This document shows, piece by piece, positions 1-64,000 of a stretch of 64,000 nt of DNA. The stretch is taken from NCBI GenBank assembly GCA_024698705.1, contig JAILQX010000018.1, forward strand, positions 1 through 64,000, written 5' to 3'. Each line of letters opens with the position of its first letter. The first letter of the stretch is position 1. The notes below the pieces were generated by a model, which had not been told where the DNA came from, did not search any database, and worked only from the letters and a program-made list of their open reading frames with translations. Position numbers and translations under genes: made by a program. Source of the DNA: Lachnospiraceae bacterium. Lineage in GTDB: Bacteria > Bacillota > Clostridia > Lachnospirales > Lachnospiraceae.

Positions 1-1572
<1,572 letters not shown>

Positions 1573-1579
1573 TTACCGA

Positions 1580-4500
1580 TCACTCGTCAAATGATTCCTC
1601 AAAATCTTCGTCTGCGAATTCATTGTCGAATTCATCATCCGCACTGACGAGTTCTCCACTCTCATCATCAAATTCCTGCTTCTGATAGCCATGTGCTGAG
1701 AAATCTTCCTCTTCACGGCCAAAGTTACGATCATCGTTAAGATCAAATCTGAAATCGGTCTCCGTATAATCAACGGATTCCATGATTTCAACCTCCGTAT
1801 TATCCTCGCGGAGTACTCTGACATCAAGTCCGAGTGACTGTAACTCCTTCAGCAATACCTTGAATGATTCGGGTATACCTGCTTCAGGGATGTTATCTCC
1901 CTTTATTATCGCTTCATATGTCTTTACTCGACCGATCACATCATCGGATTTAACCGTAAGGATCTCCTGTAGCGTGTATGAAGCACCATACGCCTCAAGA
2001 GCCCAAACTTCCATTTCACCGAAACGCTGTCCGCCGAACTGAGCTTTACCACCCAAAGGTTGCTGCGTTACAAGTGAGTAAGGACCCGTTGAACGTGCAT
2101 GGATCTTATCATCAACAAGGTGATGCAGTTTAAGGTAATGCATATGACCGATCGTTACCGGGCTGTCAAAATATTCACCTGTACGTCCGTCACGAAGTCT
2201 TACCTTACCGTCTCTGCTTATCGGAACACCCTTCCAAAGAGCTCTGTGTTCACGATTATCATACAGATACTGCATAACCTCAGGAAGCAGTTCATTTTTA
2301 TATTTCTTTTCAAAATCTTCCCATGTACCGTTTACATAGTCATTGGCAAGATCAAGCGTATCCATGATGTCTCGCTCGTTCGCACCGTCAAAGACGGGTG
2401 TTGATACGTTAAAGCCAAGTGCCTTTGCGGCAAGGCTCAAATGGATCTCAAGGACCTGACCGATATTCATACGGCTGGGAACACCCAAAGGATTAAGCAC
2501 GATATCAAGAGGACGACCGTTCGGCAGATAAGGCATATCTTCCACAGGCAATACACGGGAAACAACACCCTTATTACCATGACGACCTGCCATCTTATCA
2601 CCAACGGAGATCTTTCTCTTCTGTGCGATATATATACGTACAGCCTGGTTTACACCGGGTGAAAGCTCATCGCCGTTCTCTCTTGTAAATATCTTTGCAT
2701 CAACAACGATACCGTATTCACCATGGGGAACCTTGAGTGACGTATCTCTTACTTCTCTTGCTTTCTCACCGAAAATAGCACGAAGCAGTCTTTCCTCGGC
2801 TGTAAGCTCCGTCTCTCCCTTAGGAGTAACCTTACCTACCAGGATATCACCCGCACGAACCTCAGCACCGATACGCACAATACCTCTGTCATCAAGATCC
2901 TTGAGGGCATCCTCGCCAACCCCTGGAACATCACGTGTGATCTCCTCGGGTCCGAGTTTTGTATCTCTTGCTTCTGCTTCATATTCTTCTATATGCACTG
3001 ATGTGTAAACATCGTCACGAACAAGTCTTTCCGAAATAAGAACGGCATCCTCGTAGTTGTAACCTTCCCAGGTCATGAATCCTATCAGAGGGTTCTTACC
3101 GAGAGCAAGTTCGCCTTCGCTTGTTGAAGGACCGTCAGCAATAACCTGTCCCTCTTCAATGTGTTCACCCTTAAATACGATAGGCTTCTGATTGTAACAG
3201 TTGGACTGGTTACTTCTTGTGAACTTGGCAAGCTTGTATTCCATCTTCTCACCGTCATCTGCAGTAACACGGATCTCATTTGATGCGACATAAGTAACCG
3301 TCCCCGGCTTTGTGGCAAGAACGCATACTCCGGAGTCAACGGCTGCCTTCTGTTCGATACCCGTTCCTACTACAGGGGCTTCCGTTACAAGAAGCGGAAC
3401 TGCCTGACGCTGCATGTTTGAACCCATGAGGGCACGGTTTGCATCATCATTTTCAAGGAAAGGTATAAGAGCTGTTGCAACTGAAAATACCATCTTCGGC
3501 GATACATCCATGTAATCGAACATAGCCTTGGGATATTCCTGCGTCTCATCTCTGTAACGGCCCGAAACGGAATTACGGACAAAGTGTCCCTTCTCATCAA
3601 GAGCCTCATTTGCCTGCGCTACATGATAATTATCTTCCTCATCTGCCGTCATATATACAACCTCGTCTGTTACACGGGGATTTTCCATGTCGGATTTGTC
3701 TATCTTACGATAAGGAGCCTCAACGAATCCGTACTCATTGATACGAGCATAGCTTGCAAGTGAGTTGATCAGACCGATGTTGGGACCTTCAGGTGTCTCG
3801 ATGGGACACATTCTTCCGTAATGAGAATAATGTACGTCACGAACCTCAAATCCGGCACGATCTCTTGAAAGACCACCTGGACCGAGGGCTGAAAGACGTC
3901 TCTTATGTGTAAGTTCGCCGAGCGGGTTGTTCTGATCCATGAACTGTGACAACTGTGATGAACCGAAGAACTCCTTTACGGCTGCCTGTACGGGCTTGAT
4001 ATTGATGAGCTGCTGAGCCGATACGTCTTCCGCATCATGTGTCGTCATACGCTCTCTTACAACTCTTTCAAGTCTGCTCAAGCCTATACGATACTGATTC
4101 TGAAGCAATTCACCCACGGCACGTATACGTCTGTTTCCGAGGTGATCGATATCGTCTTTATTGCCGATACCGTACTCAAGATGAATATTGTAACTTACCG
4201 AAGCAAGTATGTCTTCTTTGGTGATATGCTTGGGAATAAGTTCATGGATGTTCTTGCGGATAGCTTCTGCAAGACCTCTGGGGTCATTTGAGAACTCCTC
4301 TATAAGCTTTTCAAGCACAGGATAATAAACAAGCTCGGTAACTCCGAGTTCCTTGGGGTTACACTCTACAAAGCTTGTTATATCAACCATCATATTTGAA
4401 AGAACCTTGACGTTCTTTTCTTCTGTCTGGATAGTTACCGAAGGTATGGCTGCATTCTGGATGGTATCGGCAAGTTCTGCGGATACGACTGTGCCTTTCT

Positions 4501-5431
4501 CAGCGATAACTTCACCTGTGCTCACATCAACAACATCCTCTGCGAGCACGTGATTTCTGATCCTGTTACGGAACAGAAGCTTCTTATTGAACTTATAACG
4601 TCCGACCTTAGCAAGATCGTAACGTCTGGGATCGAAGAACATCGCATTGATAAGACTCTCCGCACTGTCAACGCTCAAAGGCTCGCCGGGACGGATCTTC
4701 TTATACAACTCCAATAAGCCTTCCTGGTAATTCGTTGCTACATCCTTACCGAAGCTGGCTTCAATCTTGGGCTCATCGCCGAATAATTCTCTTATCTCAT
4801 CATTGGTACCGATACCGAGTGCTCTTATGAGTACGGTGATCGGAACCTTTCTGGTCCTGTCAACACGGACATAGAACACGTCATTGGAATCGGTCTCATA
4901 CTCTAACCAGGCACCACGATTAGGGATGACCTGACACGAAAACAATTCCTTACCTATCTTATCATGAGCTATATCATAATAAATGCCGGGTGAACGTACC
5001 AACTGGCTGACGATTACACGTTCCGCACCATTGATAACAAATGTACCGGTCTTTGTCATAAGAGGGAGATCACCCATGAATATCTCATGTTCACTGATCT
5101 CATCTTTATCCTTATTGAAAAGTCTGACTTTAACCTTCAGGGGAGCTGCATATGTAGCATCTCTTTCCTTGCACTTCTCAATAGAATACTTTACATCATC
5201 TTCACACAACTCGAAGTCAACAAACTCCAGACTAAGATGTCCGCTGTAGTCCGCTATCGGAGAGATATCATCAAATACTTCTTTCAGGCCTTCCTCAAGA
5301 AACCACTTGTAGGAATCCTTCTGAACTTCGATGAGGTTTGGCATCTCCAAAACTTCTTTCTGTCGTGAGTAACTCATACGCATCTTTTTCGTATTTAAAG
5401 AAGGACGTATTCTGTTCTTTTCCATTGACAT
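1580..5431 (-). CDS. rpoB: DNA-directed RNA polymerase subunit beta
   Basis: 1304-aa ORF with typical RpoB sequence ([15 protein letters not shown], acidic C-tail); likely start is [11 protein letters not shown] or MEKNRIRPS, not the upstream in-frame ATG at 5494. Confidence 0.97.
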
Positions 5432-5540
5432 TTCACCCCGTTCTTTTATTTTAAGCGCTACTTTGGTGCATACCACACCACAATAGTGCACCATCCACTA
5501 TACTACAAATCGTTTTTTGGTGTCAAGGACTTTTTGAAAT

Positions 5541-5570
5541 AAAAAAGGATGACATCCGCCATCCTTTTTA
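5541..5570 (-). terminator. Intrinsic terminator/attenuator between rplL and rpoB
   Basis: Inverted repeat AAAAAGGATG...CATCCTTTTTT with U-tract in the minus direction. Confidence 0.75.
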
Positions 5571-5590
5571 AATCGTTCTTTTGTCTGAAA

Positions 5591-5971
5591 TCACTTAAGT
5601 GTAACCTTAGCACCTTCAGCTTCAAGCTTTGTCTTGATGTCTTCAGCTTCTGCCTTTGCAGCGCCTTCCTTAACAACCTTGGGAGCGCCGTCAACAAGAT
5701 CCTTAGCTTCCTTAAGTCCGAGACCTGTAACTTCACGAACAACCTTGATAACCTTAACCTTGTTGGGACCAACTTCTGTAAGTTCTACATCAAACTCGTC
5801 CTTCTCTTCTGCTGCTGCGCCTGCTGCACCTGCTGCAGGACCTGCTACTACAACGCCTGCTGCTGCAGATACGCCGAACTCTTCTTCACATGCCTTTACA
5901 AGGTCATTTAATTCCAAAACTGATAATTCTTTGATAGCATCGATAAATTCTGCTGTTGTTAACTTTGCCAT
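5591..5971 (-). CDS. rplL: 50S ribosomal protein L7/L12
   Basis: [37 protein letters not shown]... Confidence 0.98.
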
Positions 5972-6042
5972 TGTTATGACTCCTTTCGTATTCTTGTAGA
6001 TATATCTACACTGTTGTTTTCTTCTTGATTCATTTGCCCTGC

Positions 6043-6684
6043 TTATTCAGCTGCGGGTGCTTCCTCTGCTGCGGGAGCTTCTTCTGCTGCGGGAGCTTCT
6101 TCAGTCTTAGCTTCCTCTGCGGGTGCTTCTTCTGCTGCAGGTGCTTCCTCTGCTACGGGTGCTTCTTCTGCCTTAGCTTCCTCTGCGGGAGCAGCTGATG
6201 CACCGCCCTTTTCAGCGATCTGATTAAGTACACGAGCGATATTGCTGATAGGTGACTTCATAGAGCCAAGCAATCTTGAAAGCAGTTCTTCCTTGCTCGG
6301 TATCTCAGCGATAGCCTGGATTCCGGAAGCATCATAAAATTCTCCTTCAACAACACCGGCCTTGATCTCAAGAGCCTTTGCTGTCTTGGCGAACTTTGCT
6401 ATAACTCTTGCTGCTGCCGTAGCATCTTCATTACAGATAGCTGCTGCGCTGGGTCCCTCAAGGAAAGGAGCCAATGCTTCGTAATCCGTTCCCTTGAACG
6501 CAAAATTCATCATCGTGTTCTTGTAAACCTTATAGTTGACACCTGCTTCTCTGAGCTGCTTACGAAGCTGTGTGTCTTCTGCAACCGTAAGTCCGCGGTA
6601 GTCAACAAGTACGACTGACTTAGCGTCTTTAACGGCAGCGGAGATCTCCTCAACTATAGGCTGTTTGATTTCAACCTTTGCCAT
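6043..6684 (-). CDS. rplJ: 50S ribosomal protein L10 with A/E/P-rich C-terminal extension
   Basis: [37 protein letters not shown]...; ORF-track start at 6840 lies inside the L10 leader, true start ATG is at 6684 after an AGGAGG-like RBS. Confidence 0.96.
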
Positions 6685-6734
6685 TTTCTTACCTCCTATT
6701 AGATTTGATAGTGCCGAAAGGTTTTCGTCCACAC

Positions 6735-6870
6735 ATCTAATGGAATATAAAAACCCTTCTGCCAAAGCAGAAGGGTAACATGCATTAAACTTGACGTTCC
6801 TTTCCTCGGCAGGCAATAAAGTTAGGGGGACAAGCCCCACCTGCTGTCTTCGGCATGGTCTTAGCGACCT
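6735..6870 (-). ncRNA. L10 (rplJL) autoregulatory mRNA leader with terminator-like hairpin
   Basis: Reverse strand carries GCCGAAGACAGCAGGTGGGGCTTGTCCCCCTAACTTTATTGCCTGCCGAGGAAAGG... then ACCCTTCTGCTTTGGCAGAAGGGTTTTTAT, the typical L10 leader layout. Confidence 0.85.
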
Positions 6871-6875
6871 TGCCT

Positions 6876-6905
6876 ATAGTAACACGTATCCCGAAATACT
6901 GTCAA
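6876..6905 (-). promoter_or_regulatory. Sigma-A type promoter for rplJL (TTGACA-N18-TACTAT)
   Basis: Reverse strand TTGACA (6905-6900), TACTAT (6881-6876), immediately upstream of the L10 leader. Confidence 0.75.
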
Positions 6906-6928
6906 GTAATATTTTCAAATAAAGCGAT

Positions 6929-7405
6929 CTACTGGGCTGCGGTTCCGCAAACCGTACAGAATCTTGCGCCCTGCGCTATCTCAGCTCCGCACTTTGAGCA
7001 GAACTTTTTTGCCGGACCCTGCGCCTGCATCATCGGAATTGTCTTTTCCGCATCCTCTATATTGGTTCCGCAGACCGTACAGTGTACCGCCGTCTTATCC
7101 TGTTCCGCGCCGCAATTGGGGCATACCCTGTTGCCTTTAAGAACGATCTGTTCCTTTTTGGCAGTTTCATAATCCTCCCTGTTTCTTTCGATCATCGAGA
7201 TGATCTCGGGAGCCAAAGCCTTTACTTCCTCATAATGACCGACGAGAAGGTTCTCTGCAAGATTCATCTGAAGGGCATCATATTCCTTTTCAAGTTCATT
7301 GATCTTAGCCGTAACCTTCACAAGTCCGCTCATATCGTTAGCTTTCTGGGTTATGTCCTTGCTTGCATTTGCTATCGATTCCTTTGCTTTGTTAAAAAAA
7401 TCCAT
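6929..7405 (-). CDS. Double zinc-ribbon protein with N-terminal coiled-coil-like region
   Basis: CPNCGAEQDKTAVHCTVCG and CSKCGAEIAQGARFCTVCG motifs. Confidence 0.85.
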   Translation of the reverse strand: MDFFNKAKESIANASKDITQKANDMSGLVKVTAKINELEKEYDALQMNLAENLLVGHYEEVKALAPEIISMIERNREDYETAKKEQIVLKGNRVCPNCGAEQDKTAVHCTVCGTNIEDAEKTIPMMQAQGPAKKFCSKCGAEIAQGARFCTVCGTAAQ

Positions 7406-7442
7406 ATCTCAACTCTTCCTTTCGAATATCTCAAACACGAAC

Positions 7443-8099
7443 TCAAGCCGTGAATATCTTACCGCAGTAATCACATTCAACGGTTGCTCCTTTGTAGGAT
7501 ACCATTGTACCGCCGCAACCCGGGCACGTAGCCGTAACGCTCTGCGGCTGCTGATTGCCTGCCACAGCATTTGCAAATGCGCCAAGCATACCATTGCCCG
7601 CAACCGGAGGAATATATTCCTGATTCATAGGTGCCACGGGTATCAGTTCAACACTTCTCGTAAGATCATTGATATTTGCTCCTCTGAAAGAACCCTTGTC
7701 AATGAGCTGCTGTACTTCTTTTCTTGCCTTATCATAGGGGATGCCCATCGTATTGGAGACCGTATCAAGGCTTACGATACCTCTGTTTCCGATAAGATCG
7801 ATGTAATTTTTGTATCTTTCAACTTTCTTTTTGCTGTCGAGCGAGTTCTTTATAAGAGCTATGCCGCCGATCAGGAAAAATATGCCCAGACCAACGCTGT
7901 CGCTGAACGAACCGAGCGCCGCAAGACACAGTATAACGCCGACTACCATAGAGATCTTTGATGCTCCGCTGTCGAACATATTGGCTTTTGATGCATTGGC
8001 TCTGAGTATCAGTAATGCGATCCCGACAGGCCAGCATACGATAAACATCATGACAATGAACCATGTGTTGTAATAAAATGCCTGATTGTTGTTATTCAT
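7443..8099 (-). CDS. Membrane protein with C-terminal zinc ribbon
   Basis: TM segments (TWFIVMMFIVCWPVGIALLIL) and CPGCGGTMVSYKGATVECDYCGKIF; likely start MNNNNQAF. Confidence 0.75.
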   Translation of the reverse strand: MNNNNQAFYYNTWFIVMMFIVCWPVGIALLILRANASKANMFDSGASKISMVVGVILCLAALGSFSDSVGLGIFFLIGGIALIKNSLDSKKKVERYKNYIDLIGNRGIVSLDTVSNTMGIPYDKARKEVQQLIDKGSFRGANINDLTRSVELIPVAPMNQEYIPPVAGNGMLGAFANAVAGNQQPQSVTATCPGCGGTMVSYKGATVECDYCGKIFTA

Positions 8100-8121
8100 A
8101 ACTTCCTCCGTAAGTAAATCC

Positions 8122-8805
8122 TCAGAATAATTGATTGCCTGCAAGCCTTGCTTTTCTCTCACCGGCAAGCTTCTCTATCTTGGCACAAGCTTCCGCGATC
8201 TTCTGTTCATCCTTTGAATCAACGACCGCATCCAGTTCTTCTATAGCATCAAGGATTGATTTTTCAAGTTCTTCAACATCCGGTGAACTTGCCGTCTGAC
8301 CGGATGCAAGCGAATCATACGCATGCTCTACCGTCTTTTTATATGAAGCAGAATACTCGATCTTGCTCTGAACTCTTTTCATGCATTCCAATGTGTATTT
8401 GAAGTTGGATATCTCCCTGCCTCTTATCTCTTCCTGTTCTTTTATGAAATCGTTCTCGGCTTTTCCGCAGATGATGATTATAAGGAAAACGGCAAGCAAT
8501 GCAATATATATCGCGCATATCCATCCAATTGTAACCGGCGGTGCAAATGTAAACTTCATCGCGAGATACAATGTGACCACCAGATATGCTATAGCATAGG
8601 CCGTAAGGCTCAGCTTAAACAGTTTTTTCTCTTTATCAGCCAGAAATATGATAACACCCATCGATAAAACGACTGCTATCGAAGCAAATATGAAATTTGC
8701 AAAAAATACTGCATTGAATGCTACGGAACTGAAGATCATTATAAGATCTACAGCTACCAGAAGTATTATGGCTATGATGCCTTTATACGCTCTTTTCATA
8801 TCCAT
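8122..8805 (-). CDS. Membrane protein with cytoplasmic alpha-helical C-terminus
   Basis: Several hydrophobic segments then a charged helical tail; sits within the zinc-ribbon/SPFH cassette. Confidence 0.7.
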   Translation of the reverse strand: MDMKRAYKGIIAIILLVAVDLIMIFSSVAFNAVFFANFIFASIAVVLSMGVIIFLADKEKKLFKLSLTAYAIAYLVVTLYLAMKFTFAPPVTIGWICAIYIALLAVFLIIIICGKAENDFIKEQEEIRGREISNFKYTLECMKRVQSKIEYSASYKKTVEHAYDSLASGQTASSPDVEELEKSILDAIEELDAVVDSKDEQKIAEACAKIEKLAGERKARLAGNQLF

Positions 8806-8811
8806 TCCTCC

Positions 8812-10134
8812 TTACCCTTCAACCTTGGCACCGCATCTGCCGCAGAACTGCATACCTTCCGGTATCTCAGCTCCGCAGTTCCTGCATACATTGGATGCTC
8901 CCGCAATCGGTGTGCCGCATTTTCCGCAGAACTTCATGCCTTCCGGGATCTCAGCTCCGCAATTAGTGCATATGATCTTCGGTTTTTCCATAGGTGCTCC
9001 GCAATTACCGCAGAACTTCATGCCGTCGGGAACGGCAGCTCCGCACTTGGAACAGATATTCACATTTGCTCCCGCTTCCGGATTGGCTCTGAAAAGTCCG
9101 TTGTTTACTCCATCACCCTGAGCACCCGTGAAGCCCTGATCAAACATGTTGCCCATCGCTCTTCCCATGGAAGCTCCGAAGCCCAGTCCGGCTCCGACTC
9201 CCGCCATTGCACCTGCCATGCCTTCATTACCGGCCATTGCTTTAAGTATCTCAGCCTCTTCCTGTCTTGCCCAGCCGTTATTGCCGTCCTGATCACGTAT
9301 CCTCATACGCTCGTAATCAGCCTGTGCAGCTTGTCCGGATACAAATCTGTCGGACTCGGCCTTCTCACGGTTCAGACCGTATCTCATACGCTCATCTTCT
9401 ATATTCTGACGACGTTCGAACATCTTAACCTGGTTCAGACGTCTCATCTCATCGATGGCTTTGAAATTCTCATCTTCGACAACTCCTACATTTTCTATAT
9501 AGAAGTTGATAAGCTCCATTCCGTATTCATCAAGTATATTGTTAAGATCCTCCATGAGTCCGTCAGCCAGAGCTTTCTTTTTATTGCATGTAAGAACAAC
9601 CTCTTCCGGTGATGCGGAAAGATATGCCGCAAGTTCCTCTGAGATGTTCTGTATGAATGCAGTCCTGAAGTTCTTGACGATATCGGTCTCCGTTGCCATT
9701 GCATTGGCTCCGACCAGCTTCACGAAAAACTTCTTTCCGTCCTTGACCGCAACCGTATAAGCACCTCTGGCCTGTACTTTTATATATGTCTGCCAAACCG
9801 GATCGAGAACATTCACCGGCTCGCTCGTGCCCCATTTCAGTTCAAGATGGTGCTGCTTGCTTATAAAATAGATCCTGCAGTTATATGCACTGACTCCGCC
9901 GCTGATCAGCGTGGATTTAAGTGTGGTAAGAAACGGGAAATTCTCGGTGGTAAGTGTATATCGTCCGCCCTGAAATACCTGCTCTATCATACCGTCCTTC
10001 ATGAAGAGGGCTTCTTCATATTCCGCTACGATAAGTGTAGAACCATTGTTAAAATCCTCACATGGTACCTTATAGCAAAGCATATTGCCCATGGATTCAT
10101 TCTTGATGACATTCATTATAGGCTTAAGTGCCAT
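8812..10134 (-). CDS. SPFH/band-7 domain protein with three C-terminal zinc ribbons (YdjI-like)
   Basis: SPFH-type N-terminus (LCYKVPCEDFNNGSTLIVAEYEEALFMKDG), then three CxxCG...FCGxCG zinc ribbons; likely start MALKPIM. Confidence 0.85.
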   Translation of the reverse strand: MALKPIMNVIKNESMGNMLCYKVPCEDFNNGSTLIVAEYEEALFMKDGMIEQVFQGGRYTLTTENFPFLTTLKSTLISGGVSAYNCRIYFISKQHHLELKWGTSEPVNVLDPVWQTYIKVQARGAYTVAVKDGKKFFVKLVGANAMATETDIVKNFRTAFIQNISEELAAYLSASPEEVVLTCNKKKALADGLMEDLNNILDEYGMELINFYIENVGVVEDENFKAIDEMRRLNQVKMFERRQNIEDERMRYGLNREKAESDRFVSGQAAQADYERMRIRDQDGNNGWARQEEAEILKAMAGNEGMAGAMAGVGAGLGFGASMGRAMGNMFDQGFTGAQGDGVNNGLFRANPEAGANVNICSKCGAAVPDGMKFCGNCGAPMEKPKIICTNCGAEIPEGMKFCGKCGTPIAGASNVCRNCGAEIPEGMQFCGRCGAKVEG

Positions 10135-10263
10135 AATCATTGCTCCTTTCATCCACATCCGGCGTCACCGGATCAATCTATATAGAATATTATCACAAAT
10201 CCGACACACAATACAATCTTGTCGATACAAAATAAAAAGTTTTAATCATGTGTTTTTGATAAA

Positions 10264-10293
10264 AAAGACCCTCTGAGTGATCAGAGGGTCTTA
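10264..10293 (-). terminator. Intrinsic terminator downstream of rplA
   Basis: AAGACCCTCTGATCACTCAGAGGGTCTTTTTT on the reverse strand. Confidence 0.85.
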
Positions 10294-10314
10294 AATGCAT
10301 ATAAAGTTTACCGA

Positions 10315-11004
10315 TTAATACTTTGCAACAGAAACCTTTACTCCGGGTCCCATTGTGCATGCAAGTGTGATGCTTCTTAAGTACTGGCCCTTAAGTGCGC
10401 TGGGCTTAGCCTTTACGATGGCATCCATAAGTGCGTTGAAGTTCTCGTTAAGCTGTTCTTCAGAAAATGAAGCTTTTCCTACGGGAACATGTATGATGTT
10501 GGCCTTGTCAAGTCTGTATTCGATCTTGCCGGCTTTGATATCCTGTACAGCCTTTGTTACATCCATTGTAACAGTTCCTGCCTTAGGGTTGGGCATGAGT
10601 CCCTTGGGACCGAGTACCTTACCGAGACGTCCTACGACGCCCATCATATCGGGTGTTGCAACAACTACGTCAAAATCGAACCATCCTTCGTTCTGGATCT
10701 TGGGGATAAGCTCGTCACCGCCGACATAATCAGCACCCGCTGCTTCTGCCTCGTTCACTTTATCACCCTTTGCAAATACAAGGACCTTAACTGTCTTACC
10801 TGTACCGTTGGGAAGAACTACAGCGCCACGAACCTGCTGGTCTGCATGACGTCCGTCACAACCTGTACGAATATGTACTTCAACTGTTTCATCAAACTTT
10901 GCTGAAGCTGTCTTCTTAACAGCGCTTATAGCATCGTTTGGTTCAAGTGCTACTGAGCGATCTACTAATTTAGCAGTTTCGCCATATCTTTTTCCGTGTT
11001 TCAT
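10315..11004 (-). CDS. rplA: 50S ribosomal protein L1
   Basis: [15 protein letters not shown]...[15 protein letters not shown]... Confidence 0.98.
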
Positions 11005-11022
11005 AATATGCTTCCTCCTAAA

Positions 11023-11448
11023 TTAGTCTTCTACCGTGATACCCATACTACGTGCCGTACCTGCGATCATGCTCATAGCTGCTTCCACAGTTGCCGCATT
11101 AAGATCGGGCATCTTAATCTCTGCTATCTCACGGAGCTTATCCTTTGAGATAGTTGCAACCTTTGTCTTGTTCGGAACACCGGAACCTGACTTGATGTTG
11201 CAGGCCTTCTTTAAGAGTACTGCTGCAGGCGGAGTCTTAGTTACGAAACTAAAACTTCTGTCTGAATAAACTGTGATAACTACAGGGATGATAACGTCAC
11301 CCTTATCTGCTGTTACCGCATTGAACTGCTTTGTGAAATCCACGATGTTAACACCGTGCTGACCAAGAGCAGGACCAACCGGGGGTGCTGGTGTAGCTTT
11401 TCCGGCAGGAATTTGTAACTTGATATAACCTTCTACTTTCTTTGCCAT
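11023..11448 (-). CDS. rplK: 50S ribosomal protein L11
   Basis: [35 protein letters not shown]. Confidence 0.98.
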
Positions 11449-11464
11449 GATTGGCTCCTCCTAT

Positions 11465-11530
11465 AATAATATATTGTGGTACGGGTTATAGGTGCCCTCC
11501 CACGTTTCCTAAAGGCTTATGCCTAAAGTT
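11465..11530 (-). promoter_or_regulatory. Possible rplK leader (L1/L11 autoregulation-type element)
   Basis: ACGTGGGAGGGCACCTATAACCCGTACCACAAT between nusG and rplK resembles commonly conserved rplK leader sequences. Confidence 0.4.
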
Positions 11531-11544
11531 CTTGTTTTAATGAA

Positions 11545-12069
11545 TTAGTTGAACTTCCTTACTTCGTCGAAGCTGATCTCAACGGGAGTCTCTCTTTCAA
11601 ATAATTCAACATTGATGGTTGCAGTCTGTTTACCGAAGTCGATACGCTGTACCACTCCGATGGTATCCTTCCATACGCCTGCAACAACAACGATCGTATC
11701 GCCTTCCTCGAAGTCGATGGATACATTTTCCGTTTTGATGCCAAGCGGCTTCATCTCTGCTTCCGAAAGCGGAACGGGTTTGCTTCCCGGTCCTACGAAG
11801 CCCGTAACACCACGGGTATTACGAACGACATACCATGTCTCGTCGTTCATGATCATGTTCACGAGTACATAACCCGGGAACATCTTCTTCTGAACAGTTC
11901 TGCGAGCGCCGTTCTTCATTTCAACCACATCCTGCATTGGTACTCTGACCTCAAGAATGGTATCGTGAAGGTTTCTGTTCTCTATCGTCTTCTCAATATC
12001 TGCTTTAACCTTATTTTCATAACCAGAGTATGTATGTACCACATACCACTTTGCTTCTGAGTCTGCCAT
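11545..12069 (-). CDS. nusG: Transcription termination/antitermination protein NusG
   Basis: AKWYVVHTYSGYENKVKADIEKTI... KOW domain. Confidence 0.97.
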   Translation of the reverse strand: MADSEAKWYVVHTYSGYENKVKADIEKTIENRNLHDTILEVRVPMQDVVEMKNGARRTVQKKMFPGYVLVNMIMNDETWYVVRNTRGVTGFVGPGSKPVPLSEAEMKPLGIKTENVSIDFEEGDTIVVVAGVWKDTIGVVQRIDFGKQTATINVELFERETPVEISFDEVRKFN

Positions 12070-12084
12070 ACAGTTCTTCTCCTC

Positions 12085-12279
12085 CTACTTCGCCAAGAAG
12101 CTTACACCATACTTAACCAAAGCATCAACAGCGCTGATGATGATACCTACCACTACTGATGTACAGATTACTGCTACAGACTGTTTTACTATGACTCCTA
12201 CTTCGGGCCATGTTATTTTATTGAATTCCGCTTTTACACCTTCCCAAAAGCTGGGCTTGTTTTCCGGCTTGTCAGACAT
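12085..12279 (-). CDS. secE: Preprotein translocase subunit SecE
   Basis: FWEGVKAEFNKITWPEVGVIVKQSVAVI; directly upstream of nusG. Confidence 0.93.
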   Translation of the reverse strand: MSDKPENKPSFWEGVKAEFNKITWPEVGVIVKQSVAVICTSVVVGIIISAVDALVKYGVSFLAK

Positions 12280-12307
12280 ACGCAGCTCCTTTCAACAACA
12301 GTTAATC

Positions 12308-12457
12308 CTACTTTGTCTCCTTATGAAGAGTATGTGTCTTGCAGAATCTGCAATACTTCTTTGTCTCCATACGATCGGGATGTGTCTTTTTATCCTTTGT
12401 TGTGTTATAGTTACGTCTCTTGCATTCTGTACATGCCAATGTAATCTTTGTACGCAT
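12308..12457 (-). CDS. rpmG: 50S ribosomal protein L33
   Basis: Manual translation [49 protein letters not shown]; absent from ORF track because short. Confidence 0.96.
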
Positions 12458-12639
12458 TTATCTCACCTCCGAATGCGGTATTTTTCTAGCACAAAAAAAA
12501 GACCTAAGTCTCTTTGCTCACCTAATATATCACATGCATTCAATATTAGTCAATGTATTTTTGATATTTTTGCAATATTAGTAAAATGTGATCCCAAATC
12601 CCGCTTTCGGATACCGATTTCCGTTTCCGCACATCCAAT

Positions 12640-12660
12640 CGGCGCGGTAAAACCGCGCCG
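12640..12660. repeat. GC-rich hairpin CGGCGCGGT-AAA-ACCGCGCCG downstream of the FliD-like gene
   Basis: Perfect 9-bp stem, 3-nt loop; no T-tract, so not a classical terminator. Confidence 0.6.
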
Positions 12661-12674
12661 ACGGATTGACAATC

Positions 12675-13985
12675 TCAACAATAGGAATTAAATAGTAGTC
12701 CGGAATATGCGCTTGCCGTATACGGACTTGTAAAGTTTTTACCCGGATTCTTGTAGGCCACAACCTTCTTGTTGATATATGCCACAGGATCCAGTGAAAT
12801 ATCATTGCTCTTTTTAAGTATAGAAGAAGTAAAGCTGTTCAGCGCATCAACCGATTCGGGATCCGCGCTTTCATTGATAGCCTTAGTAAGTGAATCCACA
12901 TCCATATCCAGTGTTCCGCCCTCTGAGATCGATATACCGACCTTCGCCATCTCATTGGAGTACGGCTTAATGATGTTGTTCATCTCCATGAACAGCGTCT
13001 CATTTTTATTGAGCCCGGATGAATATGCATTCATTGACTTTATAAAGTTATTGTAACTGCCGACAAGATTGGAGATGTTCTCCACAACAGCCTCCGTATC
13101 GGGTTTTACACCGACCCTGGTCGTTACACCCTCCGCAGGAGATATCCCGTTCAATGTGATCCTGTACTTCTTATTCATAAGAAATACATTCGAACTTGAT
13201 TCCGTTTCCTGCCCGTTGACTACAATCTCCGCACTCGTTGCCTCCCTGGCCACGTAATCTATTCCGAGATACGGTACCGATCCGAATACCTTCCGATCTT
13301 TACTGTCTGTGATCGTAAATGCACCTGCTACCTCGTCGGCCGAACTGCCCTTCTGGGAGGATTCGATCCGCAATGCGGTATATCCGTTCTCATCCTCCTC
13401 TACGGAAGACGAAAGCCTTATGCCCGCATTGTTGATGAGTCTTGAGAGCTTGTTCTGTATATCAAAATTGGTCTCTTCTTCTTTAATTGTGTACTGGAAT
13501 TCATATGCCTGGCTTCCTACCACCACATCAAATGCATATTTGCCGGTTGAGATATCCCTCTCTTCCTTCGGCAGGTACAATCCCAGATTTACCTGCGGTG
13601 TTGCGAGGGATCTGACCTCAATCTCATATTGTTCCTCCGCATCGGTCTCATCATTATTGCCGATATACTCGGCCGTGGCAATGCTTTCATCAGTGCTGTA
13701 TGCGATCCTTCCGTTAAGTTTCGCATTCTGGACATCGCCGATCACAGACACAATATTATTGTGAAGAACACGTGATCCTTCCTTAAGCCCTATTATAAAT
13801 TCTCTTGATTCAGCGGAATTATCGATCTTATAGAGGGGAGCGTCGCGATTGACCTTGAGCATTGAATTGTAGACATTCTTCAGCTCAGAACGCTTGTGTG
13901 CATCAAAACGGCTGTTGCTTTTCTGCGGCGCATATGTTGTCAGATATTGATTATAGACACTGCTTAAAACTGCGTTGTTCGCCAT
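12675..13985 (-). CDS. FliD-like (flagellar capping-type) protein
   Basis: Overall FliD-like layout (VVENISNLVGSYNNFIKSMNAYSSG...; C-terminal AYSGLLFNSYC); family assignment from pattern only. Confidence 0.55.
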   Translation of the reverse strand: MANNAVLSSVYNQYLTTYAPQKSNSRFDAHKRSELKNVYNSMLKVNRDAPLYKIDNSAESREFIIGLKEGSRVLHNNIVSVIGDVQNAKLNGRIAYSTDESIATAEYIGNNDETDAEEQYEIEVRSLATPQVNLGLYLPKEERDISTGKYAFDVVVGSQAYEFQYTIKEEETNFDIQNKLSRLINNAGIRLSSSVEEDENGYTALRIESSQKGSSADEVAGAFTITDSKDRKVFGSVPYLGIDYVAREATSAEIVVNGQETESSSNVFLMNKKYRITLNGISPAEGVTTRVGVKPDTEAVVENISNLVGSYNNFIKSMNAYSSGLNKNETLFMEMNNIIKPYSNEMAKVGISISEGGTLDMDVDSLTKAINESADPESVDALNSFTSSILKKSNDISLDPVAYINKKVVAYKNPGKNFTSPYTASAYSGLLFNSYC

Positions 13986-14007
13986 ACCAAGCCCCTCCTT
14001 TCTTCCG

Positions 14008-14036
14008 TGTTAAGAGTGATAACAATCCTTTGTCAA
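14008..14036 (-). promoter_or_regulatory. Putative sigma-A promoter for the FliD-like gene (TTGACA-N17-TTAACA)
   Basis: Reverse strand TTGACA 14036-14031, TTAACA 14013-14008. Confidence 0.55.
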
Positions 14037-14175
14037 GCCGGTATTTGCTTATTTTTGAGTATAGTATTCCTTATAATTGATAATATTACATATCTAACAT
14101 AACATATCGCAAGTCAAAATACAAGAACTTTTTGAATTTTTTTAATGAAAAATTTTCATCCGTAATGAAAACATA

Positions 14176-14206
14176 AAAATTCCCCCGCACCAAACCGGTA
14201 CAGGGG
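14176..14206 (-). terminator. Intrinsic terminator downstream of pilT
   Basis: CCCCTGTACCGGTTTGGTGCGGGGGAATTTTT on the reverse strand. Confidence 0.75.
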
Positions 14207-14221
14207 ATGATATAAATTATC

Positions 14222-15253
14222 TTATACAAGGAATCTCTTTGCGTAATTCGCGTCTGCTTCACCGAACTGTACAAGTCTTTGTACGTCACTCTGCATGCTG
14301 TGCATACCCTGCTGGAAGCCCGACTGGATATCGTTATTGATCATGAAGGCCTTGTTCTCACGAATGTGGTTTGCAACCGCATTGTTGTTGATCATGATCT
14401 CGGTTGCGGGAACACGCCCCATTCCGTCGGCTGCGGGAAGAAGGTGCTGTGTGACCGTTCCTCTTAAAACGTTGGCAAGCTGGATACGTATCCTGTTCTG
14501 TGCATCAACGGGACAACCGTCTATGATACGTTCAACCGTCTGCGCCGCAGATGATGTATGAAGTGTTGCAAGTACCAGGTGTCCTGTCTCGGCTGCGGTA
14601 ATGGCTGCGTTGATCGTTTCAAAGTCACGCATTTCTCCAACGAGGATGATATCGGGGTCTTCACGAAGTGCGCTTCTTAAAGCACTTGCAAAATCCGTTA
14701 CGTCCTTTCCTACCTCTCTCTGGTGGATCATGGCTTTCTTGTGTTCATATATATATTCGATAGGATCTTCGATGGTGATGATATGATTTGATCTTGTCGC
14801 ATTGATATGCTCAACCATTGAAGCAAGTGTCGTTGACTTACCGCTACCCGTAGGACCTGTTACAAGTACAAGACCGTTATACTCATCAGCAAGCTTTAAG
14901 ATAGTATCGGGAAGTCCGAGTTCTTCTATGGAAGGTATCTTGTTGCTCAGCAAACGGATGCTTGCCGCAAGGTGATTACGCTGATGGTAGATATTGGCTC
15001 TTATACGTGTTCCGTCTTCCATCATGAAGCCCATATCCAGATCCAGACCCTTAAGGACATGCTCCTTCTGATCCTCCGAAAGCATAGAAAGGATGAGCGC
15101 TTCCGATTCATTCAATGTCGGAATAAAATCATCTTCTCCGTTCAATATATAGAGGACGCCGTATCTACGAACAGCCAAAGCCGTTCCCGAAGTTATGTGC
15201 AGATCCGAACAATCCTTTTTTCTGGCCATGGTTAACAAATCATTAATTTCCAT
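14222..15253 (-). CDS. pilT: Type IV pilus twitching-motility ATPase PilT
   Basis: GPTGSGKSTTLASMVEHIN Walker A, EDPIEYIYEHKKAMIHQREVG, GEMRDFETI; start MEINDLLTMA. Confidence 0.92.
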   Translation of the reverse strand: MEINDLLTMARKKDCSDLHITSGTALAVRRYGVLYILNGEDDFIPTLNESEALILSMLSEDQKEHVLKGLDLDMGFMMEDGTRIRANIYHQRNHLAASIRLLSNKIPSIEELGLPDTILKLADEYNGLVLVTGPTGSGKSTTLASMVEHINATRSNHIITIEDPIEYIYEHKKAMIHQREVGKDVTDFASALRSALREDPDIILVGEMRDFETINAAITAAETGHLVLATLHTSSAAQTVERIIDGCPVDAQNRIRIQLANVLRGTVTQHLLPAADGMGRVPATEIMINNNAVANHIRENKAFMINNDIQSGFQQGMHSMQSDVQRLVQFGEADANYAKRFLV

Positions 15254-15348
15254 CTTTTTTCCTTTCTTCCTATGTACAACATTGTGCATCCCTTATTTTA
15301 CAATAAGTTTTATATTTATAAAAGTTTTTTTTGAACATCCGTACCGGC

Positions 15349-17547
15349 TTATCTTACGGATTCCGTAACGATATAAGGATAAGTCTCAAATACAACGACA
15401 CTTCTCGGCATGAGCGTGAAACTTCCGTCCACCGGAACTATGTCCTGAACGACGCTTTCTTCCCTGTAGGTATCGATGACCATATAAAACCTCCTGCCCT
15501 CCGGTGCCTTTGGCAATGTTATAGTCTGCGGTTCCCAGAAAGCATTGATAGCCATATATACGAGTTCATCCTCGCCTTTATGATTCCTGCCCGCATAAAG
15601 GATACCTACATAATGCCTGTTCGCATTGTAATCCGGATTGAACGGTTGCAGACCGTGATGGCTGATGAAAGGATATCCGAGAGAACATTTTTCCGTATCT
15701 TTTCTGACAATACCGTGATTCTTCCTGAACCAGATCATGTACTGGAAAAATGAGAACAGCTTCCTGTTCTTCTCAAGCAGCGTCCAATCCAACCACGAGG
15801 TTATATCATCATGGCAATAGGCATTGTTATTGCCAAACTGTGTATTGCCGAATTCGTCACCCGCAAGGAACATCGGTATGCCTCTGCTTAACATGAGTAC
15901 AACACAGGCGTTCTTGACAAGCCTTTCTCTTAGATCGTTGATTTCCTTTATATCCGTCTCGCCTTCATAACCGCAGTTCCATGAATAATTGTCATTTGCC
16001 CCGTCAGTATTGTTCCAACCGTTTGACTCATTGTGCTTATGGTTGTAGGTGTACAGATCGTGAAGCGTAAATCCGTCATGACAGGTTATGAAATTGACCG
16101 ATGCATAGCAGCCTCTGTCCTCGGGATTATATATATCCGGCGAACCGCTTATACGATTCGCGGCAACCTGTGACTTGAAATCATCGCCCTTCAAAAAGCT
16201 CCGTATGTCATCGCGGTATTTGCCGTTCCACTCTACCCATCTGTTCCAGCTTGGGAAAGTACCGACCTGATACATGCCGCCGGCATCCCATGCCTCTGCG
16301 ATCAGCTTGACATTTCCGAGTATCGGATCAAATGCGAGACTTTCAAGTAGCGGAGGCGAGCTCATCGGCGATCCGTCCTCGGCTCGCCCCAGGATCGATG
16401 CAAGATCGAACCTGAAACCGTCTATCCTGTATGCTATTACCCAGTATCTCAGGCAGTCTATGATCATCTGTCTGACTATCGGGTGGTTGCAGTTAAGCGT
16501 ATTGCCGCATCCGGAGAAATTATAATAATATCCTTCCGGTGTCAGCATATAATAGATATTGTTGTCTATTCCCTTAAAGGAGAATATCGGCCCCTGCTCA
16601 TTGCCTTCGGCCGTATGGTTAAATACAACATCCAGATAAACCTCTATGCCGCATTCATTTAGCATTTTTATTACACGCTTGAGTTCGTTGCCTTCTTTGT
16701 TGTACTCGGGCTGCGAACAATAAGCCGTATTGGGCGAAAAATAACTTACCGTGTTGTATCCCCAGTAATCTATGAGTGCATGTCCGTTGTATTCCCTGTA
16801 ATCATGCATCTCGTCAAACTCAAATATCGGCATGAGTTCAACCGCCGTAACTCCGAGTTCCTTGAGATACGGAACCTTTTCACGGATACCGTCAAAGGTA
16901 CCCGGCCACTTTACGCCGGAACTTTTATCCATCGTAAAGCCTCTGACATGAAGCTCGTATATGATGAGATCTTCCATGGGTGTCAGCGGCTGCATACAGT
17001 CGCCCCAGTCGAAATCGTCTTTTACGACCCTTGCTCTGTAGCCCGAATAATCCACCTCATCAACGCCAAATTCCCTAAGTCCCGCCACTGCTTTGGCATA
17101 GGGATCGAGAAGTATGTTGTTTCTGTTGAAAAGCTGCCCTTTCTTCGGATCGTAGGGACCGTCCATACGATAGGCATATTCAAGGAAATCGATCGAAACT
17201 CCGAATACGATCATCGAGTAGCAGTTTCCTATCTTGTAATGCTTGGGGAAAGGAAGGACCGCAAAGGGCTCTGTCTCTCTTCTGTTAAAAAGCAGGAGTT
17301 CGCAGTAGGTTGCCTGATTTGAATGTATCGTGAAATTCACTCCTCCGGGAATGGGAGTCGCTCCGTTGATCTCATAGAATCCCGGTCTGACATCAAATCC
17401 GTCAATATTATCCATGGGGATCAGGTTTATATGCTGGTCTCTGGCACTGCTTTTCTCTCCTTGCCCGACTTTGATGTACTCTTTCTCAACATCATCCGTC
17501 ATTTCGTCAATCGTTTGACTGTTGCCTTTCGGCTTAATCTGTGACAT
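15349..17547 (-). CDS. glgX: Glycogen debranching enzyme / isoamylase-type GH13
   Basis: GVSIDFLEYAYRMDGPYDPKKGQLFN, DVVFNHTAEGN, FRFDLASILGR, FITCHDGFTLHDL. Confidence 0.9.
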   Translation of the reverse strand: MSQIKPKGNSQTIDEMTDDVEKEYIKVGQGEKSSARDQHINLIPMDNIDGFDVRPGFYEINGATPIPGGVNFTIHSNQATYCELLLFNRRETEPFAVLPFPKHYKIGNCYSMIVFGVSIDFLEYAYRMDGPYDPKKGQLFNRNNILLDPYAKAVAGLREFGVDEVDYSGYRARVVKDDFDWGDCMQPLTPMEDLIIYELHVRGFTMDKSSGVKWPGTFDGIREKVPYLKELGVTAVELMPIFEFDEMHDYREYNGHALIDYWGYNTVSYFSPNTAYCSQPEYNKEGNELKRVIKMLNECGIEVYLDVVFNHTAEGNEQGPIFSFKGIDNNIYYMLTPEGYYYNFSGCGNTLNCNHPIVRQMIIDCLRYWVIAYRIDGFRFDLASILGRAEDGSPMSSPPLLESLAFDPILGNVKLIAEAWDAGGMYQVGTFPSWNRWVEWNGKYRDDIRSFLKGDDFKSQVAANRISGSPDIYNPEDRGCYASVNFITCHDGFTLHDLYTYNHKHNESNGWNNTDGANDNYSWNCGYEGETDIKEINDLRERLVKNACVVLMLSRGIPMFLAGDEFGNTQFGNNNAYCHDDITSWLDWTLLEKNRKLFSFFQYMIWFRKNHGIVRKDTEKCSLGYPFISHHGLQPFNPDYNANRHYVGILYAGRNHKGEDELVYMAINAFWEPQTITLPKAPEGRRFYMVIDTYREESVVQDIVPVDGSFTLMPRSVVVFETYPYIVTESVR

Positions 17548-17555
17548 GTTGCTCC

Positions 17556-18704
17556 TCACTTAAGATCCTCTGCCATATCCAATGCTGCCTCAATAATCTT
17601 ATCCATATCGTAATATCTGTATGCACCCAGCCTTCCGCCGAACAGCACGTTGTCACATTGCTCCGCCATCTGTCTGTACCTTGCATAGAGACTGTTATTC
17701 TTTTCATCGTTGATGGGATAGTAGGGTTCGTCCCCCACCTTCCATTCCATTGGGTATTCTCTTGTTATGACCGTATCCGGTCCAAGATCTCTTCCTCCGA
17801 CTTTCGAAAAATGCTTATGCTCGATGATCCTGGTATAAGGTATCTCGCGTTCCGTAAAGTTAACGACTGCATTTCCCTGATAATCGGTCACATTTTCAAG
17901 CACTTCATGCTCAAACTCAAGCGTCCTGTATTCCAGATGTCCGAGCTTAAAGTCAAAATACTCATCGATCGCACCGGTATAAAGGAGTTTATCCCATGTA
18001 TCACCTGATCCGCTCATTTGCTTATAGTCGATGCCTGTCCTGACTTCCACACCTTCCAAAAGCTTTTCAACGATACTTGTATATCCGTCTACGGGAATAC
18101 CCTGATATCTGTCATTAAAATAATTATTGTCATAAACGAACCTGAGCGGAAGCCTCTTTATGATATCCGCAGGAAGATCCTTACAGTCCCTTCCCCATTG
18201 CTTTTCCGTGTATCCTTTGATCAGTTTTTCATAAACATCCCTGCCAACCATGGACAGCACGTGTTCCTCAAGGTTTGCCGCCTGTCCGTCTGCACTCTTC
18301 GCGGGAACGATCTGCTCTTTTATCTTTGCCCTCGCTTCGTCGGGTGTCTTTACGTTCCATAATTTCGAGAAGGTGTTCATATTGAAGGGCAGATTATACA
18401 GTTCGTCATGATATAGTGCGATCGGTGAGTTCACAAAATTATTGAATTCCGTAAAGCGGTTTATATAACGCCACACGCGTTCATTTCCCGTATGGAATAT
18501 ATGGGCTCCGTACATGTGAACATCTATACCGGCGATATTTTTTGTGTAAATATTACCCGCTATGTGATCACGTCTGTCTATCACCAGACACTTTTTATCA
18601 TTTTCCTTCATCTCATGGGCAAATACCGCACCGAACAGTCCCGCACCCACTATCAGATAATCATAATGCATATCGTCCACCAGCGCTTTAGCGTCCCCAT
18701 TCAT
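17556..18704 (-). CDS. glf: UDP-galactopyranose mutase
   Basis: YLIVGAGLFGAVFAHEM, YGAHIFHTGNERVWRYINRF, EKQWGRDCKDLPADIIKRLPLR. Confidence 0.96.
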   Translation of the reverse strand: MNGDAKALVDDMHYDYLIVGAGLFGAVFAHEMKENDKKCLVIDRRDHIAGNIYTKNIAGIDVHMYGAHIFHTGNERVWRYINRFTEFNNFVNSPIALYHDELYNLPFNMNTFSKLWNVKTPDEARAKIKEQIVPAKSADGQAANLEEHVLSMVGRDVYEKLIKGYTEKQWGRDCKDLPADIIKRLPLRFVYDNNYFNDRYQGIPVDGYTSIVEKLLEGVEVRTGIDYKQMSGSGDTWDKLLYTGAIDEYFDFKLGHLEYRTLEFEHEVLENVTDYQGNAVVNFTEREIPYTRIIEHKHFSKVGGRDLGPDTVITREYPMEWKVGDEPYYPINDEKNNSLYARYRQMAEQCDNVLFGGRLGAYRYYDMDKIIEAALDMAEDLK

Positions 18705-19584
18705 CCGTCCAAGGATTCATATACCTTTCAAGTCTTGTATCCATAAGTCCCGCAAGAAATGAAAACGCACTGTTTGCCATGATTATGACCTTACACATGC
18801 TCATGAGCTGCAGATCCACATAGCTTTCCTCATTCATATTTCCGGAAATATAAACTATCTTAGGTGCAAAATTCAAGCCCAGTTCAAATGCGTGCTGGTT
18901 GCACCAGAACAGATCATCCGAAAATACATATACTGTAAAATCTCCGTTATATATCTCAGACAGTTCTTTTACTGCCTTGAAATAATAATCGGTATTTTGC
19001 TGAAGTCCCAGTTTTACGTAATCGCCTCTTCTTATGTGAAGTGCCACCGAGTTTCCCTGCAAAATCTCGTCCATATAGATCTTTGCCTGCTTTGACCTGA
19101 TCTTCGGAAATGCAAGTTCTTTAAGCATGATATCGCGATATGTATCAAACCAGTTCTTGTCTATCCAGCAGCCGTGATAATATACATTTTCCGCTTCTAT
19201 TGAAGGGATCTCAGGATAGAAACCGTTTTCGGGAAGCATACGGTAAACATCCCCGTCGAACGGATTTTCCGTTTTATATGTATCATCGTCGGCATACATG
19301 ATGATGGGCATGCCGCCATCCTTAAATATCTGAGGTACGCTCATTCCTGCACGTTTCTTTTCTATGAGCGATCCCCATTCCTCTTTGCTCAGGGTCCGGC
19401 TGAGCAGCTTAGGCTTTACTCCGAATACGTTTTCCAGTTCATAGCCGTTATACTTGTCCTTTATAAAAAATTCCGAATCATCCAGACACCAGTCATCTTC
19501 CGGATTCGTCAACTGCCCGAATCTCATGAATACATACTGAAATACCTGACTGGCAAGTCCCCCACTTAACCTCTGTATCCTCAT
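18688..19584 (-). CDS. GT11 alpha-1,2-fucosyltransferase family glycosyltransferase
   Basis: MRIQRLSGGLASQVFQYVF N-terminus and VALHIRRGDYV motif. Confidence 0.88.
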   Translation of the reverse strand: MRIQRLSGGLASQVFQYVFMRFGQLTNPEDDWCLDDSEFFIKDKYNGYELENVFGVKPKLLSRTLSKEEWGSLIEKKRAGMSVPQIFKDGGMPIIMYADDDTYKTENPFDGDVYRMLPENGFYPEIPSIEAENVYYHGCWIDKNWFDTYRDIMLKELAFPKIRSKQAKIYMDEILQGNSVALHIRRGDYVKLGLQQNTDYYFKAVKELSEIYNGDFTVYVFSDDLFWCNQHAFELGLNFAPKIVYISGNMNEESYVDLQLMSMCKVIIMANSAFSFLAGLMDTRLERYMNPWTDEWGR

Positions 19585-19627
19585 AAACTTCCTCCATATT
19601 TCCTTCGAACCGATCATCACAGTCCGG

Positions 19628-20938
19628 TCATCTGCCGATACTGTAATACTCTACCTTCTCTTCTCTCATTTCCTCCGTTGAATACAGGTTTCTTCCGTCG
19701 TATACAAGCGGTATCTTCATCAATCGTTTGTAATCTGCCGGTCTGATGCTCTTTATCTCCGGCCACTCCGTAAATACAAAACATATATTGGCTTGATCCA
19801 GTGCCTCCTCGGGTGATGCTACATAGTTCATACGTCCCCTGCCTATCTCACCCTCCGGGAATTGCAGCTTGGCTCTGGGTACACCCGCCGGATCGAAAGC
19901 GTAGATATCTGCCCCCTGTTCCAGCAGCAGCTTTATATTGTCGCTTGACGGGGCTTCTCTCAAGTCATCCGTTCCTGCTTTGAACGTAAGTCCCAGTACC
20001 GCAACCTTGAGTCCGTCAAAGGTGATCATCCTGTCCTTCGCCTTCTCGTACAGTCTTGTCTTCTGTCTGGTATTGACATCTACACAGGCTTCAACTGTTT
20101 TGAGTTCATATCCGTTCTGTTTTGCCAGGAACTTAAGTGCCTTGGTATCCTTCGGAAAACAACTTCCACCAAAGCCTATACCTGCATTTAAGAATCTTTC
20201 CCCGATACGCTTATCATAACTCATGCCTTTGGCCACATCCTCGATGTCTGCTCCGACCAGCTCACACAGGTTGGCTATATCGTTCATGTATGAGATCTTC
20301 AATGCCAGGAAATCGTTGCATGCATACTTGATCATCTCAGCGCTTCTTCTTTTTACCGAAACTATCGGAAGATGGAAGGGCTCATATATTTCCATGAGCT
20401 TTGTTTCGGCTTCTTTCGACTCCGTTCCTATGATGATCCTTGCCGCATGCAGCGTATCATGTACTGCCGTACCCTGCGCAAGGAATTCCGGATTCGAAGC
20501 CACCTCTACCTTAACATCCTTATCAAGAAAATCCTTTATGAACTGCTCAACCTTGTCATTTGTCCCCACGGGAACAGTGGATTTGACGACCACAAGGCAA
20601 TCATGGACCACTGATTCCGCTATCTGTCTGCAGACTGTTGCTATGAAGCTTAAGTTAGCACTTCCGTCAGGCATCTCAGGCGTTCCGACACCTATAAATA
20701 TCGCGTCCGCTCCCGCATAGGCCGAAGCGTAATCGGTCGTATACTTAAGGCGTCCCGTGGCATTGTTCTTCTTCATCAGTTCCTCGAGACCTTCTTCGTA
20801 AATAGGTGAAACGCCGCTTTCCATGAGTTTGACTTTTTTCTCATCCACGTCTACACATGTGACCGTATGTCCGACTTCCGCAAAGCACACCCCCGCAACG
20901 AGGCCTACATAACCTGTACCTGCTACCGCTATATTCAT
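19628..20938 (-). CDS. ugd: UDP-glucose 6-dehydrogenase
   Basis: MNIAVAGTGYVGLVAGVCFAEVGH..., GFGGSCFPKDTKAL. Confidence 0.96.
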   Translation of the reverse strand: MNIAVAGTGYVGLVAGVCFAEVGHTVTCVDVDEKKVKLMESGVSPIYEEGLEELMKKNNATGRLKYTTDYASAYAGADAIFIGVGTPEMPDGSANLSFIATVCRQIAESVVHDCLVVVKSTVPVGTNDKVEQFIKDFLDKDVKVEVASNPEFLAQGTAVHDTLHAARIIIGTESKEAETKLMEIYEPFHLPIVSVKRRSAEMIKYACNDFLALKISYMNDIANLCELVGADIEDVAKGMSYDKRIGERFLNAGIGFGGSCFPKDTKALKFLAKQNGYELKTVEACVDVNTRQKTRLYEKAKDRMITFDGLKVAVLGLTFKAGTDDLREAPSSDNIKLLLEQGADIYAFDPAGVPRAKLQFPEGEIGRGRMNYVASPEEALDQANICFVFTEWPEIKSIRPADYKRLMKIPLVYDGRNLYSTEEMREEKVEYYSIGR

Positions 20939-20974
20939 TGCTGTTCATATCTCCTTTGTACAAATATACGATGC

Positions 20975-21907
20975 TCAGTCCTTCGGTTTCCTTAAGGCGA
21001 GCTTGATAAGATCCATTTCATAATCCTTACGGTTCTTCTGAGCTATATTCTGAAGTATCATGCCCGAGAAGAAAGCCTGAACCGCAGCCAGTCCCACAAA
21101 ACCGCATACAATGAGGGTCGGGAACTTCGCAACCTCTCCGGTATGCAGAAAATCTATAAATACCGGAACGAAGAATCCGATCGCCACCGCCATCAAAAGA
21201 AAGGCGAGCAGGGCGAAAAACCTGAAAGGCTGGTATTCCCTGAAAAGCCTTACGATCGTCATTATGACCTTGAATCCGTCAGAATAAGTGTTGAGCTTGG
21301 ATTCGCTTCCCGCAGGTCTGTCCCTGTATTCAACTATTACATTTTCCACCTGCATATTGTTGCTGACCGCGTGTATCGTCATCTCGGTCTCTATCTCAAA
21401 GCCCTTTGACAATACCGGAAATGTCTTCACAAACTGATAGCTGAATGCACGATATCCGGTCATTATGTCCTTGATATCGCACTCAAACAACTGATTGATG
21501 CTCTTTCTCACAAGGCTGTTGCCGAAGTTATGGAACGGCCTTTTATTTTCCGTGAAATAAGTACTTGAGAGTCTGTCTCCGACAACCATGTCGGCATTGT
21601 GCTTAAGGACCTTGTCACTCATTTCCCTTGCAAATTCCATGGGGTAAGTGTCGTCACCGTCCACCATGATGTAGCACTCGGCATCTATCTCCCTGAACAT
21701 CCTGCGGATGACATTACCCTTGCCCTGCATATATTCATGTCTTATGACCGCACCTGCACGGCTTGCACATTCGACTGTTTTGTCGGTCGAATTATTGTCA
21801 TAGACGTAAATGACCGCCTCCGGCAATGCCGCCTTGGCATCGGTCACAACCTTTTCTATTGTCTTCTCCTCATTATAACAGGGGATCAATATCGCGATCT
21901 TATCCAT
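20975..21907 (-). CDS. GT2 family glycosyltransferase (polyprenyl-phosphate type) with C-terminal TM helices
   Basis: IAILIPCYNEEKTIEKVV...YDNNSTDKT...DGDDTYP; two C-terminal TM segments. Confidence 0.9.
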   Translation of the reverse strand: MDKIAILIPCYNEEKTIEKVVTDAKAALPEAVIYVYDNNSTDKTVECASRAGAVIRHEYMQGKGNVIRRMFREIDAECYIMVDGDDTYPMEFAREMSDKVLKHNADMVVGDRLSSTYFTENKRPFHNFGNSLVRKSINQLFECDIKDIMTGYRAFSYQFVKTFPVLSKGFEIETEMTIHAVSNNMQVENVIVEYRDRPAGSESKLNTYSDGFKVIMTIVRLFREYQPFRFFALLAFLLMAVAIGFFVPVFIDFLHTGEVAKFPTLIVCGFVGLAAVQAFFSGMILQNIAQKNRKDYEMDLIKLALRKPKD

Positions 21908-21949
21908 GATTACCTCATTCAAAAGAATTTGTCCGTTACACGGACATCT

Positions 21950-23767
21950 TTATTGTAACATTCTATACCTGAAATGGCAAAGCAGTATGGGCCACATAAA
22001 GAACACCGGACACATATATCTGAACAGGCAGTACGCCGGTGTCGCTATCATCACCGAAAGCCAAAGTGCAATGAGCGGGATCAGCATTACGCACATAAGC
22101 ATTCTTTTTCTTCTGATAAACAGGATTCCCGTAAGAAATACCGCAAGTATCTCGATCCCCATCTGACTGAGCATACACAGGATGGGAAGTTTTCTTGCTA
22201 TCAATACGAGTTCGGAAAGCACACTCTTAAGCGAATGCCCCGTGATATTTTTCACAACATCAATACCGGTCATCCCCAGGTCGTTGGGCTGAACGCCCTC
22301 CGTGGCAACGGTATTGGTCATGCCGTAGTACCAATAGCCGGATGTCTGCATCAGATAAACTTCCACGTAACGTGAAAAGTTGTGCGGCAACATATGTGCC
22401 CACACCTTTATGAACTTTCCGGGATCTTCATCCACCACCGTTGCATCAAAGTTCTCAGAGAATTTGTAGGAATCGGTGTAGCCCGGTTCATATTCGGCCT
22501 TAACAGCCTCACAAGGCATTATACTCTCAAGATATTCCCTGTCCTCTTCATCGATCACTCCGTCATTTTGGATCGTGTAAGCTATCTGCGAAAGCGGTAT
22601 GGATGCCGCCTCGACAAATGACTGTTTTTCTATTTCCACCGCATCCCACATCGGTCCTTTGTAGAGCGCGTTTAGTGTAAAACAAAGTCCGAACACCAGG
22701 AGCAATCCCTTCCAATACCTTCTGAAAGTCAGGATCATGACGATTGCAAGGACAGCTATTATCATGGTTCCGTTATTTCTTGTAAGGATAGTCATGAGCG
22801 ACAGCAAAAAAAGCACAGTAAAATGCAGACGGCTGTCTTTTGCCGGGACCTGCCCGCCGCCGTACAATGATACGAAGTCGGCCAGAAACAGGGTAAGGAG
22901 TACGACTACCTGTGCAAATAAAACGTCCTTGGTCACATATATGGAATACATCGCTACAATGGGGTGAAGTGCAAAGAAACATAAGGACAACAAAAGCGCT
23001 GCCCTGCCGACGCCCTTTCTTTCCAGCCATGAAATGACCGCGGAAAGCGTAAGGGCAAGCGTTACCATCTGGACAAATGCCATCATTGCAAATGCTGCCG
23101 TCAGGCTGTTGCCAAAGCATACCCTTGCGATACTTATGAATATGTTCAGTATAAATGTGAAAAATACCGGATGATGATTTGTGAGCGGAATGATACCAAG
23201 GCACATCCGTGCGCACTCGAAGTCATCACTGCCGATCCCTCCGGGAAAATATGTCAGATAATAAGGCAGCCAGCATATGAGCATGACAAGCACACGTAGA
23301 AAATATCTCTTTACCCGTCCGCTCTTTTTGCATTCTTTTTCGTCTGTGACGGCATGCGAAGCTTTAACGCCTGTGACTGCCGTCTTTTCCCAAGCGTCTG
23401 ATTGAAAAAAAAGTAACTGTATGACCGAAGTGAAAAACGGGATCAAAAAGAATATATAGACTATGTCAGCAAGTCCGACCGCCTCAAATACCTTTTCGTC
23501 CATGTCGATATGACTTCCCACGACTGCAGCAACAGCCATTATGATACCGATCGGTAGGGAAAACCTGAGATCCTTCTTCGAAGATACCCCGGTTTCGATA
23601 AGCCTGCCGACCTTGATGTAAACTATCAGGCAAAGTGCAAATACGCACGGGATCATAAGCTCGATCCCGGTTATCCCGTACCGGCTTATCATTGCCATTG
23701 CAAGGCTTGCCGCAAATGCAAGAAATATCTGCAGAACATATGTGATGATCTTTCTCTTATCTTTCAT
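21950..23767 (-). CDS. Polytopic membrane protein (DUF6020-like)
   Basis: Multiple TM helices, LTYFPGGIGSDDFECARM...NHHPVFFTFI; start MKDKRKIITY. Confidence 0.65.
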   Translation of the reverse strand: MKDKRKIITYVLQIFLAFAASLAMAMISRYGITGIELMIPCVFALCLIVYIKVGRLIETGVSSKKDLRFSLPIGIIMAVAAVVGSHIDMDEKVFEAVGLADIVYIFFLIPFFTSVIQLLFFQSDAWEKTAVTGVKASHAVTDEKECKKSGRVKRYFLRVLVMLICWLPYYLTYFPGGIGSDDFECARMCLGIIPLTNHHPVFFTFILNIFISIARVCFGNSLTAAFAMMAFVQMVTLALTLSAVISWLERKGVGRAALLLSLCFFALHPIVAMYSIYVTKDVLFAQVVVLLTLFLADFVSLYGGGQVPAKDSRLHFTVLFLLSLMTILTRNNGTMIIAVLAIVMILTFRRYWKGLLLVFGLCFTLNALYKGPMWDAVEIEKQSFVEAASIPLSQIAYTIQNDGVIDEEDREYLESIMPCEAVKAEYEPGYTDSYKFSENFDATVVDEDPGKFIKVWAHMLPHNFSRYVEVYLMQTSGYWYYGMTNTVATEGVQPNDLGMTGIDVVKNITGHSLKSVLSELVLIARKLPILCMLSQMGIEILAVFLTGILFIRRKRMLMCVMLIPLIALWLSVMIATPAYCLFRYMCPVFFMWPILLCHFRYRMLQ

Positions 23768-23847
23768 GTTATTACCTTTCAAGAGCCTGTCAGGAAACAC
23801 TGTCTCCGGCACGGCTTTAATACCATCCGCCGGCACACTCTTACAAG

Positions 23848-24849
23848 TTAATCAATAAATTTATTTTCCGATAGTGAATAATGTCCGCCTTTAAGGAATT
23901 TGTGCTTGATGATCCACCATCCGGGAACCCATATCCTCTGTTTCATCGCAGGTGATGCCGAACCGATCATCCAACAGTTTTTGCTGCAATGCTTAACCTG
24001 CTCTCTTACCTTTGCAGCCTGTTCACCGTTCCATATCTCATCCCATGTCATTTCATGAAGATTACCCATTGTCATCTTCTCCGTACTTCCGTTGCATGGA
24101 AGGACGTTTCCGAACGGGTCGAGGAAAAATCCGTTTGTTCCCATTTCACACGGAAGCAGCCTCGGCTGGTCGTAAATATAATTGATCAATCCGTGGTTAA
24201 AATAGCCTCTGGCCCATTTCTTCGGAGAATTCGACTGAAGCAGGCGATTGATTAGCTTTTCAAATTCCTCGGCAACCATACGCTTGTTGTCTATCTTATT
24301 GTCCGTCTTTCTGAAATAAAACGAATTGTGCAGCGTTGCCGTCGCAAATTCCATTCCGAGCTCATTTGCCATTTCATATAGCGGGACCAGATCGTGACAG
24401 TTCATATCCTGAACCGTCATTCCGAAACCGACATCCTTGTGACCCATGTCGACAAGCTTCTTAAGCGTGCAATAGCCTCGGTTGAAACCATCGGGAATAC
24501 CTCTTATGGCATTGTTGGTCTCTTCAAGTCCTTCAATACTGATCCTTATCCCTATCTCCGGAAATCTCTCGCACAGTTCTATTATCCTGTCGGTAAAATA
24601 ACCGTTCGTGCTGATAACGATCCTGGGTGTCTTTTTATAAAGCAGCTCGACTATATCGCCGATGTCCTTTCTTATGAACGGCTCACCGCCCGTTATATTG
24701 GTGAATGCCATATCCGGAAGTTTTTTAAGGGTTTCAAGATCTATCTCATCCTCCGGTCTGCTCGGATCCTTAAAACAGTTGCACATATTGCATCTGGCAT
24801 TGCATCTGTATGTGATTATGATAGAGCCGTGTAGATTATTCTTGGCCAT
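23848..24849 (-). CDS. Radical SAM/SPASM domain protein
   Basis: CNARCNMC (CxxxCxxC) motif, NITGGEPFIRKDI, C-terminal cysteines ...LPCNGS...CSKNCWM. Confidence 0.9.
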   Translation of the reverse strand: MAKNNLHGSIIITYRCNARCNMCNCFKDPSRPEDEIDLETLKKLPDMAFTNITGGEPFIRKDIGDIVELLYKKTPRIVISTNGYFTDRIIELCERFPEIGIRISIEGLEETNNAIRGIPDGFNRGYCTLKKLVDMGHKDVGFGMTVQDMNCHDLVPLYEMANELGMEFATATLHNSFYFRKTDNKIDNKRMVAEEFEKLINRLLQSNSPKKWARGYFNHGLINYIYDQPRLLPCEMGTNGFFLDPFGNVLPCNGSTEKMTMGNLHEMTWDEIWNGEQAAKVREQVKHCSKNCWMIGSASPAMKQRIWVPGWWIIKHKFLKGGHYSLSENKFID

Positions 24850-24912
24850 TACGATCTCCTTTAAACTCTGTTATATGCAGAATATATTCTGTGAATGACC
24901 CTGCATGCAATA

Positions 24913-26106
24913 TTATTTGTATACAAATTCTCTCTGTACCCAGAAGCTTAGCACAAAGAGGACAACATCAACCGGTATCTTTATCAGAAGCTCGGTAACC
25001 GGCAACAGTGAATAAAGCTTATCGACCGCAAAGCCGCTCACAAGCATTATTATCACTGCCAAAGCCGCATATTTGCCCACAGCCTCCGGTACGTTCTTTT
25101 CAGACTTAAAAACAGCCTTGTAGTTAATGCTGAAATTATATGTTGCGGAAATGATCCTTGCACCTATGGTCGCCAGCACTATGTATCCCACGAAAAATCC
25201 GGCTCCGATGGGAACCGAAAATCCAAAAAAGGACATGCTTTTGAAGAGGTGACACAAAAGTGCAAATCCGACAAGATCCACAACACTTGACGAAAGCGAG
25301 CTCAGTATAAACTTGAAAAACATCGCGTATATCCTGATCGAATCCGTAAGCGGGTTAAAATGACTGCCTCTGTTATCATCGATGTATATGGTCTCTATCG
25401 GAATCTCAACAATGCCTATGCCTTTCTCACCCGCCGCGATCAGCATATTTGTCTCAAATTCATATCTCTCACCTTTTTCATGCAGGAGATAACGCATATA
25501 ATCTGCGGGAATTGCCCTGAGACCGGTCTGCGTATCGGAAACGGACAATCCGGTAAGAAACCGCATAACCCGGCTCGTACTCTTATTGCCGAAACTCGAC
25601 CTCATCGGGACGTCCCCTCCCGAAAAATCCCTGCACCCCATGATAAGCTTGTCGGGATCCTTCGCAAGTGCATCCATACATGCCTTCATATCCTTTACGC
25701 TGTGCTGTCCGTCCGAGTCTATCGTAACGCATCCAAGCATACCCGGATATTTCTCAAGTGCTGCCTCAAATGCGGTCTTAAGTGCTCTGCCTTTGCCCTT
25801 GTTTACTTCATGCGTCAGCAAAGTGAGTTCCATGTATCCGTCACTTGCATCGTCCGCATTATCCAAAGCCGCATCATTTGTCTTATCGTCCAAAGCCGTT
25901 TCATTTGCCTTGCCCGCTTTATATACTTCGGCAAGTTTCTCAAATATCGGTGCATATCCTTCGCCCGACCCGTCATCCACGACTATCACGGGACCTGCGT
26001 CATTGGCTGCAAGAACCTTTATCAGCTCGGTAAGTTTTTCATCCGGCTCATAGGCCGGTATTATTATCGGTATCAAATCAGTCATATTATTTATCTGCTG
26101 TCTCAT
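24913..26106 (-). CDS. GT2 glycosyltransferase fused to GtrA-like membrane domain
   Basis: IPIIIPAYEPDEKL...VVDDGSGEG...TIDSDGQH, then a 4-TM GtrA-like C-terminus ending WVQREFVYK. Confidence 0.88.
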   Translation of the reverse strand: MRQQINNMTDLIPIIIPAYEPDEKLTELIKVLAANDAGPVIVVDDGSGEGYAPIFEKLAEVYKAGKANETALDDKTNDAALDNADDASDGYMELTLLTHEVNKGKGRALKTAFEAALEKYPGMLGCVTIDSDGQHSVKDMKACMDALAKDPDKLIMGCRDFSGGDVPMRSSFGNKSTSRVMRFLTGLSVSDTQTGLRAIPADYMRYLLHEKGERYEFETNMLIAAGEKGIGIVEIPIETIYIDDNRGSHFNPLTDSIRIYAMFFKFILSSLSSSVVDLVGFALLCHLFKSMSFFGFSVPIGAGFFVGYIVLATIGARIISATYNFSINYKAVFKSEKNVPEAVGKYAALAVIIMLVSGFAVDKLYSLLPVTELLIKIPVDVVLFVLSFWVQREFVYK

Positions 26107-28198
26107 AATAAAGTTCCAGACGTCCGTCCGGCTTTATCCTGTACAGCCTGCCAAATTCAAATTCATCATCACAGAGGTCTTTTAGAGTCTCCAATGTTCC
26201 GTCCACAGGTTCTGCATATACGAAAAGAGCATGGCTCGATGTGAGTATCCGGCTCATCTCATCTGCTCCTGTATCTGCCGAGATCTTGTTATAAACCACT
26301 GCTATCGGTGCTGCCTCATAGTTGATGTAGGCATTATGGACCCACCTGAGATCATTCGCATCTTTGAGGTATAAAACCCTCTTTGCTACCAGTTCTTCAT
26401 ATTGCAGCGCATCTATAAAATCCCGTTCCTTCGTATCGATCATCGTCTTCCTGTCGGCAACTGCCTTCGATACATCTTCACGATACCCCGTTAATCCATT
26501 ATACATGCCAACCCAGTCACATGTCACGAGTATAAAGACCGCATACAATATATACACGAATCTCAGGCTTTTGAGCGTCCCTGTCTGCATCTGTCCTCTG
26601 ACAACCTTGTCGGTAACCGGCCTGCCACCGTCAAACCGCTCCACCGAATTCAGACCTATACCCATGATAAGCAGCATCGTACCGAGAACGAACGGCGAAC
26701 CGTATCGCGATATCGAGATGGCCATTACCTGCCCCGTCGAATATTGTGTCTCTGCCGCAAATATGGTCAGATGTCCGATATATATGATACCATAAGCCAC
26801 AAGTGCCGTGAAAACGATAAAAAATAACAACTGTCTCTTCACGCCCTTCGTTATGACTTCTTTTTTGCCCATGAATATCACAGCCGCGATAAATATCACT
26901 ATCATGGCAAGGACCGGAAGATCCAAGAGCCATGTCTTGTCGGTATGCATGGGATACAATGCAAATCCCTCAAGAAATGCAAGTGACTTTTCCTTTGCAA
27001 AATAAGCCAGCTGTAAATTTTTTGCCTTTACCATCTGTACCCCGTCATTGGTAAGGCTCGCAACCCTGCGGTTTATCAGGCAGAATACCATCCAGCTGCC
27101 TATCGATATCACCCATGAGAGCATTGCAAACAATGCATGATAAATATCCGTCTCATAGACCGATGCGGTATCAAAACGTTCACCGCGTTTTCTTGTCCTG
27201 TAGACTATAAGCATGAAGATTCCCGCAAACAAAGCCCACTCCATACCAACGGATTTACACAGTACAAGCACACTTCCGTACAATCCTATCCGTATATAAT
27301 AAAATGTCCTGTGCGCCATATCCTTGTCCCACACGCCCCACAAGAGCATGCCGTACACAAGTCCCATGGTCACATCGACACATGTACCTTCAAAGCAGAC
27401 TATATTTGCAATTGTGGGAAACAGGACCAGACACAGGCACGCGATCATATTAAATACTGTCTCTAGTGCGATCCTCTGCCAGCTCATCTGTTCTCCTACA
27501 GCTTTGGCAAGAGCATTACTGTCCTGGATCTTAACCTTATATTTGCTGATCAGTCGTCTGTCATCAACGTGATATTTGGCATTTTTCGCCACCTTTACTC
27601 CGACCTTGCCATCATCAAATCTTTCCGCAAACCTGCTTGCAAACAACTCATCAAGCCTCCCCATAAGAGGAAGGATCAATATGAAGTTCAGGCACATATA
27701 CCCGGCAAAACCCAGTCCCTCTTTGAACTTATGAGGGCTCATATGCAGGAAGAACCATTTGAACAGCTGGACCGCAGGCGGATAATCACCGAAATCCGGT
27801 GCTACGTTGCCGTATTTGCCCGCAAAGCCTCCCAGTGCCCACAGCGCCTTGGCATCCGTTGCCCAATAGTTTATATCATCCCACCAAACAGCCACTCTGT
27901 CCCTCTGACTCCACGTAAGGAGCAAAAGGGTAATGACGATACAGAGATTCTGGATCGTTAATGCATTCTTCGCTGTCGATCTGAGCTGTCCGTCACGCCA
28001 CAACGAAAACAAGCATCCCAGCAGAACCGGCATGCTTATATAATCTATCCATGGCAATATCTTAAAAAATGCCAGAATATATAATACCAATATGAAACCC
28101 ATGCAGACAGGTCCCAACGTGTCCGCCAGTTTCTTTTCCTGCCTGAATGCAATTGTCTGTGCCACTGCAAATATGGCGGCAATTGTTATTAAAAACAT
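26087..28198 (-). CDS. Polytopic membrane protein, putative GT-C glycosyltransferase
   Basis: 703 aa with many TM helices and WWDDINYWATDAKALWALGG. Confidence 0.6.
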   Translation of the reverse strand: MFLITIAAIFAVAQTIAFRQEKKLADTLGPVCMGFILVLYILAFFKILPWIDYISMPVLLGCLFSLWRDGQLRSTAKNALTIQNLCIVITLLLLTWSQRDRVAVWWDDINYWATDAKALWALGGFAGKYGNVAPDFGDYPPAVQLFKWFFLHMSPHKFKEGLGFAGYMCLNFILILPLMGRLDELFASRFAERFDDGKVGVKVAKNAKYHVDDRRLISKYKVKIQDSNALAKAVGEQMSWQRIALETVFNMIACLCLVLFPTIANIVCFEGTCVDVTMGLVYGMLLWGVWDKDMAHRTFYYIRIGLYGSVLVLCKSVGMEWALFAGIFMLIVYRTRKRGERFDTASVYETDIYHALFAMLSWVISIGSWMVFCLINRRVASLTNDGVQMVKAKNLQLAYFAKEKSLAFLEGFALYPMHTDKTWLLDLPVLAMIVIFIAAVIFMGKKEVITKGVKRQLLFFIVFTALVAYGIIYIGHLTIFAAETQYSTGQVMAISISRYGSPFVLGTMLLIMGIGLNSVERFDGGRPVTDKVVRGQMQTGTLKSLRFVYILYAVFILVTCDWVGMYNGLTGYREDVSKAVADRKTMIDTKERDFIDALQYEELVAKRVLYLKDANDLRWVHNAYINYEAAPIAVVYNKISADTGADEMSRILTSSHALFVYAEPVDGTLETLKDLCDDEFEFGRLYRIKPDGRLELYYETADK

Positions 28199-28292
28199 AC
28201 TCCGTCCCCATCCGGATATCCTATCCGAAATGTTCTATCCCTTATGTTTTACAGGAGTTACCTGATGTATTCCACATTTAATTGTCCCGGGA

Positions 28293-29375
28293 TCACCTGA
28301 TGTATTCCGTAATCTGTCTGTTCATACAGTCTTTGAGAGCAGCCTCGTCACCGCCATTCTTGCGGATCAGTTCAAATTCTATGATCTTTTCTATGGTTTC
28401 AGCCACGTTCCACCTAGGCTCCCAGTTAAATGTCTTCTTAAGCTTTGTACAATCCAGTTTAAGGAAGTTTGCCTCATGTGGTCCGCCATCCGACATGTCG
28501 ACTCTCTCCAGTTTAACTGCCGTTGTCGCACTGTTCCATGCCTTCACAAAGGTATCCACAAGTTCTCCGGTCGTAACACAGTTATTGTCATTCGGCCCGA
28601 TATTATAATTTGAAGCATATGAAAAATCTTCATATTGTTTCATTGCTACCATCAGATAAGCAAATAACGGCTCCAGGACATGCTGGTAGGGTCTTGTGGA
28701 ATTGGGATTACGTACGATTATGGGCTTTCCCGCAAATCCTGCGCGTATGCAATCGGGAATTATACGATCAAGAGCAAAGTCCCCTCCGCCTATGACATTG
28801 CCGGCGCGACATGTGGACACAGGAATATGTCTTTCCTTCAGAAAAGAATTAACATAGCTGTGTGTGACAAGCTCGGAGCAAGACTTTGAATTGGAATAGG
28901 GATCATATCCGTCCAGGAAATCCTCTTCCACATATCCTTTGTCCCATTCATTGTTTTTGTATACCTTATCCGTCGTGACATTCACAAATGACTTAACGCA
29001 GTCAGTGAGTCTTACACATTCGAGGATATTTACCGTTCCCATGACATTCGTCTCATATGTCATGACAGGGTCTTTGTATGACAATCTGACAAGAGGCTGA
29101 GCCGCCATATGTATAACGATCTCCGGCTTCTCTTTCTTAAATATCTCAAGGAGATTTTCTCCGTCACGGATATCACCGATGTATGATCTTATAAGTTTAT
29201 CCGTACCGGTAATATCAAAAAGGCTGGGATATGTCGGAGGCTCAAGAGCATATCCGGCCACATTGGCTCCCATTCCGGCAAGAATATGGCACAGCCATGT
29301 GCCCTTAAATCCGGTATGTCCGGTTATCAACACTTTCTTACCTTTATAAAAATCCTTCATGCTGTCAAAACGCAT
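28293..29375 (-). CDS. rfbG: CDP-glucose 4,6-dehydratase
   Basis: FYKGKKVLITGHTGFKGTWLCHILAGMGANVAGYALEPPTYPSLFD; YEEDF..DPYSNSKSCSEL. Confidence 0.93.
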   Translation of the reverse strand: MRFDSMKDFYKGKKVLITGHTGFKGTWLCHILAGMGANVAGYALEPPTYPSLFDITGTDKLIRSYIGDIRDGENLLEIFKKEKPEIVIHMAAQPLVRLSYKDPVMTYETNVMGTVNILECVRLTDCVKSFVNVTTDKVYKNNEWDKGYVEEDFLDGYDPYSNSKSCSELVTHSYVNSFLKERHIPVSTCRAGNVIGGGDFALDRIIPDCIRAGFAGKPIIVRNPNSTRPYQHVLEPLFAYLMVAMKQYEDFSYASNYNIGPNDNNCVTTGELVDTFVKAWNSATTAVKLERVDMSDGGPHEANFLKLDCTKLKKTFNWEPRWNVAETIEKIIEFELIRKNGGDEAALKDCMNRQITEYIR

Positions 29376-29462
29376 AATTGTTCTCCTCATTTTTTGTGGT
29401 ATGGCAAATCATATTTTTGGCCACAACGCGGTATATCACGTTTTACAATGCGAAATGGCATA

Positions 29463-30725
29463 TCATATTATATCATGCTTTTTCAATTCGCTCAGATATC
29501 GTTTGGCGATGCCATCCCATGTATATATGCTGTGATCTTTTGCTGTGAGATTATCCTTTATAGTTTGGTATTCTTCTTTGTTTTCAGCCAGTTCAACTAT
29601 TCTTTTCGCCCAAATGTCTGCGTCGAAGTTCTTGACGATCACTCCGTCCTCACCGTCACTTATAAGCGTATCCGAACCACCGTTATCCGATGAAATGACC
29701 GGCAGATTAAAATACATCGCTTCCAGCAAAACCATTCCGAAGATCTCGTAATTCGACGGAAATACCATCAGATTCATCTGCCCATACATTTGCTTTAATT
29801 CGCTCTGAGTTTTCTTTTTAATATATGTCAGATGCCCCGCATCGATAAGAGGATGGGCCTTTTTCATCCAGTCATCAACATAAGCGGGCTCTCCGTCTCC
29901 GACTATGGTCAAATGGATTTTGTTTTCCCTGGCGATCTCAACTGCCCGTGACAGGATGTCCAGCAAAAGATAGGAATTTCTCCTGGGTTCTATCTTTCCG
30001 ACATAAAGCAGGTTAAATGTATCGGAATCCGTAGTTTCGGAAGCATCTGCTGTTATGCTCCCAAAGTTTTCCGTGTCAAGTCCGACTCCGATCGGCACCG
30101 CATTCTTGAAGCCTTTGGTCTTTAGGAATCCCGCTGCCGCCTTGGATTTGGTAAAGCAAAGTGTATCCCTGTTATGCTTTATATGCAGGAAAAGTGTATC
30201 AAACACCTTGCATTTCAGGTTATAACCTTTGTTGTAATCGTCATAGTAAGGCCCGTGATAGATAACCACAGGCTTATCCTTATACCAGGCATAAAATCTC
30301 CAGGAACTTATCTGATCATACTCATGGACCTGCAGGAGGTCATATTGCTTTGCAATCTTCTTTAAGCCCGGGAAAAAACCATTCTTTAAGATACCAAACC
30401 CATGACGCATGTATACATGAACCTTTGCAGAGGTGATGTTATTTTTTTCTGTTCCTGTGGCAGGTCCTGCAGCAGTTTTTTTGTCTCCCCCTACGGTGGG
30501 TCCTGTAGTGTTTTCAGATATATCCATTCCGGCTCTTGCTACCTGTCCGGCATCGCTTACACCGACTTCTATTTCCCGCTCCTCATTGCCTGCATTACCA
30601 TTATAAAGAACCACATCACAATTAACCCCTGCGCGAACAAGGGCCTTGGCAAAACCTATTTCCTGTATGTTGTATCCGTTCGGATCCAGAATGGAAGGGA
30701 ATGTCCTGATTATAAGTATTTTCAT
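29463..30725 (-). CDS. GT4 family glycosyltransferase with low-complexity insertion
   Basis: LLYVGKIEPRRNSYLLLDIL..., VFPSNYEIFGMVLLEAMYFNLPVISSDNGG. Confidence 0.9.
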   Translation of the reverse strand: MKILIIRTFPSILDPNGYNIQEIGFAKALVRAGVNCDVVLYNGNAGNEEREIEVGVSDAGQVARAGMDISENTTGPTVGGDKKTAAGPATGTEKNNITSAKVHVYMRHGFGILKNGFFPGLKKIAKQYDLLQVHEYDQISSWRFYAWYKDKPVVIYHGPYYDDYNKGYNLKCKVFDTLFLHIKHNRDTLCFTKSKAAAGFLKTKGFKNAVPIGVGLDTENFGSITADASETTDSDTFNLLYVGKIEPRRNSYLLLDILSRAVEIARENKIHLTIVGDGEPAYVDDWMKKAHPLIDAGHLTYIKKKTQSELKQMYGQMNLMVFPSNYEIFGMVLLEAMYFNLPVISSDNGGSDTLISDGEDGVIVKNFDADIWAKRIVELAENKEEYQTIKDNLTAKDHSIYTWDGIAKRYLSELKKHDII

Positions 30726-30781
30726 GATGTTTTCTTTATGTTTTGAATATATTTATGTTTTTTGGTATTTTTAGGTTTTCG

Positions 30782-31033
30782 ACAGATAATTCCTATTAAT
30801 CTTTTCCTTTATCTGTCTGAAACGCGCTATTTTGTTTCTTTTCAATAGCTACGACAGATAATCCATCACTTATAGGATATTTATCTGTTTTAAAGGGATG
30901 ATTTCTGCGTTATGTAAACCTGCTGACAGATAATTTCTCTTTATTGGATTATTTATCTGTTCATCGGCCCGGAGATTATTGCAGGAATTCTCTTTTTAAC
31001 AGATAAAGAGTAAAAATTGGATAGATTATCTGT
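30782..31033. repeat. Array of four 35-bp inverted-repeat units ACAGATAA-N19-TTATCTGT, 72/72/73-bp period
   Basis: Units at 30782-30816, 30854-30888, 30926-30960, 30999-31033; all eight 8-bp arms identical; spacers 37, 37, 38 bp. Confidence 0.92.
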
Positions 31034-31153
31034 TTTTTAACCTTAACCGGTAAAATCTTTGATTTATGTAAACCAAAACTAAGGTTGCTCACCCCAAGAA
31101 ACTATCGCAAAAGACGCCACCCTATTGGAATCCCGCATCAAAAACTCTTTTCT

Positions 31154-31208
31154 CCGATCATCCTCTGATCATCTCCTGCGACTTGTCAGCCGATCATCCT
31201 TTGATCAT
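31154..31208. repeat. Direct repeat CCGATCATCCT[C/T]TGATCAT, two copies 36 bp apart
   Basis: 31154-31172 and 31190-31208, 18/19 identical; second copy overlaps the stop codon of the adjacent GT4 gene. Confidence 0.85.
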
Positions 31209-32287
31209 TTTCTGCGGACGGTAAGTTGCGCCATCCATTGTTTCCATATCGCATCAACCGCCCAGTCGTGACTTCTTTCCTTGGCTTTGCTGACAATAGA
31301 ATCTCTGAACTCCCTGTCATCAGCCACCTTGCACATAGCCTTGACCATAGCCTCTTTATCGTCAACCGGAACCAATATCCCGTTCACGTTATTTTCAATA
31401 CACATTCTGCTGCCGCCAACCGGACAATCCGTTGCGATGACCGGAATACCGAGCGCCAGAGCTTCCATAAGGGCATTGGATATGCCTTCCAAACGAGATG
31501 GCGATACAAACATCCCGCCCTTTATCAATTCCGAATAGAGATCATTGGAAAAACCACACATCAATGCTTTGTCATTTAGTCCAAGCCCGTCGATCTGTGC
31601 CTTCAGTTCGTCCTCGAGATCACCCTTTCCGAATATTTTTAATTTATATTCGGGATGAGTCTTTGAAAACTCGGCAAATGAATCGATCAGAAAATCAAAT
31701 GCTTTATAATCCACAAATCTTCCTGCGGAAAGTATCGTGTATTCACGTTCACCGCTCGTATCATATGAAAAAATATCATCCGTCAGAGGATTCATGATAG
31801 TCGTTGCATTGGCTACGGCCTTCGATCCGAAGCATTCCTTGGAATCCTCTGTCTGAAGCACAACTTTGCTTGCCCTGCTGTATAGAAACTCTCTTATAAA
31901 CTTCATTGGCCTGCTTATAGGCTTAAGATTCAGTCTGTTCGGCGGATTTCTTTCAGATACGACAACCGGATTTTCGAGTCCCATTGTCGCAAGCAATGTA
32001 AATAATCCGGCAGATGAGCCCATGGCTATGACTCCGGCGCCGTCAGATTCCTTGATAACCTTTCGCATCGCCGACAGACGTTTAAGCCTTCCGATCAGGC
32101 TGCCGCCTGTAGCCTTTGAGACGCATATCACATTGATACGGTCATCCAGCTTGTATTCCACACGGTCATCCGCGATCATCATGATCGTAACCTTCTGTCC
32201 GAGTGATGCCGCATGATTGGCCAGCACCGATATGACACGTTCCGTGCCTCCGCCAACCATTGAAATTGTAACAAAAATAATGTTCAT
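31205..32287 (-). CDS. GT4 family glycosyltransferase
   Basis: ILSAGRFVDYKAFDFLIDSFAEF..., VSPSRLEGISNALMEALALGIPVIATDCPVGG. Confidence 0.93.
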   Translation of the reverse strand: MNIIFVTISMVGGGTERVISVLANHAASLGQKVTIMMIADDRVEYKLDDRINVICVSKATGGSLIGRLKRLSAMRKVIKESDGAGVIAMGSSAGLFTLLATMGLENPVVVSERNPPNRLNLKPISRPMKFIREFLYSRASKVVLQTEDSKECFGSKAVANATTIMNPLTDDIFSYDTSGEREYTILSAGRFVDYKAFDFLIDSFAEFSKTHPEYKLKIFGKGDLEDELKAQIDGLGLNDKALMCGFSNDLYSELIKGGMFVSPSRLEGISNALMEALALGIPVIATDCPVGGSRMCIENNVNGILVPVDDKEAMVKAMCKVADDREFRDSIVSKAKERSHDWAVDAIWKQWMAQLTVRRK

Positions 32288-32448
32288 ATTGTGTATACCT
32301 TGTTTTTTTATATTTTACCACACAATCAATGAATATTATAAATAAGAACCGATATTTACACAAGTTTCGCATGCCCGCAAACGCAATTTCACGTTGCCTA
32401 TATCTTCAATTTGTGACACAATAGTGATTGTCATAGAAAGGACATATT

Positions 32449-33564
32449 ATGATGAATAACACTCAGATAACCATTCCGCAAAACAGACTGGACAGAGGTT
32501 TTTTTGCCCATCAGAAAGAATACGAAGATAAAGCAATCGAAGTGCTCCGCTCGGGTTGGTACATACTAGGCAGGGAAGTTGAAGAATTTCAGAAGGAATT
32601 TGCTTCATTTGTCGGTGCAAAATATTGTCTTGGTGTAGCCAACGGGCTGGATGCCCTGTGGATCGCCTTCAGAGTGCTTGGTATAGGCAAAGGTGATGAA
32701 GTAATTGTACAGGCCAATACCTATATAGCAAGCGTAATGGGTATTACGATCAACGGGGCAACACCGGTATTTGTTGAACCCGATGAGTATTACAACATAG
32801 ATACTTCAAAGATTGAAAAAAAGATCACCGAACGCACAAAGGCCATTTTGGTGGTACATCTCTATGGTCAGGCTTCCAATATGGCTCCCATCATGCAGAT
32901 AGCAAAGAAACACAACCTTCGCGTGGTTGAAGACTGCGCTCAGTCTCATGGTGCTGTATTTGAAGGAAAGACTACAGGAACATTTGGCGATATAGGATGC
33001 TTTTCATTTTACCCTTCCAAAAATCTGGGGGCTTTCGGCGACGGCGGTGCTATCGTAACCGACGATCCTCAGATAGCAGAGGATGTGCGGGTATTCAGAA
33101 ATTACGGTTCGGAAAAGAGATACTATAATAAGGTTGTGGGAACAAATTCAAGACTTGATGAAATGCAGGCCGGCCTTCTGCGAGTCCGTCTTTCTCATCT
33201 CACCGAATTAACCGGAGAAAGGATCGGAATATGCAATTCCTATCTGGAAAATATGAATAATGATCTGATAACTCTGCCTTCGATAAGAGAGGGCGCAACA
33301 CACATATGGCATCAGTTTGTGGTCAGAACGGAGCACAGAGACGACTTAAAAGACTATCTGGCCTCAAAGGGAATAGGAACGATAATCCACTATCCCATTC
33401 CGCCTCACCTTTCCGAAGCATACAGATATCTCGGATTCAAAAAAGGAGCATTCCCCATTACGGAGAAATATGCTGATTCGGTACTGTCACTGCCATTGTA
33501 TAACGGTATGACCGAAGAAGAGAGGGGAGCCGTCATTGAAGCTGTCAACAGCTTTAAGATCTGA
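32449..33564 (+). CDS. DegT/DnrJ/EryC1/StrS sugar aminotransferase (FdtB/QdtB-like)
   Basis: VGAKYCLGVANGLDALWIAFR, EDCAQSHGA, CFSFYPSKNLGAFGDGGAIVT (PLP lysine present). Confidence 0.92.
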   Translation: MMNNTQITIPQNRLDRGFFAHQKEYEDKAIEVLRSGWYILGREVEEFQKEFASFVGAKYCLGVANGLDALWIAFRVLGIGKGDEVIVQANTYIASVMGITINGATPVFVEPDEYYNIDTSKIEKKITERTKAILVVHLYGQASNMAPIMQIAKKHNLRVVEDCAQSHGAVFEGKTTGTFGDIGCFSFYPSKNLGAFGDGGAIVTDDPQIAEDVRVFRNYGSEKRYYNKVVGTNSRLDEMQAGLLRVRLSHLTELTGERIGICNSYLENMNNDLITLPSIREGATHIWHQFVVRTEHRDDLKDYLASKGIGTIIHYPIPPHLSEAYRYLGFKKGAFPITEKYADSVLSLPLYNGMTEEERGAVIEAVNSFKI

Positions 33565-33567
33565 TAA

Positions 33568-33600
33568 AAAAGGCAATGCATCACAGCATTGCCTTTACTT
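33568..33600. terminator. Bidirectional terminator between convergent genes
   Basis: AAAAAAGGCAATGC...GCATTGCCTTTACTTTTT. Confidence 0.75.
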
Positions 33601-34786
33601 TTTCATATGCCTCATCATATGAATACCTATGAGCTGCCACAGCGGCCCTTCTACCAAGTTCTGAGCTGTTTTCAAGTACAAATCCAAGTCCTTTTGCCAG
33701 ATCATCGCTGTCACAGAACTTTGCCAGATAACCGTTTTCCCTGTGGCTTATCTGATCAAGCATTCCGCCAACGGCAAATGCAACTGCCGGTGTTCCGCAA
33801 GCCATGGATTCACATACCGTATATCCGAACGATTCCTGCAAAGAGGGATTCACAAACACATCTGCTGACCGATAGATATCAGCCAGGGCGGATTCATCCG
33901 CAATAAATCCCTTATATAACACATCATAGGCTTTAAGGACTTCCTTTGCACCTGCATCCGCATTTCCTATGACAACAAGCTGCTTATCACTCATATCCAG
34001 TGCTTTAAGAGCATTCAGGAGATAATCAAAACCTTTATTGCTGTTTTTTGTTCCCGTATCGGCTGCTCCGAAAAGAACGACCTTTTTATCCTGATCTATC
34101 CCCAGTTTTTTCCTGATCGTATTCTTCTCATCCGAGTCCACAGTATGAAATGTTTTTGCATCATATACATTGGGAAGGACGCTTATATTTTTCCCGTTTG
34201 TTATGGAACTCTTCTTTGCTTCCTCAACGATCCAGTTACTTGGGCCGACTATTTCCAGATCGGCCTTGGTGATCCATTTTTTCTTTCGTTCAAAACTGAT
34301 GTGGGCGCTGTTTCCGGCCATCGGACAATCCTTACATTCATTTGCATAATGGCCGCATCTTCTGTCAACATGACAGCCACCCGTAAAGAGCCACATGTCA
34401 TGCATATCAAAGATCACTCTTTTTCCTTCAAGTTTGGAAATCTCATAGATCTGTTTTGGTGAAAGAAATGTACTGACCCAATGAAGAAATATAATATCCG
34501 CTTCCTGTACAAGCGGATTATTTGTAAGATCTGTTCCGAGAACATCCCTTTTGACTTCACCTTTTTTGAACATCAGGTTGATCAGATTTTTGCATTTAGA
34601 AATAAATCTGTCCCACCCGTTGTCAAATGCCTCGACAACATCGGAGTCTGCCTTAGTCTTGGTACGAACAAGTACTTTAGAATCGATCCCATGCTCTGTA
34701 AGCATCTCGTTGAGACGCTTGGCAGCATTGTATGATCCACCTACGTCTATGGTGGATATATGCAGAATCTTTTTATCCTCAGTCAA
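33581..34786 (-). CDS. GT4 family glycosyltransferase
   Basis: ILHISTIDVGGSYNAAKRLNEML..., VNPSLQESFGYTVCESMACGTPAVAF. Confidence 0.93.
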   Translation of the reverse strand: MTEDKKILHISTIDVGGSYNAAKRLNEMLTEHGIDSKVLVRTKTKADSDVVEAFDNGWDRFISKCKNLINLMFKKGEVKRDVLGTDLTNNPLVQEADIIFLHWVSTFLSPKQIYEISKLEGKRVIFDMHDMWLFTGGCHVDRRCGHYANECKDCPMAGNSAHISFERKKKWITKADLEIVGPSNWIVEEAKKSSITNGKNISVLPNVYDAKTFHTVDSDEKNTIRKKLGIDQDKKVVLFGAADTGTKNSNKGFDYLLNALKALDMSDKQLVVIGNADAGAKEVLKAYDVLYKGFIADESALADIYRSADVFVNPSLQESFGYTVCESMACGTPAVAFAVGGMLDQISHRENGYLAKFCDSDDLAKGLGFVLENSSELGRRAAVAAHRYSYDEAYEKVKAML

Positions 34787-35925
34787 CTGTACAGCTCCGT
34801 AAGTTTCTCTATGCTTCTTCTGATATCAAACTCTTCCAACGTTCCGTGCGGCTCTTCCGGCTCTTTGTGTTCCTCTATTGCCTCGATCCAGCCGGCACTT
34901 TCATCCTCTAATCCAACCACACAAACTCTGTCCGAAAGGATCGCGTCCTTTGTGACTTTATCGGATATGACGCACCTGAGTCCCATTGCCTGAGCCTCTA
35001 TAAGCACCACAGGAAATCCTTCCCAACGGGACGGGAGAACAAATACATCCATAATACTCATGAGTTCGGGAACATCGGATCTGTTCTCAAGGAAAATAAC
35101 CTTTTCATCCAGTCCTTTACCCTTCACAAGATCGATCATCTGCTGTTTTTCCACACCTTTGCCTACAAGTAAAAGCACGGAATTCTCATGTTCCTTAAGG
35201 TATTCTTCAAATATACCGATCAGCTTCTCATGATTTTTCTGGTATGTAAAGCTTCCAACATGTCCTATGACTTTGGTGTCTTCCTCAATACCCAATTCAT
35301 TTTGTATACTCTTGCTGTCATACTTACTGCGATCAAAACGTTCAAGATTGATACCGTTATTGATCGTGATAACATTATCCGTATCGAAAAGCCTGCGGAC
35401 CTCGTCCTCCATTTGCTTGTGAAGTGTGATCACAGTAAGCCCGTATTTATCGATCAATCTCTTTGCTTCTTTATACTCGAAGCCTTTTTTCCCGCTTCCC
35501 GAAGCATCAAAATACTTTCCCGGTTCATTATGAAGCGTGTAAAATAACTTAATCTTTTTAAGCACATCAGAAGGCAATGCTTTTAGGTATCGTCCGAATC
35601 TCAGATGAACATGTATCACATCAACATTCTCTTCCATGATGAGTTTTCGAAATTCGGTATACTTTCTTACCCTTCTGACAACTTTATAGAAAATACTTTT
35701 TTCAGCTTTGTCCCTATATATCTCACCAAGGTATACAACTCTGACGCCCGCCTCCTTAAGCAGTCTTTCATTGGCAGAACCGAGTTTCTCACACCATGAC
35801 ACAATGATCATATCGACCTGATTCCTGTCTTCAAGCATCGCATAATCCTTGACAAGCGTCTCGGCACCACCGTCAGCCATTGACGTTATAAGTTGTACAA
35901 CCTTTTTCTTTTTGTTCATTTGCAA
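34783..35925 (-). CDS. GT4 family glycosyltransferase
   Basis: VVQLITSMADGGAETLVKDYAML..., VLPSRWEGFPVVLIEAQAMGLRCVIS. Confidence 0.93.
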   Translation of the reverse strand: MQMNKKKKVVQLITSMADGGAETLVKDYAMLEDRNQVDMIIVSWCEKLGSANERLLKEAGVRVVYLGEIYRDKAEKSIFYKVVRRVRKYTEFRKLIMEENVDVIHVHLRFGRYLKALPSDVLKKIKLFYTLHNEPGKYFDASGSGKKGFEYKEAKRLIDKYGLTVITLHKQMEDEVRRLFDTDNVITINNGINLERFDRSKYDSKSIQNELGIEEDTKVIGHVGSFTYQKNHEKLIGIFEEYLKEHENSVLLLVGKGVEKQQMIDLVKGKGLDEKVIFLENRSDVPELMSIMDVFVLPSRWEGFPVVLIEAQAMGLRCVISDKVTKDAILSDRVCVVGLEDESAGWIEAIEEHKEPEEPHGTLEEFDIRRSIEKLTELYS

Positions 35926-35930
35926 TTATC

Positions 35931-37268
35931 CTATGCAAAATACTCTCTTATCGTAGCTGCCATATAATCGATCATGGCATCAGTCATTCCCGGGTATACA
36001 CCGATCCAGAAAGTATCGTTCATGATCCTGTCGGTATTTTCAAGCGAACCAACAACTCTGTAGCCTTCACCCGTACTGCGCATCTGATCAAAGCATGGAT
36101 GCTTGATGAGGTTTCCGGAGAAGAGCATACGTGTCTGAACACCCTTACCTTCAAGGAACTGAACAAGACCATTTCTGCTTACACCCTCTTTAACCGTGAT
36201 CAGGAAACCGAACCAGCTCGGTCTTGAATTCTCACATGCCTCAGGAAGGATAAGTTTGTCCTCAAGCCCTGCCAACCCGGATTTCAATCTGTCGAAATTA
36301 TAACGTCTCTTCTCAACAAATGAAGGGAACTTTTCAAGCTGGGCGCAACCGATCGCAGCCTGCATATCCGTAGCCTTAAGGTTATATCCAAAATGCGAAT
36401 AAACATACTTATGATCATATCCTGCCGGCAATTCACCATACTGTCCGTCATATCTGTGACCGCAGAAATTATCCCTTCCCGAAGGGCATATACAGTCTCT
36501 TCCCCAGTCTCTGAAGGATCTTATACATCTGTTAAGAAGCGGATCGTTTGTATAGACCGCTCCGCCTTCTCCCATCGTCATATGATGAGGCGGATAGAAG
36601 CTTGACGTTCCTATATCTCCGACCGTACCTGTAAAATACTCTTTGCCGTCCAATGTATATCTTGAACCAAGAGCATCACAGTTATCTTCTATGAGCCACA
36701 GGTTGTATTTATCGCAAAACGCCCTTACTGCCTTAAGATCAAACGGATTGCCCAGCGTATGCGCCATCATGACCGCCTTTGTTTTGTCTGAAACGGCCTT
36801 CTCAAGTTCATTGACATCAACATTGTACTGACCTATAGTTACATCAACAAATACCGGAACTGCCCCATACTGGATGATCGGCGTTACCGTTGTAGGGAAG
36901 CCCGCAGCCACCGTTATGACCTCATCACCGCGCTTTATCTGTCTTTCCTTAAGAAGCGGCGATGTAAGTGCCATAAATGCATTCAGATTTGCTGAAGAAC
37001 CCGAATTGACCAGCGAAACGAATTTAACCCCGAGATATTCTCCGAGTTTCTTTTCGAATTCCACCGTATATCTCCCGCTTGTAAGCCAGAACTCCAATGC
37101 ACTGTCCACAAGATTTGTCATTTCGGCTCTGTCATAGACACGTGAAGCGTATGTGATCCTGTCACCGGGTTCAAAATCCTTCTTTTTATTGTGATACTTG
37201 TCACAGTACTCTCCGACAAGTTCAAGGATCTGCTCCTTTGCCTGTTCTTCTGTCATTTGTTCAAACAT
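35931..37268 (-). CDS. rfbH: CDP-4-keto-6-deoxyglucose 3-dehydrase (E1/RfbH, lipopolysaccharide biosynthesis protein RfbH)
   Basis: EDNCDALGSRY, SSFYPPHHMTMGEGGAV (His in place of PLP Lys), DCICPSGRDNFC cysteine motif. Confidence 0.94.
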   Translation of the reverse strand: MFEQMTEEQAKEQILELVGEYCDKYHNKKKDFEPGDRITYASRVYDRAEMTNLVDSALEFWLTSGRYTVEFEKKLGEYLGVKFVSLVNSGSSANLNAFMALTSPLLKERQIKRGDEVITVAAGFPTTVTPIIQYGAVPVFVDVTIGQYNVDVNELEKAVSDKTKAVMMAHTLGNPFDLKAVRAFCDKYNLWLIEDNCDALGSRYTLDGKEYFTGTVGDIGTSSFYPPHHMTMGEGGAVYTNDPLLNRCIRSFRDWGRDCICPSGRDNFCGHRYDGQYGELPAGYDHKYVYSHFGYNLKATDMQAAIGCAQLEKFPSFVEKRRYNFDRLKSGLAGLEDKLILPEACENSRPSWFGFLITVKEGVSRNGLVQFLEGKGVQTRMLFSGNLIKHPCFDQMRSTGEGYRVVGSLENTDRIMNDTFWIGVYPGMTDAMIDYMAATIREYFA

Positions 37269-37280
37269 TTCGTGTACTCC

Positions 37281-37706
37281 TTAATCATCCTGATTTACCA
37301 TCTGAAGATAAGTATTGTAATCCCTTATATACTCCGTGGCATCATAGTGTTCACTGGCCAATACCAACAAAACCGAATCGCTTGAGAAATCATACATATC
37401 TTTCCAAAGCATTGTATCTATATACAGCCCCATCTTAGGCTTATTGAGTTCCACTATCCTGGTTTCATGTCCGTTATCCAGTTTAACTTTACTTGTCCCA
37501 CTGACATTTATAAGAATGAATTTCGTATACTTATTGGCATGCTGCCCTCTGACAACCTCAGAATCGGAACCGTATATATAAAATATTCTGTTTATCTTAA
37601 AAGGAACAAGCTCGCTTTCTCCCTCGGCAACAACCAGGTTTCCCCTTTCGTCACCCAGCTCATCAAACTCTATGAGCTTGTACATATCATCAATATTTCT
37701 GTTCAT
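37281..37706 (-). CDS. FdtA/QdtA-like cupin sugar 3,4-ketoisomerase
   Basis: FDELGDERGNLVVAEGESELVPFKINRIFYIYG...VRGQHANKYTKFILINVSGTSKV. Confidence 0.9.
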   Translation of the reverse strand: MNRNIDDMYKLIEFDELGDERGNLVVAEGESELVPFKINRIFYIYGSDSEVVRGQHANKYTKFILINVSGTSKVKLDNGHETRIVELNKPKMGLYIDTMLWKDMYDFSSDSVLLVLASEHYDATEYIRDYNTYLQMVNQDD

Positions 37707-37709
37707 TTA

Positions 37710-38654
37710 TCATTCATTCCCTTTATCGGTTTCATCTATCACTTCTTCGATCAAAAACGGCGGTCTGTTACTGCTGGCATCAAGTGCTCTCCAGACATAT
37801 TCCCCCAGCATTCCAAGCATCAGCATCATGATTCCGGTAGCAAAAAGCATAACTGTCATAAGTGAGGCCCATCCGACGGTTCTTACACCGGTCGTGACAA
37901 TCTCAACTATACACATGATAATACCGATCACTGATGCTATAAAGAATATGACCCCCATCACAGACATGAGTCTCACCGGGAAATAAGAGAAGCTCATGAC
38001 CGAATCAATGATCAGTTTTATCCTTTTAGCCATAGTCCAGCGGCCCTTGCCTTTTTCCCTGGCTTTACGACTGAAATAAATCTTCTCGGATTTAAAACCA
38101 ACCCACAGAACCTGCAAAGTAAGCGCAGAATTCTTCTCATCAAGCATCTTAAGAACTTCTATTACCTTACGGTCCAAGAGATAACAGTCAAATCCCCCTT
38201 CCGGCATATTGGGATTGACGATCTTTCTCATGAGCTTATAGTACAATTTCGCACAGAACTGATAAAGTTTGCCTTCCTCCCTGTCTTTTCTGACAGCCAG
38301 CACAACCTTATTGCCGTTCTCCCAGCTCTCATACATCCTGAGGATCAGTTCGGATTCTTCCTGCATATCTGCCTGCTTGGTAACCGCACAATCTCCTGTA
38401 CAGACATTTAAACCCGCAAGTATGGCAGCATGTTCTCCGAAATTTCTCGAAAGATGAACACATTTGACGTGTCCCGGATCCAGCTTCTGTATGTCCTGCA
38501 TTATCTGCCGGGAACTGTCTCCCGACCCGTCATCAACCATGACGATCTCATAATCCTCCAGTTTAGGCAAAACCTTTCCCTTCAGATCATTATACAGATC
38601 CATCAATGTATCTTCACTATAATAAACCGGTATGATAATCGATAATTTATTCAT
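37710..38654 (-). CDS. GT2 polyprenyl-phosphate glycosyltransferase (GtrB-like)
   Basis: LSIIIPVYYSEDTLMDLYNDL...VDDGSGDSSRQIM; two C-terminal TM helices. Confidence 0.92.
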   Translation of the reverse strand: MNKLSIIIPVYYSEDTLMDLYNDLKGKVLPKLEDYEIVMVDDGSGDSSRQIMQDIQKLDPGHVKCVHLSRNFGEHAAILAGLNVCTGDCAVTKQADMQEESELILRMYESWENGNKVVLAVRKDREEGKLYQFCAKLYYKLMRKIVNPNMPEGGFDCYLLDRKVIEVLKMLDEKNSALTLQVLWVGFKSEKIYFSRKAREKGKGRWTMAKRIKLIIDSVMSFSYFPVRLMSVMGVIFFIASVIGIIMCIVEIVTTGVRTVGWASLMTVMLFATGIMMLMLGMLGEYVWRALDASSNRPPFLIEEVIDETDKGNE

Positions 38655-40112
38655 TTACTGATCCACTCTTTCCAATCGGATGGAATTATATCCATAATAA
38701 ATTGATGCTGCTGTATTTACCCATTTTGTAGGATCTTCCTCAAACATACATCTGTCGATCATACATTCCTTATCCAGGTATTCTCCATCAACATATATTA
38801 CCACATCTCCGCCTTTTGCATCTTCCACCTGATGCAGAACGTCTCTCCAATAATCAGAGTAATCTTTTACCTCACCGCTTAACAGTCCTTTCCAGCACTG
38901 AAGAGAAGGTATTTCTGAAATCTCTACCTTGTCTATGGCAACGGTCGTGATCATAAATACTATAAATATCGTACAAAGCATAATATGAGTGCCGGACAGC
39001 CTTACATCTGTTCCCAGCAGCCAATTTACCAAACTGCATAAGAACAGCACACTCCACATAACTATCAGAATATCCATTATCTCATAGCCTCTTGAAGCCA
39101 TGTCCGCTTCCCCGTAGCCATAACAGACAGGGAATGATGAGCCTACTATGCAAGCAGCTCCGGCCAGAAATACTATTACAGGGTTCAATGCTTTACTGTT
39201 CTTTTTGCTCTTGATAACAAAGAACATCGCCAAAAAGAATACCAACAGGACATACGGCAGATATGTTTCGGTACACAGCCTCTTTATCTCATTGTATACA
39301 CATACAACTGTGTAAATCACTCCCTTTACCAACGGTATGGATTCGTAATTTCCCTTGCGTACTTTGTGGCCGGGAGCACATACATTTACTAACGTCGAAA
39401 TAAATATCGCTCCAAACAATATTGCCGCTTTGATCCATTCTCTTTTTGTATAGATAACCCATACCAGGAACAGGAGAATCACGAAACATAGTATGGCTGA
39501 TACATGCAAAGTACCGCCTGCACCGATCATCTCAAAAAGGCACGCCACTGCCATCAGCGATATGGTTTTCCATTTTTTCTCAGGCTTATGATCTATGAGC
39601 TTCCATGTAATAAACATACCAAAAAGCCCAAGCATAAACTGAATGGTATAGTACATATAGCCTGTAAACCAGCCGAGAGTCTCACGCATGAATCTGCAGT
39701 TCATGCACATTATAAGAACTATAACAGACACAAGCTGCCTGTTACGTTTTTCGATATCAAAGAACGACAGACAACGATAGATAATATAAGGCCATCCGAC
39801 TATAAACCCTGCAAATGTCAGTATGTTCATGATATATATCGTGTAATCTGTATTACCGATCACAAGTGGGTTAAACAGGGTGTACAGAAAAATTCCCGAA
39901 TAATTGCCTTCCCACACCATATAATTATGTGCCACACTTTTACATACCGCAGAGAACGAATATCCTCCTTCAACAGCAATGGCATATGCTGCCGCAAACT
40001 CATCATTTCGAGGTAGTGTATAGAATATTACTCCCATATATGGAAGTATCGCACCTGTAAAGAGCAATATGATCACCAATATGTATAAACGGTTTCTAGT
40101 TTTATCAGTCAT
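38655..40112 (-). CDS. Polytopic membrane protein (DUF6056-like)
   Basis: 11+ hydrophobic segments, FYTLPRNDEFAAAYA...ETLGWFTGYMYYTIQ. Confidence 0.6.
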   Translation of the reverse strand: MTDKTRNRLYILVIILLFTGAILPYMGVIFYTLPRNDEFAAAYAIAVEGGYSFSAVCKSVAHNYMVWEGNYSGIFLYTLFNPLVIGNTDYTIYIMNILTFAGFIVGWPYIIYRCLSFFDIEKRNRQLVSVIVLIMCMNCRFMRETLGWFTGYMYYTIQFMLGLFGMFITWKLIDHKPEKKWKTISLMAVACLFEMIGAGGTLHVSAILCFVILLFLVWVIYTKREWIKAAILFGAIFISTLVNVCAPGHKVRKGNYESIPLVKGVIYTVVCVYNEIKRLCTETYLPYVLLVFFLAMFFVIKSKKNSKALNPVIVFLAGAACIVGSSFPVCYGYGEADMASRGYEIMDILIVMWSVLFLCSLVNWLLGTDVRLSGTHIMLCTIFIVFMITTVAIDKVEISEIPSLQCWKGLLSGEVKDYSDYWRDVLHQVEDAKGGDVVIYVDGEYLDKECMIDRCMFEEDPTKWVNTAASIYYGYNSIRLERVDQ

Positions 40113-40137
40113 GTGTAACGGTTCTCCAATTCACATT

Positions 40138-41346
40138 CTAATTAGTCGCACCATTTTTTGCCTGCCTTACGCGATTCCACAGTAAATCTGCGATCAAAAT
40201 AATGATCAGCGCATACAAGCAGAAATAATTGGTTATAAAGGTAGCCGTAGGTATATTTATCCTTATAATGGGATATGCCGTAAATATCAAAGCTATCAGA
40301 CACATATACGCGTAATCGCTTTTACAGGGTGTTTGTTTATCCTTTATAAAACTCAAAAGAGGAACAAACAGATATATAAGTGTATACGGATAAGATCTGT
40401 TAACGTATATCACCATTAAACTATACAACAGAAACTCTGTTTTCCAGTTCTTTTTACATACAAAAAACAGAATGCCAACCACTATCAGATATATATTGGC
40501 AACTATATTTCCCAACACATATCCTTTTCTCAGCTCCATTCCGAGCAATGACCCGACTTCTATGCATACTCCTATGATCGTTTCGGGCCTGGGTTCCATA
40601 TATCCGCCGGCAAAAGTTATGCTTGTTGCGTCCAGATATTCCCTGAAAGCATCAATTCCACCCAGAAAACAATATGGTAAAAAGAATAAAACAATTCCGT
40701 ATATAAGCAATCTTACTGCTTCTTTGTATCTTTTTTCTTTTAGATACAGCAAGCCAACCACCGCCGGGGTAAGTTTAAAAGATGCAGCTATAGCTATTAT
40801 GATAAGCGCAAGTTCTTTTTTTACCTTACTGTCCGAATCACGCCATGCCATGGCTATCAAGAGCATAACAAAGGTATACAGTACAGCATTTTGCTGCTCA
40901 ACAGCCGCAAACGCAAAAGGCTCGGAAACCAGCAATATAAATATTATCACATATCTGATACGATCCGATCTATCTGTCAAAAGCTTATTGACACTGTAAG
41001 TGATCATCAGTATGCACAGTGTAAGAATGATCATAACAAACAGATAACGCCAATGATCCACTCCGCTGTATGGTATTGTACTTGGAGTTATCCTTACCAG
41101 GCATCTGTAAAAAAGATATGGTAACCCCGGATAAACTACGCCATAATTCCATGCATAAAACGACACAGAAGCATTGGTAAAATATGTATCAAAATCCGCC
41201 AGCAAATTGCTTCTGCCTGACCATATGATCTCTTTTAAGAATTGTCCGTCACTGATAAACAATGCGATAAACACAGCAAAGATATTGACCAATGCAACCA
41301 ATATAAAAATTTTATATGATTCAAAATCTGTTTGTTTTATCTTCAT
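40138..41346 (-). CDS. GT87-like polytopic membrane glycosyltransferase
   Basis: 402 aa, many TM, FDTYFTNASVSFYAWNYGVVYPGLPYLFYR. Confidence 0.55.
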   Translation of the reverse strand: MKIKQTDFESYKIFILVALVNIFAVFIALFISDGQFLKEIIWSGRSNLLADFDTYFTNASVSFYAWNYGVVYPGLPYLFYRCLVRITPSTIPYSGVDHWRYLFVMIILTLCILMITYSVNKLLTDRSDRIRYVIIFILLVSEPFAFAAVEQQNAVLYTFVMLLIAMAWRDSDSKVKKELALIIIAIAASFKLTPAVVGLLYLKEKRYKEAVRLLIYGIVLFFLPYCFLGGIDAFREYLDATSITFAGGYMEPRPETIIGVCIEVGSLLGMELRKGYVLGNIVANIYLIVVGILFFVCKKNWKTEFLLYSLMVIYVNRSYPYTLIYLFVPLLSFIKDKQTPCKSDYAYMCLIALIFTAYPIIRINIPTATFITNYFCLYALIIILIADLLWNRVRQAKNGATN

Positions 41347-42296
41347 TTTTTCTTTTGTTTATCAAAGTTTATTCTTTCTTCCTCAATAACAAGCGGTCTG
41401 TTCATTATCCTTTGATTCATGCTCAGGATATACTCTCCTATCAATCCTATAAAGATAAGTTGTACCGCTCCCAGGAAAAACAGTCCGATCGCTATAGATG
41501 CCATACCCATATCATAATCATTCCAGTTGATCAGCTTTATGATAAAGTAAAACAATCCGATGATCAGGCTGACCCCGGCTACACCAAATCCAAGAAAAGT
41601 TGCCAATCTCAATCCAACTTTTGTATAAGATGTAAAACTGAGCATTGCCGCGTCATATAATTTATAAAAATTATTGCTTGTTTTACCTGCACGCCTTTTC
41701 TGCTGTTCATACGGAATACTGGTACGCTTCCATCCAAGTTCGGCAACTATTCCTCTCAGAAAGGGGGTCGGATCTTTAAGTTCCTTAAGAACTTCTATAA
41801 ATTCTCTGTCATATAATCCAAATCCGGTAAAATGTTCAATCTGTTCAATCTCAGACATGCGTTTGATCATCTTGTAATACATTGATCGTAACGCATACAT
41901 AAGTTTGTTCTCTTTGCTGGTCGTTTTCTGTCCGATAACTATCTTATATCCTTTTTCCCATTTTTGGACAAATTCAGCGATAAGCTCGATCGGATCCTGA
42001 AAATCTGCGCACAGCAATACCACACAATCTCCGGTGGTCTGCTGCAATCCATAGTAAGGAGAGTTAAACTGCCCAAAGTTTTTCGCATTGAAGATCGCTT
42101 TAACATCCTCATTTTGTGCACAGATATTGCGGATTATACTTCTTGTATTATCCTTTGAATCATTATCTATGAATACTAGTTCGTATTTGTACTCAGGTAG
42201 TTTTTCCTTAAAAAGAGCATCCACCGTCTTATATAACAGTTCCACATTTTCTTCTTCATTATAGGTCGGCACCAATATGCTAACAACTTTTCCCAT
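41343..42296 (-). CDS. GT2 polyprenyl-phosphate glycosyltransferase (GtrB-like)
   Basis: SILVPTYNEEENVELLYKTVDAL...NFGQFNSPYYGLQQTTGDCVVLLCADFQDP; two C-terminal TM helices. Confidence 0.93.
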   Translation of the reverse strand: MGKVVSILVPTYNEEENVELLYKTVDALFKEKLPEYKYELVFIDNDSKDNTRSIIRNICAQNEDVKAIFNAKNFGQFNSPYYGLQQTTGDCVVLLCADFQDPIELIAEFVQKWEKGYKIVIGQKTTSKENKLMYALRSMYYKMIKRMSEIEQIEHFTGFGLYDREFIEVLKELKDPTPFLRGIVAELGWKRTSIPYEQQKRRAGKTSNNFYKLYDAAMLSFTSYTKVGLRLATFLGFGVAGVSLIIGLFYFIIKLINWNDYDMGMASIAIGLFFLGAVQLIFIGLIGEYILSMNQRIMNRPLVIEEERINFDKQKKK

Positions 42297-42325
42297 AGCC
42301 CAATTACCTCATTTAACCGTTAATA

Positions 42326-44296
42326 TCATTTATGCTTTATGATATCTCTCGTCACCGTCCAGCCCCTGTAACTGTAATCCTTTGAATCTACAAGCGAATA
42401 CTCATCAGGTATATTATAATCGCTTATTCCTTTTATGTATATCACACTGATCATACCTGCATGTCGGATATCATTCAATCCTTCCCCGGATGCCATATGA
42501 TATATATCTATCTTCTCTACATTTTCGTTACCAATAAGTTCATCAGTAAATGACAACCTTCGTTCATTCTTACTGTCCCAATATAATGTATCTGTATCTA
42601 TAAATTTATCATTCATAAATTTCAGTGACATACCATCATTGGAGTATATTGAACCACCGGATACAGAGATAACTATATCAGTATCTTCTTTTATCGCTTC
42701 ATTTAGTGCCATATCCAATGCCTTCTCACACCATAACATCTGCTTGTTATATATACTGGCATCTCCCGTTTTCAACGTGCTTGTAGTATAAAGCCTTGCA
42801 TCTCCAACATAATTGGAATCAAACATCAGATATGACACAGGATCGATTGATACAAAGCAGGACAATAAACTCAAGCCACCCATTAAGATCATTGAAACAT
42901 TTACTGCTCTTTTGATCTTATCTTCTTTTAAAGACAGAAGAATGCCTACAGCCATAACTATATTCATGCTGACAAAACTGTCTATGTATCTGGGGTGATT
43001 TGCCGTTACGAATATACAGTTAAAGAAGAGAAGACATATGTTACTTGTCAACATTGGCAAAAGCCATTGCAAACTGTTTTTCAGTTTTCCGATAAACGCC
43101 AATGCAATTATTCCACTTACAATTACAATAAACCAAACCCAGTTGAAGTTCAAAACAAAAAATACTTTAAGTTTATCAGCAATATACTTAAAGTCGATGA
43201 AAACTCCGTTGTTTCCTCCATTCCATTGGCCCATATACTTAAAAATTGCAAACCACAGTATAATCGGAATAAGCATAAAGTAGTAGTGTTTGCTCTTTAA
43301 GATACACAGAATCTTGGTTTTCACTGTCCCCTGTCTTTTGACTAAATCATATAAGACAAGTCCCAACGCCATGCCGCAATACGCTATTACCGCCGGTTCT
43401 TTTGAAAAACAGAATGCACATCCGACAAAGACCGTAAGTGCCCAATATTCTTTAAATACACACCAAAGCAAGATCGGTGCAATGCAAACAGTAGCATAAT
43501 CTATACTGTAATAATTTACCATTCCAAGTAAGTACGGAGAGAAAGCGTAGCACATACTTGCAATGACATATGTTCCTGTCCTCTTTCCGGGGACGGTCGT
43601 TTCTATCAGTTTGTTGAATGCCACTATACTGATCAGAAGCAATACAATGTTGGCTGTTGCCATTCCATATCCTGTATTGCCTATCAGAGATGCCCACAAG
43701 CGATACCACGCACCACTGAACAATGATATATGCCCATACATAGCGACGCTGCTTAAGGATGATAAATGCGCTTCATGAGCCGTAACGTGATAATATTGCA
43801 ATCCATCCCATTTGAACTGATACATATTGCTGTCATAAGATAATATCACTGTCATGAAAAGAAGCAAAACCAACCACTTCTTTTCACGCCATAGATCCAA
43901 AAGAATCGTGTTATATGATCCATTATCTTTGATGACGCTACCAATCAGATAGATAAGGTATAACAACGTAACAGCGTAAAGATATATCCTGTATTTCTCA
44001 TCAAATTCCTTATGTATAACACTCACAAGCATTACACAAAATATAAATGCAAATCCTTCAAATATACGAAATTCACCTTCAGATTGAGGATACAGCCGCT
44101 TCAATTGATGCTTGGTGTAAGCATAAACGGGAAGCAGCAAAACAACCCCGATAAGAGCCAGACACATAAAAACATCAGATATATACGAGATCGTAGAAAG
44201 CCCCCACAACAAAAAGCCTGTCGGAACAAGTCCCCAGGCCAATAATAAAACAAATATATTTGATTTGTTGTTTTCTATACTATAAAAGTTATTCAT
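42326..44296 (-). CDS. Polytopic membrane protein, putative GT-C glycosyltransferase
   Basis: 656 aa, multiple TM helices, WDGLQYYHVTAHEAHLS. Confidence 0.55.
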   Translation of the reverse strand: MNNFYSIENNKSNIFVLLLAWGLVPTGFLLWGLSTISYISDVFMCLALIGVVLLLPVYAYTKHQLKRLYPQSEGEFRIFEGFAFIFCVMLVSVIHKEFDEKYRIYLYAVTLLYLIYLIGSVIKDNGSYNTILLDLWREKKWLVLLLFMTVILSYDSNMYQFKWDGLQYYHVTAHEAHLSSLSSVAMYGHISLFSGAWYRLWASLIGNTGYGMATANIVLLLISIVAFNKLIETTVPGKRTGTYVIASMCYAFSPYLLGMVNYYSIDYATVCIAPILLWCVFKEYWALTVFVGCAFCFSKEPAVIAYCGMALGLVLYDLVKRQGTVKTKILCILKSKHYYFMLIPIILWFAIFKYMGQWNGGNNGVFIDFKYIADKLKVFFVLNFNWVWFIVIVSGIIALAFIGKLKNSLQWLLPMLTSNICLLFFNCIFVTANHPRYIDSFVSMNIVMAVGILLSLKEDKIKRAVNVSMILMGGLSLLSCFVSIDPVSYLMFDSNYVGDARLYTTSTLKTGDASIYNKQMLWCEKALDMALNEAIKEDTDIVISVSGGSIYSNDGMSLKFMNDKFIDTDTLYWDSKNERRLSFTDELIGNENVEKIDIYHMASGEGLNDIRHAGMISVIYIKGISDYNIPDEYSLVDSKDYSYRGWTVTRDIIKHK

Positions 44297-44304
44297 ACAG
44301 TCTA

Positions 44305-45237
44305 TCAGGTTATATACTTACCTATCTTGGGTATTTTTCTTACAATGTATGTCATAACAAATGCACAGATCACCACAAAAAAGAATTTCAACTCAGCGGA
44401 TCGTACATTAAACACTCGCTTAAAAAACGTAATAAACATATCGTGCATCAGGTACATTCCAAATGTGCACTCCGATATCGTATAAACTGCTTTTCTCAGC
44501 TTTGTATTCGTAACTTGCACATAATGGTAAAGCCAATAGAAAACAGCAATCACACACATATAGTCTCTAAGCAAAGTACCTATGCCCAAAAGTATCATGA
44601 TCAATCCGACTATTCCGCCCGCAATAATGCCTATTTCATATTTTCTTGACAGTTTATTCTGAGAAAGAAAGCTTCCTGTCAGAAAGCAAAGCGGATAATA
44701 AAAAACTCCAAGATTGATGATTCCTGTTTCATATTCACTCCAATGAAACCATTTCAATTCTTGGACAGAGGGAATTATGACAGAAAAAAGTATAAGTACC
44801 AATACAATATACTTTAAATACTCGGAACGATTGATCAATCTGTATGCCGGCAAAAGAAGATAAAGCCCCCATATCATAAACAGAAACCACATATGATATT
44901 TTCCTGATACCAGATCGATAAATGTATCTTTATAAGTGATCGGTATTCCGTCTACATTCTTTTCACAGAGATTTATCACAGTATATAATATAGACCACAC
45001 AGCAAATACAATCGGTATTCTTATAACCCTTTTATGTATAAACTGAGCAAAGGTTTCATCTTTGTTAAGCAACAACGAACCGCTGATCAAAACAAACAAT
45101 GATACTGACCAGGGTGACACAAATCTGACCCATATCGGCATTGTATGTATACTGATGACACCAAGGCAGGCTATTATCCTTAATATATCTAGAGAAAGTA
45201 TTCTGTTATTATTATTTTCAATCCCATCCATAATCAT
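44305..45237 (-). CDS. Acyltransferase 3 family membrane O-acyltransferase
   Basis: RILSLDILRIIACLGVISIHT...; LYLLLPAYRLI; polytopic. Confidence 0.88.
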   Translation of the reverse strand: MIMDGIENNNNRILSLDILRIIACLGVISIHTMPIWVRFVSPWSVSLFVLISGSLLLNKDETFAQFIHKRVIRIPIVFAVWSILYTVINLCEKNVDGIPITYKDTFIDLVSGKYHMWFLFMIWGLYLLLPAYRLINRSEYLKYIVLVLILFSVIIPSVQELKWFHWSEYETGIINLGVFYYPLCFLTGSFLSQNKLSRKYEIGIIAGGIVGLIMILLGIGTLLRDYMCVIAVFYWLYHYVQVTNTKLRKAVYTISECTFGMYLMHDMFITFFKRVFNVRSAELKFFFVVICAFVMTYIVRKIPKIGKYIT

Positions 45238-45243
45238 TGTATA

Positions 45244-47202
45244 TTAATCTACTATACAATTTCTCGTCATATAATAACATTCAAAGTTATTACCTGTAAA
45301 CGTATTAGAAATCGTATATTCCGCAAGCATTTCATGTACTCTATCATCATAATTATAGAGTTCAGATGTTACTATAACATCATCCTCGGCTGTTAACATT
45401 TCTCTTAGTTTATCATATCCGTGCCCATTTATGGTTCCTGACCAATCAGATAGTGCAATACCTGTATCCTCACCTATCATATAATACAATTCAGGAATAC
45501 CAATCCCGAATGCTATGGCACCTTCCTTTCTCCATTCCCTGAAGTCCTTTATATCTTCCTCAAGAGAAGCCTGTTCCCATACGGTCCTGTTTCTGTCATC
45601 GACTACATACCCTATAGTCATCAGATTTTCCAATGCCAGCCATGCAATGAGTAAAAACGCTATAGAAACCGTTGTTGTTTTAAATACTTTTTCCGGATTG
45701 TTAAAAATGAATTCTTTTTTTAATTCGGTTTCATAAAACGCATCTGAATATGATGCCAATATCATCACAAACTGAATATGTGCTATAGCCATACAAGACG
45801 CGGCGGGTCTGTCAATAAAATAGGTAAAAACACCTATTCCGCACATTGCTATCGACATAACTGTAAGGTGTCTTTCACGATAGTTGCGAGGTTCATTCTT
45901 ATCATGATATTTAACTAACGCAACCCCAAAACCCAAGAGCAAAAAAACAATCTGAATAAAATAACCTGAAATCGGATTTGTGATCTCAACTCTTAACAGT
46001 TTAAACATATTATAACCATCAGATGCGATTGGAAAGATAAATGTCCTTTTTCCATTCCACTCACCTCCAACCAGTATGTTGTATGCATTTACTATCAGAT
46101 AAGAAGAAATCACGCACAACATCATATACAATCCCTGAGCAAAAAAAGATGCTACCCTTTTATCTTTCTTTTCAACAAAAGATACGAAGGATAATGTCAC
46201 GAGACAGACCATCCCTGTTTCCAGATTGAAGATCACCGACAATATTCCGCATATCAGTTTTAAAGCCCAATACAATTTTTCTCTTTCCTGATGCCTGATG
46301 TGCCATGTTATCAAAGCAAGTGTTAATGCAGGGAATAAACATCTATGAGGCAGTATCTGATAGTACTGTCCTTCTCCCATAAAGCTTATTCCTATTCCCA
46401 AAATTGCCAATATCGACAGAATATAAATAGAATCATCCTTAACCATATTTATCAAGACATAAGATACGCAAATATATGTAATAAACGCAAACAACGCTAT
46501 AGTTATCGCTATTGCCTTATAATTGTTTCCCAACAGTCTCACAAAAGGGTAGTAGATCAATCCATAATGCCCATATATGCTGGCTGTCGAATCATCATAT
46601 GGGTGTAAATTCATGATATTGACTATGGAATTTGTATATGCGTGCACATGCCATAGTTTCCACGCACCACCATTTTTATATAGGTTCGGTGCATATACAA
46701 AAATCGCCCCTAAGAAAGCTGCCGCAATAGAGTATAACCATTTAATTTTTGTCGAAACAGTTATTTTTTTCTTAGTAAATGAGCCGATCAATAAGATGGC
46801 AACCAACATAAAAAGCGTAAAAGGAAGGTGTTTTGTGTGTTCACGAATAAAGCCATGCCATCCTTCAAGTCCCGCATACGAATACTCGATTTCTTTATCA
46901 TACGCCACATAAAGAAATAGTATACTTATTATCGCCAGCATGATGTAAAAAAAGCTCAATATCCTATCCGGAATATTTTTATTAACTCTAAGACTTATAC
47001 TTCTGATCACAAAGAAAGACAGAAAAGCAAAGACGATTACACAAAAATAAACCACATAATTATAGTTTAGACCGAGTACTTTTCCATCTTCATTCCATGG
47101 CAGAACCTGAGCCACTTTAAATGTCAGGAAAACGATTATAGCTACACAATATAACACATAACCTTTTATATCGGTTTTAGTATTCTCCGAATCAGAATTC
47201 AT
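45244..47202 (-). CDS. Large polytopic membrane protein, putative GT-C glycosyltransferase
   Basis: 652 aa with many TM helices and HVHAYTNSIVNIMNLHPYDDSTASIYGHYGLIYYPFVRL. Confidence 0.55.
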   Translation of the reverse strand: MNSDSENTKTDIKGYVLYCVAIIVFLTFKVAQVLPWNEDGKVLGLNYNYVVYFCVIVFAFLSFFVIRSISLRVNKNIPDRILSFFYIMLAIISILFLYVAYDKEIEYSYAGLEGWHGFIREHTKHLPFTLFMLVAILLIGSFTKKKITVSTKIKWLYSIAAAFLGAIFVYAPNLYKNGGAWKLWHVHAYTNSIVNIMNLHPYDDSTASIYGHYGLIYYPFVRLLGNNYKAIAITIALFAFITYICVSYVLINMVKDDSIYILSILAILGIGISFMGEGQYYQILPHRCLFPALTLALITWHIRHQEREKLYWALKLICGILSVIFNLETGMVCLVTLSFVSFVEKKDKRVASFFAQGLYMMLCVISSYLIVNAYNILVGGEWNGKRTFIFPIASDGYNMFKLLRVEITNPISGYFIQIVFLLLGFGVALVKYHDKNEPRNYRERHLTVMSIAMCGIGVFTYFIDRPAASCMAIAHIQFVMILASYSDAFYETELKKEFIFNNPEKVFKTTTVSIAFLLIAWLALENLMTIGYVVDDRNRTVWEQASLEEDIKDFREWRKEGAIAFGIGIPELYYMIGEDTGIALSDWSGTINGHGYDKLREMLTAEDDVIVTSELYNYDDRVHEMLAEYTISNTFTGNNFECYYMTRNCIVD

Positions 47203-48260
47203 TGACTGATGCTCCTATATATCCTTCCTACACACTTGATCAAGATCTTTGCAGCCATATGGTATATCCATGCTACAACCATTGTAATTCCAATATAGAT
47301 CGGAACATACCACCAATGCCATTTTGTTCCGATATCTATAATTTTTCCAATGTATGCCAACACAGCAAAATGACAAAGGTACATTCCATAACTTAATTCG
47401 GATAAAACTTTAATAACTTTACATGCTGATAACTTGGCAAGTCCCGTATCAAGTGAAGACAGCAGTATTCCTATCGCAAACAGGAATACAAACACAAAGT
47501 CATAACTTCCTTCTTCCACAATCAATGCAAAAAACAGAGTTCCGAAAAAGATAAGTACTTCCATAGCGGCAATAACAGCCTGCGAAATCTTTAGAACATG
47601 CTCCTTGCACTTCTGTGATATAAGAAAAACATATATTCCTATGGTCAATCCAAGAAAAGCTCTCATAAGCGCTGTATTTAGAAATAAGCCTTCCGTATGA
47701 TAAAAATTTTCAAGTCTTCCATACTGCCTGTACATATACGACATGATCACTATTAAACTTACCGGACCGACAAATTCAAGATACAAGCTTTTATGTTTCT
47801 TATAGAGATAGTAAACCACATGTCCACCGATCAATAACGCAGACACATACCATGCCGGGTTGTTGATATACGGAAATACGTTGGTTCCTATACTTTGACA
47901 CATTATCAGTTCCGGCCAATTGGGAATAATGATCTTAAAGATATTGAGCCCTGAATTAAGCGACCTGATGATACACATAACAATAAATGCAACAAAATAC
48001 AGAGGATATAATCTCGCCACTCTTTTTTTTGTATATTGAAATGCAGACTCATCCCGATTATTCTCTGCGTGTTGCGCAAGAAGAAAACCTGATAATATAA
48101 AGAAAAATTCAACCGCTATATACCAGTGATAATGTATGTATGAATATTCAGTATAAAAAGTTGCACCCAGAACCAGGTGGAAACACATGATGACCAATGT
48201 CATCACAATTCTCCATACATCAAAACTGTTCTGTGCTTTATCGCAATTTAAATCCTTCAC
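47199..48260 (-). CDS. Acyltransferase 3 family membrane O-acyltransferase
   Basis: DVWRIVMTLVIMCFHLVL...AVEFFFILSGFLLAQHAE...KKRVARLYPLYF. Confidence 0.92.
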   Translation of the reverse strand: MKDLNCDKAQNSFDVWRIVMTLVIMCFHLVLGATFYTEYSYIHYHWYIAVEFFFILSGFLLAQHAENNRDESAFQYTKKRVARLYPLYFVAFIVMCIIRSLNSGLNIFKIIIPNWPELIMCQSIGTNVFPYINNPAWYVSALLIGGHVVYYLYKKHKSLYLEFVGPVSLIVIMSYMYRQYGRLENFYHTEGLFLNTALMRAFLGLTIGIYVFLISQKCKEHVLKISQAVIAAMEVLIFFGTLFFALIVEEGSYDFVFVFLFAIGILLSSLDTGLAKLSACKVIKVLSELSYGMYLCHFAVLAYIGKIIDIGTKWHWWYVPIYIGITMVVAWIYHMAAKILIKCVGRIYRSISQ

Positions 48261-49926
48261 TTAAATCTTCTCCTCTAAGTTCAAGTCCGCTTATTATCCC
48301 TTTATAGGGAGCTGATGGGAATTGTTCATAACCCGTTTGATCTCCGTTTACCGGAGTGGCTATATCCACTCCAAGAGTGGAATCAATGATCACTTCTCTA
48401 TTATCATAATCTCCCTGCATAAAAGCTCCTGGTATTTTCACATCCGTATACATCATATATGCCGTAAACGCAACGATATAAATGCCAATAAGCACAAAGT
48501 GCAACCTGCTAATATCTCTTTTGGCAGTTATACCGATCTTCTCCAATTTGGGTCTATCATCCATTAGTTTTGCTAATGCAATGCAAGGCAACATTATCAT
48601 ATATATGATACCATATCTTGGGAGCGGAGCGGTCAGAAGCCAAAACAGCGGTCCAATAATACATACGCATACCAGCCAGCCACTTGGTGTGAAGATTCGC
48701 TCTCTTTTTTGTAACGCATGGATCAATATATAGATCAGCGATATCAGAGATATGATGATCATCACTTTCCACACAAGGTGAATACTGAGATACCACTCTC
48801 CTATCCATTGCCATATATGTTCGCCATTACGGGTTATATCCTGATTACCTCTTCCCCAGGCTACTATCTCAGCCCTGTCCCCTTGTAAAACTGTTTTGGA
48901 CATTGTCCAATCAAAGTTTCCAACTTTCGTAGCCTCATAAGGATAAAGCCAGTATCCTGAGATTATCACATTCCTGATGAGGAAAGGACATATCACTATT
49001 ATACCCAAAGATATATGCTTGAATATTGCTTTCCACTCTTTATGATCTATAAGATAATATGCCGGAAATACAACCAGCATTACCAATATACCCACAGAAA
49101 GCTTTAAAGTTGCAGTATATACTAGCAATACGCACAGATAAGCGTATTTTCTGATATCACAATTATCGTCCTCTGCATATTCGGCCCACTTTATAAGTAT
49201 ATAGTATCCAAGTATCAATGCCATTGTATCGGTATTCGGTGAGGATACATGAAATCCGTCATAAAAAATATACAGGAATGCACCCAGTTTCAACAGATCC
49301 GATAATCTCAATACACTTTTTTCATTATTATCACTTTTTAATACAGCAAAAGCCATCATGGCAACAGTAAACAAACCGTTCATAGTGTGTAGCGACTGAC
49401 CAAATAACCATTTGAAGCTGAACAAAGCCTGTAGTGGCATAAATGCGCTGTTATATGCCAATCTGAAATGAAGATTGCCCAATCCGGGAACCACTCCGTA
49501 ATCTTCCAACCAATGTATGGCCTGCGCATGATAAAGATATGTATCATAGTGTTGCGGAGTGATCGATGTCCAAAGCGCAACACCGATCACACCCAATGAC
49601 ATGATCAAGATATATTTCTTTTCTATATGTTTGAGATCATCCGCTAATGTCTCAAAGAAGCGTCTTTTTTTCTTAAGGAGCAAAATTGCCCCAAAAACGA
49701 TCAATAACAATCCGATAAATGCCCACAGATAAAGGCCGTGAAACAGGCTGAATATCTGTGCATAAACACTTATAACCAATATGCCCGTGATAAATATGAT
49801 GTCATAGGAATCACTTAATAATCCATCATCATATAACATGACCACAGCCGCTCTTCCTATAACCATTATACATACAGCCATGATCAGCCATGTTATCAAT
49901 ACACTTAACATTCTAAACCTCGGCAC
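48238..49926 (-). CDS. Polytopic membrane protein, putative GT-C glycosyltransferase
   Basis: QHYDTYLYHAQAIHWLEDYGVVPGLGNLHFRLAYNSAF, a typical first extracytoplasmic-loop pattern. Confidence 0.65.
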   Translation of the reverse strand: MPRFRMLSVLITWLIMAVCIMVIGRAAVVMLYDDGLLSDSYDIIFITGILVISVYAQIFSLFHGLYLWAFIGLLLIVFGAILLLKKKRRFFETLADDLKHIEKKYILIMSLGVIGVALWTSITPQHYDTYLYHAQAIHWLEDYGVVPGLGNLHFRLAYNSAFMPLQALFSFKWLFGQSLHTMNGLFTVAMMAFAVLKSDNNEKSVLRLSDLLKLGAFLYIFYDGFHVSSPNTDTMALILGYYILIKWAEYAEDDNCDIRKYAYLCVLLVYTATLKLSVGILVMLVVFPAYYLIDHKEWKAIFKHISLGIIVICPFLIRNVIISGYWLYPYEATKVGNFDWTMSKTVLQGDRAEIVAWGRGNQDITRNGEHIWQWIGEWYLSIHLVWKVMIIISLISLIYILIHALQKRERIFTPSGWLVCVCIIGPLFWLLTAPLPRYGIIYMIMLPCIALAKLMDDRPKLEKIGITAKRDISRLHFVLIGIYIVAFTAYMMYTDVKIPGAFMQGDYDNREVIIDSTLGVDIATPVNGDQTGYEQFPSAPYKGIISGLELRGEDLSEGFKLR

Positions 49927-49932
49927 TTACTC

Positions 49933-50916
49933 TCATCTTCCGGATATAAGATATACCGGTCTGTAAAGGAGAATGAATAGTTTTGGAGACATCATATAAA
50001 TCATCATACATAATTTCATATATACTGCTGTTTTTTTGTTGGATCTTATATACTCCCAGTGTGTTTTCAGATCCTGTCTTAACTTTTCCGCATATGATCT
50101 GTCGTAGGATTTGTTACGGCTCATGGCTGTTGCAACAGCCATCTCATATTCTGCAAAATACCCACACACGATCTGTATGTCGACCAGGTCAAGTTCAAGA
50201 ATATGATCTCGAAGAGCAATATAGTTATCCAATGATATCCCATGACGATAAGTATATCCCGAGTGAGATATACTATCCGGATTATAAAAATAATAATAAC
50301 AGCACTCCGGTATTACACATACTTTACCGGCCTGTTCAAGGAGATATAGCACCGCGGAGATGTCTTCGCCTATGACAGAATTCTCCACGAAACCGTAATC
50401 CTTAATTATGTCTTTTTTTATCAGTTTGGCGTAATAGGTTCCTTTTATAATCTCTTCAGTAAAATACGCTTCAAAAATGCTTTTTTTATCATCAATGATC
50501 TGTTTTCTTTCAAGTTTAACGGATCCGGGCCATGTCCTGCCGTTTTTATCAAATCTGATTATTCCCGAACATACCAGATCACAATCTGTCTCTTTGGCAG
50601 CTTTTAGCATGCATTCCAGACTGTTCTTGGATATATGATCATCCGCATCAACAAATGTAATATAATCACCTGTTGAAGCGCTCACACCGGTCCTTCTGGC
50701 GATATCAGGACCGCTGTTTTCCTGCGTTATCAGTTTAAAACGAGTATCGGCCTCAATGTATTCACGGCAAAGCTCATCTGTTGAATCACTCGATCCGTCA
50801 TTCACTATAATAGCTTCGAAATCTTTACAACTCTGACCTGCTACGCTATCCAGGCATCTTACAATATATTTTTCACAATTGTATACAGGAATGATCACAC
50901 TTATATCAGGCATCAT
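49933..50916 (-). CDS. GT2 family glycosyltransferase
   Basis: ISVIIPVYNCEKYIVRCLDSVAGQSCKDFEAIIVNDGSSDST. Confidence 0.95.
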   Translation of the reverse strand: MMPDISVIIPVYNCEKYIVRCLDSVAGQSCKDFEAIIVNDGSSDSTDELCREYIEADTRFKLITQENSGPDIARRTGVSASTGDYITFVDADDHISKNSLECMLKAAKETDCDLVCSGIIRFDKNGRTWPGSVKLERKQIIDDKKSIFEAYFTEEIIKGTYYAKLIKKDIIKDYGFVENSVIGEDISAVLYLLEQAGKVCVIPECCYYYFYNPDSISHSGYTYRHGISLDNYIALRDHILELDLVDIQIVCGYFAEYEMAVATAMSRNKSYDRSYAEKLRQDLKTHWEYIRSNKKTAVYMKLCMMIYMMSPKLFILLYRPVYLISGR

Positions 50917-51872
50917 TCTTCCTCAAAATTAATTCTCTTCTCTTCTACTACCAGTGGCCTGTGTATTACACGTGTATTGATGTTGAGTATATATTCTCCA
51001 AGCAATCCTATAAAGAAAAGCTGTAATGAACCTATAACATATACACCTATAAGCAAAGGTGCATTTCCAACCTGGAAATTATGCCAGTTGCATAATTTAA
51101 GTATCAGGTATACCAAGGCCACCACAAGACTTATACCTGAAGAAATAAATCCAAGCATTGTTGCCAGCCTCAATCCGACCTTTGTATAGGATGTGATACT
51201 GAGCATAGCTGCATCATACAATGAGTAAAAGTTGTTATGGGTCTTCCCCGCCCTTCTTTTTGCCTGCTCATATTCGATTTCCAGACGATTAAATCCGTGA
51301 CCGTATTCAGCAACGATTCCTCGCAGGAACGGTATGGGATCGTCAAGTTCCTTCAATATATCTATAAATGTCTTGTCATATAATCCAAAGCCTGTAAAGT
51401 GCTCTATCATCTGAGTATCGGACATATTTTTGATCAGTTTGTAGTACATGCTTCTTAACATGTACACAATAGGATTCTCCTTTGAAGAAGTTTTTATACC
51501 GCTTACTATCTTGTGTCCTTTTTCCCACTCTTCGACGAATCTCGGGATCAATTCTACAGGATCCTGGAAATCACAGCACATACTTATAGTGCAATCACCT
51601 GTAGTCTGACACATTCCGTAAAAAGGAGAATTAAACTGTCCGAAATTGGTGACATTGAAGATGGCCTTTATCTTTTTATTGGTTTTGCATATTCTTTCCA
51701 GTACGTCTCTTGTACCATCCGTAGAGCAGTTATCGATGAACAATAACTCGTAATCATAATTCGGTAATGCTTCATCCAGAACGTTGATCACTGTCTGACT
51801 CATCAATTCAACATTTTCCACTTCATTATAACAAGGTATGAGTATACTGATCTTTTTCATGCTTACATACAC
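50913..51872 (-). CDS. GT2 polyprenyl-phosphate glycosyltransferase (GtrB-like), paralog of 41343-42296
   Basis: ISILIPCYNEVENVELMSQTVINVL...NFGQFNSPFYGMCQTTGDCTISMCCDFQDP. Confidence 0.94.
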   Translation of the reverse strand: MYVSMKKISILIPCYNEVENVELMSQTVINVLDEALPNYDYELLFIDNCSTDGTRDVLERICKTNKKIKAIFNVTNFGQFNSPFYGMCQTTGDCTISMCCDFQDPVELIPRFVEEWEKGHKIVSGIKTSSKENPIVYMLRSMYYKLIKNMSDTQMIEHFTGFGLYDKTFIDILKELDDPIPFLRGIVAEYGHGFNRLEIEYEQAKRRAGKTHNNFYSLYDAAMLSITSYTKVGLRLATMLGFISSGISLVVALVYLILKLCNWHNFQVGNAPLLIGVYVIGSLQLFFIGLLGEYILNINTRVIHRPLVVEEKRINFEEE

Positions 51873-53591
51873 CTACAATTCCATCAAATATTTGTACAAC
51901 GCCCTGTCAAGCAAAGGTTCCTGATCCTGATTAGGCTTACCGAATTCGAGTTTTGGGGATACGATCGTATCATCTCTTAATGTAACCTGATATAGTTCAG
52001 GTCTGTTCTTATCAAACCTGATACTGTCGATATCATCAACACCATATATATACCTCGCAGAGATACCGTATGCTTCCGCTATCTTAACAAAATCCGGTAC
52101 TGTATATCCTTTATCCTCAACAGTAAAGAAATAATTACTGTCAAAATACATTTCCTGAAAATGTCTTATCATACCCAGAGACTGGTTGTTTATAACAAAT
52201 ATCTTTACCGGTATCTGCTCTCTGACCAGAAACTGTAATTCCTGGATGTTCATCTGAAATCCGCCGTCACCCGCCACGCATATGACCGGTTTACCGGTGG
52301 CATAATATACTCCTATCGCAGCCGGAAGCGCATACCCCATTGAACCCATGCCTCCGGAAAAATACATTCTCTGATTCGGCTTCATTTTAAAAGACTGCGC
52401 ACACCAGACCATATTTTGTCCGACATCAACAGTTATATTATATTCATCAGGGACTATCCTGCTTATCTCATTGATAAATTTATTGGGTTCTTTTTCATCT
52501 ATGTACTTAACCTGTTTCTTTATCTCTTTACATACATCGATCCACTCAGTGAAATCACCGCACCGCGCAAGTACATTTCTCAGAACGGATATAGCTTCTT
52601 CAAGATCTATATTGTATTGTTTCTCATCATCGCGTATCCTGTTGGCAAGTTCAGCTTCATCAATATCTATTCGTATTATCTCTGCATCAGGAGCAAAATT
52701 CTCTCTTACTCCCCCAACCTGTCTGACATCCAGTCTGCTTCCCATACAGATAAGCAGATCACACTTTGCAACGGCAAAATTAGCCGTACGATTACCGTAA
52801 GCTCCGACAAAACCATAATACAAGCCTTCAAGTCCCTGGCCTTCCGGTATGATATCAACTGCCAGCATGCTGGAAACTACCGGTATCGGGCAGCTTCTGA
52901 GTATACCTCTGATATTGTCAATCTGTCCGGCTATTTTTAGTCCGTTTCCAAGCAAAAGGCAAGGTCTTTTCGCTTCCTTAAGCGCTTCCTTAAGATCGGA
53001 TTCCAATCGTTCCGATACATCAATATACTTTATTTTTACAGGATCTACCTTCCCGGGTGATCCCGCATTAATATCTGACCTGAATACATTCATGGGAATA
53101 TCGATCAGAACAGGGCCTTTTCTTCCTGATAAGGCTATCGTAAATGCTTCCTTCAAAGTTTCTTCAAGCTTACCAACTTCGTTAACATAGAAAGCGGCTT
53201 TTGTGACAGGCTTCGCCATGGAAACAATATCGGTTTCCTGGAATCCTCTTTGTCTGATATCACTATCACCCTTTGATTCATATGCGTTAACCTGTCCTGT
53301 GATGAATATACACGGAACAGAATCAAAAAAAGCATGCCCTATACCCGTCAGAAGATTGGTGGCTCCGGGACCACTGGTTGCAAATGCAATTCCAACTTTC
53401 CCTGATGCCTGTGAATACCCACATGCAGCAAATGCTGCAGCCTGTTCATGGTATGTTATATGTGTTTTGATCCTGTCGGAATGCGCACCAAGAGAATCCA
53501 TGAGATGAGTAACCATACCTCCGGGATATCCAAACACATCTGTTATATGATTTTTAATTAAGAATTCAACTATATAATCCGATGCTTTCAT
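51873..53591 (-). CDS. Acetolactate-synthase-like thiamine-pyrophosphate enzyme
   Basis: YHEQAAAFAACGYSQASGKVG; GDGGFQMNIQELQFLVREQIPVKIFVINNQSLGMI. Confidence 0.93.
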   Translation of the reverse strand: MKASDYIVEFLIKNHITDVFGYPGGMVTHLMDSLGAHSDRIKTHITYHEQAAAFAACGYSQASGKVGIAFATSGPGATNLLTGIGHAFFDSVPCIFITGQVNAYESKGDSDIRQRGFQETDIVSMAKPVTKAAFYVNEVGKLEETLKEAFTIALSGRKGPVLIDIPMNVFRSDINAGSPGKVDPVKIKYIDVSERLESDLKEALKEAKRPCLLLGNGLKIAGQIDNIRGILRSCPIPVVSSMLAVDIIPEGQGLEGLYYGFVGAYGNRTANFAVAKCDLLICMGSRLDVRQVGGVRENFAPDAEIIRIDIDEAELANRIRDDEKQYNIDLEEAISVLRNVLARCGDFTEWIDVCKEIKKQVKYIDEKEPNKFINEISRIVPDEYNITVDVGQNMVWCAQSFKMKPNQRMYFSGGMGSMGYALPAAIGVYYATGKPVICVAGDGGFQMNIQELQFLVREQIPVKIFVINNQSLGMIRHFQEMYFDSNYFFTVEDKGYTVPDFVKIAEAYGISARYIYGVDDIDSIRFDKNRPELYQVTLRDDTIVSPKLEFGKPNQDQEPLLDRALYKYLMEL

Positions 53592-53627
53592 AAACTCTGT
53601 CTTCCTCAGTGATCAGATGAACTGATG

Positions 53628-54362
53628 TCACGTGTGTCTTTTATAAATACGAACTATTTTTTTTACAGGTGTAACTATTGCATACCATACGGGAAAATTC
53701 TTCTTCAGACTCTTATCATCCTGCTCTCTCATGGCATTAAGATTTTTATCGGATGAGCTGATCCCATATATACTGTCTACAATACTGACGGTGCGGTCCA
53801 CATATACAAGTTCTCTTTTGTCACGCATCAATCGCATTATAAAATCATAATCGGCAGTTATACTGTACTGGAGATCAAATCCATATTGCCGCATAATATC
53901 AATTCTGGTAAATACAGACTGATGGCACATCATCCTGCCTTGAAGCAGCAGTGACATGATCTTATGCTTACCATGATATTTTTCAATTATCTGACCTTGC
54001 GGTTTGTTCCTGATCACATTACCAAAAACCAGATCATGACCTTCTGCTAGTACCGCAGATAAATCCTTTATTACATTCTCATCGTAAAACACATCACCAC
54101 TGTTCATGAACAGGATATAATCTCCTGTTGCAAGGTTAGTAGCTTTATTCATGGCATCATAAAGCCCTTTATCCGGTTCGGATATTGCCACAATACCTTG
54201 ATCATCTTTGTATCGATCAACTATATCTATCGTTCCATCATCAGAAGCCCCGTCAACTATGATGTATTCAACATCGTTATATGTCTGGGAAATCACGGAT
54301 TTGATCGTATCCTCTATAGTATCTATAGAATTATAACAAACTGTAGCGACCGTTACTTTCAA
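53628..54362 (-). CDS. GT2 family glycosyltransferase
   Basis: VTVATVCYNSIDTIEDTIKSVISQTYNDVEYIIVDGASDDGT. Confidence 0.95.
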   Translation of the reverse strand: MKVTVATVCYNSIDTIEDTIKSVISQTYNDVEYIIVDGASDDGTIDIVDRYKDDQGIVAISEPDKGLYDAMNKATNLATGDYILFMNSGDVFYDENVIKDLSAVLAEGHDLVFGNVIRNKPQGQIIEKYHGKHKIMSLLLQGRMMCHQSVFTRIDIMRQYGFDLQYSITADYDFIMRLMRDKRELVYVDRTVSIVDSIYGISSSDKNLNAMREQDDKSLKKNFPVWYAIVTPVKKIVRIYKRHT

Positions 54363-54429
54363 TTACAACTCCCAATTAGATCTCCATGGTTAAAAAAACA
54401 TTAAACACTTGCTTTAAACACAATAAAAC

Positions 54430-54478
54430 AGAGTAAAATATCCTAAAATATTTTACTCTAATAAAGCATATGCGTCAA
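54430..54478 (-). promoter_or_regulatory. Promoter with -10 embedded in an 11-bp palindrome (TTGACG-N17-TAAAAT)
   Basis: Reverse strand TTGACG 54478-54473, TAAAAT 54455-54450; inverted repeat AGAGTAAAATA-N8-TATTTTACTCT. Confidence 0.75.
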
Positions 54479-54549
54479 ATTCTTGCTATTTATAGTACCT
54501 TTAACGGACCGGATTATAATCATCTTCTGTATCTGTATGGCACACAAAG

Positions 54550-54775
54550 TCACATTATAAAAAATAGCCACGTTCCGTCTTCAATCTTAACCTTATCAGA
54601 AATACCCTGATACATATCTTCGTAATTAAACACAGTTACTTAATGATTATTTAAATACTTTTTTCTTCAAATCCGATTCTTTTATCGTACCATTCAATAT
54701 ATGCCGACATCATTCCTCTAATCATTTCTTCTGTTTTTCGTTAAAAATCCTGTTGAACACTGTTTTTAAAATCAT
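54550..54775 (-). pseudogene. Possible gene remnant: three short broken reading frames
   Basis: Reverse-strand fragments MILKTVFNRIFNEKQKK*, MIRGMMSAYIEWYDKRIGFEEKSI*, VFNYEDMYQGISDKVKIEDGTWLFFIM* in succession; first ATG overlaps the upstream stop (TAATG). Confidence 0.4.
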
Positions 54776-55899
54776 TACTTTCCTCTCTCTTCTTCAACCA
54801 ATGAAAACCACTGTAAATACCCCAGATTCCTTTCAACTGTTTCATAAACAAATATATCCGGATCTTGCTCCAGAAAATCCTCATATGTATATGTTCCTGA
54901 ATATCTGAACCACGATTCATCGAATTGAGAACCTATATAAGGCAACATGCTATCAGAAAATGAATCTCTATACACATAAATCTTCCTGTTGTCTGCTTTT
55001 TCTGCCTTACAGTTATATACAGTATTAAAATCCTTTTCCAGTTGAATCATATGATGATCATCGTAACCACTAACATCGTATTCAACATCAAATTTACCGG
55101 TAAATGATGCAATATTAAGCATTTTAGCCAAATCCCCTTCTTTAACACCGATTTTTTTTATAACAATGTTTTCCTCATTAATGTCATCCATTTCTATTCC
55201 CAGTTCATCAAGAAGGCAAGCTGAACCAATATATCCACCTATATAATTCCAATGGGTATCTGTTTTATAGTAAATTTCATTTCCGAGTTTTTCTTTTGCC
55301 TCCATTAATTCACTGTACGGATAAACAACCCTTATATTTGTATTCTTTTTCAAGTATTCGACCAACTGTTTTGTTCTATATTCATCATTGGGTGGGCCAT
55401 ATTTATCCGGCATCATATCGTAATATATACGCTCTTTATTTGGTGCTATAAATATAACAAATTCTTTCCCCTGTCCTTTTAACTCTTTATCTATACCAAT
55501 ACATTTTTGTGCAATATCTTTTAAATTCTCTTCGGAATACAGATTTGTCCCTTGGTAATCGGCTATGGAATCACTGCCATTTTGGGATTTATAGAACATC
55601 CATTTATTCCTTCCGATTATAACCTGATCGTTTGAAGATTTGTCAAATACTAACAGATCGATCACCGTATTTACAGTTACTAATTCATTTCTAAACGGGA
55701 GATGGTCATTAAAGTACTCTTCCCACATTTGAGGATAGCTCAAATAATTATCTGTCGTTAGCATTGGTCGTTCCGTCAATACTCGATTTTCATTGTTTTT
55801 AACTTCTGCAAATGATATATATATATACCAAGTCACCCACATTCCATATATCATTACAAAAATAAACAAAAATGTTTTCAACCCTAATTTCAATTTCAT
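54775..55899 (-). CDS. AlgX/AlgJ-like (DHHW/SGNH superfamily) putative O-acetyltransferase accessory protein
   Basis: VIIGRNKWMFYKSQNG, YYKTDTHWNYIGGYIGS, single N-terminal TM; next to MBOAT. Confidence 0.85.
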   Translation of the reverse strand: MKLKLGLKTFLFIFVMIYGMWVTWYIYISFAEVKNNENRVLTERPMLTTDNYLSYPQMWEEYFNDHLPFRNELVTVNTVIDLLVFDKSSNDQVIIGRNKWMFYKSQNGSDSIADYQGTNLYSEENLKDIAQKCIGIDKELKGQGKEFVIFIAPNKERIYYDMMPDKYGPPNDEYRTKQLVEYLKKNTNIRVVYPYSELMEAKEKLGNEIYYKTDTHWNYIGGYIGSACLLDELGIEMDDINEENIVIKKIGVKEGDLAKMLNIASFTGKFDVEYDVSGYDDHHMIQLEKDFNTVYNCKAEKADNRKIYVYRDSFSDSMLPYIGSQFDESWFRYSGTYTYEDFLEQDPDIFVYETVERNLGYLQWFSLVEEERGK

Positions 55900-55908
55900 T
55901 TACTTACC

Positions 55909-57303
55909 TCAAAATTGAAAATATATAAACGGATTATAAGTATCTCCCGCTATCATACCCATAGAAATAACCATCAACACTAAGCAATATATCGCTTCCA
56001 AGCATGAACCTTTTAATTTTTTTTTAACTCTGTCAGGTAATGCTTTTTGAATTATTCCACATCCAATAATGGCACAAACAAAAACTATAACAACTTTTTT
56101 ATCCAGGTATTCCCACATTAAAACATTAGTTCCGGGATGTCTCCAAGGCATTACCATTCTAACCATGTACTGTATACCTTGAATAACACTATCTGCTCTA
56201 AACATAACCCATCCGATATTTACAGCAAAAAAGCAATACAAAAAGGATATGATCCGATGTTTTTTTAAATATGCTCCTATAGCGATTCTTTCTATTACAA
56301 CAAAAAAACCATTCATTAATCCCCATAGGATAAATGTATAATTTGCTCCGTGCCATATTCCTGTCAAAAGAAAAACTATCATCAGATTTATGTATGTCTT
56401 TTTCTTTCCTTTTTTACTTCCTCCCAATGGAATGTATACATATTCCCTGAACCATGCTCCCAAAGATATATGCCATCTTCTCCAAAACTCCGAGATCGAA
56501 TTAGAAAGATATGGATACCTGAAGTTTTCCGGTATACTAAATCCAAACATCTGTCCCATTCCTATAGCCATATCGGAATATCCTGAAAAATCATAATATA
56601 TTTGAAAAGTATATAACAAAGCACATATCCACGCCATTTTGGTATCAATTAGCTGAATATCATATGCGTGAATCCTATCCACGCATTCCCCTAACACATT
56701 TGCTATTAATACCTTCTTGGATAAGCCGTATATAAATCTTCTGACTCCCCATGCCACACCGTCGGCTGTAATTGTTCTGCTTTCTATTTGCTTAGATATC
56801 TCCTTGTACTTTACAATTGGTCCGGCGATCAATTGTGGAAAAAAGGCTATATATAACGCGGTATCAACAAGTTTGTGTGCCGGTTTTGTATTTCCTTTGT
56901 ATATATCTATCACATAGGAAAGAGCCTGAAATGTAAAAAAAGAAATGCCAATAGGTAACCTGACCTCAGGTGTTTCTATAACATTCTTTTGACAAATATT
57001 GTTAATGATATCCACAAGAAAGCCTACATACTTGAAATAGATCAACAATCCTAAATTGATTATAACAGACATTAACAACAAAGCCTTTTTATGCGTTTCA
57101 TGTTGGTTTATAAGCAAGCCGCATGCCCAATTGAATATTATTGAGAATATCATTAATATGATTAAAACCGGCTCTCCCCATGCGTAAAAAAACAAACTGG
57201 CTAACAGAAGCCAATAGTTCGATAAACGCTTCCCTGCCAGTAAATTAACGCCAAAAACAACCGGTAAAAAAATAAAAATAAATACTGCTGAACTAAATAC
57301 CAT
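55909..57303 (-). CDS. MBOAT family O-acyltransferase (AlgI-like)
   Basis: LPIGISFFTFQALSYVIDIYKG, EFWRRWHISLGAWFREYVYIPLGGSKKG, TGIWHGANYTFILWG. Confidence 0.96.
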   Translation of the reverse strand: MVFSSAVFIFIFLPVVFGVNLLAGKRLSNYWLLLASLFFYAWGEPVLIILMIFSIIFNWACGLLINQHETHKKALLLMSVIINLGLLIYFKYVGFLVDIINNICQKNVIETPEVRLPIGISFFTFQALSYVIDIYKGNTKPAHKLVDTALYIAFFPQLIAGPIVKYKEISKQIESRTITADGVAWGVRRFIYGLSKKVLIANVLGECVDRIHAYDIQLIDTKMAWICALLYTFQIYYDFSGYSDMAIGMGQMFGFSIPENFRYPYLSNSISEFWRRWHISLGAWFREYVYIPLGGSKKGKKKTYINLMIVFLLTGIWHGANYTFILWGLMNGFFVVIERIAIGAYLKKHRIISFLYCFFAVNIGWVMFRADSVIQGIQYMVRMVMPWRHPGTNVLMWEYLDKKVVIVFVCAIIGCGIIQKALPDRVKKKLKGSCLEAIYCLVLMVISMGMIAGDTYNPFIYFQF

Positions 57304-57328
57304 TTTACACCAAACTTTTGTTATAAAT

Positions 57329-58315
57329 TCACTTCATAACTGTTGCTACTATCTTTTTTAAAATCACAAATCCCCAATCATATTTATATATATTCTTAAT
57401 TAACCATAAAAGCAGTTTTTGTTTTGGGGGAAGAAAGAATTTATAGGAACCATGATATAATATCTCAAAATAATTACTGTTCACATTTGGCTTTTCGTTT
57501 GAATTTAACACAAATATTGTGTACAACAAATCCCTGATATCAAAAATCATCACCTTCATGAGTCTCATTCGCAATTCGTCATCAACGTTAATCTGAATAT
57601 CCAACATAATCCTAGACGCTAAGTATGCTTTATAAAAATTCCATCCAACTCCATTAATAAAGGCAACGGACTTTTTTACAATTTGTTCATTTATCATTAC
57701 ATAGTTTTTTGTGCTTTCAAGACATCTTGTTAAAATAATTAATGATGGCAAATAAGAATATGAATAGAAAATGGTTTCTCCCAAATAATCTTGAATCAAC
57801 TCCATGTTATATACTTTATTAGAGTAAAAAATCATGTCACCATGCCAAAGGGAATTGTTTTTTTCCTTTTCTTCATAAAACTCCACGAATTTCTTTATGT
57901 CAGATATGATTATATCGCTTTCTTCTTTCCAATCCTCAAAATGCACAAAATTAAAAACAGCTGCCCCCTCATACTTACTAATAGCATCATAGATTTTTTC
58001 AACGGCATTTTCCATAACTTGATCATCATCCGACAGTGTCCATGCCCATTTAGAATTACAGTATGAGAAAATTTCTGATATATTGACATTAATCCCTACA
58101 TTTATTTTACGTCTGATCACAGTACATTTCTCTTGAAACTCTTTTGACATATTGTCTATGGTCTTTTGTGTATCATAATCAGATGCATTATCACTGATTA
58201 TGATCTTGAATTTTTTACATGTCTGATTTTCAAGTGCTGCTAATGTGTTTTTCAGTCCTTCTTGCCTATTATATGTTGGTATAAGAATTGTTAGTATATC
58301 TTCAAAATAGCGCAT
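57329..58315 (-). CDS. GT2 family glycosyltransferase
   Basis: LTILIPTYNRQEGLKNTLAALENQTCKKFKIIISDNAS...WTLSDDDQV. Confidence 0.93.
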   Translation of the reverse strand: MRYFEDILTILIPTYNRQEGLKNTLAALENQTCKKFKIIISDNASDYDTQKTIDNMSKEFQEKCTVIRRKINVGINVNISEIFSYCNSKWAWTLSDDDQVMENAVEKIYDAISKYEGAAVFNFVHFEDWKEESDIIISDIKKFVEFYEEKEKNNSLWHGDMIFYSNKVYNMELIQDYLGETIFYSYSYLPSLIILTRCLESTKNYVMINEQIVKKSVAFINGVGWNFYKAYLASRIMLDIQINVDDELRMRLMKVMIFDIRDLLYTIFVLNSNEKPNVNSNYFEILYHGSYKFFLPPKQKLLLWLIKNIYKYDWGFVILKKIVATVMK

Positions 58316-58338
58316 TTGCTTGATCCCTAATCTTATTG

Positions 58339-59310
58339 TTATTCTTTATAAATTCCTCTTGACAATGGTTTGTAGTATTTGTAACTCCCACCATTTATCA
58401 AAACTGCTACGCTTAGGCTTCCACATGGTGCACCGGTGATCGATTCGCATGCAGACAAACAATATAAAACCTTTAAGTAATCTATACTCTTTTCTCTCGT
58501 ATCAATTTCGTTTTGTTGGGTGAACTCAGATAAATAACACTTTACTTCTGTCGGATCAAATCTTTCCTGTTCTGTAGTGTATAATTTTTTCCCAAATTCC
58601 TTCACAAAAAAATCGTATATAGCACGGTCCTCAGTTGCCAAGTAAAAACTTTCATACTCAGAAAAATTATCTTTAATATAATCTGCTGTATCTTCGGCTG
58701 AATATGGGATAGCATGATATAAAGGTTTCAAATATGTATAATCAGTTCCTCTGCAAATAATCCCCAATACTCTTCCTTCGTTTTCTTTTCTTATGCGTTG
58801 TATTTCATTTTCAACAACTTCAAATATGGCCGGTTTCAGTTTAATATATGCTTTATAAAGTTCATGATATCTTTCAAATTCGGGAGTCGATGGATTTCCT
58901 ATATATCCTCGGTTTGCCAGCGATCTTCCACATAGGATAACATTCTTACTTTTATACACTTCATCAAGTGAATACGGTGATACCTGCTCAAAATACCTCT
59001 CCCACACATTTACATGCTTATAATCCCCTTTTTCTTCATAAGCATTATGATAATTCATCATATCAACAACAGGGACATAATTGTTGTCTATAGCATATTT
59101 CAAATGAAGACAAATATAATTCAGTATACTTCCCCATCCTGCTTCAACGGTATAATTCCTTATAACATAAAATGTTATATCAGAATTCATTTTTCCATAT
59201 CTTCTATGAATTTCATTGTCTACATAGAAATACCTAAGTTTAAGTAAAGCATCTCTAACTCTGCAAAAGAACTTATACTTAAGCAGTCTATCTTTTATGC
59301 TTGTTCCCAT
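58339..59310 (-). CDS. Putative fucosyltransferase-like glycosyltransferase
   Basis: GIICRGTDYTYLKP...SFYLATEDRAIYDFFVKEFGKKLY...CLSACESITGAPCGS; resembles RxGxDY-type fucosyltransferases. Confidence 0.5.
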   Translation of the reverse strand: MGTSIKDRLLKYKFFCRVRDALLKLRYFYVDNEIHRRYGKMNSDITFYVIRNYTVEAGWGSILNYICLHLKYAIDNNYVPVVDMMNYHNAYEEKGDYKHVNVWERYFEQVSPYSLDEVYKSKNVILCGRSLANRGYIGNPSTPEFERYHELYKAYIKLKPAIFEVVENEIQRIRKENEGRVLGIICRGTDYTYLKPLYHAIPYSAEDTADYIKDNFSEYESFYLATEDRAIYDFFVKEFGKKLYTTEQERFDPTEVKCYLSEFTQQNEIDTREKSIDYLKVLYCLSACESITGAPCGSLSVAVLINGGSYKYYKPLSRGIYKE

Positions 59311-59373
59311 ATGTTTTTATTCTTTATTAAAAAATACATTTAAATATACTCAAACAGACATAATACTCTAGAA

Positions 59374-59403
59374 CATTTTACTCTAATAAGGTATATGCGT
59401 CAA
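59374..59403 (-). promoter_or_regulatory. Second copy of the TTGACGCATA-N17-TAAAAT promoter
   Basis: Reverse strand TTGACGCATATACCTTATTAGAGTAAAATG; -35 59403-59398, -10 59380-59375. Confidence 0.72.
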
Positions 59404-59515
59404 ACACAATACCGCACCATTTACACCATATACATTTTATTTTTTTCTGCTATAATTATCTTTGTTATTAATACTGTTGTTCTATTTAAGGATAGTTTTA
59501 TGTCGTTAAGAATGG

Positions 59516-61021
59516 TTGCAAAGACTTATGCTTTTTAATTCAACGGAATTCATTCTATTCTTCCCTATAGTAACAATCATATACTTCATGCTCCCATCAA
59601 AGATCAGATACATATGGTTATTGATTGCTTCATATTATTTTTATATGGGATGGAACCCCAAATACGTTGTTTTATTAGTGTTTTCCACATTGATAACATA
59701 TATCAGCGGGTTATTGATCAGTATAGTCCCATCTAAAACAAAACCTCAGAATCATACCAGAATCAAAAGAATAATAGTTGCTGCCAGCCTGATAGCCAAC
59801 CTTGGTTTACTATTTTTCTTTAAATATATTAATTTTGCATCAGGTATTATCGTGAATTTGTTTTCCAGATTAAATATTTCCTTAGATATTCCACGTTTTG
59901 ATATTTTACTTCCTGTCGGAATATCTTTTTTTACTTTCCAATCATTAAGCTACACGATTGATGTGTACCGCGGGGATATTTATCCGGAAAAGAACATCTT
60001 AAGATATGCGCTGTATGTATCTTTTTTTCCACAACTGGTTGCCGGGCCGATAGAAAGATCCAAAAATCTCTTAAAACAAGTATCCAAACCTGTCAAATTT
60101 GACTTTGAAACGGCTCGCGACGGTTTTATGCTTATGTTGTGGGGGTATTTTTTAAAAATCGTTATTGCAGATAGAATAGCTATAGTTGTAGATGCCGTAT
60201 ATGATAATTACGAATACTATGAAGGGTGGTATTTTATTGTTGCCACCATTTTATTTGCGTTCCAGATATACTGTGATTTTGCCGGATATTCAACCATTGC
60301 TCTTGGAGCAGCTGAAATACTTGGAATAAAACTTACAGATAACTTCAACTCTCCATATCTGTCTCAAACCGTATCAGAATTCTGGCGAAGGTGGCATATT
60401 ACTCTAACCTCCTGGTTCAAGGATTATCTTTACATCCCGTTAGGCGGAAATAAAAAAGGACAATTCAGAAAAAACCTTAATCGATTAATTGTATTTTTTG
60501 CAAGTGGGTTGTGGCATGGAGCAGGAATACATTTTATCGTATGGGGTGTATTAAATGGTGTATATCAGGTTATCGGTGACATGTTGACTCCCTTGAAAAA
60601 AAATGCTATTAAAGCATTGAGTCTTAACGAAAACTCATTTAGCTTCAAAATATACAAATGCATAATAACATTTTGTTTGGTTGATTTTTCCTGGATTTAT
60701 TTTAGAGCTTCAGCACTCCATGTCGGAAATACAATTGCATGTTCTATATTCCATGCCAAAAATCCATGGATTCTTTTTGACGGATCTTTATACGAACTCG
60801 GCCTTGATGAAAAAAATTTCCGGCTTATGCTCTACTGCATTTTTATTCTGATCATTTCGGATATTTGTAAACGCTTTGGTATAAGCATTAGAAAAAAAAT
60901 ATCTGAGCAGGATTATATCTTCAGATGGTTGGTAATAGTTTTTTCCATATTTTTTATATTGACATTCGGGCTATGGGGTCCCGGATATAATGCAAGTAAT
61001 TTTATATATTTCCAGTTTTAG
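59516..61021 (+). CDS. MBOAT family O-acyltransferase (AlgI-like)
   Basis: LPVGISFFTFQSLSYTIDVYRGD, EFWRRWHITLTSWFKDYLYIPLGGNKKGQ, SGLWHGAGIHFIVWG; likely start at or near MLFNSTEFILFFP. Confidence 0.95.
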   Translation: MQRLMLFNSTEFILFFPIVTIIYFMLPSKIRYIWLLIASYYFYMGWNPKYVVLLVFSTLITYISGLLISIVPSKTKPQNHTRIKRIIVAASLIANLGLLFFFKYINFASGIIVNLFSRLNISLDIPRFDILLPVGISFFTFQSLSYTIDVYRGDIYPEKNILRYALYVSFFPQLVAGPIERSKNLLKQVSKPVKFDFETARDGFMLMLWGYFLKIVIADRIAIVVDAVYDNYEYYEGWYFIVATILFAFQIYCDFAGYSTIALGAAEILGIKLTDNFNSPYLSQTVSEFWRRWHITLTSWFKDYLYIPLGGNKKGQFRKNLNRLIVFFASGLWHGAGIHFIVWGVLNGVYQVIGDMLTPLKKNAIKALSLNENSFSFKIYKCIITFCLVDFSWIYFRASALHVGNTIACSIFHAKNPWILFDGSLYELGLDEKNFRLMLYCIFILIISDICKRFGISIRKKISEQDYIFRWLVIVFSIFFILTFGLWGPGYNASNFIYFQF

Positions 61022-61038
61022 GGAGTAATTAATTTAAA

Positions 61039-62490
61039 ATGAAATTCAAGCAACTAATAAGCACAATCATTGTTATTATACTGTCTATCATAGTTTTAAA
61101 AAAAGAAACTGATATTACAGAATCAAAAGCCAGTGACAACAAATACAGAGCTTTTTTCGAACATTCTCAGGATTTCGACGTATTCTTTCTCGGAACCAGT
61201 CATGTTATAAATGCTGTATATCCTATGGAATTGTGGCATGATTACGGTATCTCGTCATATAATTTTGGCGGACATGCCAACGAATTGGCCACTACATATT
61301 GGGTTTTTAAAAACGCTCTTAACTATTCCAAACCCAAAGTTGTATTTGTTGATTGCATGTTACTTGGGGATCAGCAAAAAACATGGGATGACTTTTCATA
61401 TGTGCACCTCTCCCTGGATGCTTTTCCTTTATCATTAACTAAGATCAATGCTATTAACGATTTGCTGGATGATAAAGTGATAGTTCAACGAATATCTGAA
61501 GGCAGTTTGACCGTTTCCGAAAAACGTACAAAGATAGGCTTATTATGGGATTATTCCGTTTATCACCCCAGATGGTCCGAACTTAGTGAGGGCGACTTTT
61601 GTCCCACATCCATAAAAGAGTATGGTGCCGAATCAAGAATTTACATATCAAAGCCGGGAGTTGTTGTCAACAATCCCCAAACAGTACTGACCGAAAAAAC
61701 AACCGGTATAGAATATCTTATTAAAATAATCGAAACCTGTGATGAGAATGATATTGATATAGTACTAATGAATTTACCATTTCCTGTAAATACAGAGAAA
61801 CAATGGCAGGAAATAAACACAGTATATACTATCGCCGACAAATACGGAGTTGATTATATCAATTTCTTAGATGAAGATGTTGTTGATTTTAACACCGATT
61901 GTTATGATTCGAACTCTCACTTAAACCCCTCCGGTGCGTTAAAAGTAACGGATTATCTTGGAAAGTATATATTGAGCAAATATAAGAACCTCAGTCACAC
62001 CGGTGATATGAACTATAATTATATGGATACGGATTACGCTGACTATAAATCCTATAAAGATTCTCGCTTTAACGAAGTTGAAGATTTGAATACGTATCTG
62101 ATGCTTCTTCAGGATTATGATTATGGTTTCATGATGAATATAGGGGATACATCCATATTCAACGATACTACAACACTGAATCTGTTAAAAAACAAAGGCG
62201 TTAATATTGATGAATTAACCGATGACACCCATTACATAATTACATACAAAAACGAGGTTCAACTGATAAGAGAAAATATAAACAAAAACGGACAATATGG
62301 AAAGTTTTCTATATTCTTTAACGCCCATAACGAATACAGTGTTTATGTCGATAATACCGAATTATTTACAACAGATTCTAATACACTTTCCCAACAACCA
62401 AATGCAATAAGTATCTGTGTTTTTGATTTAGATAATGGCAGTGGTCTTGTAGATACCTCTTCGTTTAAGACCCAGGCATTCACCGAATAA
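61039..62490 (+). CDS. SGNH-hydrolase-like protein partner of MBOAT
   Basis: FFLGTSHVINAVYPMELW...FGGHANELATTYW...DCYDSNSHLNPSGALKV; single N-terminal TM. Confidence 0.82.
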   Translation: MKFKQLISTIIVIILSIIVLKKETDITESKASDNKYRAFFEHSQDFDVFFLGTSHVINAVYPMELWHDYGISSYNFGGHANELATTYWVFKNALNYSKPKVVFVDCMLLGDQQKTWDDFSYVHLSLDAFPLSLTKINAINDLLDDKVIVQRISEGSLTVSEKRTKIGLLWDYSVYHPRWSELSEGDFCPTSIKEYGAESRIYISKPGVVVNNPQTVLTEKTTGIEYLIKIIETCDENDIDIVLMNLPFPVNTEKQWQEINTVYTIADKYGVDYINFLDEDVVDFNTDCYDSNSHLNPSGALKVTDYLGKYILSKYKNLSHTGDMNYNYMDTDYADYKSYKDSRFNEVEDLNTYLMLLQDYDYGFMMNIGDTSIFNDTTTLNLLKNKGVNIDELTDDTHYIITYKNEVQLIRENINKNGQYGKFSIFFNAHNEYSVYVDNTELFTTDSNTLSQQPNAISICVFDLDNGSGLVDTSSFKTQAFTE

Positions 62491-63511
62491 TTTTTCTCAT
62501 CATTTTCAAGCCTAACAATCTACTTGCGTTATAAGCAAAATATGTTTTTATCAGTTCTCGATTTGGTATATAAAAAAAATCTTTTATTCCATCAGAAAAC
62601 AATTTTTCTTCATCATGAGACACTTCTACAATCTCTCTCATCGATAAATTATAATCAAGTTCCTGACAATCAAAATTATAATTTCTGTGAGTTATGGGTT
62701 TGGTATTATCATAATCCATAACATCACAATTCACTCCGGAACCATCATATCCCCAATTTCTAACCTTCGATATAGTCGGGAATATCATCTTCAGATCATG
62801 AGAAAACATATACAGCCCATATGTAAGATCCATTTTCCAAACCTCATCGTTTCTAACTATTTGTGCTGTATATCCCACCATTGATTTCACAAAATTACAG
62901 TACTGGTTAGGTGCTGCCTTCATCAACTTTTTCATGGTATCGGAATCATTATAAACCCCGTTCAACCAGGAAACCGTCATTTCATCCAGCATATTTCCGA
63001 ACTTTTTTGACCAAGTTCCAAAGCCAAAAGCTGAAAAATATGTGTTACTATAATAGACATTTGCATTGGTCGTTTTTACACTCATAGGATAATTATATCC
63101 GGAAACAGCAACCACGTTTTCATTGTTATTATATTTCCACAGTGTCTTATTCATGAATTCAAGATAGTTGGCAGAAAACTCATTATCATCTTCAGAAAAG
63201 ATGAATGTATCATGCCTTTTCATTACCATTTTGATCAAATAAGACATATTTCGTACTGCGCCAAGGTTATGGTCCTGCTTTATAATAAATACATTAGCAA
63301 ACCCATCTATCCCTAAATCGAGATACTGTTCTATCTTCTTATACCCATCTAAATACTTATCTTCAGGCGGATAATCCAACCCTATATATAACTCTGAATA
63401 CCTTGCATATGAATTATTCTGAAGAGACTCAACACATCTCTTCAAATGATCATAACGACACAAGGTCGGAATTATAATCGCTGCGTACTTGCCTGACATA
63501 TTATCCATCAT
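62480..63511 (-). CDS. GT2-like glycosyltransferase
   Basis: AAIIIPTLCRYDHLKRCVESLQNNSYARYSELYIGLDYP...FIFSEDDNEFSANYLEFMNKTL. Confidence 0.85.
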   Translation of the reverse strand: MMDNMSGKYAAIIIPTLCRYDHLKRCVESLQNNSYARYSELYIGLDYPPEDKYLDGYKKIEQYLDLGIDGFANVFIIKQDHNLGAVRNMSYLIKMVMKRHDTFIFSEDDNEFSANYLEFMNKTLWKYNNNENVVAVSGYNYPMSVKTTNANVYYSNTYFSAFGFGTWSKKFGNMLDEMTVSWLNGVYNDSDTMKKLMKAAPNQYCNFVKSMVGYTAQIVRNDEVWKMDLTYGLYMFSHDLKMIFPTISKVRNWGYDGSGVNCDVMDYDNTKPITHRNYNFDCQELDYNLSMREIVEVSHDEEKLFSDGIKDFFYIPNRELIKTYFAYNASRLLGLKMMRKIIR

Positions 63512-63536
63512 AGCCCCAACACTTATACAATAAAAA

Positions 63537-63585
63537 AGAGCAAAATACTTCGATATATTTTACCCTTTTATCCACTATGAGTCAA
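63537..63585 (-). promoter_or_regulatory. Third copy of the promoter module (TTGACTCATA-N-TAAAAT, N17) with imperfect palindrome
   Basis: Reverse strand TTGACT 63585-63580, TAAAAT 63562-63557; inverted arms with 8-nt centre, as in the first copy. Confidence 0.7.
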
Positions 63586-63588
63586 ATC

Positions 63589-64000
63589 TTATAGAACCTG
63601 CTGCACAAGAATCTCTTGATATATGTCCATATATTGTTTTGTTATCGTTTCTATAGAAAATCTCTTAAGAGCATATTCGCTTAACTCATCCGAATCATAC
63701 CCTATATATTTCCTGACCATTGACTTCATAGCCTCATAAAGTCCCTTCTCATCCTTTGAGTCCACCAGTAATCCCGTCGTGTCATTAATAATAGACTCCA
63801 GCCCGCCACACCTTGTTCCGACTGCAGGTTTTCCAAGCATCACGCCTTCTGCGACTGAACAGCCAAAGGATTCAATCATGCTTGCCGATACTATAAAGTC
63901 CGCATCAGAAACTATATTATATACTTTACTTCTCTCACAGGCTCCATAGAATATTATACTATCGGCGACACCCAAATCAGCTGCCATACCTTTATATTCC
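63589..64000 (-). CDS. GT4 family glycosyltransferase (C-terminal part; runs off the right edge)
   Basis: IIFYGACERSKVYNIVSDADFIVSASMIESFGCSVAEGVMLGKPAVGTRCGGLESII; translation continues past the ORF-track Met. Confidence 0.92.
   Translation of the reverse strand, partial: EYKGMAADLGVADSIIFYGACERSKVYNIVSDADFIVSASMIESFGCSVAEGVMLGKPAVGTRCGGLESIINDTTGLLVDSKDEKGLYEAMKSMVRKYIGYDSDELSEYALKRFSIETITKQYMDIYQEILVQQVL

Follow-up and report, generated by a model that had tools for sequence, protein, structure and literature searches.

A dispersed palindromic array in a Lachnospiraceae genome as a putative binding-site set for a PD-(D/E)XK nuclease-like protein

In REP/RAYT systems, dispersed intergenic inverted repeats with conserved ends and a less conserved middle occur in tens to hundreds of copies per genome, also as tandem clusters; cognate copies flank the RAYT gene, and gene and repeat co-vary (PMC2817692, PMC3116915). 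The arrays described here share the dispersed intergenic inverted-repeat units, the tandem clusters, the cognate copies at a gene and the co-variation, but the linked protein is predicted to be of PD-(D/E)XK rather than Y1/HUH type, and the short arms of 8-10 bp lack compensatory changes and belong to helically phased units. On our best reading, REP/RAYT is the nearest known arrangement, to which the present array system appears somewhat alike but unrelated. Repeats upstream of the toxin gene are also a feature of type III toxin-antitoxin systems. One published account describes an endoribonuclease toxin with a repeat-RNA antitoxin (PMC8860590). Tandem repeats adjoining a nuclease gene recall ToxIN and its relatives, but here the repeats, double-strand palindromes whose cores vary, are spread over the whole genome and helically phased, and the nuclease fold is a different one. 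Engineered zinc-finger and TALE nuclease pairs combine inverted half-sites, an unconserved spacer and a restriction-type nuclease domain. Here, too, a restriction-type domain goes with two inverted half-sites and an unconserved spacer between them, but in natural, chromosomal site arrays, for which dimer cleavage is something that we infer. No published description of a palindrome array with such a linked protein was found in the open-licence literature.

The array in the window and its host genome

The stretch of 64,000 nucleotides analysed here (the window) carries four exact copies of a 35-bp unit, ACAGATAA-N19-TTATCTGT, on the plus strand, with periods of 72, 72 and 73 bp and gaps of 37, 37 and 38 bp (Table 1). 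The preliminary description had given these positions and spacings and had noted eight identical arms around divergent cores, all of which we confirmed; the GGAT that it reported beside the right arm in units 2-4 is there too, shifted by one base in unit 2. Both adjoining genes encode glycosyltransferases: the array lies 56-308 bp upstream of a minus-strand gene (29463-30725; Pfam Glycos_transf_1), the GT4 neighbour already reported, and downstream of a second (31205-32287). Besides the four units, the window holds a single site with at most 3 mismatches, at 49725. Composition predicts 4e-5 exact units per 64 kb, and dinucleotide shuffles gave a mean of 0.53 matches at up to 3 mismatches, with none of 100 reaching five; the four-unit array is far beyond chance. 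Promoter and terminator scans at the array stayed at chance level. Rfam gave no match there and, elsewhere in the window, only a ribosomal protein L10 leader RNA (RF00557; 6738-6871, minus strand). Imperfect tandem repeats of 18 and 66 bp, possibly coding, occupy window positions 6040-6189.

The host genome (G000; 2.54 Mb in 54 contigs), of Lachnospiraceae type to judge by the Butyrivibrio records that have the word in common with it and by the family search, was covered by pattern searches. The genome-wide search for which the preliminary description had called yielded 48 exact units in about 13 intergenic arrays on eight contigs, and the reversed pattern, used as a control, gave no match. 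All 48 exact units have a 19-bp core, although 10-30 bp were permitted. With near copies counted in, there are 54 units; the number of intergenic arrays is still about 13, and each contains between one and eight units. Unit periods are 71-73 bp apart from two 61-bp steps. Gaps and cores recur between different arrays. The cores of window units 1 and 3 are each 74% alike to that of a reverse-oriented unit, on contigs C15 and C16, respectively; for units 2 and 4, similarity to other units in the genome did not exceed the null.

The arms are under strict constraint. Across the 54 host units they show 9 substitutions in 864 positions, and in congener G011, which uses the word TACATCGG, 6 in 1024; adjacent host units are 98% identical in their arms and 61% in their cores. 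Since arms stay intact in arrays with fully diverged cores, past mobility by itself is a poorer explanation than ongoing function. With units of 35 bp and gaps of 37-38 bp, the array has dimensions that would suit CRISPR, whole or degenerate. The chance that it is a CRISPR array is nevertheless close to nil, because conservation is limited to the outer arms, the gaps and cores are common to different arrays, the periods differ by whole helical turns, both from genome to genome and inside a single one, and the same palindrome stands in some 13 unlinked arrays; the earlier judgement that this is not ordinary CRISPR is thus borne out.

Other repeats accompany the arrays. The sequence TTATGTAAAC, which we take to resemble the XerD half of Gram-positive dif sites, lies in spacers of three host arrays, 6-7 bp before a unit, with four such genomic placements. 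Short tandem-repeat families with periods of 16-40 bp lie about 5-60 bp from many of the palindrome arrays. At locus L014 (6374-9475), two paralogous genes of unassigned family each have an array upstream, and gene and array seem to have been duplicated together.

Table 1. Positions of array elements, accompanying repeats and linked genes (window coordinates unless a contig or locus is named)
Feature	Location	Strand	Remarks
Palindromic unit 1	30782..30816	.	ACAGATAA-N19-TTATCTGT; core TTCCTATTAATCTTTTCCT; exact match
Inter-unit spacer 1	30817..30853	.	37 bp
Palindromic unit 2	30854..30888	.	core TCCATCACTTATAGGATAT; exact match
Inter-unit spacer 2	30889..30925	.	37 bp; contains TTATGTAAAC at 30910-30919, 6 bp before unit 3
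Palindromic unit 3	30926..30960	.	core TTTCTCTTTATTGGATTAT; exact match
Inter-unit spacer 3	30961..30998	.	38 bp
Palindromic unit 4	30999..31033	.	core AGAGTAAAAATTGGATAGA; exact match
TTATGTAAAC copies, window	30910-30919; 31064-31073 (approx.)
TTATGTAAAC copies, L017	7540; 7613
TTATGTAAAC copy, L011	7554	minus
Short tandem repeats near arrays	L012 460-554; L013 7125-7227; L015 7627-7688; L016 10943-11035; L017 7724-7837; L020 7671-7810
Host family member 1 (L197)	contig C21, 43971-44723 (L197 1516-2268)		start codon uncertain; ~230 bp downstream of ACAGATAA array
Host family member 2 (L191)	contig C10, 47248-47961		TAAGATA array upstream
Dispersed TAAGATA array, host	contig C21, ~126.4 kb (L106 11628-11818)

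Arrays with other arm words

The ACAGATAA word is absent from 19 congeners. Outside genomes contained the two-unit pattern in no more than four records, of which three are named Butyrivibrio, and a family-wide search added one further genus. These carriers have (C)ACAGATAA as their word, with cores of 19-22 bp and inter-unit gaps of 26-29, 36-39 or 46-49 bp. An arm-agnostic scan of 1.55 Mb, in which shuffled DNA gave no match, uncovered arrays of the same build with other words, namely ATGACTTTTT in Butyrivibrio M55, TAAGATA in the host genome itself and TACATCGG in G011. The window motif is therefore one member of a class of arrays that occurs in other Lachnospiraceae with the same geometry and differing arm words. 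For TACATCGG, 156 exact units were counted in G011, as against none in the 19 other genomes of the genus that were searched.

Entire arrays of several units, about 500 bp long, recur at several loci in G011 and are some 75-89% identical overall with almost perfect arms. The gene-linked array and dispersed arrays of this genome have units in common with their order kept, which indicates that arrays were copied in bulk. In the host genome, the cores of the gene-linked array are not clearly like the dispersed cores, so that copying from the gene-linked array is not visible there. At the DAHP synthase and rpsT regions of congeners, arrays are absent and the neighbours differ; a clean insertion junction is thus not recoverable, and orthologous congener loci were dropped as empty sites.

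Unit periods across genomes cluster at 51-54, 61-65, 72-75 and 81-85 bp, and 42 periods, taken as one value per genome, word and period class, fit a 10.4-bp repeat (R = 0.82). This places the units on the same face of the DNA helix and, across many genera, extends the helical-turn spacing that had been proposed from the window.

Further loci were observed near these arrays. In Butyrivibrio M55 (L047, 7429-13563), paralogous secreted-type genes stand in a row, and ACAGATAA-word units adjoin two of them. In G011, a gene for an sce7726-family protein (L184, 10485-11204) lies 223 bp from a TACATCGG array; a LytTR regulator near one G011 array was a single case and was dropped.

The linked protein family

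Array-adjacent genes in Butyrivibrio hungatei and in M55, one in each, are homologous (39% identity). A search of six genomes returned 26 family matches, and 23 full-length proteins were aligned. A strict test places a palindromic array 5' of 17 of these 23 genes, with about a dozen different words. The remaining six comprise four with arrays that are degenerate by eye, one with an intervening insertion-sequence-like stretch and one with a different repeat. Among 28 independent loci, drawn from other genera, the strict test found arrays upstream of 12 and downstream of 1, against 0 of 72 control flanks, taken from two housekeeping genes in congeners (p = 3e-8). Arrays thus lie 5' of the gene and rarely downstream, in contrast to the both-sided placement of REP/RAYT repeats. 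A relaxed scan, in which scores of at least 20 were accepted and controls reached at most 16, brought in 7 of the 13 loci that were left and had a long upstream sequence, to give 19 of 25; of the 25 loci with usable upstream sequence, 3 had no array by any scan and 3 more scored at background level. Periods in this set again lie near 53, 62-64, 73-75 and 83-84 bp. The family was found in 88 of 299 sampled Lachnospiraceae genomes (about 30%) in one to seven copies (E <= 1e-50), and 118 genomes from elsewhere in the phylum yielded no full-length member at 1e-20. Relatives of the protein in viruses match its nuclease end only and are without arrays, and no viral contig contained a two-unit match; a viral origin of the arrays was rejected on these grounds.

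The protein, of about 270 residues, consists of an N-terminal region and a PD-(D/E)XK nuclease domain. RSK(S/T)E, PDF and EH are invariant in all 23 aligned sequences, with the classical (D/E)XK lysine not in its usual position; D178 and E193 are among the invariant residues. In profile searches, each of these sequences hits the nuclease end of PADLOC PDC-S68 (best 7e-33). A model of the nuclease domain built from eight sequences (mean pLDDT 73.5) matched the folds of DrdV, Bax1, R2, TT1808, MunI and BamHI, with modest TM-scores and with E-values that are weak beyond DrdV and Bax1. The conserved acidic residues (E, PD, E), the profiles and the predicted restriction-endonuclease fold together place the protein in the PD-(D/E)XK superfamily. 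PDC-S68, a candidate defence protein, and HEAT_CxxC_PDDEXK have this domain in common with it, but those models are longer, whereas the present protein has 270 residues, another N-terminus and a linked array. The N-terminal region matched nothing in Pfam or NCBIfam, and its fold was not recovered, the full-length model from one sequence being poor; no solved structure matched the protein by sequence.

Arm words follow the N-terminal region. In a Mantel test on 18 genes of related proteins, with curated and partly hand-read words, the arm word gave a correlation of r = 0.41 (p = 2e-4) against the N-terminal region and only a weak one, r = 0.14 (p = 0.058), against the nuclease domain. No other finding speaks as strongly for a reading of the arms by the N-terminal region. 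Among the individual pairs, the related proteins L190 and L202 have TACATCGGRA and GACAGCGGAA as their words; the two host proteins, with ACAGATAA and TAAGATA words, are 48% identical, and the hungatei and host proteins that have ACAGATAA in common only 31%.

The co-variation of repeat and N-terminal region, the dispersed and partly tandem intergenic palindromes and the linked gene all parallel REP sequences spread by a Y1 (HUH) RAYT transposase (PMC2817692, PMC3116915), by analogy and not by membership. That such a transposase is at work is very improbable. No Y1 transposase gene (Y1_Tnp; Pfam PF01797) was found in the host genome, 4% of which is unassembled, in M55 or in RGIG8012, whereas the same search was positive in control genomes. 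Moreover, the arms lack the build of a GC-rich, GTAG-tagged hairpin, and they show no compensatory changes. With Y1 lacking, the array one-sided and pairing not conserved, the system would work in a REP/RAYT-like way without belonging to REP/RAYT.

Tandem repeats directly upstream of a nuclease-like gene could instead form an RNA system of the type III toxin-antitoxin kind, in which the upstream array would be transcribed into hairpin repeats that restrain the nuclease. The units do fold as RNA better than most shuffles. However, of 16 changes in the arms, not one has a compensating change in the opposite arm, and the variable positions flanking the arms show no covariation; together with the strict arm constraint, this argues that the arms are read from double-stranded DNA and are not hairpin-paired. 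Periods that track the DNA helix, the many arrays without an adjoining gene, closest folds that act on DNA and the lack of an Rfam match at the array likewise make an RNA system improbable.

A model for binding and spread

The preliminary description had offered a cooperative protein-binding array or a hairpin RNA. The former reading is now supported by constraint on arms and not on cores, by helical periods and by words that follow the N-terminal region; the latter is not, given the uncompensated arm changes. It had also mentioned recombination sites, which the units may be; the linked protein is nuclease-like and is neither a tyrosine nor a serine recombinase. We consider it probable, at roughly three in four, that the window array is a dispersed, gene-less set of putative binding sites for the PD-(D/E)XK protein encoded on contig C21. 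The many arrays in the genome, the same word before a gene on another contig and the recurrence of the design with other words are not visible from the window alone.

Two subunits of the protein would each read one 8-10 bp arm through the N-terminal region, and their nuclease domains would come to lie over the core (19-22 bp), an arrangement like that of zinc-finger nuclease pairs, which straddle their spacer. Two inverted half-sites around an unconserved core, combined with a restriction-type nuclease domain, suggest such a core-straddling dimer, from which we infer cleavage or nicking in the core. Neighbouring units lie whole helical turns apart, which suggests that the protein assembles cooperatively along one face of the DNA. 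Breaks at the arrays would then spread and re-amplify them by recombination, as is thought for RAYT and REP; this is the most speculative step, to which we give somewhat less than an even chance, and the nuclease may likewise be the driver of the bulk array copying.

The same binding step would also serve a different role, in which DNA binding for regulation or nucleoid organisation is the chief task of the protein, the upstream array is its own operator, the dispersed arrays regulate or structure loci and the nuclease domain is secondary. The array upstream of the gene, strong arm constraint in every unit, helical phasing of the sort typical of cooperative binding and the position of several arrays in promoter-side intergenic regions are all consistent with regulation. 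Against it, no target gene is common to arrays or species, and the idea of a regulon was abandoned because genes flanking arrays in five genomes, as taken from a list of open reading frames without overlapping frames, have no family in common. In addition, the core promoter of rpsT is kept in congener G006, where no array accompanies it, one array lies inside an apparent purE-purF operon (L049) and the active-site residues are invariant in all 23 proteins. Regulation as the main role thus appears unlikely.

In the nuclease reading, the protein would belong to a natural system that re-targets rapidly, in which each N-terminal region reads its own word, the nuclease cuts or nicks the core and phased arrays are maintained and spread, with up to several such pairs per genome. 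This full scheme is tentative, and less likely than not. The word-specific pairing of protein and array across Lachnospiraceae points to a previously unrecognised protein-plus-repeat system.

If true, this would account for a class of palindromic repeats that can be mistaken for CRISPR, and would offer a second system, independent of REP/RAYT, in which to study the persistence of repeat populations in bacterial chromosomes. The family would also be a naturally occurring set of DNA readers that work in pairs and carry nuclease domains. Lachnospiraceae are abundant gut and rumen bacteria. In about 30% of those sampled, the arm word before each gene would be a directly readable target code, so that specificity could be tested in one step.
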